From an uncultured Pelagibacteraceae bacterium (GTDB lineage Bacteria > Pseudomonadota > Alphaproteobacteria > Pelagibacterales > Pelagibacteraceae): 36,331 bases of DNA. Under the pieces are notes generated by a model. The model was not told where the DNA came from and made no database searches. It worked only from the letters and a program-made list of their open reading frames with translations. A program made the translations under genes and the position numbers. Shown here one piece after another: positions 1 through 36,331 of this stretch (position 1 is the stretch's first letter; every line of letters starts with the position of its first letter). The stretch covers positions 1-36,331 of the forward strand of contig CACAMG010000006.1 of NCBI GenBank assembly GCA_902533585.1, in the 5' to 3' direction.

Positions 1-501
1 TTATCGTTAGGAAATATTGATATTGGTTTTTCAGGCTATGATTTGTTCAAAGAAAGTGAAATTAACATACAAAAAAAAATTTTAATTAGTAAAAAATATG
101 ATTTTGGTAATGCAAATCTAGTGTTGGCTATTCCAGATTTATGGATAGATGTTCAAACATTGTTAGATTTAGATGAAGTTGCAGATGAATTCAGAAAAAA
201 GAAAAAACGATTTTTAAGAGTGGCAACAAAATATCCAAATTTAACTAGACAATTTTTATATTCAAAAGGAGTGACACAATTTCAATTAGTTAAAAGTCTT
301 GGAAGTACTGAAGTAGCTCCATTTACAGGTACAGCAGAAATTATATCAGACATAACTAGCACAGGAGCAACATTAAAAGCTAACAATTTGAGAATTTTAA
401 AAGATGGTGAAATTTTAAAATCACAAGCTTGTTTAATGATGTCAAAACTTTCTTTAAAAAAAACAGGAATTAAAAAGATTATAAACTTGCTTAGCAGATA
501 A
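1..501 (+). CDS. hisG: ATP phosphoribosyltransferase, short form, 5'-truncated by window edge
   Basis: HisG condenses ATP with PRPP, the first step of histidine synthesis in the cytoplasm. The frame is open from base 1, so the real start lies outside the window; the TTG start at 43 in the ORF track is an artefact of the edge. The visible 166 residues begin with the family segment IDIGFSGYDL and contain the PRPP-binding stretch EVAPFTGTAEIISDIT followed by STGATLKANNL. There is no C-terminal ACT-like regulatory domain: the protein ends soon after the catalytic domain, as in the short HisG form that normally works with HisZ. About 50-60 N-terminal residues are probably missing. rmuC follows 23 nt downstream on the same strand. 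Family assignment is firm; dependence on HisZ is inferred from length only. Confidence 0.93.
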   Translation, partial: LSLGNIDIGFSGYDLFKESEINIQKKILISKKYDFGNANLVLAIPDLWIDVQTLLDLDEVADEFRKKKKRFLRVATKYPNLTRQFLYSKGVTQFQLVKSLGSTEVAPFTGTAEIISDITSTGATLKANNLRILKDGEILKSQACLMMSKLSLKKTGIKKIINLLSR

Positions 502-524
502 TTTATTTTAGTATCTCACTACTT

Positions 525-1583
525 ATGGAAGATTCGCTATCATACATAATTTTAGCCTTAATAGGTGTTGTTATTTATTTATTGGTTTCACAACGTAAAA
601 ATAAAAAAGAAGAGCCCATAAATAATACCGAGGAATTGAATAATTTAAAAGAAAGCATCAATAATTCATTTAACACCATGTCCGCTTCTTTTAATAGTTT
701 GTCTAAAGACGTTACAAGAGATATGACACAAACTTTAACGTCTGTTAATGAAAAAGTTTCTGCATTTAATTCTCAAGTAGAAAATTTAAATAAAAGCCAA
801 GAAGGAATTAATAAGATTTTATCTGGAGTCAAAAAATATGGAACTTTAGCAGAATTTAGTCTGGATTCTCTTTTAAATGATTTATTGCCGGCTTCTCAAT
901 ATATTTCAAATGTTAAGATGAAGGATGACACGGGTGAAAATGTTGAATTTGCAATTAAACTTCAAGATGGAGTGCTAGTACCTGTAGACTCTCATTTTCC
1001 AGTAGAAAAATTCAAAGCCATCGACGATGCTCATCAAGCAGATAATAAAAAAGCGCAAGCAGACGCAAGAACTAAGTTGGCTAGAGCATTTAGAGATAAA
1101 GCAAAAAGTGTTAATGAAAAATATATAGCGCCACCAAAGACCACAGATTTTGCTATTGTGTATGCTCCAACTGAAAGTTTATTTTCAGAATTAAGCTCAT
1201 ATCAAGATCCAAGTACTAAAGAATTATTAACTCAAGAATTAATGAAAAAATATAAAGTTGTTATTTTAGGTCCTAATACCCTCTCAGCTTATTTGCAATC
1301 TTTACACATGGGCTTTCAAACTCTTAAAGTTCAAAAACACGCCACAGAGATTTATGATCATTTGAAAACCATTAGTACAAGGTTTTCCAAACACTTTGAC
1401 AATGTACTTGTTCTTAGAAAAAAATTAGAAGAGGCCATGAGTGTTGTCGATAGTTTTGGCAAAGATGCAAGATCAATAACTAGAACATTAGAAAATATTA
1501 AAGACCCCGAGCAAGTTGAAATAGCTACTAAAACAGAAAATGTAGAAAAATTTGTTGACCATTCAAAACAGCTTAAAAATTAA
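525..1583 (+). CDS. rmuC: RmuC-family DNA recombination protein
   Basis: RmuC proteins are nuclease-like proteins that limit certain DNA rearrangements; their biochemical activity is poorly known. This 352-residue protein starts with one hydrophobic segment (about residues 6-22, YIILALIGVVIYLLV), then a polar coiled-coil-like stretch (about 30-105). The RmuC domain follows, recognisable by KKYGTLAEFSLDSLL and PVDSHFPVEKF, the family's conserved substrate-pocket region. It is short for the family because the coiled coil is reduced. The membrane segment suggests an inner-membrane protein with the domain in the cytoplasm. It is followed by two exonuclease genes on the same strand, consistent with a role in DNA processing. 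Confidence 0.88.
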   Translation: MEDSLSYIILALIGVVIYLLVSQRKNKKEEPINNTEELNNLKESINNSFNTMSASFNSLSKDVTRDMTQTLTSVNEKVSAFNSQVENLNKSQEGINKILSGVKKYGTLAEFSLDSLLNDLLPASQYISNVKMKDDTGENVEFAIKLQDGVLVPVDSHFPVEKFKAIDDAHQADNKKAQADARTKLARAFRDKAKSVNEKYIAPPKTTDFAIVYAPTESLFSELSSYQDPSTKELLTQELMKKYKVVILGPNTLSAYLQSLHMGFQTLKVQKHATEIYDHLKTISTRFSKHFDNVLVLRKKLEEAMSVVDSFGKDARSITRTLENIKDPEQVEIATKTENVEKFVDHSKQLKN

Positions 1584-1603
1584 ATACATTTTCAAGTTAA
1601 AAT

Positions 1604-2290
1604 ATGAAGTGGAACAATAAATTTACCTACCCAAAATCACTTAGATCGGTTGAAGACGGTTTAAGAAAATATTTATTTGGTGATGAGAAACTACCAGGCG
1701 TTACTTCTATTTTGCAAGCCACTAAATCAGAGGAAGATAAAGCTTCTTTAGAACTTTGGAAAGAAAGAGTAGGACATAAAGAAGCCAATAAAATTAAAAA
1801 TGAAGCTTCTAACAGAGGTACATCAATGCACTCTTATATTGAAGATTTTTTAAGAGGAAGGATTAATGAGAGTTTTTTTGAGAGCAATGAACAATATAAA
1901 AATATGGCAAAAGAAATTATAGATAAAGGAATAAAAGGTAAACTGGAGGAAATTTATGGAATGGAAACTACTTTATATTATCCAGAAAAATATGCGGGTA
2001 CAGCGGATCTTGTTGGCGTCTATCAAGGACAGCAGTCAATTATAGATTTTAAACAATCAAACAAACCGAAAAAGATAGATTATATTCAAGATTATTTTCT
2101 CCAACTAGGCGCATATACTCTAGCACACAATGTTGTTTATGACTCAAATATTACTTCAGGAATAATTTTGTTATGTACTGTAGATAATCTATTTCAAGAT
2201 TTTAAAATTGAGGGTCCAGAATTACTTATGTACCAAAATTTATTTCTTGGAAGACTAAAAAAATTTAATGAAATGAATAATTTATCTTGA
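1604..2290 (+). CDS. PD-(D/E)XK exonuclease (phage / MGME1-like RecB-type nuclease)
   Basis: A 228-residue single-domain nuclease of the PD-(D/E)XK superfamily. The N-terminus has LPGVTSILQATKSEEDK, then the helical SNRGTSMHSYIEDFL motif (about residues 70-85) that carries the upstream metal-binding or structural His in this group. The catalytic core is GMETTLYYPEKYAGTADLVG followed by SIIDFKQS, giving the expected E...D...D-x-K ligands, and then QLGAYTLAH. This arrangement matches exonucleases seen in T4/T7-like marine phages and mitochondrial MGME1, and differs from full RecB by lacking a helicase. It sits between rmuC (20 nt upstream) and sbcB, so a role in DNA end processing is likely. 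The substrate cannot be read from the sequence. A phage origin is possible, but base composition is like that of its neighbours. Confidence 0.82.
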   Translation: MKWNNKFTYPKSLRSVEDGLRKYLFGDEKLPGVTSILQATKSEEDKASLELWKERVGHKEANKIKNEASNRGTSMHSYIEDFLRGRINESFFESNEQYKNMAKEIIDKGIKGKLEEIYGMETTLYYPEKYAGTADLVGVYQGQQSIIDFKQSNKPKKIDYIQDYFLQLGAYTLAHNVVYDSNITSGIILLCTVDNLFQDFKIEGPELLMYQNLFLGRLKKFNEMNNLS

Positions 2291-2422
2291 CTTTCAATTT
2301 TCATTTCTTAAAAGAGATATTACTAACTAGAAGCTACTCGTTTAGATGCAAATGGTTTAGTTCTAAAGAAAAACAATCTAAACATCCATCAGAACTTAGC
2401 TTTAAAGAAAGTTTTTAAAAGT
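2291..2422 (+). other. Intergenic segment between exonuclease gene and sbcB: two interleaved complementary arms; weak small ORF
   Basis: This 132-nt gap has no clear promoter. It contains two interleaved complementary pairs: GTTTAGAT (2340-2347) with ATCTAAAC (2376-2383), and AGTTCT (2359-2364) with AGAACT (2391-2396), an arrangement that could form a pseudoknot. A frame open from a TTG at 2287 to a TAA at 2416-2418 encodes about 43 residues (including TRSYSFRCKWFSSK), but has no ATG and no ribosome-binding site. Both readings are speculative. Confidence 0.25.
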
Positions 2423-3853
2423 ATGAATTTAGCTATTTGGGACATTGAATCTTCAAGCGCCATCACTGATTTTGGAAGCATTATTGAAATTGGAGGTATA
2501 TTAGTTGATGAAAACTTTAAAGAAAAAGACAGGTTTAATTTAAGATGTAGATTGCCCGAAGGTGAAATTCCTCAAGCAATGGCCTTAATAGTTAACAAAA
2601 CAAGCATTGATCAGTTAACCAAAGTTAACTTGAGTCATTACCAAATGCTTGGAGAGATTGAAAAAATATTTAAAAAATGGAGTCCTGCTATTTTTCTTGG
2701 TTGGTCAAATATTGGGTTTGATGATGAGATGCTTAGAAAAGAATTTTTTAAAGGAATTAGATATCCATATCTTACAAATGCATCTCCAAACAAAAGACAT
2801 GATGGTATTAATATTGCAAGAGCAGCCTATGCTTTGGATCCCAAAGTATTAAATACCGAGATTAATGAAAAAAATAATCCTGTGTTCAAACTTGAATCTC
2901 TAAGCCGAATGAATGGATTTGATTCTAGTGATGCTCATTCGGCTTTATTTGATGCAACTTTAACAATGAAAATACTAAGTTTGATAAAAAAAAAACAACC
3001 TGATACTTGGAACACCTTTTTAAGAACCTCTAATAAATTAGATACTGAAACAATTTTTAAAAAAGAAAGTATAATAACTTTAAACGAATATTTTTATGGA
3101 AAATCTCGCTTATATTTATGTGCACCATTGCACCCTAAACATTGCATTCACCCAATTTATCAATGGGGCCAGGCTATAGATCTTAGAGTTGATGTTGAAC
3201 CGTTAATAAAGATGTCAATTAATGAATTAAAAATGGAAATGAAAAAAACCCCTAAGTTTTTGAGAACAATAAGATCTAATAAAGCTCCAATAATAATCGA
3301 TGCAGAATATGGCATGAAGTCTGAGCCATACAATGCAATTGATTTAAGTTTAATAAAACGAAGAGCTAAACTAGTAAGAGATAATGAAAAATTTTCTCAA
3401 AATATACTTATCGCATTAAAAGAGATAGCTGAAGAAAAAGAACAATCAAAATCCCAAGAAGATATTTATGCTGAAGAAAGTATTTATACTAAATTTACAT
3501 CAAATAAAGATACGGCACTTTTTCCAGATTGGCACAAGGCATCTTGGAAGGATAAGCTTAAATTGTTAGATAAATTTGAGGATAAAAGATTAGTAGGATT
3601 TGGAAAAAAAATAATTTACCAAGAAGCACCAGATGTATTGCCCAAAGACATTTTTAAATCAATTAAAAGAGAGATAGCAAAAAGAATTTTAAGCCAAAAT
3701 AAAGAAAAATGGTGGACAGTTTCAACATGTTTTATGGAAATAGACACCCTTAGAGACAAATATTCAAATGAAAATGATCAAGATAAACTAAAATTTTTAG
3801 ACGAACTTAATGAATTTGTCATGTCAATACAAAAAAAATACGAAAATGCATAG
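2423..3853 (+). CDS. sbcB: Exodeoxyribonuclease I
   Basis: Exonuclease I digests single-stranded DNA 3' to 5' and acts in repair and recombination. At 476 residues it matches the usual full-length enzyme (about 475 in E. coli). The DEDDh exonuclease motifs are visible: Exo I WDIESSSA (residues 6-13), Exo II GWSNIGFDDEML (about 94-105), and Exo III HSALFDATLTM (about 172-182). The remaining C-terminal half is the length expected for the SH3-like and helical domains that clamp the DNA. The ATG at 2423 begins MNLAIWDIE, so no upstream extension is needed. It is the third nuclease-related gene in a row. SAR11-type genomes are reduced, so keeping a full-size ExoI is informative about repair capacity. 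Confidence 0.93.
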   Translation: MNLAIWDIESSSAITDFGSIIEIGGILVDENFKEKDRFNLRCRLPEGEIPQAMALIVNKTSIDQLTKVNLSHYQMLGEIEKIFKKWSPAIFLGWSNIGFDDEMLRKEFFKGIRYPYLTNASPNKRHDGINIARAAYALDPKVLNTEINEKNNPVFKLESLSRMNGFDSSDAHSALFDATLTMKILSLIKKKQPDTWNTFLRTSNKLDTETIFKKESIITLNEYFYGKSRLYLCAPLHPKHCIHPIYQWGQAIDLRVDVEPLIKMSINELKMEMKKTPKFLRTIRSNKAPIIIDAEYGMKSEPYNAIDLSLIKRRAKLVRDNEKFSQNILIALKEIAEEKEQSKSQEDIYAEESIYTKFTSNKDTALFPDWHKASWKDKLKLLDKFEDKRLVGFGKKIIYQEAPDVLPKDIFKSIKREIAKRILSQNKEKWWTVSTCFMEIDTLRDKYSNENDQDKLKFLDELNEFVMSIQKKYENA

Positions 3854-3887
3854 TTGACTTTTTTGAAGTAAATAATAAATACATTTT

Positions 3888-4205
3888 ATGTTAATTGAAT
3901 TTAAAGACGAAGATTTTAATACTAAAGTAAAAAACGAAGACATATCGATCCTACAGTATTCTGCCAGTTGGTGCGCTCCTTGTCGTGTCTTAAAACCTAT
4001 AATGGAAAAATTGTCCGATGAGTTTAAAGATAAAGCAAATTTTTATTACGCTGACATTGATGAGAATGCTATAAATAGTGCTAGTGCAGCTGGCGTTCGC
4101 GGTGTTCCAACTGTTGTTGTTTACAAAAAGGGAGAAGAAGTAGCAAGAAAAGTAGGAGGACTTCCAGAGCAACAAATGAGAGATTTTTTAAAAGAAAATC
4201 TTTAG
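3888..4205 (+). CDS. trxA: Thioredoxin
   Basis: A small cytoplasmic dithiol/disulfide oxidoreductase of 105 residues, the standard thioredoxin length. The redox motif is WCAPCR (residues 28-33), with Ala replacing the Gly of the classical WCGPC. The cis-proline loop is GVRGVPTVVV. No signal peptide or membrane segment is present, so this is the soluble cytoplasmic type rather than an exported Dsb/Tlp-like protein. It lies 34 nt after sbcB on the same strand. Its stop overlaps the 3' end of the convergent folC by 4 nt. Confidence 0.95.
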   Translation: MLIEFKDEDFNTKVKNEDISILQYSASWCAPCRVLKPIMEKLSDEFKDKANFYYADIDENAINSASAAGVRGVPTVVVYKKGEEVARKVGGLPEQQMRDFLKENL

Positions 4206-5476
4206 TTAAGTTTTAAAACTTCACCAGCAAGATATAAAGATCCAGTTATAAGAACCATATCGTTATTTTGAAGTTCTAGAGATTTTAACGCTTCTTCAAT
4301 TGAATTCTTATATGTAACTTTTTCAAAACCTGTAATTTTTTTTTTTAGATCTTCACCTTTCATTGAATTAATTTGATTGGGAATATCTATCGTTGTTATT
4401 GAATTAATTTTATTTTTAAAAAAACTAATGTATTTTTGATGTTCTTTGTTTGACATCATGCCAATAATAAGATGTTTGTTTGAATTAATTGTATTTAAGT
4501 ATTCACACAATACTTTGGCACCTAATGGGTTATGAGATCCATCAATAAACAGCTTATTATTTTTTACTATATTTTTTAGTTTTCCAGTTTTTATTTCTTG
4601 TAATCTTGCAGTGCAATGCTGAATTTTTTTAATACCTTCTTTAATATTTTCGTCTAAAATAGATAGTTCCTTAATATTTCTAAGTGTTGCAATAGCTGTT
4701 GTTACATTTGATAGCTGAAAATTTCCGTTAAGATTGGGCATTGGAAGCTTTAAACTTCCATATTCGTCTTCATAATAAAAGAAACCATTTTCTGCTAAAG
4801 AATATGAATATAAGTCATTAAAATATATTTTTTTTGATTTATTAGAATTAAGAGCTTTTTTAATTTTATCCAATGTCTCTTTATCAGTTTGTTTTGATAC
4901 AATTATCTTTGAGTTTAATAATGAAGATGTTTTTTCAAATATAATTTTATCTATTGTTTTTTCATTTTTAGGAAGCCAATCGGTATGGTCAAGACCAATA
5001 GCAGTTACAATAGATGCTAAGTTTTTCTGAATAATATTTGTAGCGTCAAATCTATGAAATAGACCTGATTCAATTATATTAATATTCTTATTATATTTTT
5101 TTGCTCCAAGGAAAAATGAAGCAGTTAAAATTTCAAAATATGTAATTTCTTCACCATTATTTATATCTTCAACTTCTGACAAAATTTGGCATAATTCATC
5201 ATCATTAACTTCTTCACTATTATATACAAATCTTTCATTAATTTTTTGAATATGAGGACTTGTATAAATATTACACTTTATATTCGCCTCATTTAAAATT
5301 GCCCTAATAGTTTGTATTGTAGAGTTTTTTCCATTGGTTCCTACTACAGATATACATCGTAAATTTTTTTGAGGACTACCAAGTTTGTTACAAAGATTTT
5401 TTATTCTTTCTAAACTTAAGTCGATTTCCTTAGGATGCAGCTTTTGTAAGCGTTTCAATATTTTCTGAAGTTTCAT
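4202..5476 (-). CDS. folC: Bifunctional folylpolyglutamate synthase / dihydrofolate synthase
   Basis: FolC adds glutamate to dihydropteroate and folates using ATP. The 424-residue protein has the Mur-ligase-like architecture: an ATP-binding loop VGTNGKNST (about residues 45-53), SPHIQKINERF, GLDHTDWLP with a following EKTSSL, and the C-terminal DGSHNPLGAKVL motif. The loop reads GKNS where the family usually has GKGS, a small departure. It is the last gene of the long minus-strand unit. Its 5' end overlaps accD by 47 nt, which is large even for this genome, but the ATG at 5474-5476 gives the normal family N-terminus. Its 3' end overlaps trxA tail to tail. Confidence 0.95.
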   Translation of the reverse strand: MKLQKILKRLQKLHPKEIDLSLERIKNLCNKLGSPQKNLRCISVVGTNGKNSTIQTIRAILNEANIKCNIYTSPHIQKINERFVYNSEEVNDDELCQILSEVEDINNGEEITYFEILTASFFLGAKKYNKNINIIESGLFHRFDATNIIQKNLASIVTAIGLDHTDWLPKNEKTIDKIIFEKTSSLLNSKIIVSKQTDKETLDKIKKALNSNKSKKIYFNDLYSYSLAENGFFYYEDEYGSLKLPMPNLNGNFQLSNVTTAIATLRNIKELSILDENIKEGIKKIQHCTARLQEIKTGKLKNIVKNNKLFIDGSHNPLGAKVLCEYLNTINSNKHLIIGMMSNKEHQKYISFFKNKINSITTIDIPNQINSMKGEDLKKKITGFEKVTYKNSIEEALKSLELQNNDMVLITGSLYLAGEVLKLN

Positions 5477-6362
5477 TTGATATTTCAGAGTGTACTTCAG
5501 AATTTTTCTTAAGCAATATTGATAAAATTAAACTTATTTGTTCTTTTAGGTCTTTTCTTGGAATAACTTTATCGACAAATCCATGTTTTTCTACAAACTC
5601 TGCTGTTTGAAAATCAGGGCTTAATTCCTCTTTTACTGTTGCTTGTATTACTCTTTTACCAGCAAAGGCAATCATACAACCTGGCTCAGCAAAATGTATA
5701 TCACCTAACATTGCAAATGATGCGGTAATACCTCCGGCCGTTGGATCTGTGAAGCAGACTATATAAGGTAAATTATTTTTTTTTAATTCGTTAATTGCCA
5801 AAGTTGTTCTTGTCATGTTTGCAAGTGCGATTGGGCTTTCAAACATTCTTTGTCCACCACCGCATGGAAAAAATACATATGGAGTTTGATTATCAATTGC
5901 GTGTTGAACTCCATATATAATAGCTTCACCTTCAGCAGCTCCGATTGAACCACCAATAAAATCAAAATTAATAGCACCAGCAGTTATATCTATTCCATTA
6001 ATTTTACCTCTTGCAATCATTACCGCACAATTTTGTTCTGTTTTTTTTCGAGCCTCTTTTAATCTATCTTTATAGGATTTTGTATCATTCCAATTTAATG
6101 GATCTTCAGCTGGTGTAGGTGTATCAATTATTTCATAAGCATTTTTTCCAAAAAAAATATCAAATCTTTGACGACAGCCGATCCTATGATGTTTGCCACA
6201 TGAGTTACAGACCCATAGGTTTTCTTGCAAATCTTTTTTTAAAACAGGTCCTTTACAACAACTTGTCCAATCTGAATTTTCAATTTCTTCTTTTGTGGGG
6301 CGTTTTTTAAAAACTTTTTTTATCTTTTCACCAAAATTTAAAGCTTTTGTTAACCAGTTCAT
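5430..6362 (-). CDS. accD: Acetyl-CoA carboxylase carboxyltransferase subunit beta
   Basis: AccD is one half of the carboxyltransferase that makes malonyl-CoA for fatty acid synthesis; its partner accA lies at 28619 in this window. The protein is 310 residues, close to the E. coli length. The crotonase-like core is clear: GGSIGAAEGEAI, YVFFPCGGGQRMFE, and TDPTAGGITASFAMLGDIHFAEPG. The N-terminal zinc ribbon is irregular: it has adjacent C35-C36 (TSCCKGP) and then C52-x2-C55 (VCNSCGKHHR) instead of two regular C-x2-C pairs. The gene overlaps trpA by 4 nt upstream (ATGA) and folC by 47 nt downstream; accD-folC adjacency is common in proteobacteria. Confidence 0.96.
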   Translation of the reverse strand: MNWLTKALNFGEKIKKVFKKRPTKEEIENSDWTSCCKGPVLKKDLQENLWVCNSCGKHHRIGCRQRFDIFFGKNAYEIIDTPTPAEDPLNWNDTKSYKDRLKEARKKTEQNCAVMIARGKINGIDITAGAINFDFIGGSIGAAEGEAIIYGVQHAIDNQTPYVFFPCGGGQRMFESPIALANMTRTTLAINELKKNNLPYIVCFTDPTAGGITASFAMLGDIHFAEPGCMIAFAGKRVIQATVKEELSPDFQTAEFVEKHGFVDKVIPRKDLKEQISLILSILLKKNSEVHSEISNETSENIETLTKAAS

Positions 6363-7159
6363 TTAATTTTATTTTTTAATTTAATAACTATTTTGCTTAC
6401 ATTTGTGACAGGATTTTGTCTTTTTTCTATACTTTTGGTAATTTCTTTACATATTGCACTTCCAACGACCAATCCATCAACTTTTTTAAAACCAGAAATG
6501 TTTTTTTCTGTAATTCCAAAACCAATAACACAATTTTTATTTCTATTTATATTTTTTATTTTTTTGTAATTTCTTATTATTTCTTTTGAAGAAACTTTTA
6601 ATTTACCTCCAGTTGTTGATAGCATGCTTATATAATAAATCATATTGTGAGAATCTTTAATAATTTTTTTCATTCTTATTTTAGAAGTTGTAGGCGACAA
6701 AAGTTGTATAAAATCTATAGAATTTTTTTTACATTTTTTCGAAAATTTTTTATTTTCTGGCCATGGCAAGTCAACAACTATTAAACCATTGACATCAACT
6801 TCTTTACATTTATTTATAAATTTATTTTCTCCATGTTGGTAAATCATATTATAATAACCCATTAAAATAACAGGCTTAGAATATTTTGATTTTTTGAACT
6901 GTTGTACAATTTGAAAAACATCTTTTAATCTTGTTCCTTTTTTTATTGATCTGTAAGCGCTTGTTTGAATTTGTCCTCCATCAGCAATTGGTGTATTATG
7001 AGGAAATCCAATTTCACAAATATCTACATGTTTAGAAATTGAATTTAAAATTTCTAATGATTTTTTTTTAGTATTATCTCCAGCTACTGTATAAGTTAGC
7101 AATGCAGGCCTTTTTTCTTTTTTACATTTTTTGAACGCTAAATTAATTAGTGATGTCAT
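6359..7159 (-). CDS. trpA: Tryptophan synthase alpha chain
   Basis: TrpA cleaves indole-3-glycerol phosphate to indole and glyceraldehyde-3-phosphate; indole is then passed to TrpB. The 266-residue TIM barrel starts with LLTYTVAGDNTKKK. It keeps the catalytic glutamate (CEIGFP) and the catalytic aspartate of PIADGGQIQTS. The Asp that normally lies four residues before the latter is Thr here (HNTPIADG). The phosphate-binding end is recognisable in GFGITEKNISGF and DGLVVGSAI. It starts 5 nt after trpB and overlaps accD by 4 nt, so trpFBA-accD are probably co-transcribed. Family assignment is solid. Confidence 0.94.
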   Translation of the reverse strand: MTSLINLAFKKCKKEKRPALLTYTVAGDNTKKKSLEILNSISKHVDICEIGFPHNTPIADGGQIQTSAYRSIKKGTRLKDVFQIVQQFKKSKYSKPVILMGYYNMIYQHGENKFINKCKEVDVNGLIVVDLPWPENKKFSKKCKKNSIDFIQLLSPTTSKIRMKKIIKDSHNMIYYISMLSTTGGKLKVSSKEIIRNYKKIKNINRNKNCVIGFGITEKNISGFKKVDGLVVGSAICKEITKSIEKRQNPVTNVSKIVIKLKNKIK

Positions 7160-7164
7160 AATTA

Positions 7165-8391
7165 TTAAATTCCTAGCCTTTGTTTCAAAACATCTCGATC
7201 TTTATGTGCGTCTCCACAAGAGTTTACAATTATTATTGTATCTTCGTTTAATTTTGGAGCTAATTTTATTGCTTCAGCAAAAGCATGGCTTGGTTCTAAG
7301 CTAGGATTTAAGTTTTCATATTTCGTAACTAATTTATAAGCATTTAGTGCCGCTTCATCACTAGCAGCAGTATATCGGGCTCTCCTGGTATCTTTTAAAA
7401 AACAATGAAGAGGAGAAACGCCCGGGTAATCTAGTCCTGCACTAATAGATTCTGTTTCTTCTATTTGGCCTTCTTTATTCTGGTTTACATACTGAGCCGC
7501 ACCATGCAATATTCCAATTTTAGAACCATATGTTAAAGGGGCTGCATGTTTCCTACTATTTTTTGGTCCTCCAGCTTCAATGCCAACAAATTCAATTTGT
7601 TTTTTATTATAGTGCATAAACTCATTCCAAAATCCAAAACTTGAAGAACCTCCACCTACGCAATTCAATAATTTTATTTTTTTAGGAATTCTTCCAAATT
7701 CTTTTTTTATTTGCAATGAAAGCTCTCTAGAAATTTGTGACGTGCTCCATCCACAAATTTTTACAAATATATTGGGACCAACTGTAGAACCTACACACAT
7801 ATGTGTAGTATCGCAATTTGATACCCAAAATCTCATGCACTCACTTACTGCATCAACTAAAGTTTGGCTACCGGTAGAAACAGGAATTATTTCTGCACCA
7901 TTTGCACGCATTGCATCACAATTTGGTTTTTGTCTCTTTATATCTTTTGCTCCCATAAAAATTTTGCACTTAAGATTAAATTTTTTTGCAGCCATGCTTA
8001 GCATTTTGCCAGCATATCCAGCACCCGTGTCTCCAATCACATATTTTCTATTTGCTCTTTTAGCAATAAGACAATGAACAGTTGCATTATAAATTTTATG
8101 TGCGCCTCCATTTGCTTGAGATACAACTTTTGTCCAAATTTGTGCACCACCTAAATATTTTGTTAAATTTTCTAATTTTATAAATGGAGTTGGAGCACCG
8201 ACCCAATTTTTAAAATAATAATCTCTATCTCTAATAAATTTCTTATCTTTTCTTAATTTTTCAAAGAGAATAGAAAGATCTTCAACTGGTTTTTTTAAAG
8301 TTTCAGGAATAAAATTTCCACCAAATTTTCCACCCCAAAAGCCATTTTTATCGTGTTGATCAATTAAAGGTATATTCTTTTTAATTTTCAT
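7165..8391 (-). CDS. trpB: Tryptophan synthase beta chain (divergent active site)
   Basis: TrpB is the PLP enzyme that joins indole with serine to give tryptophan. The 408-residue protein aligns end to end with classical TrpB: GGKFGGNFIPETL, the PLP lysine in GGAHKIYNA (K99), the PLP phosphate loop CVGGGSSSFG (244-253), and ESISAGLDYPG. Several residues that are normally invariant differ in my hand alignment to Salmonella TrpB: D121 (GDTGAG) replaces catalytic Glu109, S250 replaces Asn236, A347 replaces Glu350, and C392 (NSCGDAHKD) replaces Ser377. The KRED segment before the lysine is also changed (TKVVSQANGG). The operon position between trpF and trpA argues that it works with TrpA. The ATG overlaps trpF by 11 nt. 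Confidence is high for the fold and family, lower for unmodified activity. Confidence 0.9.
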   Translation of the reverse strand: MKIKKNIPLIDQHDKNGFWGGKFGGNFIPETLKKPVEDLSILFEKLRKDKKFIRDRDYYFKNWVGAPTPFIKLENLTKYLGGAQIWTKVVSQANGGAHKIYNATVHCLIAKRANRKYVIGDTGAGYAGKMLSMAAKKFNLKCKIFMGAKDIKRQKPNCDAMRANGAEIIPVSTGSQTLVDAVSECMRFWVSNCDTTHMCVGSTVGPNIFVKICGWSTSQISRELSLQIKKEFGRIPKKIKLLNCVGGGSSSFGFWNEFMHYNKKQIEFVGIEAGGPKNSRKHAAPLTYGSKIGILHGAAQYVNQNKEGQIEETESISAGLDYPGVSPLHCFLKDTRRARYTAASDEAALNAYKLVTKYENLNPSLEPSHAFAEAIKLAPKLNEDTIIIVNSCGDAHKDRDVLKQRLGI

Positions 8392-9004
8392 TTTTTATTT
8401 TAACAATATTTTTCAAAAAAAAATTTATTTTTGAAATATCTTTTTCTCCTGATGTTTCTAAACTTCCTGAAATATCAATAATATCCGTTATTTTGGAATA
8501 TTTATCAAGTTTATCATCGTACCCAATATTTCCCGCAAGCATTTTAGTTATAGAGTTTGGCACATCATTTAGCAGCCTGTGATCAAATCCTATAGACTTT
8601 TCGTAGCCTTTACTATCAAACAATATAATATCTGAAATTGATTCAAATTCTTTATATTTGTCGACATCTGATTTTTTTTCTATTGTAAGTGCAGTAATAA
8701 TTTTTTTTTTGTATTTTTTTTTAATTGATTGAGTTTTTTCAGGACTTACATCATAAAGCTGATAAAAATCAAAATTTAAATTTTTTATTTTTTCTAAAAT
8801 ATAGTCATCTGGGTTAACTAAAACAGACACAAAGTTTATCCCGTTTTTATCTACATTAATTAATTTTTTTAAATCTTGAAAATTAATATATCTTTTTGAT
8901 TTTTTATAGTTAGTTATGAATCCAATAAATTTTGGAGGGTAATTGTGATTGATAATATATTGCAGGGTATTAGAATTTTTAATTCCACATATTTTTGCAT
9001 ACAT
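8381..9004 (-). CDS. trpF: Phosphoribosylanthranilate isomerase
   Basis: TrpF catalyses the Amadori isomerisation step of tryptophan synthesis. The 207-residue protein begins YAKICGIKN, which carries the catalytic cysteine. It shows GFITNYKKSKRYI (family GFVF..SPR), FVSVLVNP, and ILFDSKG with the catalytic aspartate. It ends with LAGNIGYDDKL and IDISGSLETSGEKD, matching the family's gvDvsSGvE.pG.KD signature in degenerate form. It is more divergent than most TrpF but every landmark is in order. It lies between pyrF (2 nt gap) and trpB (11 nt overlap). Confidence 0.92.
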   Translation of the reverse strand: MYAKICGIKNSNTLQYIINHNYPPKFIGFITNYKKSKRYINFQDLKKLINVDKNGINFVSVLVNPDDYILEKIKNLNFDFYQLYDVSPEKTQSIKKKYKKKIITALTIEKKSDVDKYKEFESISDIILFDSKGYEKSIGFDHRLLNDVPNSITKMLAGNIGYDDKLDKYSKITDIIDISGSLETSGEKDISKINFFLKNIVKIKNEN

Positions 9005-9006
9005 TA

Positions 9007-9678
9007 TTAATATAAATGTTTAATTAGTTTTTGAATATTTTTTTTAATATTACCTTTCGTTATAGGTCTTCCTATAACAAGCCAATCGCTACCATTTTTT
9101 AAAGCTTGTTTTGGTGTCATAACTCTTTTTTGATCATTAAATTTAGAATTAAATCTTATGCCAGGAGTTATAATTTCTTTCTTAAAAACCTTTTTGACGC
9201 TCTTCACCTCGTATGCGCTGCAAACCAATGCATCAAGTTTCGCCTTAGTTGCTAATTTTGCTTGATGTATTACTAGTTTATTTATTTTTTTGTTGTAACC
9301 GATTTGTTTTAAACTTTTATTGTCTAGAGATGTTAAAGTTGTAACACCAACTAATTTAATTCTTCCCGCAGCTTTTTTAGATGCTTTTAATGCTTTTAAA
9401 CCGGAACTTATATGGATTGTTAAATAATTAACTCCAAGGTCTTTTATTGCCTTAATTGTTGATACGCAGGTGTTTGGAATATCATGTAATTTTAAATCTG
9501 CAAATAATATTTTATTTTTTATTTTTTTAATAAATGATCTTCCATTTTTAGAATTTAAAAATTCTAATCCAAATTTATATCCAATTATAAGTTTACCAGT
9601 TCTAGTTTTATTAATAATCTCTTTAACTTTAGAACGATTGCTATTATCGCAAGCAACAAAAATTTTATTCTTTTTCAT
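9007..9678 (-). CDS. pyrF: Orotidine 5'-phosphate decarboxylase
   Basis: PyrF makes UMP from OMP, the last step of pyrimidine synthesis. The 223-residue protein begins with KIFVACDNSNR and carries the catalytic tetrad in ILFADLKLHDIPNT (the family's D-x-K-x-x-D pattern). The phosphate-binding loop is TPGIRFN, and the C-terminal part is VIGRPITKG. The ATG overlaps the 3' end of ihfB by 14 nt and the stop is 2 nt from trpF. A pyrF between ihfB and trpF is consistent with alphaproteobacterial gene order. Confidence 0.95.
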   Translation of the reverse strand: MKKNKIFVACDNSNRSKVKEIINKTRTGKLIIGYKFGLEFLNSKNGRSFIKKIKNKILFADLKLHDIPNTCVSTIKAIKDLGVNYLTIHISSGLKALKASKKAAGRIKLVGVTTLTSLDNKSLKQIGYNKKINKLVIHQAKLATKAKLDALVCSAYEVKSVKKVFKKEIITPGIRFNSKFNDQKRVMTPKQALKNGSDWLVIGRPITKGNIKKNIQKLIKHLY

Positions 9679-9955
9679 TTATTTTATTAAACATTTCCTT
9701 TGACATTTTAAAATGTATTGATTTTTTTTCTGGAATATTAATCTTTTCACCGGTTTTTGGATTTCTTGCAATTTTTTTCTTATTATTTCTAACGCTAAAT
9801 CTACCAAAAGATCTTATTTCAACAGATTCATTATTTTTAAGACTTTGTTTAATTTCTTCAATCAGAATAGAAAAAATTTTATTTAAATCTTTTTTATGAA
9901 AATTTGGAAAATTATTACCAAATTCTTTGAGTAGTTGTGATTTTACAATTCCCAA
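9665..9955 (-). CDS. ihfB: Integration host factor beta subunit / HU-family DNA-bending protein
   Basis: A 96-residue HU/IHF-family nucleoid protein that bends DNA as a dimer. The C-terminal signature is typical: SVEIRSFGRFSVRNNKKKIARNPKTG followed by a short tail. The position directly after cmk-rpsA is the classical place of ihfB, which favours IHF-beta over HU. The best start is a TTG at 9953-9955 (reading MGIVKSQLL), because no ATG lies upstream of the first helix. This start is only 3 nt after the rpsA stop, so translational coupling is likely. The 3' end overlaps pyrF by 14 nt. Confidence 0.88.
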   Translation of the reverse strand: MGIVKSQLLKEFGNNFPNFHKKDLNKIFSILIEEIKQSLKNNESVEIRSFGRFSVRNNKKKIARNPKTGEKINIPEKKSIHFKMSKEMFNKINEKE

Positions 9956-9958
9956 CTT

Positions 9959-11692
9959 TTATTCTTCTTTTTTTTTATTTTTTTTTTTTTTTAATTTATC
10001 AGAAAGTGCTGAAAAAGGTAGGTTTTTTCCAGATAAAGGTGAGCTAAATTTTGAAACTGCTTCTTTATTTTGAATTTCTTCTAATAATTTTATGCTTAAA
10101 GAGACTTTTCTTTTTTCTAGATCAAGCTCAGAAATTGCAACATCTATTCTTTCCCCACCAACAAACCTTGAAGGTCTAGCATCTTCTTGATTGATTGCTA
10201 TTTGAGATTTTTTAATTTGAAACTCCATTTCACATCCTTCAGGTTTCACATTTAATACTTTATTGTCAGAATTTATTACTTTTACAGTTATTGCATCATT
10301 TACTTTTTTATTTTTAAAATAATCCATTGGATCAGTTTTCATCTGCCTTAAACCAACTCTAACTTTTTGCTGATCTTTTTTAATTTCAAGAACTTTAACT
10401 TTTAATTTATCCCCTTTTTTATAATTTTTTAGTTCTTCAGACCCATTTTTCGCATAAGTTAAATCATTTGAATGTAGAAATGCATCTATATCAAATCCAA
10501 GTAAATTAACATAAATTGCATAATCATTCATGCTGCTTACTGTTCCTTCTACCTCAGAACCCACAGGACAATTTTTCTCTAGTTTATCGTAAGGATTTTC
10601 TATAGTTAATCTATGAGAAATTATAATACGTCTTTTTTCCTTATCTATTTCAGTAATCACACATTGCACTTCATCTCCAATTTTAAATATTTTTTTTATT
10701 GGTGGATTTTTTTTTGACCAACTAATTTCACTAGAATGTAATAAAGATGTAAGTCCTGGTTCAAGCTCACAAAAGACACCAAAATCCATAATTTTCACAA
10801 TTTTAAATTTATATTTTGTATTTAGTTCATAGTTTGATATGTGTTCAAAAGGATCTGGAGACAGTTGTTTAATTGAGCAGCTAACTTGAAGTTTTTCATT
10901 ATCTACGGATATAACTAGCAAGTCATGTTTATCTCCAATATTAAAAATTTCATCTGGATGATTGACTCTTGAATAACTTATTTCTTGCAGATGAACTAAA
11001 ACATCTAATTCTGAATTTACATCAAAAAAACATCCGAAAGAACTATAACCTTTTACTACTGCATCTTTGATTACGGTTCCAACTTTGTATTTTTCTATTA
11101 TTTTTGCTTTATCTTCTTTTTTTATTGAGTTAATTATATGCCTACGAGAAACGCATGCATTACCTCTTATCTTATCAAGTTTAATAAGCGCAAATTTCTG
11201 GGGTTCATTTATTAAATGGTCAATATTTTTTAAAGGCTTGTCTGATATTTGGGATCCTGGACAAAACATTAGAGAGCCTGTATCCAAATGTTCGACAATT
11301 ACTCCGCCTTTGCATTTAGATTTAATTTTTCCCACAATGGGTTCATTTTTTTCATAAGCTTTAACTAAAACATCCCATCCTTTAATTTTTTGAGCTTTTG
11401 AAGCAGAGACTAACACTTCACCATTTCTATCCTCCAAATGTTCTATGAGAACAGGAATGCTTTGACCAATTTTTATTTTTTCTGACATTCCTATGCTTTT
11501 TAGTTCATTAATATCCAGCACTGGCTCAGATTTTAAATTTTCTATATATAAAAAAATGTATTTTTCTGTAATTTTAGAAATCTTTCCTTCTACTACTTTG
11601 CCCTCTTCCACTTTTGATTTGGAAGAATGATTATTTAAAAGTTTTTCAAATTCTTTATGTGCTTTTGTTGATTCGTTATTATAAATTTCCAT
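9959..11692 (-). CDS. rpsA: 30S ribosomal protein S1
   Basis: S1 binds mRNA on the 30S subunit and helps initiation, especially on messages without a strong Shine-Dalgarno sequence, as most here seem to be. The protein consists of serial S1/OB RNA-binding repeats, for example KYKVGTVIKDAVVKGYSSFGCFFDV, KFKIVKIMDFGVFCEL and CPVGSEVEGTVSSMNDYAIYV. The total is 577 residues, fitting a six-repeat S1. I chose the ATG at 11690-11692 (MEIYNNESTKAHKEF) over the TTG at 11719 in the track; it still overlaps cmk by 14 nt. The C-terminus is a lysine-rich tail encoded by a run of 15 A and then 9 A separated by one T. It sits in the canonical cmk-rpsA-ihfB order. Confidence 0.96.
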   Translation of the reverse strand: MEIYNNESTKAHKEFEKLLNNHSSKSKVEEGKVVEGKISKITEKYIFLYIENLKSEPVLDINELKSIGMSEKIKIGQSIPVLIEHLEDRNGEVLVSASKAQKIKGWDVLVKAYEKNEPIVGKIKSKCKGGVIVEHLDTGSLMFCPGSQISDKPLKNIDHLINEPQKFALIKLDKIRGNACVSRRHIINSIKKEDKAKIIEKYKVGTVIKDAVVKGYSSFGCFFDVNSELDVLVHLQEISYSRVNHPDEIFNIGDKHDLLVISVDNEKLQVSCSIKQLSPDPFEHISNYELNTKYKFKIVKIMDFGVFCELEPGLTSLLHSSEISWSKKNPPIKKIFKIGDEVQCVITEIDKEKRRIIISHRLTIENPYDKLEKNCPVGSEVEGTVSSMNDYAIYVNLLGFDIDAFLHSNDLTYAKNGSEELKNYKKGDKLKVKVLEIKKDQQKVRVGLRQMKTDPMDYFKNKKVNDAITVKVINSDNKVLNVKPEGCEMEFQIKKSQIAINQEDARPSRFVGGERIDVAISELDLEKRKVSLSIKLLEEIQNKEAVSKFSSPLSGKNLPFSALSDKLKKKKNKKKEE

Positions 11693-12344
11693 ATTTTTTT
11701 TGGATTGCTTTGCTAACAATTTTTTTTAATTTAACCTCCATCTGCTTCATACTTAAAATAGTGGTGTCAACTAATACAGCACTTTTCACAAAACGCAAGG
11801 GACTTATTTTTCTTGTTGTGTCTAAAAGATCCCTATGAATCAGGGCTTTTTCTACTTCTTTAAGAGTAATTTTTTTATTTATTTTTCTGAATTCTTTTAG
11901 CCTTCTTTTTGTTTTTTCTTTAATAGAACATTTAAAAAATAATTTAAGATCTGCCTTTGGATGGATTTTAGTTGCTATATCACGACCTTCGCATATTACT
12001 TTTTTATTTTTCTTTATAAACTGTATTTGAAATTTTTTTAGAGCATTCCTAATAAATTTTTTTTTAGCAATTATAGAAGATAGTTCTGTAACTTTGGAGT
12101 TATATAGATTTTTAGAGTTGAGTTTTTTAACGGTGATACTTTTGGACACTTTATTTATAAATTTTATATTATATTTTCCTTTATTTTTTAATATTTTTAG
12201 CGCCAAATATCTGTACAGTTTTCCAGAAGATAATAATTTAAATCCAAATTTTCTTGCAATAAATTTGCTCCCTGTAGTTTTTCCTGAAGCAGAACCCCCA
12301 TCTACAGCTATGGAAAAATAAATATTTTTTATTTTTTTTTTCAA
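11679..12344 (-). CDS. cmk: (d)CMP kinase
   Basis: Cytidylate kinase phosphorylates CMP and dCMP to the diphosphates. The 221-residue protein has an N-terminal P-loop AVDGGSASGKTT (about residues 13-24), where most members read GPSGSGKGT. The segment SSGKLYRYLA matches the family's D-T-G-x-x-Y-R-A region. It also has CEGRDIATKIHPKADLKLFF (family GRDIGT..fP.A..K.fl), and HRDLLDTTRKISPLR near the end (family RD..DSTR...PL). The ATG overlaps the aroA stop by 4 nt and the 3' end overlaps rpsA by 14 nt. The aroA-cmk-rpsA-ihfB order supports the call. Confidence 0.93.
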   Translation of the reverse strand: MKKKIKNIYFSIAVDGGSASGKTTGSKFIARKFGFKLLSSGKLYRYLALKILKNKGKYNIKFINKVSKSITVKKLNSKNLYNSKVTELSSIIAKKKFIRNALKKFQIQFIKKNKKVICEGRDIATKIHPKADLKLFFKCSIKEKTKRRLKEFRKINKKITLKEVEKALIHRDLLDTTRKISPLRFVKSAVLVDTTILSMKQMEVKLKKIVSKAIQKKYGNL

Positions 12345-13669
12345 TTTATTTTAGCTCCAATATTTTTTAAAATGCTTAAAAATTTAGGAAACGAACTGTT
12401 TATAGAACTTTTATCTTTTATTTTCCAGTTACCTCCTAACGTTAAAGCGGCTATTGTGCACATCATAAAAATTCTATGATCCTTCATAAAATTTTTTATT
12501 AAGAAGTTTGAATTCAATTCCAGGTTAGGATTTCCAAAAATTTTAATAGAATTATTTTTTAGCTGATTTTTAACTCCCATCAAAGTTAATATTTTGGATG
12601 CTATATCAAGTCTTTTACTTTCTTTCTTATTTAATTCTGACAAATTTTTAAAATATGAGACACCTTTTGATTTTGAAGCAATTAAAAAAATAATCAAAAA
12701 TTCATCAATTGCATTAGCATTATATTTAGTTGGACAAACTATTCCTTTTAATTTTTTTGCACTTTTTATTATTATATCAGCCGTTAACTCGCCTTTATAT
12801 TTTTTTTTATTAATAACTTTTATTTTTGCACCCATTAAGTTTAAAATTGATATTACTCCTGATCTGCTAGGATTTATATTTACATTTTTTATTTTCAACG
12901 AAGAATTTTTTGATAACAAAGTTAATGCTATAAAAAAAGAACTTGAACTAATATCTGAGGGTATAGAGTAATTTATAGATTCAAATCTTTTACCTCCATT
13001 GATTTCAATAAAATCATAATTTTTATATTTTTTAATTTTAGTGGGAATTCCAAGTTCTTTGAATAGGAGCTCTGTATGATTCCGCGACTTTTTAGCTTTA
13101 ATTCTAGTTTTGCCTTTAGTATTTAAAGCCGCTAACATTATACTACTTTTACATTGTGCGGATCCTCTTTTTTCAACATAATTTATTGGTCTTGTAAAAT
13201 TTGTTCCAGAAATTATTAATGGTAAAGTTTTTTTTTTATTAGAATAAAAATTTGCACCAAATTTTTTTAAAGGTTCAATTATTCTTCCAAAATCTCTTTT
13301 TGATAGACTTTTATCACCTATAATTTTAATTTTTTTATTTGCATGAGCTAGTAAACCTAAAATTAATCTTGCTAAAGTGCCTGAATTTCCTGCATTTAGT
13401 GTTAAATTTTTTTTGTATTCAAAACCGTTTAGACCTTTGCCAAAAATTTCGCAGTATTTTTTATAATTTTTAACATTTATCCCTAATCTTTTAATACACT
13501 TTATGGCATGGTTGACATCTTCTGAATCTAATAAATTATAAATTCTAGATTTCCCAATAGCCTGGGATGCTAGTAGTACTAATCTTATAGATAAACTTTT
13601 ATCTCCGCTAACCTGAATTTTTTTATTAAAACTTGCTATTTTTTTGTTTATTAAAATATGATTTTTCAT
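12341..13669 (-). CDS. aroA: 3-phosphoshikimate 1-carboxyvinyltransferase (EPSP synthase)
   Basis: AroA joins shikimate-3-phosphate and phosphoenolpyruvate in the chorismate pathway that feeds trp and pheA in this window. The 442-residue protein shows the two-lobed EPSP synthase pattern: GDKSLSIRLVLLASQA (residues about 22-37), LNAGNSGTLARLILGLL (PEP region), RDFGRIIEPLKKFGA, RGSAQCKSSIMLAAL, IPSDISSSSFFIA, and ELNKKESKRLDI (family vKEsdR). It ends with SSINSSFPKF. The NAGNSGT motif resembles the class II type more than E. coli NAGTAMR. It follows lptB by 12 nt and overlaps cmk by 4 nt. Confidence 0.95.
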   Translation of the reverse strand: MKNHILINKKIASFNKKIQVSGDKSLSIRLVLLASQAIGKSRIYNLLDSEDVNHAIKCIKRLGINVKNYKKYCEIFGKGLNGFEYKKNLTLNAGNSGTLARLILGLLAHANKKIKIIGDKSLSKRDFGRIIEPLKKFGANFYSNKKKTLPLIISGTNFTRPINYVEKRGSAQCKSSIMLAALNTKGKTRIKAKKSRNHTELLFKELGIPTKIKKYKNYDFIEINGGKRFESINYSIPSDISSSSFFIALTLLSKNSSLKIKNVNINPSRSGVISILNLMGAKIKVINKKKYKGELTADIIIKSAKKLKGIVCPTKYNANAIDEFLIIFLIASKSKGVSYFKNLSELNKKESKRLDIASKILTLMGVKNQLKNNSIKIFGNPNLELNSNFLIKNFMKDHRIFMMCTIAALTLGGNWKIKDKSSINSSFPKFLSILKNIGAKIN

Positions 13670-13681
13670 AAATAAGATTAA

Positions 13682-14455
13682 TTATATCTTAAATGAATCA
13701 CCAAAATATGCATTTCTTGCATTAACGTCTTTCATTAACTCCGATGGAGTTCCCTGTGCAATTATCTTACAATTAGATAAAACAATTGCCACATCGACAC
13801 ATAGAAGTAAATCTCTTGCTTGGTGATCACAAAGCACAATTCCCATGTTGTTTTCTGTTTGAAGATTTACAATTATTTGTTGCAATGTTTTAATTGTTAA
13901 AAGATCAAGTGCAGCAAATGGTTCATCAAGCAATAGTATTTTTGGATTACCCAAAAGAGATAAAGCGATTATCAATCTTTTTTTTTGACCTCCAGATAAA
14001 AATTTTGCTTTTATATTTGATACTGACTCCAGTTCAAATTTTGATATTAATTCATTTATTTTGCTTATTCTTAAATTTTTGTCACTAATTAAAATTTCTG
14101 CGATAGCTTGAAGATTTTCTTGTAAAGTAAGATCATGAAAATAACCTCCATGCTGAGGAACGTACCCAATTTTAAATTTATTAGTTCTAAGATAAATAGG
14201 ATAATTTGTAGCATCCGTATTGTTAAAAAAGATATTTCCGTAATTTGGTTTTACCAATCCAGTAACCAAATTAAATATTGTTGATTTTCCAGCACCATTA
14301 GGACCCAGCAACCCAAGTATCTCTCCTTGATTTATACTGAAAGAAATATCGTTTAATATTTGTCTTTTTCCATAAGAGAATGAAATTTTATTTAATTTAA
14401 CTAAAGGTCTATTTTTTTTAAAGGATTTAATTCTAAATTTTTTAATTACACCCAT
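13682..14455 (-). CDS. lptB: LPS export ABC transporter ATP-binding protein
   Basis: LptB is the ATPase that powers LPS extraction from the inner membrane by LptFG. The 257-residue protein has all ABC motifs: Walker A GPNGAGKST, Q-loop GYVPQHGGYFHDLTLQEN, signature LSGGQKKRL, Walker B ILLLDEPFAALD, and the switch histidine in CDHQARD. The absence of other domains, the glutamine-rich region GYVPQHG, and the position 4 nt after lptC identify it as LptB rather than a generic importer ATPase. In many relatives lptA lies between lptC and lptB; here there is no room for it. Confidence 0.93.
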   Translation of the reverse strand: MGVIKKFRIKSFKKNRPLVKLNKISFSYGKRQILNDISFSINQGEILGLLGPNGAGKSTIFNLVTGLVKPNYGNIFFNNTDATNYPIYLRTNKFKIGYVPQHGGYFHDLTLQENLQAIAEILISDKNLRISKINELISKFELESVSNIKAKFLSGGQKKRLIIALSLLGNPKILLLDEPFAALDLLTIKTLQQIIVNLQTENNMGIVLCDHQARDLLLCVDVAIVLSNCKIIAQGTPSELMKDVNARNAYFGDSFKI

Positions 14456-14459
14456 AAAA

Positions 14460-15053
14460 CTATTTACTAATAATTTTAACTTTTTTTTCTTTATTTAACA
14501 TAAGAATTTTAGAATTTTTTGTAATTAAGTCAATTTGCATTTTATCTGCAAAAAGTTTTGTATCATCATTCTCATATACTAATTTTTCTGATAAATTTAC
14601 TAAATTTTGATCAAAAAGTAGATCCAATTTTTCACAGGTTGCCCTATGTGAATCGTGGGAGAGTAAAATATTTTTTCTAAAGTTTGTATTATGATTTATA
14701 TTGTTATAGATTGCTGAGTCAGAATAAATATCAATTATACTCGAATCTGATAAATATATTTTTGCTTTAACGTTTTTCATTAGTATTAATTTAGGTTCAT
14801 CAAGATTTATTTTTCCTTCTTCAGAAGATATTTCAAATATATTTCCAGTAGAGTCTTTGGATGTATATTTTATATCTTTTAGGACATTATATTTTTCATT
14901 TTTATTAATTTTTTCAGTTGTAATATTATTTTCTATACTATCTTCTTTTTGATTTAAATCTGTAATTTGTGAAAAATATTTTTTATAAAAAAAAAATGAA
15001 AATAAAATTAAAATTAATACTAAAGTTATTTGTATAGCTATTTTATTATACAT
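14460..15053 (-). CDS. lptC: LPS export protein LptC (YrbK family)
   Basis: LptC is a bitopic inner-membrane protein that passes LPS from LptBFG to the periplasmic bridge. The 197-residue protein has one N-terminal membrane anchor (about residues 7-24, IQITLVLILILFSFFFY). The rest is a polar, beta-rich periplasmic domain with features typical of the OstA-like fold: KYTSKDSTGNIFEISSEEGKI and repeated D/N-rich strands such as SDSAIYNNINHNTNF. Sequence conservation is low, as usual for LptC, so context (abutting kdsD upstream, 4 nt before lptB) carries much of the assignment. Confidence 0.86.
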   Translation of the reverse strand: MYNKIAIQITLVLILILFSFFFYKKYFSQITDLNQKEDSIENNITTEKINKNEKYNVLKDIKYTSKDSTGNIFEISSEEGKINLDEPKLILMKNVKAKIYLSDSSIIDIYSDSAIYNNINHNTNFRKNILLSHDSHRATCEKLDLLFDQNLVNLSEKLVYENDDTKLFADKMQIDLITKNSKILMLNKEKKVKIISK

Positions 15054-16031
15054 TTAGGATATATTTGTTTCCAAAATATCATGAATTGAAATTAGACCAA
15101 CGATTTTATGTTTTGATTTTTTGCTATTTACAATAAGGGTAGTAATACGATTAGTTTCCATAATTGCCAATGCTTTTTCAGCTAAGCTTTCTTGGTTAAT
15201 GACTATAGGGTTTGCAGTCATTACCTTTTTTAACTGTTCATCGTATAGATTTTTATTTTTTTGAATTTTACGTTTTAAATCTCCATCTGAAAAAATTCCT
15301 GTGCAATAATTTTTTGAATTTCTGGCAATTATTAAACCTAAGTTTTTTTGTCTTAAAACTTTTAAAGCATCTTTCATTTTTAAATTTTCATTAACAAATG
15401 GAATTTTATTTTTTTCTTTCAACATGAGATCATTAACTGTTAAAAGTTTTTTTGATAGAGAGCCTGCTGGATGTGATTTTTTTAATAGTTTAATTCCATG
15501 TTTTTTATATTTCATTACCGCTATAACTAAAGCGCTTCCAATTGACTCTTGAATTATTATACTTGTGCTAGGAACCAGTCCACCTTCTCCAGCTTCTTTG
15601 CATTCTGGGTATAATATTTTTATATCTGAAGCTTTATACAATATAGAATTTTTTTTAGAAGTTATTCCAATTAATTTAATATTATTTCTATTTGCATAAG
15701 AAATAATTGGCTTAAGTTCTTCAGTGTTTCCTGAGTTGCTAAAAAGAACTAAAACATCTTTTCTAGATATACTTCCAAGATCTCCATGGACACAGTCTTC
15801 AGCTGTCAAGGTGTAAGATTCTGCGGCACATGAACTTAGGGAGCTGCTAACTAATGCTGCTATCTTCTGTGATTTACCAACACCTAAAAGTATAATTTTT
15901 GATTTACAAGTTCCAATTGTTTTCACAGCTTCATTAAAAGAATTTCCAATATTTTTTTTTAACTTTTTTAAAGCAGTTATTTGTAAGTCAATTGTATTTT
16001 TTATAGATTTTTTGTAATTATCTTTTTTCAT
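15054..16031 (-). CDS. kdsD: D-arabinose 5-phosphate isomerase (KpsF/GutQ family)
   Basis: KdsD converts ribulose-5-phosphate to arabinose-5-phosphate, the first step of Kdo synthesis for LPS; KdsB for the same pathway is at 22016. The 325-residue protein has an N-terminal SIS domain (LLGVGKSQKIAALVSSSL, HGDLGSISRKDVLVLFSNSGNTEEL) up to about residue 180. Two CBS domains follow (KDALKVLRQKNLGLIIARN...GIFSDGDLKRKI, and KVMTANPIVINQESLAEKALAIM). Length and domain order match KdsD. It overlaps rnd by 4 nt and abuts lptC, as expected for a Kdo/LPS-export cluster. Confidence 0.95.
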   Translation of the reverse strand: MKKDNYKKSIKNTIDLQITALKKLKKNIGNSFNEAVKTIGTCKSKIILLGVGKSQKIAALVSSSLSSCAAESYTLTAEDCVHGDLGSISRKDVLVLFSNSGNTEELKPIISYANRNNIKLIGITSKKNSILYKASDIKILYPECKEAGEGGLVPSTSIIIQESIGSALVIAVMKYKKHGIKLLKKSHPAGSLSKKLLTVNDLMLKEKNKIPFVNENLKMKDALKVLRQKNLGLIIARNSKNYCTGIFSDGDLKRKIQKNKNLYDEQLKKVMTANPIVINQESLAEKALAIMETNRITTLIVNSKKSKHKIVGLISIHDILETNIS

Positions 16032-16654
16032 TCATGACTCCAAACATCAATGTTTGAGTAACCCGATAAATCAAGATCAACTCTGACTTTTAAATATTTT
16101 AAGGCTTCTTTATAAATTTCCATTCTATTCTCTCTTAATAGAATCTTATTTAGTTCTTCGTGTATTTTTCCTAAATATAAAACATCTGTAGCAGAATATT
16201 TTAATTGTTCCGGGTCTAGATTTTTTTTACCAAAATCAGACCCTTGTTTGGATTTACTAATATTGATATTTAAAAACTCTTGACAAAGAGCTTTATATGA
16301 ATGTTGATTGCTATATCCTCTTGCAAGTTTACTTTGCAATTTTGTACACTCATAATTTTTTACGTCAATTTTTAGAAAAAATTTAATCATTTCAAGATCT
16401 TTTCTTGCGTAATGAAATATTTTTTTAACATTTGGGTTTGTGAGTAATTTAACTAAATTTGGAGATTTATATTTTTCTCTATCAACAAATTGAACAATGT
16501 GAACATCCTTAGAATCGATTGAAACTATTTGTATTAGACATAGTTTATCTTTCGGTGGAATTAACCCCGTAAACTCTGCATCGCAACAAACTGTTGAAGA
16601 AAAATCTAAACTTTCTGGTAGATCTTCTTTATATAACTTAATATTCATACTCAA
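16028..16654 (-). CDS. rnd: Ribonuclease D-like 3'-5' exonuclease
   Basis: A 208-residue DEDDy exonuclease of the RNase D type, acting in 3' trimming of structured RNAs such as tRNA precursors. Motifs: Exo I CCDAEFTGLIPPKDKLCLIQI (D-x-E), Exo II FHYARKDLEMIKFFL, and Exo III KYSATDVLYLGKIH (Y-x3-D). It lacks the HRDC domains of E. coli RNase D, as in the short alphaproteobacterial form that is commonly found next to kdsD and lptC. It is the first gene of the fourteen-gene minus-strand unit. Confidence 0.92.
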   Translation of the reverse strand: MSMNIKLYKEDLPESLDFSSTVCCDAEFTGLIPPKDKLCLIQIVSIDSKDVHIVQFVDREKYKSPNLVKLLTNPNVKKIFHYARKDLEMIKFFLKIDVKNYECTKLQSKLARGYSNQHSYKALCQEFLNINISKSKQGSDFGKKNLDPEQLKYSATDVLYLGKIHEELNKILLRENRMEIYKEALKYLKVRVDLDLSGYSNIDVWSHE

Positions 16655-16688
16655 TTATTAATGTATATATAGAGTATAAAAATAATAT
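16655..16688. promoter_or_regulatory. Divergent promoter region between rnd and the NDUFA9-like gene
   Basis: Only 34 nt separate two divergent start codons. For the minus strand a TATACT box lies at 16678-16673. For the plus strand a TATAAA box lies at 16675-16680. No good -35 elements are visible, and they would fall inside the opposing coding regions. The region must carry the promoter of the long minus-strand unit unless one lies inside the opposite gene. Confidence 0.35.
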
Positions 16689-17663
16689 ATGAAGGATAAA
16701 ATTAGAGTATTGATTTTTGGAGCATCCGGCACTATTGGAACCCCATTAATTCGAAGATTAACCAAGGCTGATTATGTTATTACAGCCGTTTCTAGAAATT
16801 TGCACGTCAAAGGTCACAAGCTCAAAACACAGGGACCGCCAGGGTATATAGTATTAGAAGAATGCAATATATATGATGAAGAAAAAATTAGAAATCTAGT
16901 AAAACAAAACTCCATAGTAATAAACTTGATTGGAATACTTGCTGAGAGGGGAAAGATAAATACTTTCGAAAATGTAAACGAAAAATTTCCATCATTGTTA
17001 TCAAAAATATGCAAAGAATATAGTGTAAAACAATTTATACATTTATCTAGTTTAGGTATAGATGAGTCTTCAATCGATTCCTATTATGCCAAAAGCAAAC
17101 TTAATGGAGAAAACTATATAAGAAAAAATTTTAATGAGGCAACAATATTGAGACCGAGTGTAGTATATTCAGTTGATGATGAATTCACTTGTAAATTTAT
17201 GAGTCTTTTAAATAAAATTCCTTTTGTTTTCCCTATATATTATAGAGGAAAAACATTATTCAGACCAATTCATGTTTCTGACCTAGCAGAAATAATCTTT
17301 CAAATTATATTTCAAAACATTAAATCTAAAACAATTGAATGTGTAGGCAGTGAGGAAATTTCCTTAAAAAATATTTTACAAAGATTATTGATGTTAACCG
17401 GAAAGAAAAAATTGCTTTTACCAATTCCTTTGTTCGTGGCTAAAGTCATTGCTGGATTCTTTGAATTTGCACCAAAACCTATATTTACAATTGATCAGTT
17501 ACGTTTGTTAAAATTTAATAATATTCCAAGTGGCAAATTTAAGACGAACTTTGATATAGGGTTGCCAAGCAGAAAAAATTTTGATATTGAGATAAAAAAG
17601 TATTCTTGGATGTATTCTGATGGCGGACAATTTAGTCAAGAAAAATATAAAGATACTATTTAA
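16689..17663 (+). CDS. NDUFA9-like NAD(P)-binding protein (atypical SDR, complex I-associated family)
   Basis: A 324-residue atypical short-chain dehydrogenase. The N-terminal dinucleotide loop is GASGTIGTPLIRRL (residues 11-24). It has INLIGILAERGK, FIHLSSLGID, and a YYAKSKLNGE box matching the Y-x3-K active site. The profile AVSRNLHVKG...PPGYIVLEECNIYDEE resembles the alphaproteobacterial homologues of NDUFA9, the accessory complex I subunit, which bind NADPH without a proven catalytic role in mitochondria. Whether the bacterial protein attaches to complex I or acts in quinone metabolism cannot be told here. It is divergent from rnd and followed 3 nt later by a small membrane protein gene. 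Confidence 0.83.
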   Translation: MKDKIRVLIFGASGTIGTPLIRRLTKADYVITAVSRNLHVKGHKLKTQGPPGYIVLEECNIYDEEKIRNLVKQNSIVINLIGILAERGKINTFENVNEKFPSLLSKICKEYSVKQFIHLSSLGIDESSIDSYYAKSKLNGENYIRKNFNEATILRPSVVYSVDDEFTCKFMSLLNKIPFVFPIYYRGKTLFRPIHVSDLAEIIFQIIFQNIKSKTIECVGSEEISLKNILQRLLMLTGKKKLLLPIPLFVAKVIAGFFEFAPKPIFTIDQLRLLKFNNIPSGKFKTNFDIGLPSRKNFDIEIKKYSWMYSDGGQFSQEKYKDTI

Positions 17664-17666
17664 TAT

Positions 17667-17798
17667 ATGTTAATTTATATAATTTATTCTGTTGTAACGG
17701 TTATATTAGTCTTTGTATTGGTATTGATGACTAAAGCTATATTTAGAGGAGTAGAAGCAAAAAAGAAAATTAATGACAATAAAAATAAAAATATATAG
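17667..17798 (+). CDS. Small single-pass membrane protein, 43 residues (not in ORF track)
   Basis: An ATG at 17667, 3 nt after the NDUFA9-like gene, opens a 43-codon frame ending with TAG at 17796-17798. The product has one strongly hydrophobic segment (about residues 2-21, LIYIIYSVVTVILVFVLVL), then a positively charged C-terminal tail (TKAIFRGVEAKKK). By the positive-inside rule the tail would be cytoplasmic. The clean hydrophobic/charged split and tight spacing argue that it is translated. I do not recognise a family. Function is unknown; co-transcription with the upstream gene is likely. Confidence 0.6.
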   Translation: MLIYIIYSVVTVILVFVLVLMTKAIFRGVEAKKKINDNKNKNI

Positions 17799-17851
17799 CA
17801 AATTCATTTAATTATATTATAATATTTTAAAAAAAAATAATTTAATTAATT

Positions 17852-18346
17852 TTAAGCAGATTTTATTTTCTTTTCTATAAATTTTGGAACTTCGTCATCT
17901 TTTTCAATAACATCTTCCTTTTTACCCTTTGGCTGATAAATCAGCATAAGATGCAAAGGGCAGTAAGAAAATTTATCAATTGTTTTTCTACCACAAAAAG
18001 AAGAGTCTGGTTGGTCAGGATGACCTTCCATGTATTTGCAGGTGTGCTCAGTTAGTTCTTCTAGAGATAGATTTTTTGCAGGTTCAAAATTTTTGTCTAA
18101 AAGCAAAGATCTAAATCTACTTTTTCTACTTTTTCTCTGGACATTGTTATTGTTTATTTGAGCAGTACCTCTATGATGATTGCTAGCAGTTCTAGTTTTA
18201 ATTTTTGCAGAGAGGTTTAACCTGTGAGCTTTACCTATTACAGCATTTCTGCTTATACCGCCAATAATCTCGGCAATTTGACTAGCCGTTTTACCCTTGC
18301 CCCAAAGTTCTTTTAATTTTCCAACCTTTTCTTCTGTCCAGCTCAT
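17852..18346 (-). CDS. gcrA: GcrA-family cell cycle regulator
   Basis: GcrA is an alphaproteobacterial transcription factor that works with sigma-70 and, in Caulobacter, responds to GAnTC methylation by CcrM. The 164-residue protein has the diagnostic N-terminus MSWTEEKVGKLKELWGKG, followed by the helix-turn-helix QIAEIIGGISRNAVIGKAHRLNL (residues about 22-45). The middle is basic and low in complexity (about 46-80). The C-terminal Cys/His-containing region is CKYMEGHPDQPDSSFCGRKTI...YCPLHLMLIY, as in full-length GcrA. It is transcribed divergently from an ABC permease gene across a 131-nt region. Confidence 0.95.
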   Translation of the reverse strand: MSWTEEKVGKLKELWGKGKTASQIAEIIGGISRNAVIGKAHRLNLSAKIKTRTASNHHRGTAQINNNNVQRKSRKSRFRSLLLDKNFEPAKNLSLEELTEHTCKYMEGHPDQPDSSFCGRKTIDKFSYCPLHLMLIYQPKGKKEDVIEKDDEVPKFIEKKIKSA

Positions 18347-18477
18347 ATTTACACCATATATAGTGTTTATTTTTGTATATACAGCTAAATATACTTAGTC
18401 ACAACTCCTTCCTAAAAACAAGAGTTTTTTTCGTTTTTTTAACAAAAACTGTAAAAAAAAGTTATGAATGTTAACTG
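18347..18477. promoter_or_regulatory. Divergent regulatory region gcrA / ABC permease with two dyads
   Basis: This 131-nt gap holds a near-perfect dyad ACACCATATATAGTGT (18351-18366) 4 nt from the gcrA start codon. A second dyad is GTATAT-N8-ATATAC (18375-18380 and 18389-18394). Both have AT-rich centres and could be -10 regions and/or operator sites for gcrA. Nearer the permease gene there is AGTTTTT (18423-18429) with AAAAACT (18444-18450). No clear TTGACA-like -35 was found. Confidence 0.4.
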
Positions 18478-19290
18478 ATGGTTGAATTACAAAACAAATA
18501 TAAAATTGGAGTAAGAAGATTTCATCTTATTAATTGGATTGGTGTTTATAGCTTGTACAAAAAAGAAGTATTAAGATTTTTAATTGTATCGGGACAAACT
18601 TTGTTTGGTCCAATAGTTACAGCGGTTCTTTTTTTAACAGTTATTTCACTGGCAGTTGGAGAAGAAAAATCAAACGTTTTAGGGGTTCCTTTTTTAGAAT
18701 TTTTAGCAAGCGGTTTAATAGTTATGCAGGTTATTCAACAAAGCTTTGCTCATTCAAGCTCAAGTTTATTAATGGGAAAGATGATGGGAACAATAGTGGA
18801 CACAATTGGCAGTCCTTTGTCTGCTGCAGAAGTTACACTTTCAATAGTTTTTGCCTCGGTAACAAGAGGAATATTAATAGCGATTATTTCAACTATTATT
18901 TTTTCTATTTTTATAGATATTAAGATAACTAGTTATTTATTTTTTGTTATTTATTTATTTTTAGGTTCTTTTCTATTAGGTTCAGCAGGTTTTATTGCTG
19001 GACTAGCTGTAGATAAATTTGATGAAATGGCAACTGTTACAAATTTTATAGTAGTACCACTTTCATTTTTATCAGGAACTTTTTACTCTATTACAAAACT
19101 GCCAGAATTCCTTCAGGTTATAAGTTATTATAATCCATTTTTTCACATCATAGATGGTTTTAGATTTGCCTTTATAGGAAATATGGATGGTTCATTAAAA
19201 TTTGGAGTAATTTATTTATTAATTCTTTCTTTATTAATGTGGCTTGCCTCCTATTATTTGTATAAAAAAGGTTATAAAATAAAATCATAA
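18478..19290 (+). CDS. ABC-2 type transporter permease
   Basis: A 270-residue polytopic membrane protein with about six hydrophobic segments and the ABC-2 permease pattern seen in YadH-like exporters. It has an amphipathic N-terminus with YSLYKKEVLRFL, the GQTLFGPIVTAVLFLTVI segment, GTIVDTIGSPLSAAEV, and the family-typical end VPLSFLSGTFYSITKLPEF followed by YYNPFFHIIDGFRFAFIG. No ATPase gene is adjacent, so its partner is encoded elsewhere. The ATG at 18478 overlaps the stop of a four-codon frame (ATG at 18464, TGA 18476-18478). argD follows 5 nt downstream. The transported substrate cannot be inferred. Confidence 0.85.
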   Translation: MVELQNKYKIGVRRFHLINWIGVYSLYKKEVLRFLIVSGQTLFGPIVTAVLFLTVISLAVGEEKSNVLGVPFLEFLASGLIVMQVIQQSFAHSSSSLLMGKMMGTIVDTIGSPLSAAEVTLSIVFASVTRGILIAIISTIIFSIFIDIKITSYLFFVIYLFLGSFLLGSAGFIAGLAVDKFDEMATVTNFIVVPLSFLSGTFYSITKLPEFLQVISYYNPFFHIIDGFRFAFIGNMDGSLKFGVIYLLILSLLMWLASYYLYKKGYKIKS

Positions 19291-19295
19291 ATAAA

Positions 19296-20462
19296 ATGAG
19301 TGCTTTAGCTAAAAATTATAATAGAAGAAAAATTGCATTTAAAAGAGGAAAAGGAAGCTATCTTTATTCAATAAATGGAAAAAAATATTTAGATTTTGTG
19401 CAGGGAATAGCAGTTAATTCCTTAGGACACGCTAATCCATATTTAATTAGAGCTATCAACAAGCAAGCGAAAAAAGTTTGGCATGTATCAAATGCTTTTA
19501 TAATACCCGAAGCAGAAAAACTTGCAAAAAAATTAACAAAAAAAACTTTTGCTGAATCAGTCATATTTCAAAATAGTGGTGCAGAGGCAATTGAAGCTGC
19601 AATAAAAATTGTAAGAAGATATTTTTATTTAAAAGGTCAACCAAAAAAAAATAGAATTTTGTGCGTAAAAAATTCTTTTCATGGAAGAACTTTAGCTACA
19701 ATTTATGCAAGTGGATCGAAAAAAATGACAGAAGGCTTTGGACCTAAAGTATCAGGATTTGATCATTTTCAATTTGGTAATTATTTATCATTAAAAAATG
19801 CAATAACAAATAAAACAGCTGCAATTATGATGGAACCTATAATGGGAGAAGGTGGTATTAAAGTTGTTCCTGAATGGTTTTTAAAAGCAGTAAGAAAAAT
19901 TTGTAATCAGAAAAAAATATTATTAATTCTAGATGAAGTCCAGTGTGGAGTAGGAAGATCTGGTAAATTCTTTGCATTTGAGCATTCAAAAATAAAAAGC
20001 GATATTGTTCCAATTGCCAAAGGAATTGGTGGTGGCTTTCCAATAGGTGCAGTTTTAATGACAAAAAAAGTAGCTTCTTGTATGACTGCAGGAACGCATG
20101 GAAGTACATTTGGAGGCAATCCACTTGCAATGAGCGCAGGAAATGCAGTCTTAGATCAAATATTTAAAAAGGGATTTTTAAAAAATGTTCAAAAAAATTC
20201 TGATTTTTTCAATAAGGAACTTAACAAAATTAAAAAAGACTATCCAAAAATAATTAAAGATGTCAGAGGAAAAGGTTTATTAATTGGATTAAAGCTATTT
20301 CATGATCAATCTAAATTTATTAAAAAATTAGAGTATAATAGATTACTTACAATAAGAGCATCTGAAAATACGGTTCGAATTTTACCTCCTCTTAATGTTA
20401 AAAAATCAGAAATAAATATTGCAATACAAATTATAAGAAAAGTTTGTAAAGAATATAAGTAA
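19296..20462 (+). CDS. argD: Acetylornithine aminotransferase
   Basis: ArgD is a PLP class III aminotransferase that makes N-acetylornithine in arginine synthesis; it may also serve as succinyldiaminopimelate aminotransferase in lysine synthesis. The 388-residue protein has FVQGIAVNSLGHANP, NSGAEAIEAAIK (PLP phosphate), KNSFHGRTLATIYASGS, LLILDEVQCGVGRSGKFFAFEH, the PLP lysine in PIAKGIGGGFPIGAVL, and HGSTFGGNPLAMSAGNAV. This pattern separates ArgD from ornithine and GABA aminotransferases. It lies between the permease (5 nt) and argF (4 nt). Confidence 0.95.
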   Translation: MSALAKNYNRRKIAFKRGKGSYLYSINGKKYLDFVQGIAVNSLGHANPYLIRAINKQAKKVWHVSNAFIIPEAEKLAKKLTKKTFAESVIFQNSGAEAIEAAIKIVRRYFYLKGQPKKNRILCVKNSFHGRTLATIYASGSKKMTEGFGPKVSGFDHFQFGNYLSLKNAITNKTAAIMMEPIMGEGGIKVVPEWFLKAVRKICNQKKILLILDEVQCGVGRSGKFFAFEHSKIKSDIVPIAKGIGGGFPIGAVLMTKKVASCMTAGTHGSTFGGNPLAMSAGNAVLDQIFKKGFLKNVQKNSDFFNKELNKIKKDYPKIIKDVRGKGLLIGLKLFHDQSKFIKKLEYNRLLTIRASENTVRILPPLNVKKSEINIAIQIIRKVCKEYK

Positions 20463-20466
20463 ATTT

Positions 20467-21399
20467 ATGAATCATTTCATAAACATTAAAGATATATCTG
20501 CATCTGTATTAAGAAAAATAATAACTGATGCAAAAAAAAGAAAATTAAAAAGAAAAAAATTAAATACGTTAGATCCTGACAAAGATGCAAATCTAAAAGG
20601 AAGACTTCTAATTCAAATGTACGAAAAATCTAGTTTAAGAACAAGATTAAGTTTTTCAATTGCAATTAAACAACTTAATGGAGGAGAGCTTACTTTGCGA
20701 CCTAATGAGCTTCATTTAGGAAAAGGAACTGAAAGCTTGTCTGACACAGCAAAAATAATATCAACATTTGGAAATGCTTTTATGATTAGAACAAATAGTG
20801 ATCGAAAATTAGAAGAACTAAAAAATTATATGACAATTCCAATAATTAATGGATTAAGCCCATCGTCACATCCTACGCAAGTATTATCCGATGTTTTTAC
20901 TATTGAAGAAATTAAAAAAAAACCCATTTCTAAATTACAAATTTGCTGGATTGGAGATGCTAATAATAATGTTATTAACAGTTTAATCGAAGCTTCTGTT
21001 AAATTTTCATTTAAATTGAACATTGGTTGTCCAAAAAAATATCAACCCAAGAAAAGTTTGCTAGCTTGGGCAAAAAAAAATAAAAGTAAAATAAAAATAT
21101 TTAATGATAGTAAAAAAGCAGCAACTAAAGCTGACGTAATTTTTACTGATAAAATAATATCGATTAATGATAAAGTTAATAAAAAAGAAAAGTTAAAAGA
21201 TTTTAAAAATTTCAAAGTTGATGCAAAAATTATGAAATGTGCAAGAAAAGATGCAATTTTTCTTCACTGTTTGCCAAGAGGAACTGAGGTTTCAAACGAT
21301 GTTTTTTTAAGCAAACAGTCAAAAGTTTGGCAGCAAGCCCTTAACAGAGTATATGTACAGAAAAGTATATTGTTATATTGCTTTAATAAATTAAGGTAA
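20467..21399 (+). CDS. argF: Ornithine carbamoyltransferase
   Basis: ArgF makes citrulline from ornithine and carbamoyl phosphate. The 310-residue protein has the carbamoyl-phosphate loop EKSSLRTRLSF, the HPTQVLSD motif, WIGDANNNVINSLIEA, and the ornithine-binding FLHCLPRGTEVSNDVF with the catalytic cysteine. The usual HPCQ reads HPTQ, and STRTR reads SLRTR, both small departures. argD-argF adjacency is common in alphaproteobacteria. The 3' end overlaps the convergent cytochrome gene by 9 nt. Confidence 0.94.
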   Translation: MNHFINIKDISASVLRKIITDAKKRKLKRKKLNTLDPDKDANLKGRLLIQMYEKSSLRTRLSFSIAIKQLNGGELTLRPNELHLGKGTESLSDTAKIISTFGNAFMIRTNSDRKLEELKNYMTIPIINGLSPSSHPTQVLSDVFTIEEIKKKPISKLQICWIGDANNNVINSLIEASVKFSFKLNIGCPKKYQPKKSLLAWAKKNKSKIKIFNDSKKAATKADVIFTDKIISINDKVNKKEKLKDFKNFKVDAKIMKCARKDAIFLHCLPRGTEVSNDVFLSKQSKVWQQALNRVYVQKSILLYCFNKLR

Positions 21400-21912
21400 T
21401 GTTTTAGGATTATCACTATTTTGATTAAGATATAAAATTACAGATGATCTATCTTTTTCATCTTTTAATCCTGCAAAACCCATTTTGTTCCCTTTAATCC
21501 ATTTTGATGGTTTTGTTAAAAAACCATTCATTTCTTCCCAGGTCCATTCTTTTTTATAATTTGATAAAGATTTTGAGTATTTATAATCAGTTACTGATGC
21601 CACTGGTCTAAACATAGCATTCCAAAGCTTAGGGCCAATTTTATTTTTACCATCTTTGCTAACGGTATGACATGCTGCACATTTTTTAAAAACTTTTTTA
21701 CCATGGTCCACATTTCCTAGTGCTAAAAAAGAGGAAATATCTACATTTTGAGCCTTTGCTTGCGTAGCTGTAGAATTTGTTTGGGCCTCAACTTTATAGG
21801 CAACAACATTGCTCTCAGTTTTAAAAATTATATCACTAACTTTTCCAATTCCAAAAACTACCAATATTGTTATCAAAACTGCTGCAATAATTTTATTAAT
21901 TTCAAATCCCAT
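21391..21912 (-). CDS. Membrane-anchored c-type cytochrome (CycM-like)
   Basis: A 173-residue cytochrome c with an uncleaved N-terminal membrane anchor (about residues 8-24) and an alanine/threonine/glutamine-rich linker. The class I cytochrome domain has the haem motif CAACH (C78, C81, H82) and a downstream Met ligand in GNKMGF (about M144). The GPKLWNAMFRPV and FLTKPSKWIKG segments match CycM/c552 proteins, which carry electrons from the bc1 complex to the aa3 oxidase. The fold and export are firm; the exact partner is inferred from the family. It is divergent from kdsB and convergent, with a 9-nt overlap, with argF. Confidence 0.92.
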   Translation of the reverse strand: MGFEINKIIAAVLITILVVFGIGKVSDIIFKTESNVVAYKVEAQTNSTATQAKAQNVDISSFLALGNVDHGKKVFKKCAACHTVSKDGKNKIGPKLWNAMFRPVASVTDYKYSKSLSNYKKEWTWEEMNGFLTKPSKWIKGNKMGFAGLKDEKDRSSVILYLNQNSDNPKTLP

Positions 21913-21942
21913 GTTTAAATATTATTAGAATGGACGTATAAC

Positions 21943-21950
21943 ATTATAAT
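21943..21950. promoter_or_regulatory. Bidirectional -10 box between cytochrome c gene and kdsB
   Basis: The octamer ATTATAAT gives TATAAT on the plus strand (21945-21950, toward kdsB) and TATAAT on the minus strand (21948-21943, toward the cytochrome gene). It lies 31 nt from the cytochrome start and 66 nt from the kdsB start. Neither strand shows a convincing TTGACA at the right distance. Confidence 0.45.
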
Positions 21951-21973
21951 AGAAAAAAATACTAAATTTTATT

Positions 21974-22004
21974 TTCTGTTTTTGCGTCTCAAAGACGCAC
22001 AGAA
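21974..22004 (+). promoter_or_regulatory. Hairpin in kdsB leader, adjoining the ribosome-binding site
   Basis: TTCTG (21974-21978), a four-T bulge, and TGCGTCT (21983-21989) pair with AGACGCA (21993-21999) and CAGAA (22000-22004) around a CAA loop, giving 12 base pairs. The stem is much richer in G and C than its surroundings. The putative Shine-Dalgarno AGAAGG (22001-22006) sits 9 nt before the ATG, with its first four bases in the stem. There is no T-run after it, so it is not a classical terminator. Confidence 0.6.
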
Positions 22005-22015
22005 GGTTAATTATT

Positions 22016-22757
22016 ATGCCAAAAACATTAATTTTAATACCTTCAAGAATGGCAGCAACAAGATTGCCTGGTAAGCCATTATTAAAAATTGGAGGAATTA
22101 CAATAATTTCGAGAGTTTATCAAAAAGCTTTAGAAACAAAAATAGGAGAAGTTTTTGTTGCCACAGAAGACCAAGAAATATTTGATGAGATAGTTAATTC
22201 TGGTGGCAATAGTGTGTTAACTAGCAGTCAGCACAAAACTGGCACTGATAGAGTTTTTGAAGCTTACAAAAAACTGAATTTAAAAAATATCGACTATATA
22301 TTACTTATTCAAGGTGATGAACCAATGATAGATAAAAACGATGTAATTAATTTAAACAACAATGTTCTAAAAAATAAATCAAAAATTGGTACTCTCGCTT
22401 GTAAAATTAAAGAAAAAAGTTATTTTAATAATGAAAATATAGTGAAAGTTGAAACAGAAGATGTATTAGAAAATAAAAAAATATCTAAAGCAAAGAATTT
22501 TTTTAGAAAATCTATTGATTTAAAAAAACAAAAATATTTATCATCACATTGGAATTTATCAGTATAATGTTTCAGTATTAAAAAAGATTATATCTATGAA
22601 ACAAAGTATCAATGAAATTAAAAATAGACTTGAGCAGCTTAGAGCAATGGATAATAATATAGATATTGATGTTGTTTTAGCAAAATCATCATCTTTAGGT
22701 ATCGATACCAAAGAAGATTATATGGAAATAAAAAATTTAATGGAATATAAATCTTAA
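22016..22757 (+). CDS. kdsB: 3-deoxy-manno-octulosonate cytidylyltransferase, reading frame interrupted by a +1 shift at a poly-A tract
   Basis: KdsB activates Kdo as CMP-Kdo for LPS core synthesis. The first frame (22016-22567, 183 aa) has ILIPSRMAATRLPGKPLLKIGG, FVATEDQEIFDEIV and LIQGDEPMIDKND, then becomes unfamiliar (KQKYLSSHWNLSV) and stops. The next frame reads IYHHIGIYQYNVSVLKKI, NRLEQLRAMDNNIDIDVVLA and GIDTKEDYMEIK, ending with TAA at 22755-22757. This is exactly the missing KdsB C-terminus (family Y.HiGiY, LEQLR, GVDTpeD). The junction lies in a run of seven A (22522-22528) followed by C and five A; removing one base restores a 246-residue protein, the normal length. It is either a real frameshift, slippage, or a sequence error. 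pheA follows 4 nt after the restored stop. Confidence 0.9.
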
Positions 22758-22761
22758 CATT

Positions 22762-23589
22762 ATGAAGATTGCTTATCAGGGTATAGCGGGTAGCTACAGC
22801 GAAAGTTGTGCCAAAGAAAACTATCCAGGTTGTGAAACTATATCTTGCAAAACATTTGATGAATGTTTTGTTAGAGCTAATGAAGACAATAGCGTAAGAA
22901 CAATTATACCAGAGTCAAACAAAACAACAGGCAATATAGGTGTTGAATATTTAATATTTAAATATCGACTGAATATTTGTGCCGAACATTTTTATCCAAT
23001 AAATCATCATTTGTTAGGTCTGCCAAGTGCAAAACTTAATGATATAAAGGATGTATATTCTCATGCACAAGCCTTAAGTCAATCATCAAATTTTATTAAA
23101 AAAAATAATTTAACAGAAAATGTAAGAGCCGACACAGCGGGATCCGCAAAATATGTTTCTGAAAGCAATGATATAAGCAAAGGAGCTATATCTTCAAAGT
23201 TAAGTGCAGATATATATAAATTAAATATATTGAAATCAAATATTCAGGATGAAGCAGGAAATGTTACAAGATTTTTATTAATGTCTAAAGATGTTTATCA
23301 ACCAGAATATGATAATAAAAAGTATATTACCTCATTTTTATTTAAACTTAAAAGTAAACCTGCAGCGTTATATTCTGCTCTATCAGGATTTGCTATAAAT
23401 GGAGTAAACTTAACCAAACTGCAAAGTTTTCCTGAAAAAAACTCATTTTCTTCATATTTTTTTTTATGTGAATTAGATGGCCATATAGAAGAAAAAAAAA
23501 TTCAAAATTCACTTGAGGAACTAGGTCTGCATTGTGAAGATATGCACGTTCTAGGTGTTTTTAAAGCAGATAATTTTAGAGAAAAATAA
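22762..23589 (+). CDS. pheA: Prephenate dehydratase
   Basis: PheA converts prephenate to phenylpyruvate for phenylalanine synthesis. The 275-residue protein is a stand-alone dehydratase without a chorismate mutase domain. It begins KIAYQGIAGSYSESCA and has the catalytic region AGNVTRFLLMSKD (Thr-Arg-Phe). An ACT regulatory domain occupies about residues 190-275 (TSFLFKLKSKPAALYSALSGF, GVNLTKLQSFP), which in relatives mediates feedback by phenylalanine. It lies 4 nt after the frame-restored kdsB, which supports co-transcription. Confidence 0.95.
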   Translation: MKIAYQGIAGSYSESCAKENYPGCETISCKTFDECFVRANEDNSVRTIIPESNKTTGNIGVEYLIFKYRLNICAEHFYPINHHLLGLPSAKLNDIKDVYSHAQALSQSSNFIKKNNLTENVRADTAGSAKYVSESNDISKGAISSKLSADIYKLNILKSNIQDEAGNVTRFLLMSKDVYQPEYDNKKYITSFLFKLKSKPAALYSALSGFAINGVNLTKLQSFPEKNSFSSYFFLCELDGHIEEKKIQNSLEELGLHCEDMHVLGVFKADNFREK

Positions 23590-23604
23590 AGTCTTTTAAC
23601 TTTA

Positions 23605-23634
23605 TTGTAGAATAGAAATTTTTACTGGTATAAT
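23605..23634 (+). promoter_or_regulatory. Extended -10 promoter of the SRP RNA
   Basis: A perfect TATAAT (23629-23634) is preceded by TG one base upstream, forming an extended -10 (TGGTATAAT). A TTGTAG at 23605-23610 gives a usable -35 with an 18-nt spacer. Seven bases past the -10 is 23641, the first G of the SRP RNA terminal helix. It is the best promoter match in the window. Confidence 0.8.
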
Positions 23635-23640
23635 AAAGTT

Positions 23641-23728
23641 GGAGGCCAATCAGGTGGTGTTACCATGAACTCCCCCAGGCTTGAAAAAGAGCAAGGGTAA
23701 TGAGTATTTTCCAGGTTGGTTGGTCTCC
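23641..23728 (+). ncRNA. ffs: Small signal recognition particle RNA (4.5S RNA)
   Basis: SRP RNA binds Ffh and targets membrane proteins to the translocon. The ends pair over 11 consecutive positions (GGAGGCCAATC 23641-23651 with GGTTGGTCTCC 23718-23728, allowing G-U). The apex is the conserved domain IV: CAGG, then CTT-GAAA-AAG (stem with a GNRA tetraloop), then AGCA, preceded by GAACTCCCC and followed by AAGGGTAA, as in alphaproteobacterial SRP RNAs. The tetraloop is GAAA where GGAA is most common. It lies immediately upstream of dnaX, a frequent location in this class. No T-run terminator follows. Confidence 0.95.
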
Positions 23729-23736
23729 TTTAAAAA

Positions 23737-25407
23737 ATGACAAAAAATTCAAAAGTACTATCTTTAAAGTATAGACCTCAAGTATTTGAGGATCTTATAG
23801 GGCAAGATATTGCTTCTAAAACAATTTACAATTCGATTAAGTCTAACAAAATACCTAACGCATATTTGTTTACAGGAATAAGAGGTGTTGGAAAAACAAC
23901 AATTGCAAGAATTGTTGCCAAATCATTAAATTGTAAAAATGGTATAGAAAAAATTTGTAAAGATAAATTTTGTGAAAATTGTGAGGCAATTGTAAATTCT
24001 AATCACATTGATGTTTTAGAATTTGACGCAGCAAGCAAGACAGGAGTCGATGATGTAAGAGATTTGATTGAGTTTTCACGTTATCAACCTGCGACAGCAA
24101 AATATAAAATTTTTATTATTGATGAAGTACACATGCTTAGCAAACAAGCTTTTAATGCTCTTCTTAAAACATTAGAAGAACCTCCAGAATATTTAAAATT
24201 TATTTTTGCAACAACAGAAATAAAAAAAATTCCAATAACTGTAGTTTCAAGGTGCCAGAGATTTGATTTGCCAAGAGTAAAATCAAGTGAGTTGTTTGAG
24301 TTTATTAAAAAAATTAAAGATAAAGAAAATGGTAAAGCAACTGATGAAGCTTTAAGACTTATTGTTAAAATTTCCGAAGGATCAGTGAGAGACGCTCTAT
24401 CATTATTAGATAGAGGCTTAATTAGTCAAACAGAAGAACAAGAGCTAGATTTGAAAAGTGCACAAAAAATATTTGGATATTTTGATAAGGGTTTTTTAAT
24501 TGATTTATTTCAAAATTTATTTGAGGGAAATGAAAAAGAAGTTATAAAAATTTATAAAACTATTTATAATTCAGGAGTAGAGCCTAAAACTTTTCTAAAT
24601 GATTTTTTAGAATTACTATACTACTTTAAAAATATATCGTCTCTTAAGTTAGAAGGGACAAACTTTTCTTTAAATGATCAGGAATTTAATAAAATTTCTG
24701 AACTTTCAAAAAAAGTAAGCCCAGAAACTTTGATTCTATTCTGGGAATTTACAATAAAAAAAATGGACGAACTGTACATTGTAGCAAATCAAAATCTTTC
24801 AATTGAAATGTTTTTGATAAGATTGATTTATTTAAAAGGACGGCCAATTAAAGAAAATTATTTAAATGAAAAGGAGGAAAAAATTTTAAGTGAAAAACAA
24901 TTTACTCAAGAAAACTTAAAAATTAATCTTAATGATGAAAATTTGAATATTAACAATAAGACAATAAGCCAAATAAAAAATATTTCACAAAAAGAATCTC
25001 CTGAACCAAAAAAGCAAATTGATGACAAAAATATTTCAATGAATATAGATAATTTTGAACATCTAGTAAAAATTTGTAGTCAAAAAAAAGAATTTAATTT
25101 AAAATATGAGCTTGAAAACAATGTAAATCTAGTAAGTTTTGATAATCAAAGAATTGAAATTTCTTTTAATGTGAATTTAGATAAAGATTTTGTAAAGAAT
25201 TTGGCAAATAAACTATTTGAATGGACAAATCTTAGATGGATTATTACACTTTCCAAAAGAGAGGGCCTACCATCAATAAAGCAAAAAAAGTATTTAAAAA
25301 AAATGGATCTTCTAGAGTTAGAAAAAAAAAATGAAATTTATAAAAAAGTAATGAATTTATTTCCTGATGCAGAGCTAATAGATGTAGAGATAGAAGATAA
25401 AGATTAA
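23737..25407 (+). CDS. dnaX: DNA polymerase III subunit gamma/tau
   Basis: DnaX is the clamp-loader ATPase and, in its long tau form, holds the polymerase cores together. The 556-residue protein has Walker A GIRGVGKTTIARIVAKSLNC (residues about 48-67), a zinc site CKDKFCENC, Walker B/DEAD-like IIDEVHMLSKQAFNALLKTLEEPP, sensor 1 ATTEIKKIPITVVSRCQRF, and sensor 2 EGSVRDALSLLDR. Beyond residue 370 it becomes K/N/E-rich and divergent, as expected for the tau-specific part. I see no clear programmed shift site for a short gamma form. The ATG is 8 nt after the SRP RNA closing helix with no visible Shine-Dalgarno sequence. The stop TAA is directly followed by ATG of ybaB. Confidence 0.96.
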   Translation: MTKNSKVLSLKYRPQVFEDLIGQDIASKTIYNSIKSNKIPNAYLFTGIRGVGKTTIARIVAKSLNCKNGIEKICKDKFCENCEAIVNSNHIDVLEFDAASKTGVDDVRDLIEFSRYQPATAKYKIFIIDEVHMLSKQAFNALLKTLEEPPEYLKFIFATTEIKKIPITVVSRCQRFDLPRVKSSELFEFIKKIKDKENGKATDEALRLIVKISEGSVRDALSLLDRGLISQTEEQELDLKSAQKIFGYFDKGFLIDLFQNLFEGNEKEVIKIYKTIYNSGVEPKTFLNDFLELLYYFKNISSLKLEGTNFSLNDQEFNKISELSKKVSPETLILFWEFTIKKMDELYIVANQNLSIEMFLIRLIYLKGRPIKENYLNEKEEKILSEKQFTQENLKINLNDENLNINNKTISQIKNISQKESPEPKKQIDDKNISMNIDNFEHLVKICSQKKEFNLKYELENNVNLVSFDNQRIEISFNVNLDKDFVKNLANKLFEWTNLRWIITLSKREGLPSIKQKKYLKKMDLLELEKKNEIYKKVMNLFPDAELIDVEIEDKD

Positions 25408-25725
25408 ATGACCGATTTTAATAAAATATTAGATAAGGCTAAAGAATTAGAGGCCAAAATGAAAGAAAGTCAAGACAGGATTAAAAAAATAGAAGTCGTT
25501 GGTGTGTCAGGAGCAAACTTAGTAAAAGTTATTCTCAATGGAGATGGAGAAATGATAAAATTGGAGTTAACACCAGAAATTTTAAAAGAAGAAAAAACTA
25601 TAATTGAAGATTTAATTACAGCGGCGCATAATAACGCTAAATCAAAATTAAAGACAATAACTTCTGAAGAAATTTCAAAAGCAACTGGAAGTTTTGGTAT
25701 TCCAGGTTTTAAGTGGCCTTTATAG
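25408..25725 (+). CDS. YbaB/EbfC family nucleoid-associated protein
   Basis: A 105-residue small DNA-binding protein. The family has a long N-terminal helix (here FNKILDKAKELEAKMKESQDRIKKI), a beta segment VVGVSGANLVKVILNGDGEMIKLEL, and a C-terminal helix DLITAAHNNAKSKLK with the G-x-GIPGF tail. The dnaX-ybaB-recR order is widely conserved. The ATG immediately follows the dnaX stop, so translation is probably coupled. The biological role is poorly defined. Confidence 0.94.
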   Translation: MTDFNKILDKAKELEAKMKESQDRIKKIEVVGVSGANLVKVILNGDGEMIKLELTPEILKEEKTIIEDLITAAHNNAKSKLKTITSEEISKATGSFGIPGFKWPL

Positions 25726-25732
25726 ATTCTCG

Positions 25733-26332
25733 ATGGCAACCATTAATGAAATTGAAGTTTTAGCAAAGTTAATCTCGAAGTTGCCAGGACTTGGACCCAG
25801 ATCATCACGTAGAATTATTCTTAAATTAATAAATAATAGAGATGAGTTGATGAAACCCATGGTAAATGCGCTTGCAGATCTTTTTAAAAATATTTCAAGA
25901 TGTAAAAATTGCGGGACACTGAAGTCTAATTTGTCAGGGTGTAATAATTGTGAAAATAATAAAAAAAAATACAATAAAATATGTGTTGTTGAAAATATAG
26001 CTGATCAATGGAGCATAGAAAATTCAAGTGTTTATCAAGGTTATTTTCATATTTTAGGCGGAACTATTTCAAACAGCAGCTCCCAAAGAAAAGAAGATTT
26101 ACTCATAGATTCATTAAAGGAAAGAATAGAAAAAGAAAATATAGAAGAAGTTATCTTGGCTACTAGTGCAACAATAGAAGGTCAAACAACAGCATTTTAT
26201 ATTCAAGATGCATTAAGTGAAACAAATGTTAAAATTTCAAAGTTGGCGCAAGGGCTTCCAGTAGGCGGAGAAATTGAAAATTTAGATGATGGAACTTTAA
26301 TTTCAGCTTTTAAAAATAGAAAAAATATATAA
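25733..26332 (+). CDS. recR: Recombination protein RecR
   Basis: RecR works with RecO/RecF to load RecA on gapped DNA. I chose the ATG at 25733 (MATINEIEVLAKLISKLPGLGPRSSRR) over the track's upstream start, giving 199 residues, the normal length. Domains in order: helix-hairpin-helix KLPGLGPRSSRRIILKL, a four-cysteine zinc site CKNCGTLKSNLSGCNNC, the Toprim domain from KICVVENIADQWSIE through ATSATIEGQTTAFYI, and the Walker-B-like tail LAQGLPVGGEIENLDDGTL. It starts 7 nt after ybaB. Confidence 0.96.
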   Translation: MATINEIEVLAKLISKLPGLGPRSSRRIILKLINNRDELMKPMVNALADLFKNISRCKNCGTLKSNLSGCNNCENNKKKYNKICVVENIADQWSIENSSVYQGYFHILGGTISNSSSQRKEDLLIDSLKERIEKENIEEVILATSATIEGQTTAFYIQDALSETNVKISKLAQGLPVGGEIENLDDGTLISAFKNRKNI

Positions 26333-26350
26333 AAAAAATTAATTTTTTTT
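26331..26350. terminator. AT-only palindrome between convergent recR and glcB
   Basis: AAAAAAAATTAATTTTTTTT is a perfect 20-bp palindrome spanning the stops of recR and glcB. It yields a U-run in either transcription direction. The stem is pure A-T, so it is weak as an intrinsic terminator; the symmetric position is the main argument. Confidence 0.35.
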
Positions 26351-28489
26351 AATTAATCTGTTTAAGTGCAATAAAGGCTCAGTATATCCTGATATTTGAT
26401 TTCTGCCTTGAAAAATTAACTCACAAGCAGTTTTAAAAGCGATTGATCTGTCATAATTTGGAGACATTTTTTGGTAATATTTATCTTCTTCATTTTGTTT
26501 ATCGACGATTTTTGCCATTTTTTTCATTATTTCTAATACTTGTTTTTTACTACAAATTCCATGATGAAGCCAATTTGCAATGTGTTGAGATGAAATTCTA
26601 AGAGTTGCTCTGTCTTCCATAAGACCAATGTTGTTAATATCAGGAACTTTTGAACACCCAACTCCTTGATCTATCCATCTAACTACGTATCCAAGAATAG
26701 TTTGAGCGGAGTTAGAAATTTCATTATTTATTTCATTCAAAGGCCAATTAGGTTTACTTGTAACAGGAATTGTTAATAAATCATCAAGCCTTGATTTTAC
26801 TAATTTTTTTAGTTCTTTATGTTTTTTAAAAATATCAATTTTATGGTAATGAAGAGAATGAAGCGCTGCCGCTGTAGGAGATGGAACCCAAGCACAGTTT
26901 GCTCCTGATTCTAAATGACTAATTTTCTGTTCCATCATATCTTTCATTTTGTCTGGCATTGCCCACATTCCTTTTCCTATTTGAGCTATATTGGAAAATC
27001 CACATTTTAAACCAATATAAACATTATTATTTTCGTAAGCGCTTATCCATTTAGATGATTTCATTTCTCCTTTTCTAATCATTATTCCAGCTTCCATTGA
27101 TGTATGAATTTCATCTCCAGTACGATCTAAAAAACCCGTGTTAATAAAGAAAACTCTTTTTTTTAAATTTCTTATACATTCCTTTAAATTTACCGAAGTT
27201 CTTCTTTCTTCGTCCATTATACCTACTTTTATTGTATTTTTATTTAATTCTAGAACTTGCTCAACCTTGCTAAAAATTAAATCAGTAAATTTGCATTCAT
27301 CAGGGCCATGCATTTTTGGTTTAACTATATATATAGACTGTTTTCTAGAATTACCTTTTTTTTTAAAGTCATGTATGCAAGCAAATGAAGTAATGAAAGC
27401 ATCTAATATTCCTTCAGGAATTTCAGAGCCATCTTTTAATAGAATAGATGGATTTGTCATTAAATGACCTACATTTCTATTTAATAATAAAGCACGACCA
27501 TGTAGTTTAGATTTTTTTCCATTTTTTGTTATATAACTTCTGTCGGGATTTAATTTTCGTAAATATTTTTTTCCACCTTTTTCAAATTCTGTAGACAAAT
27601 TACCTTTCATTAAGCCTAGCCAATTTTTATAACCTATAACCTTATCTTCCGCATCAACAGCTGCTACAGAATCTTCATGATCACATATCGTTGAAATTGC
27701 AGATTCAACTATAATGTCGCTGATTCCAGCGTTATCATTTTTTGCACTAAATGCATTGGGGTTAATTATAATTTCTATATGTAAATTGTTATTTTTTAAA
27801 ATTATTGCACCAGGTCTATTTGCTTCCCCTCTGTATCCAACAAATTTTTCATCATTTTCTAACGTTGTTTGAGCATTGCTAGAAATCAAATATAGATTAT
27901 TTTTTTTAAATTCAATTTTATTTACCTTGTTCCAGCTAAAATTTTTTAAACTAAAATATTTATCTAAAAATTCTTTTGTGTATTTTATTACTTTTTCTCC
28001 TCTCTCTGGATCATACCTTTCAATAGCAGATTCTTCAGACTCAATAATATCTGTGCCGTAAAGGCTATCATACAAACTCATCCATCTGGCATTAGCAGCG
28101 TTTAATGTGTATCTTGAATTCATAATTGGTACTACTAATTGAGGACCCGGAATATGAGATATTTCTTCATCTATATTTTTAGTTTCAATTTGAAAATCTT
28201 TGCCTTCTTTTTTTAAATATCCAATTTTTAATAAAAAATTTTTATAGTCTCTTTTGTTAAATTCTTTTTCATTATTTTGTTGATGCCAAGTATTAATACT
28301 ATTTTGAAGTTTCTCTCTTGTTTTTAGTAATTCTTTATTTTTAGGAGCAAGTTCGTGAACAGTTTTATCAAAACCATCCCAAAATTTTTTTTCATCAATT
28401 TTAGTTCCAGGAATTAACTCTTTATTAATAAAAGTATATAAAACTTCTGATACCGATAAATTTCCAATTTTAATATATTTTTCACTCAT
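26339..28489 (-). CDS. glcB: Malate synthase G
   Basis: GlcB condenses glyoxylate with acetyl-CoA to malate. At 716 residues it is the long G isoform (E. coli GlcB 723). Visible signatures: TICDHEDSVAAVDAEDKVIGYKNWLGLMKG (family catalytic region), PKMHGPDECKFTDLIF, GIMDEERRTSVNLKECI (catalytic arginine area), FLDRTGDEIHTSMEAGIMIRK, and GANCAWVPSPTAAALHSLHYH. In several SAR11 strains glcB is preceded by a glycine riboswitch; the 96-129 nt upstream here show none of its conserved sequence. It is convergent with recR (6 nt gap) and divergent from accA. Confidence 0.96.
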   Translation of the reverse strand: MSEKYIKIGNLSVSEVLYTFINKELIPGTKIDEKKFWDGFDKTVHELAPKNKELLKTREKLQNSINTWHQQNNEKEFNKRDYKNFLLKIGYLKKEGKDFQIETKNIDEEISHIPGPQLVVPIMNSRYTLNAANARWMSLYDSLYGTDIIESEESAIERYDPERGEKVIKYTKEFLDKYFSLKNFSWNKVNKIEFKKNNLYLISSNAQTTLENDEKFVGYRGEANRPGAIILKNNNLHIEIIINPNAFSAKNDNAGISDIIVESAISTICDHEDSVAAVDAEDKVIGYKNWLGLMKGNLSTEFEKGGKKYLRKLNPDRSYITKNGKKSKLHGRALLLNRNVGHLMTNPSILLKDGSEIPEGILDAFITSFACIHDFKKKGNSRKQSIYIVKPKMHGPDECKFTDLIFSKVEQVLELNKNTIKVGIMDEERRTSVNLKECIRNLKKRVFFINTGFLDRTGDEIHTSMEAGIMIRKGEMKSSKWISAYENNNVYIGLKCGFSNIAQIGKGMWAMPDKMKDMMEQKISHLESGANCAWVPSPTAAALHSLHYHKIDIFKKHKELKKLVKSRLDDLLTIPVTSKPNWPLNEINNEISNSAQTILGYVVRWIDQGVGCSKVPDINNIGLMEDRATLRISSQHIANWLHHGICSKKQVLEIMKKMAKIVDKQNEEDKYYQKMSPNYDRSIAFKTACELIFQGRNQISGYTEPLLHLNRLIKKN

Positions 28490-28618
28490 TTTTGGCCTTT
28501 TAACTCTACTATTTTATCTTTCTGGATTTGAAAATAATGAAAAATAAACGATTTGAGTTAATAATAATTTTTTTACAACATTTTATTGCCTTTTTTAGAT
28601 ATAATAAATGAATTTCTG
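28490..28618. promoter_or_regulatory. Divergent leader region glcB / accA
   Basis: A TATAAT at 28600-28605 points toward accA and would put the transcript start only a few bases before its ATG at 28619, giving a nearly leaderless message. Between box and gene is a three-codon frame (ATG 28608, TGA 28617-28619) whose stop overlaps the accA ATG. No matching -35 was found, and no clear minus-strand promoter for glcB. Confidence 0.4.
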
Positions 28619-29725
28619 ATGAAAAATTATCTTAATTTCGAAGTGGAAGTAAAAAACCTTGAAGCTGAGCTAGAAAAACTCAAGGATCCTTATAACCAGG
28701 AAGGGCTTTCAGAAGTAGATACAGAAAAAATTTCTAATTTACAAAGAGATATAGATGGCAAGTTAAAAGATATTTATTCAAATCTTAACCCGTGGCAAAC
28801 TACTTTGGTGGCGAGGCATGAGGATAGGCCAAAAGCTAAATTTTTTATAGATAATCTTTTTAAAGATTTTATTCCTCTTTCAGGTGATAGATTTTACGGA
28901 GAAGATAAATCTTTAATTTCAGGATTTGGCAGATTTAATGGTTTTTCAGTTTTAGTTATTGGTCAAGAAAAAGGAGAAGATTTAGAAAGTAGGCTTGAAA
29001 GAAATTTTGGAATGAATCGGCCAGAAGGCTATCGTAAGGCAAATAGATTAAGAAAACTGGCAGAAAAATTTAAAATTCCAGTAATAACATTTATTGATAC
29101 ACCTGGAGCTTATCCTGGAGTTGGAGCCGAAGAGAGAGGACAGGCAGAAGCTATAGCAAAATCAATTGAATGTTGTATGGAACTATCTGTACCATCAATT
29201 TCTATAATTATTGGAGAAGGAGGATCAGGAGGGGCGATAGCCTTGGCATCATCAAATAAAGTTTTAATGCTTGAAAATGCAATATATTCTGTAATTTCCC
29301 CTGAAGGATGTGCAACTATTTTATGGAGAGATCCAAAAAAAACTTTAGAAGCCTCAACAGCAATGAAATTATCTTCAAAAGATTTACTAAATTTAGAAAT
29401 CATTGATGAAATTATTCCTGAACCTACAGGTGGTGCACACAGGGACAAGAGTCAAATACTAGAAAATGTAAGAATTTCACTGAAAAAAAATTTAGATTTT
29501 TTTTCAAATATGAGCAAAGAAGATATTATTACTCAAAGGAAGAATAAATTTTTATCAATAGGAAGAAATAGAGGCTTTACAAAGCAAAAGAATGTAGAAG
29601 AAACTCTGACAATGAAAGAATCTGTTTTTGATAAAATAATGAAAAATTTTTATAAAAATAAAAATCTTTTAGCTGTAATAATTTTAATAATTTTAACTTT
29701 TATTATTGTTAGCATTTATTTATAA
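28619..29725 (+). CDS. accA: Acetyl-CoA carboxylase carboxyltransferase subunit alpha, with C-terminal membrane segment
   Basis: AccA is the partner of AccD in malonyl-CoA synthesis. I chose the ATG at 28619 (MKNYLNFEVEVKNLEAEL), which fits the family N-terminus; the track's start at 28586 is a TTG upstream. Core motifs: WQTTLVARHEDRPKA, GDRFYGEDKSLISGFGRF, FIDTPGAYPGVGAEERGQAEAIA, IGEGGSGGAIAL, and SVISPEGCATILW. The canonical enzyme (about 320 residues) ends near IGRNRGF. Here about 45 more residues follow, finishing with a 20-residue hydrophobic stretch (NLLAVIILIILTFIIVSIYL) that looks like a tail anchor. The stop overlaps the convergent secA by 6 nt. Confidence 0.95.
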   Translation: MKNYLNFEVEVKNLEAELEKLKDPYNQEGLSEVDTEKISNLQRDIDGKLKDIYSNLNPWQTTLVARHEDRPKAKFFIDNLFKDFIPLSGDRFYGEDKSLISGFGRFNGFSVLVIGQEKGEDLESRLERNFGMNRPEGYRKANRLRKLAEKFKIPVITFIDTPGAYPGVGAEERGQAEAIAKSIECCMELSVPSISIIIGEGGSGGAIALASSNKVLMLENAIYSVISPEGCATILWRDPKKTLEASTAMKLSSKDLLNLEIIDEIIPEPTGGAHRDKSQILENVRISLKKNLDFFSNMSKEDIITQRKNKFLSIGRNRGFTKQKNVEETLTMKESVFDKIMKNFYKNKNLLAVIILIILTFIIVSIYL

Positions 29726-32251
29726 AGCCCCACAACAATGTTTAAATTTTTTACCTGATCCACAAAAACAAGGTTCATTTCTCCCCATTTTTTTTCCAAT
29801 ATATTTTGGATCAATTTTAGTTGGTTTAAATTCTTCTTCTTTTTTTTCAACTAGCTTAATATTAAAAAGTATTTTTATTAAATCTGATTTTAATTTTTCT
29901 AGTAAATTTTCAAATAATAAGAAAGATTCTTTTTTATATTCGACTAAAGGATCTCTTTGTCCATAAGACCTAAGTCCAATAACTTGTCTTAATTGTTCAA
30001 GATATTGGATATGCATTTTCCAATTTTGATCGATTAATTGTATAAAAATTCTTTTTTCAATTTCTTGAGCTTGATTAACCCCTAAAAACTTTATTCTTTC
30101 TTGTCGCTTTTCTTTAAATTTATATTTAATTTTTTCTGAAAATTTTTCATTATTTAATTTTATTAGGTCTTCAGTTTCGTTTTCTTGAAATGCTTTGCCC
30201 AAATATGATCCTAATTGATTGGAAAAATCACTATTTTTTGGATTAGATAAATATTTTTTTTTACTTTCTTGTAGTTGAAAAATTATTTCATCTAGGAAGT
30301 CATCAGCATAATTTTCTGCTTGTTTATTATTTATAACATTGTTTCTCTGATTATAAATTACATGTCTTTGGTCGTTTAATACATTATCGAATTTTAGCAG
30401 TGTTTTTCTTATATCAAAATTTCTTGCCTCAACTTTTTGTTGTGCTCTTTCTAGCGCTTTATTTATCCAAGGATGATCTATGCTTTCCCCATCTTTTAAA
30501 CCAAGTTTTTGCAGTATATTGTTCATTGATTCTGAGCCAAAAATTCTCATAAGGTCATCTTCCAAACTAACAAAAAAAATAGAATTTCCTTCGTCTCCTT
30601 GCCGACCAGATCTTCCTCTGGCTTGATTATCTACCCTTCTGCTTTCCATCCTTTCTGTACCAATAACAAATAATCCACCTAAAAGTTTAATTTCATCTTT
30701 ATTTTTTTTAAGATTAATCTCGTCTTCATTTTTACCTCCTAATTTTATGTCAACACCTCTTCCCGAGATACTAGTTGTTATTATTACAGAATTTTTTTTA
30801 CCGGCATTTGCTATTACATCAGCTTCTTTCTCATGGTTTTTGGCATTTAAAACTATATGTTTTAAACCTTTTGATTTTAATAAATTTGAATAATGTTCTG
30901 ATTTATTAATACTTGCTGTAAAAATTAATAAAGGTTGACCTTTTTTATGTAGTTCAGAAATCTTTTTTATAATTGCATTATCTTTTTCAATAGCAGTTCT
31001 AAATATTTGGTCGTTCCAATCCTTTCTAATCATTTTTTTATTTGTAGGAATTGATACCACTGGAAGATTGTAGATTTCAAAAAATTCTTCTGATTCCGTC
31101 GCAGCTGTTCCTGTGCAACCAGCGAGTTTTGAATATAATTTAAAATAATTTTGATAGGTAATTGATGCCAAAGTCTGATTTTCAGATTGGATTTCAACTC
31201 TTTCCTTTGCTTCCAAACTCTGATGAAGACCGTCTCCAAAACGTCGCCCAGGAAGTTGTCTTCCGGTTTGTTCATCAATAATTATTACTTGCTCATCTTT
31301 TACAATATAGTCTCTTCCATTTTTAAAGAGATGGTTTGCTCTAAGAGCTTGATTGACATGGTGAACTAAGCTTAAATTTTCTGGATCATAAAAATTATTA
31401 TTTTTTAAAATTCCCGCACTAGAAAAAATTTTTTCAACATTATCAACACCTGCGTTTGTTAACAAAATATTTTTATCTTTTTCATCTACTTCAAAATCTT
31501 TTTGATCCAATTTTTTTATCAATTTATCAATTATATTATACTGATTAGCTTTGTCTTCCACTGCTCCTGAAATAATCAAAGGAGTTCTTGCTTCATCAAT
31601 TAAACATGAATCAATTTCATCTACTATTGCATAATTATGAGCTCTTTGAACTAACGAGATTGGATCAAACTTCATGTTGTCTCTTAAATAATCAAATCCA
31701 AGCTCACTATTTGTTGCATATGTAATATCACAATTATAATTTTTTTTTCTTTCATCGTCTGACTGAATGTTATTTATGTAGCCACAACTAAGGCCTAAAA
31801 AATTGTAAATTTTTCCCATATTCTCACAGTCCCTCTTAGCAAGGTAATCATTGACAGTAACAACATGGACTCCTTTTTTATTTAGAGCATTTAAATATGC
31901 AGCTAGAGCTATAGTTAAAGTTTTACCTTCCCCAGTTTTCATTTCTGCAATTTTGTTTTCATGCAATACTACACCCCCAACCATTTGAACATCAAAGTGC
32001 CTTTCATTTGTGATTCTTTTAGAAGCCTCTCGGACAAGTGCAAAAGCAAATGGCAATATATTGTTTAAAGATTCTCCATCTTTTATTTTTTGTATTAATT
32101 CCAATGTTTTTTTTGGAAATTCTTTATCAGATAGTTTTGAAATATCATCCTCAAAACTATTAATTTGCAGCACAATTTTGTTAATTCTATTAAGCTCCTT
32201 CTGGGTGCCAGATTTTATAAATTTAGATATTAAATTTAAAGGATTAAGCAT
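29720..32251 (-). CDS. secA: Preprotein translocase subunit SecA
   Basis: SecA is the ATPase motor that pushes preproteins through SecYEG. The 843-residue protein (E. coli 901) has the DEAD motor: EMKTGEGKTLTIALAAYL (Walker A), AIVDEIDSCLIDEARTPLIIS (Walker B region), ITTSISGRGVDIKLGG and QARGRSGRQGDEGNS (second RecA domain). The helical scaffold and wing domains follow. The C-terminal zinc-binding SEC-C motif GRNEPCFCGSGKKFKHCCG, which contacts SecB and ribosomes, is intact. The shorter length comes from a trimmed linker before this motif. It is divergent from argJ, an arrangement seen in other alphaproteobacteria. Confidence 0.97.
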   Translation of the reverse strand: MLNPLNLISKFIKSGTQKELNRINKIVLQINSFEDDISKLSDKEFPKKTLELIQKIKDGESLNNILPFAFALVREASKRITNERHFDVQMVGGVVLHENKIAEMKTGEGKTLTIALAAYLNALNKKGVHVVTVNDYLAKRDCENMGKIYNFLGLSCGYINNIQSDDERKKNYNCDITYATNSELGFDYLRDNMKFDPISLVQRAHNYAIVDEIDSCLIDEARTPLIISGAVEDKANQYNIIDKLIKKLDQKDFEVDEKDKNILLTNAGVDNVEKIFSSAGILKNNNFYDPENLSLVHHVNQALRANHLFKNGRDYIVKDEQVIIIDEQTGRQLPGRRFGDGLHQSLEAKERVEIQSENQTLASITYQNYFKLYSKLAGCTGTAATESEEFFEIYNLPVVSIPTNKKMIRKDWNDQIFRTAIEKDNAIIKKISELHKKGQPLLIFTASINKSEHYSNLLKSKGLKHIVLNAKNHEKEADVIANAGKKNSVIITTSISGRGVDIKLGGKNEDEINLKKNKDEIKLLGGLFVIGTERMESRRVDNQARGRSGRQGDEGNSIFFVSLEDDLMRIFGSESMNNILQKLGLKDGESIDHPWINKALERAQQKVEARNFDIRKTLLKFDNVLNDQRHVIYNQRNNVINNKQAENYADDFLDEIIFQLQESKKKYLSNPKNSDFSNQLGSYLGKAFQENETEDLIKLNNEKFSEKIKYKFKEKRQERIKFLGVNQAQEIEKRIFIQLIDQNWKMHIQYLEQLRQVIGLRSYGQRDPLVEYKKESFLLFENLLEKLKSDLIKILFNIKLVEKKEEEFKPTKIDPKYIGKKMGRNEPCFCGSGKKFKHCCGAL

Positions 32252-32325
32252 TAATATATTTTTTTATATAATTTATTTATTCAGTTTTATATAATTACTT
32301 AATTTATTTTTTAAATAGCAAGGTT
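32252..32325. promoter_or_regulatory. Divergent region secA / argJ with two TATAAT boxes
   Basis: Two plus-strand TATAAT boxes lie at 32267-32272 and 32290-32295, each within a repeated TTTATATAATT. The downstream one is 30 nt before the argJ ATG. No clear -35 is present. An AAGG just before the ATG is too close to be a normal Shine-Dalgarno. No equally good box was seen for secA. Confidence 0.4.
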
Positions 32326-33621
32326 ATGGACATAAACAACTTATTTGGCTCAGGATCAAAAAACTCAAAAATGGGTGATTTTCAAGATTTAGATCATTTA
32401 GATGGCGTTTCGTTGTCGACAATAAGTGCAAAATTATACAATAGCAAAAGAGATGATCTTGTTTTGTTTTATTTTAGAAAAGGGGCTAATTACTATTCAG
32501 TTTACACCCAATCAAAAATAATTTCTGAAAATATTAAATGGAACAAAAAAATAAAGAGTAAAAAAATAAAAGCATTATTGATAAACACTAGAAATGCAAA
32601 CGCATTTACAGGAAAACCAGGTTTTGAGGGACTTAAAGAATTGGCTATAGATTTATCTGAGCAACTATCACAAAAACAAAAAGAAGATGAAGAGGTAGCT
32701 CAAAAAATAAAGCCTACAGAAATATTGTTTGCTTGCACAGGAACAATTGGCGAGCCTTACCCAACTAAAAAAATAAAATTTTGTATTCCTGAATTGATAG
32801 AAAAAATTAAATATACACAAAATAAATATATTTGGATAAAAGCTGCTATGGGAATTCTAACAACCGATCTAAAACCAAAAGTTGCTATGGAAGAATGTAA
32901 AATTGGAAAAACAAATGTAAAAATATATGGTATTGCAAAAGGTTCAGGAATGATATTTCCTAATATGGCCACGACATTGGGATTTGTTTTTACAGATGCA
33001 AACTTATCCCCAAGTATATTAAAACATTTAATAAAAAAAAATATAGAAACAACATTCAATGCAATCTCTTGTGATGGAGATACCAGTACAAATGATATGG
33101 TTTCGATATTTTCAACGTGTGAAGCCAATAATAAAGAAATTAAAAAAATTACCGATCCTTCAATTAATCAGTTTAATGATTGCTTGCATAATGTACTTTT
33201 AAATTTAGCAAAGAGAGTTGCTGCAGACGGAGAGGGAGCTTCGAAATTTATTACTATAAAAACTATAAATTGTAACAAGGAAACCGATGCAAAAAAAATT
33301 TCATTTTCCATTGCAAATTCACCTTTAGTTAAAACTGCTTTAGCAGCGGGTGATGCAAATTTTGGAAGAATACTTATGGCCATAGGTAAAGCAAATGTTA
33401 AATTAGATCTAAAAAAACTATCGTTAAAGATAGGTCCACATAAAATAGTTGAAAAAGGAAATTTATCAATTTCTTATTCAGAAAATGATGTTGAACAATA
33501 TATGAAAGGTGAAAAAATCGATATACTTGTAGATTTAGGATTGGGAAAAAAAAATTTTACAGCATATACAATGGATTTAACAAAAAAATATATTGAAATT
33601 AATTCTGACTATAGAACATGA
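32326..33621 (+). CDS. argJ: Bifunctional glutamate N-acetyltransferase / amino-acid acetyltransferase
   Basis: ArgJ transfers acetyl groups between acetylornithine and glutamate, recycling the acetyl group in arginine synthesis. The 431-residue precursor has LLINTRNANAFTG, FACTGTIGEPYPTKKI (oxyanion TG), and the self-cleavage site KGSGMIFPNMATTLGFVFTDA. In this family the Thr after Met-Ala becomes the N-terminal nucleophile of the beta chain. Further down are CDGDTSTNDMVSIFST, VAADGEGASKFITI and AAGDANFGRILMAIG. Together with argD and argF in this window it indicates the cyclic arginine pathway. Confidence 0.95.
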   Translation: MDINNLFGSGSKNSKMGDFQDLDHLDGVSLSTISAKLYNSKRDDLVLFYFRKGANYYSVYTQSKIISENIKWNKKIKSKKIKALLINTRNANAFTGKPGFEGLKELAIDLSEQLSQKQKEDEEVAQKIKPTEILFACTGTIGEPYPTKKIKFCIPELIEKIKYTQNKYIWIKAAMGILTTDLKPKVAMEECKIGKTNVKIYGIAKGSGMIFPNMATTLGFVFTDANLSPSILKHLIKKNIETTFNAISCDGDTSTNDMVSIFSTCEANNKEIKKITDPSINQFNDCLHNVLLNLAKRVAADGEGASKFITIKTINCNKETDAKKISFSIANSPLVKTALAAGDANFGRILMAIGKANVKLDLKKLSLKIGPHKIVEKGNLSISYSENDVEQYMKGEKIDILVDLGLGKKNFTAYTMDLTKKYIEINSDYRT

Positions 33622-33661
33622 TAATGAATTCAATTAATAAAAATAATAATTAGCATTTATA

Positions 33662-34088
33662 ATGATTAAATATAAGCTTACTTGTAAAAATTGCTCCAAT
33701 GTTTTTGATAGTTGGTTTGCTTCTTCAAAAGAATTTGAAAAGCTAAAAAGACTAAAATATTTGAATTGTCAAAATTGTAAATCTACAAATATTGAGAAAT
33801 CTTTAATGTCACCAAATCTATTAAATACAAAAAAGGATACAAAGTTTATAACAAATAAAAAAATTAAAAAAATAAAAAACAAAATTAAAGAATATCAACA
33901 ATTTATAAAAAAAAATTTCCACTATGTGGGTGATAATTTTACATATGAAGCACGTTCTATACACTATAATAATAAAAATGAAAAAAAAAGGCATATATGG
34001 AAATGCAACGCAAGATGAAGTTCAAGAATTAAAAGAAGAAGGAATTGAAACAGAAACAATTCCTTGGATAAATGATAACGAAAACTAA
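33662..34088 (+). CDS. DUF1178 family zinc-ribbon protein, reading frame interrupted by a +1 shift at a poly-A tract
   Basis: DUF1178 proteins are small alphaproteobacterial/proteobacterial proteins of unknown function with an N-terminal zinc ribbon. Frame one (33662-34018) has YKLTCKNCSNVFDSWFASSKEF, CQNCKSTNIEKSLMSPNL, and FHYVGDNFTYEARSIHY, then ends with unfamiliar KKRHIWKCNAR. In the +1 frame the family's end is present: GIYGNATQDEVQELKEEGIE and PWINDNEN, with TAA at 34086-34088. The switch falls in a run of nine A (33981-33989); one A fewer restores a 141-residue protein, the usual size. The restored stop overlaps the ubiG stop tail to tail. A true mutation, slippage or sequence error are all possible. 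Confidence 0.85.
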
Positions 34089-34813
34089 ATTTTTTTAAAG
34101 TTAACAATATAATTTACTGATTTATCATTGCTTATTTTCCATTCATTGACAATAGGATTGAATTTCATTCCATAAATTTTTTTTAATTTTAAAGAATTAT
34201 TATTTCCAATTTTAATTAGCTTTGTCGGTTCTATAAATTTGTTCCAGTCATGGGTCCCTATAGGTAGCCATCTTAAAATATATTCGGCACCAACAATTGC
34301 AAATATATAAGATTTTAAAGTTTTATTTAATGTAGCTACAAACATTAAGCCATCTTTTTTTAAAAGTTCTGAACTTTTTTTTAAAAAAAAATTTACATCA
34401 TCAACATGTTCAATTATTTCCATATTTAAAATTATATCAAATTTTTTTTTTATTTTTAATGTTTCAGGAGATGAACATATATAATTAATTTTTAACTTAC
34501 TTTTTTTCATATGTAATTTTGCGATTTTAATATTTTTTTCTGAAGCATCGATTCCAGTCACGTTTCCACCTAATCTACTCATAGGTTCAGAAAGTAGTCC
34601 ACCTCCACAACCTATATCTAAAATATCAAGATTTTTTAGAGGTCTATTTTTATGATGAATTTTAAAATGATTGACTATATTATCCTTAATATAGCGTATC
34701 CTTATCGGGTTAAATTTATGTAATGGTTTAAACTTTCCTTCTGGATTCCACCACTCAGCCGCTAATTCTGAGAATTTTTTTATTTCATCATCATTTATTG
34801 TGTTTCTTCTCAT
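34085..34813 (-). CDS. ubiG: Ubiquinone biosynthesis O-methyltransferase UbiG
   Basis: UbiG performs both O-methylations in ubiquinone synthesis using SAM. The 242-residue protein has the family N-terminus DDEIKKFSELAAEWWNPEGKFKPLHKFNPIRIRYI, the SAM motif ILDIGCGGGLLSEPMSRLGGNVTGIDAS (about residues 64-91), and the later segments NMEIIEHVDD, GLMFVATLNKT and GTHDWNKFI. The segment ILRWLPIGTHDW is characteristic of UbiG. It is divergent from lysC, a neighbourhood shared with other alphaproteobacteria. Confidence 0.96.
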   Translation of the reverse strand: MRRNTINDDEIKKFSELAAEWWNPEGKFKPLHKFNPIRIRYIKDNIVNHFKIHHKNRPLKNLDILDIGCGGGLLSEPMSRLGGNVTGIDASEKNIKIAKLHMKKSKLKINYICSSPETLKIKKKFDIILNMEIIEHVDDVNFFLKKSSELLKKDGLMFVATLNKTLKSYIFAIVGAEYILRWLPIGTHDWNKFIEPTKLIKIGNNNSLKLKKIYGMKFNPIVNEWKISNDKSVNYIVNFKKI

Positions 34814-34819
34814 TGATAG

Positions 34820-34847
34820 TTGACATTACAATTAAGATGTATTTTAT
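34820..34847 (+). promoter_or_regulatory. Probable promoter of lysC
   Basis: A perfect TTGACA (34820-34825) is followed after 16 nt by TTTTAT (34842-34847), a 4/6 match to TATAAT. It lies about 35 nt before the chosen lysC ATG at 34883. The track's upstream start at 34820 would put this promoter inside the gene, which favours the later start. Confidence 0.5.
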
Positions 34848-34882
34848 CAATATATTTTAATTTTTTAAAAAAAATATTATCA

Positions 34883-36097
34883 ATGAAAATCGTAGTATTA
34901 AAGTTTGGCGGCACCTCGGTAGGTACAACGGATAGGATTAAAAAAGTAGCTAATATAGTAATTAGTTATGTAAAAAAAAGATATAAAGTTATTGTAGTTT
35001 CATCTGCGATGAGCGGAACAACTAATGATTTAATAAAAAAATCAAAAAATATAAGCAATAATTTTATTTCATCAGAGCATGATGCTCTTATTTCTTCAGG
35101 GGAACAGGCATCATGTGCTTTGATAGCAGGCAGGTTAAATCATCTTGGGTATAAATCACAATCATGGATGAGTTGGCAAATTCCAATATTAACAGAGGGA
35201 CCACATGGTTCTTCAAGAATAAGCAAAATAAATAAAAAAAAAATTATTAAATATTTAAGTTCAGGAGGCATACCTGTTATCACAGGTTTTCAGGGAATTA
35301 ATGAACATAATAGAATAACAACATTAGGAAGAGGCGGATCCGATGCTTCCGCAATAATGTGCGCAAAATTTTTTAAAGCACAAAAATGTATAATATATAC
35401 AGATGTTCAAGGAATTTATACTACCGATCCAAATAATTTAAAAAAAGCAAAAAAAATAAAAATTATTTCATATGAGGAGATGCTAGAAATGGCATCTTTA
35501 GGGGCAAAAGTTATGCAACCAAATGCTATACAAGACGCAAGATTAAATAGAATTGACATTGATGTAAAATCTTCATTTGTTAATAAAACTGGAACTTTAA
35601 TTACAAAAAGAAAAAATATATTTAGAAATAAAATAATTACAGGAATAACATCAACAAAAAACGATGCAAAAGTGACTTTAGTTGGAGTCAAAGACAGACC
35701 CGGTGTAGCAGCAGCTATATTTAAACCTCTTTCAAAAAATTTTGTAAATGTTGACATGGTCGTACAAAATATATCTGCAGATGGTAGAGAAACTGATTTG
35801 ACATTTACTATAAAACTTGATGATTCGTCAAAAACGTTAAGACTTCTTAAACAAAATAAGAAAATAAAGTATAAAAATATAATTTTAGACAAAAAAGTAT
35901 CAAAAGTTTCGATTATTGGAGTTGGAATGATAACCACGCCTGGTGTAACATATAGAATGTTTCAAACATTAGCTGATAATGGAATTAATATTTTAGTTAT
36001 TTCCACATCAGAAATAAAGATTTCAGTTTTAATTAATAAAAAAAATTTAAAAAAAGCTATATCCGCACTTCACAAAGAATTTAAATTAAGCAACTAA
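34883..36097 (+). CDS. lysC: Aspartate kinase
   Basis: LysC phosphorylates aspartate, the first step toward lysine, threonine and methionine. The ATG at 34883 gives MKIVVLKFGGTSVG, the standard N-terminus; the longer track start adds an unrelated leader. The 404-residue protein has the kinase motifs KFGGTSVG, VVSSAMSGTTNDLI, ISSGEQASCALIA, TLGRGGSDASAIM and YTDVQGIYTTDP. Two ACT domains follow (ITGITSTKNDAKVTLVGVKDRPGVAA, and KVSIIGVGMITTPGVTYRMFQTL) that mediate feedback inhibition. ispG follows 3 nt after the stop. Confidence 0.96.
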   Translation: MKIVVLKFGGTSVGTTDRIKKVANIVISYVKKRYKVIVVSSAMSGTTNDLIKKSKNISNNFISSEHDALISSGEQASCALIAGRLNHLGYKSQSWMSWQIPILTEGPHGSSRISKINKKKIIKYLSSGGIPVITGFQGINEHNRITTLGRGGSDASAIMCAKFFKAQKCIIYTDVQGIYTTDPNNLKKAKKIKIISYEEMLEMASLGAKVMQPNAIQDARLNRIDIDVKSSFVNKTGTLITKRKNIFRNKIITGITSTKNDAKVTLVGVKDRPGVAAAIFKPLSKNFVNVDMVVQNISADGRETDLTFTIKLDDSSKTLRLLKQNKKIKYKNIILDKKVSKVSIIGVGMITTPGVTYRMFQTLADNGINILVISTSEIKISVLINKKNLKKAISALHKEFKLSN

Positions 36098-36100
36098 TAA

Positions 36101-36331
36101 ATGAGTCTTAGACCTTTTAGAGACATTAATAGGAGAAAAACAAGAGTAGTAAAAGTAGGTAATGTTTTAATTGGTGGCGATAATGCAATTTCTGTACAAT
36201 CAATGACAAATACATTAACAAGCGACTCTAGAAAAACAATAAATCAAATAAATGAACTTGCAAAAGAGGGAGCTGATTTAGTTAGAGTCTCATGTCCAGA
36301 TGAAGAATCCACAAGATCTTTAAAAGAAATT
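36101..36331 (+). CDS. ispG: 4-hydroxy-3-methylbut-2-enyl diphosphate synthase, 3'-truncated by window edge
   Basis: IspG (GcpE) is the iron-sulfur enzyme of the MEP isoprenoid pathway. The first 77 codons are present and the frame runs off the window. The N-terminal TIM-barrel start is clear: [28 protein letters not shown] (family V.vG.v.iGg..Pi.vQSMT.T), then [20 protein letters not shown]. The Fe-S ligand cysteines and most of the barrel lie outside. It begins 3 nt after lysC, so the two are probably co-transcribed. Confidence 0.93.

Follow-up and report, generated by a model that had tools for sequence, protein, structure and literature searches.

A SAR11 (Pelagibacteraceae) trpB gene with changes at normally invariant active-site positions raised a question of whether its product still makes tryptophan. 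Tryptophan synthase is a textbook model of allostery and substrate channelling, and Glu109 of its β subunit (TrpB) is held essential for activating indole. The initial annotation, made from the letters alone, left two options, namely the usual reaction with a re-tuned site or an altered substrate use. Here we follow this gene through the window (the whole stretch of DNA analysed, 36,331 nucleotides) and its relatives.

Results

A divergent trpB lies between trpF and trpA

The trpB ORF occupies positions 7165..8391 of the minus strand, stop codon included (7168-8391 without it), and encodes 408 amino acids without interruption. It is flanked by trpF and trpA, as the initial annotation had stated (Table 1). 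The closest named relatives of the protein, at 90% identity, belong to uncultured Pelagibacteraceae. Against the TrpB profile TIGR00263, it scored 377.2 bits, below the curated cut-off of 392.45, while the homologue in the genome presumed to be that of HTCC1062 scored above it (403.5 bits). With 89.6 bits, it did not reach the cut-off of 518.85 for TrpB2 (TIGR01415). The best solved-structure relatives are all TrpBs, engineered tyrosine synthases derived from TrpB among them. The AlphaFold model (pLDDT 82) superposes on P. furiosus TrpB with a TM score of 0.90 and an rmsd of about 2 Å, and the protein is predicted from it to have the TrpB fold.

Table 1 Features of the trpBA locus in the window; residues are numbered in the window protein, with Salmonella equivalents after the equals sign
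Feature	Position	Strand	Basis
trpB, divergent SAR11 type A tryptophan synthase β subunit	7165..8391	-	ORF, profile match, alignment, model
trpA, putatively co-adapted α subunit; catalytic E49 and D60 kept, D56 to T	6359..7159	-	
trpF, upstream neighbour; 11-base overlap with trpB	8381..9004	-	
accD, downstream flank of the exchanged trpBA unit	5430..6362	-	
K99 = K87, PLP Schiff-base lysine, kept	8095..8097	-	
Residues 86-94, WTKVVSQAN in place of Y-L-K-R-E-D-L-L-H (74-82)	8110..8136	-	
D121 = E109, carboxylate activating indole N1	8029..8031	-	
Y126-A127 = Q114-H115, substrate-carboxylate loop	8011..8016	-	
A160 = R148, lost along with Q114	7912..7914	-	
V179 = K167, β partner of α-D56 at the α/β interface	7855..7857	-	
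S250 = N236, PLP-phosphate loop (GGGS loop G246-S249 kept)	7642..7644	-	
D321 = D305, kept, with R153 = R141 (closed-state partner)	7429..7431	-	
E366 = E350, kept	7294..7296	-	
C392 = S377; Cys usual in Alphaproteobacteria	7216..7218	-	
TrpA T56 (canonical D56), changed together with β-K167	6992..6994	-	

The PLP chemistry residues are kept while the indole-activating site is changed

We aligned E. coli TrpB, 31 canonical alphaproteobacterial TrpBs, and 135 SAR11 sequences of the window's kind (type A, window included). Salmonella residue numbers were taken as equal to E. coli numbers, both proteins having 397 amino acids. In Salmonella TrpB, Glu109 uses its carboxylate to hold the proton on indole N1 and to stabilise the charge arising there; in the closed state, Q114 hydrogen-bonds N145 and R148, and R141-D305 locks this state (PMC9512447). 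The window protein retains H86, K87 (K99), T110-G113, R141, G232-S235, D305 (D321), E350 (E366), G378, K382, and D383, and N145 is also retained in type A. The alignment thus bears out the first reading of the PLP lysine, the glycine loop, and the Asp305 equivalent.

Glu109, present in 31/31 canonical proteins, is Asp in 135/135 type A sequences, and Asn236 is Ser in 135/135; both substitutions stand as proposed. The KRED segment (76-79) was also correctly called lost, as K88-V-V-S91 is found there, that is, RED is gone. The proposed Glu350 to Ala change, on the other hand, was an alignment error, since the equivalent residue is canonical Glu throughout type A (120/120 and 15/15, i.e., 135/135). 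Ser377 to Cys is real but misleading as an anomaly, Cys being the majority state (24/31) in canonical alphaproteobacterial TrpBs. Changes that had gone unmentioned are Q114Y and H115A (each in 133 of the 135 type A sequences), N89Y, H82N, R148A, K167V, and R379D, along with G380A and D381H in the window. N89Y, V-V-S for RED77-79, H82N, R148A, K167V/I, and R379D are fixed or nearly fixed in type A. In total, 55 of the 135 columns invariant in E. coli and the 31 canonical proteins differ in the window, and 45 are altered in ≥90% of type A.

Type A is a conserved clade of Pelagibacterales

The main-copy TrpBs of other alphaproteobacterial families scored 549-659 bits against TIGR00263, and nearly all Pelagibacterales TrpBs scored about 320-425 bits. 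Searching the genus, we obtained a TrpB match in 242 of 249 genomes, some of them weak or fragmentary owing to incomplete genomes. Type A is near-universal in Pelagibacterales. In G039, a genome of another family, this slot is occupied by a canonical TrpB (633 bits). We also ran a type A profile against 248 further genomes of the phylum; the hits were no closer than ordinary TrpBs (best 360 bits versus 883 for the window).

The phylogeny gives type A as one Pelagibacterales clade (SH-aLRT 100), so the SAR11-wide sharing of these residues suspected at the outset is correct. The stem is 1.6 changes per site and the crown is short. Within the genus, pN/pS of type A trpB is 0.10-0.21, indicating purifying selection, and the ORFs are intact without internal stops. 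The long stem, the short crown, and the low pN/pS therefore point to an initial burst of change and tight conservation thereafter, not to decay. The residue changes are not due to chance or sequencing error, because E109D and N236S recur in 135/135 independently assembled relatives and pN/pS is low. The root of the tree and the order of canonical and type A branches are weakly supported, which bears on early splitting (Kagan) versus long-branch attraction.

Two candidate observations were rejected. Five near-complete genomes (G238, G307, G538, G539, and G518) without trpB might have served as a function test, but our searches found no trpA or accD in them either while trpC is present, so the gaps look like missing assembly; in G309, the sequence ends inside trpA. 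Transfer of type A between genera was suggested by TrpB identities of 76% between versus 75% within genera, with flanks down to 33-50%. However, comparing alphaproteobacterial families gives about 76% for canonical TrpB as well; constraint therefore suffices, and we claim replacement within the genus only.

The α subunit changed together with the β subunit

Catalytic E49 and D60 of TrpA are intact in type A by alignment. The α-D56/β-K167 pair bridges the subunits. It is D/K in 30/30 canonical TrpA-TrpB pairs and E/K in 8/8 pairs of two other divergent kinds, types B and C. In all remaining pairs, the unrelated type X included, both α-D56 and β-K167 are lost, and there are 0 mixed cases. The window has T/V. 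On the tree, the double loss occurred twice independently, so few events are sampled.

trpB and trpA are replaced as a pair

Some genomes of the genus carry a type B or type X pair in place of type A, at the same slot. Type B has Gln or Thr for D305 and Glu for α-D60, type C has Asn for D305, and type X has lost β-K382 and D383. The pairs swapped in at this slot retain Glu109. Loci with other divergent TrpBA pairs in the slot are L114, L115, L116, L118, L141, L149, L236-L240, and L242.

In the B and X genomes, trpF and most of the flanks on both sides look as usual for the genus, whereas trpB and trpA do not. Comparing G091 (type A) with G543 or G122 (type B), we found 93-95% identity for rpsA and 91-93% for accD, versus 34% for trpB and 29-30% for trpA. 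The DNA alignment of these genomes breaks around trpA, trpB, and some 120 bases at the end of trpF, the other break lying near the accD start. In G135, G022, G297, and G121 (type B), accD and/or folC were exchanged as well. In the flank tree, A and B are intermixed and at least five changes are forced for B, while in the trpBA tree, B is one clade. Between G171 and G122, trpB to folC shows 94-96% DNA identity and trpF and pyrF only 67-69%; therefore, recent transfer occurs. An assembly artefact is unlikely because G012 (type B) is a single complete contig. Thus, trpB and trpA are replaced as an exact two-gene unit within the genus. On the simplest reading of these sequences, any of the TrpBA pairs would do the same job, and α and β would travel together since they are mutually fitted.

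Type A is the only TrpB of cultured SAR11 strains

A second classical TrpB was seen neither in the genus nor in the order searches. A second classical trpB in close relatives, which the initial annotation had named as telling against its proposal, was thus not found, although the window's own genome (67% complete) has a TrpB2-type gene elsewhere (G000:C3:49932-51182; L121:5894-7255; TIGR01415, 631 bits). Of the 59 genus genomes searched, this one alone has a TrpB2 above the cut-off; the 58 others, near-complete, have none. Immediately downstream of the TrpB2 gene come a DUF1015-like gene, serC, and serA. Its place beside phosphoserine synthesis genes suggests, we assume, phosphoserine-dependent tryptophan synthesis. 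In this genome, TrpB2 could share the tryptophan task.

In two genomes, G317 and G266, which we take to be those of HTCC1062 and HTCC7211, type A is the only TrpB. Methionine and glycine are the only amino acids supplied in the media on which the two strains grow: HTCC1062 does so in a defined medium to which these and pyruvate are added (PMC6589437), and HTCC7211 when vitamins are given as well (PMC11452348). Kagan et al. 2008 described a distinct SAR11 trpB cluster in Sargasso Sea data, to which the single trpB of P. ubique HTCC1062 belongs, and concluded that this gene must work (PMC2395257). A sole TrpB together with growth without added tryptophan means that the type A TrpB very probably makes tryptophan, with Asp in place of Glu. 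Our literature searches turned up no biochemical characterisation of a SAR11 TrpB.

Discussion

We consider it likely that the window encodes a working SAR11 TrpB whose active site and α/β interface were rebuilt together and whose gene is exchanged as a unit together with trpA. The type A enzyme would condense L-serine with indole from the neighbouring TrpA, using PLP on K99, and the two subunits presumably form a complex that channels the indole. Both the β active site and the interface would have been rebuilt on the stem of the Pelagibacterales-specific clade. While the PLP chemistry on K99 would stay unchanged, D121 may assume the indole-activating role of the Glu109 carboxylate, the surrounding changes bringing this side chain, one methylene shorter, into place. 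The Q114-N145-R148 network of the closed state and the α-D56/β-K167 contact would be replaced by a new solution that was conserved afterwards. Such co-adaptation of α and β would cause the two genes to be inherited and exchanged as one unit. Several points speak against this reading: the window score lies below the family cut-off (377 versus 392), the same genome carries a TrpB2, and the E109D variant of Salmonella TrpB reportedly reacts much more slowly with indole.

Of the two options left by the initial annotation, the evidence favours the usual reaction in a re-tuned site over altered substrate use, because type A is the sole TrpB in complete SAR11 genomes, HTCC1062 and HTCC7211 grow as described, the trpF-trpB-trpA order includes a catalytically intact TrpA, and swaps occur with other TrpBA pairs. 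With an altered substrate, a serine-derived aminoacrylate would be joined to a non-indole nucleophile, and tryptophan would be made elsewhere or taken up. The E109-equivalent position does control the choice of nucleophile in engineered TrpBs, and the tyrosine synthases among the solved relatives came from TrpB. We nevertheless find this option improbable, as position 109 carries a carboxylate in 135/135 sequences, TrpA next door is intact, near-complete genomes have no other TrpB, the cultured strains grow without added tryptophan, and the in-place swaps involve TrpB-TrpA pairs that retain Glu109.

Relaxed selection in a streamlining genome, with decay instead of functional re-tuning, would fit the long stem branch and the many changes at otherwise invariant sites. 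It is highly improbable given the pN/pS of 0.10-0.21 and the intact ORFs with 0 internal stops; the changed residues are themselves fixed, and the conservation data already contradict decay. The type A protein might also be a pseudoenzyme that only activates TrpA and lets the indole be released. There is a precedent in plant TSB-like proteins, which arose from TSB via loss of the E109 equivalent, the same site (PMC12727527). TSB-like proteins nearly always have Ala there, however, and type A always has Asp; neither the PLP lysine nor D305 has been lost, and the cell would be left without a TrpB, which makes this reading exceedingly hard to credit.

Compared with canonical TrpB1 (Salmonella and E. 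coli, TIGR00263; P. furiosus), the window protein shares the fold (TM 0.90), the PLP lysine, the GGGS loop, D305-R141, E350, and the place beside trpA. It differs by an identity of only 37-42%, by E109D, N236S, Q114Y, H115A, R148A, K167V, and the lost RED, and at 55 of 135 invariant columns. TrpB2 (TIGR01415) is likewise a PLP β-family tryptophan synthase, and its copies in this dataset have Cys377; unlike the window protein (89.6 bits versus a cut-off of 519), they retain Glu109 and carry Arg at 305. Plant TSB-like proteins share with type A a natural change at the E109 equivalent in a TrpB1 descendant, but theirs is Ala and catalytically dead, while the Asp of type A is fixed in the cell's only TrpB (PMC12727527). 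The window trpB belongs to the SAR11 cluster of Kagan et al. 2008, the available part of which deals with distance only and holds no active-site residues, TrpA co-change, or pair replacement (PMC2395257). Both the gene and its place are known, the form is strongly rebuilt, and the outlier cluster has been noticed since 2008. The residue-level analysis, the subunit co-change, and the pair swapping appear new, no prior description having been found in the literature searched, and a literature search yielded no paper on an E109D tryptophan synthase.

More tentatively, SAR11 may hold several mutually incompatible tryptophan synthase solutions (A with Asp109 and no D56/K167; B and C with D305 lost and E/K; X) that cycle as cassettes at one slot. 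The natural Asp109 enzyme would be efficient via compensating changes, and selection, e.g., by an antimetabolite against tryptophan synthase or by scarce serine, would drive the diversification. We regard this extension as possible but somewhat doubtful.

SAR11 bacteria, the most abundant in the ocean, are among the most numerous organisms on Earth, and the Asp109 enzyme is fixed there. A co-changed α subunit and interchangeable pairs at one locus provide natural sets of possibly compatible or incompatible subunits, and the truly required interface and active-site residues become directly testable. Where SAR11 genomes are screened with family cut-offs, tryptophan synthesis can be overlooked, and the window is such a case.

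Other genes around the locus also drew our attention. The accD gene of the window is also divergent, with 272 bits against a cut-off of 317; near its start, at TSCCKGP, a Cys belonging to the expected CxxC zinc pairs seems to be out of place. A second accD-folC version, very different from the first, sits at this position in G022 and G135 (L115, L141). The rpsA gene (window 9959-11719) scored 380 bits against the TIGR00717 cut-off of 577, and RpsA identity between this genus and other Pelagibacterales is only 33-39%, versus 52-59% for SecA. The aroA-to-folC block as a whole looks unusually variable. In another alphaproteobacterium, a second TrpB-like protein (G412:C7:23639-24775, 245 bits) occurs besides the canonical copy.

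Follow-up and report, generated by a model that had tools for sequence, protein, structure and literature searches.

A single-base A-tract break in kdsB of a draft Pelagibacter genome, probably a homopolymer artefact

The stretch of DNA analysed here (the window; 36,331 nucleotides) lies within contig C6 of an 838-kb draft genome (G000), which comprises 50 contigs and is 67% complete. Judged by its relatives, the draft is a Pelagibacter (SAR11) genome, with a GC content of 29% in the 711 kb sampled. On the plus strand of the window, a kdsB gene is present in two pieces, with pheA downstream, as in relatives. The first open frame (22016..22567) encodes the N-terminal part, 183 amino acids that match NCBIfam kdsB/PRK05450, PF02348, and KdsB chains in the PDB, and contains the nucleotide-binding domain with IPSRxxxxRLPGKPLL and QGDEP. 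A variable linker between FFRK and YHHIGIY contains an A7-C-A5 tract (22522..22534), and a +1 shift of reading frame falls within ~22520-22538. The C-terminal part follows in the +1 frame (22536..22757, with the stop codon at 22755-22757).

Elsewhere in the window (13682-15053), lptB and lptC are 4 bases apart, and no lptA intervenes. All 14 sister-family genomes have an LptA-type short frame (LptD_N profile, 148-159 codons), whereas a search of 23 Pelagibacter-genus genomes, one of them complete, found no such frame; three of these have only weak matches in longer frames. By this comparison, the genus may lack LptA or carry a strongly diverged version of it.

The break in the kdsB frame is real as an observation. 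The preliminary description had the first frame ending at 22567 and the family's C-terminus running on in the +1 frame to 22757, and both profile and PDB matches bear this out. In profile searches, the KdsB homology of the first frame stops near residue 171 (at residues 168-176, or ~22519-22543), while the +1 frame stays open to 22757 and reads YHHIGIYQY...LEQLRAMDNN...GIDTKEDY. By itself, this second piece matches KdsB profiles at positions ~178-246 (E 1.9e-18) and KdsB chains in the PDB. The coordinates given earlier for the tract and the motifs named there agree with the sequence, and the arithmetic by which removal of one base yields a 246-residue KdsB is correct. The evidence for a split gene is the homology rather than the openness of the second frame, because an open stretch of 73 codons is unremarkable, occurring in 14% of random stretches. 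Both regions expected of the family are present: the nucleotidyltransferase domain with SRxxxxRLPGKPL and QGDEP in the first frame, and the Kdo-binding/dimer region with HxGIY, LEQLR, and the Mg-binding aspartate of G(I/V)DT, but the latter in the +1 frame. In place of a single open frame of ~245-250 codons, the first frame here yields 183 amino acids. The kdsB gene as such is ordinary.

Relatives of this gene were sought in 61 and then in 399 genomes, and all other same-genus KdsB matches listed (~150) consist of one open frame of 243-275 codons. A comparison of tract length across relatives, proposed in the preliminary description, reveals a hypervariable linker: in the loci of 59 relatives read across it, the longest A-run varies from 2 to 11, and every copy, including those with A10 or A11, remains in frame. 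Neither a conserved slippery site nor a shared out-of-frame arrangement was found across the linker of these 59 relatives. Because the A-run is unconserved and the A10-A11 copies are in frame, the linker does not represent a conserved slippage site. We also attempted the comparison at strain level, where the closest kdsB found was only 61-64% identical at the protein level and none was near-identical. The N-terminal part of the window's KdsB has a mean identity of 54.9% to 28 relatives (the relatives' median being 55.8%), and the C-terminal part a mean identity of 60.4% (median 62.0%). Measured in this way, neither half appears to be under relaxed constraint, and the break is either very recent or not in the organism at all, in keeping with the earlier view that decay is recent or absent.

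The kdsB break has company in the same draft, in the form of at least six more. The orthologs of G012, a genus member with a complete genome, were compared under strict settings with 711 kb of draft sequence. Six genes turned out to be frame-broken at A-tracts: sucB, a GcvT-like gene, pgk, a DUF1178 gene, an iron-type alcohol dehydrogenase gene, and umuC; kdsB, which the 50% identity filter of the strict run leaves out, is the seventh. Apart from pgk, sucB, and DUF1178, the genes were named by sequence recognition, and we tallied the events ourselves from the alignments. Apparent events at the N termini of ETF-QO and a transporter represent conserved upstream regions and were dropped after trimming to start codons. 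The DUF1178 gene is the second frame-broken gene of the window: its first frame (33662..34018, plus strand, 118 amino acids) is broken at an A9 tract (33981..33989) with one base in excess, the same direction as in kdsB, and its conserved C-terminal part, which is homologous to the unbroken counterpart in G012, lies in the +1 frame (33990..34086). The breaks in sucB, pgk, the alcohol dehydrogenase gene, the GcvT-like gene, and umuC lie at C8:10421-10428, C3:230-236, C10:6524-6534, C10:16920-16957, and C3:55436-55482 of the draft.

The breaks are scattered over unrelated conserved genes, and their frequency depends on tract length. Counted per sense-strand A-tract in aligned coding regions, the break rate rises from 2/776 at A7 (0.3%) through 3/179 at A9 (1.7%) to 2/64 at A10 (3.1%). 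Six of the seven breaks have one base in excess, which is a systematic bias in direction. Approximately 7 of some 460 ortholog pairs (1.5%) are affected. No second pgk copy was found in the draft, and the sucB paralogues there are of the pyruvate dehydrogenase E2 type only; true null mutations in these two genes would cripple central metabolism.

The same method applied to G012, whose complete genome is a single contig, identified three A-tract breaks. None was found in 400 kb of another genome (G106), and loci from some 60 further genomes, 245 kb in total, contributed one. Breaks are ~3.7 times as frequent in the draft as in the other sequence of the genus taken together (p 0.03), a modestly significant excess that is suggestive but not overwhelming. 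Outside the count of three, a break found separately in G012 splits waaA, the gene for Kdo transferase, at an A10 tract into a frame of 257 amino acids and a C-terminal frame (locus L070, 4243-5492, G012:C1, minus strand).

Kdo has been described as indispensable both for a stable outer membrane and for viability (PMC3149649). In KdsB, the two aspartates that bind the catalytic Mg (D95 and D219 in Aquifex) are located in different domains (PMC3149649), and these domains map onto the two halves here, QGDEP in the first and GIDT in the second. Neither kdsA nor waaA was detected in the 67% complete draft. Both are present in most relatives, and other incomplete relatives likewise lack them; because the two genes are so widespread in the genus, their absence is best attributed to incompleteness, and a genus-wide loss of the Kdo pathway can be rejected. 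The loss of Kdo raised as a possibility in the preliminary description finds no support. A search for a second, intact kdsB returned a sole other cytidylyltransferase match (contig C13), which is of the MobA/MocA type and lies beside XdhC-, MoaE-, and MoaC-like genes.

We infer a technical cause: the kdsB break is probably a one-base homopolymer indel artefact of the draft assembly, absent from the living genome. The indel would most likely stem from the way in which AT-rich DNA (29% GC) was amplified, sequenced, or assembled, in which case the living kdsB would be intact and make a normal CMP-Kdo synthetase. We favor this reading because the breaks are single-base, length-dependent, mostly in the same direction, and scattered over unrelated and essential genes of one draft. 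The whole copies in the listed relatives and the undecayed C-terminal half of kdsB also speak for it. Homopolymer errors have been reported in roughly 1% of genes in Illumina metagenome contigs (PMC3277595); the draft's 1.5% is near this figure, although the draft's technology may differ. Against an artefact, the kdsB tract is just A7, with errors infrequent per tract, and the complete genome G012 also has A-tract breaks, such that some breaks in the genus may be real. The main rival, which we regard as somewhat unlikely, is a real and very recent replication-slippage mutation, private to the cell or strain, that inactivated kdsB. Judged from its sequence, the 183-amino acid product would be inactive, as it would lack the C-terminal domain with the GIDT Mg-binding aspartate, the Mg ligands being split between the two halves (PMC3149649). 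The break is unambiguous, A-tracts readily mutate in vivo too, and a recent mutation would leave conserved sites without decay; kdsA and waaA are missing from the draft as well, but this fits its incompleteness, other incomplete relatives lacking them too. Such a mutation would, however, have to be joined by similar ones in single-copy pgk and in sucB, would run against the described need for Kdo (PMC3149649), and is matched by no other broken copy among the genus matches listed.

The artefact reading also has to be weighed against a genomic break that is tolerated, with RNA polymerase slippage on the A-tract, or less likely a +1 ribosomal shift, providing sufficient full-length KdsB. Several A-tract breaks in well conserved and essential genes of one AT-rich genome, similar breaks in complete G012, and a precedent in Blochmannia (PMC3017870) would all suit such a rescue. 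Nothing specific speaks for it here, possible as it is, and we consider it unlikely: the tract is a short A7 interrupted by a C and is unconserved, relatives with A10-A11 at this position are in frame, and six of the seven breaks would need a base to be lost from the RNA, the rarer direction of homopolymer slippage (PMC5574713). In Buchnera RNA, homopolymers account for 151 of 157 insertions, against 16 of 57 deletions, and the same transcriptome-wide study saw no restoration of frame (PMC5574713). The preliminary description left error, null mutation, and slippage open; the break and its location stand, but slippage special to kdsB is not supported, given the unconserved tract, the absence of a break in any inspected relative, and the like breaks in other essential genes. 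The broader proposal that free-living SAR11 carry genuine A-tract breaks (kdsB, pgk, and sucB; waaA in G012) tolerated via polymerase slippage seems to us quite improbable, and our literature searches turned up no SAR11 frameshift reported to be rescued by slippage. It is barely credible that the two halves are translated independently and then combine into a functional split KdsB. Both do keep their conserved residues, but in the second frame no ATG precedes HHIGIY, the first one (~22596) lying inside the domain, and kdsB is split in no relative examined.

Overall, the kdsB break is most likely not a real biological feature. A lone A-tract break in a SAR11 draft is no ground for concluding Kdo loss or recoding, because apparent breaks of this kind affect ~1-2% of comparable genes in the present draft. 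Were the breaks genomic, slippage tolerance, proposed so far for insect endosymbionts, would be notable in the ocean's most abundant bacteria.

Compared with known systems, the locus corresponds to the KdsB family (3-deoxy-manno-octulosonate cytidylyltransferase; TIGR00466, PRK05450, and PF02348) in that both halves match in the right order, with motifs and neighborhood as in relatives. It departs from the family in having a single frame break, in the linker between the halves, and in that the first half alone falls under the equivalog cut-offs. In Blochmannia and Buchnera, correction of poly-A frameshifts by transcriptional slippage has been proposed (PMC3017870), and the draft resembles these endosymbionts in being AT-rich with A-tract breaks in conserved, essential genes. 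Unlike there, the break occurs in no inspected relative, and the A-tract of kdsB is both shorter and interrupted. The pattern is also like that of homopolymer errors in draft genomes and metagenome contigs (PMC3277595), with one-base A-tract breaks in ~1-2% of genes that become more frequent with tract length.
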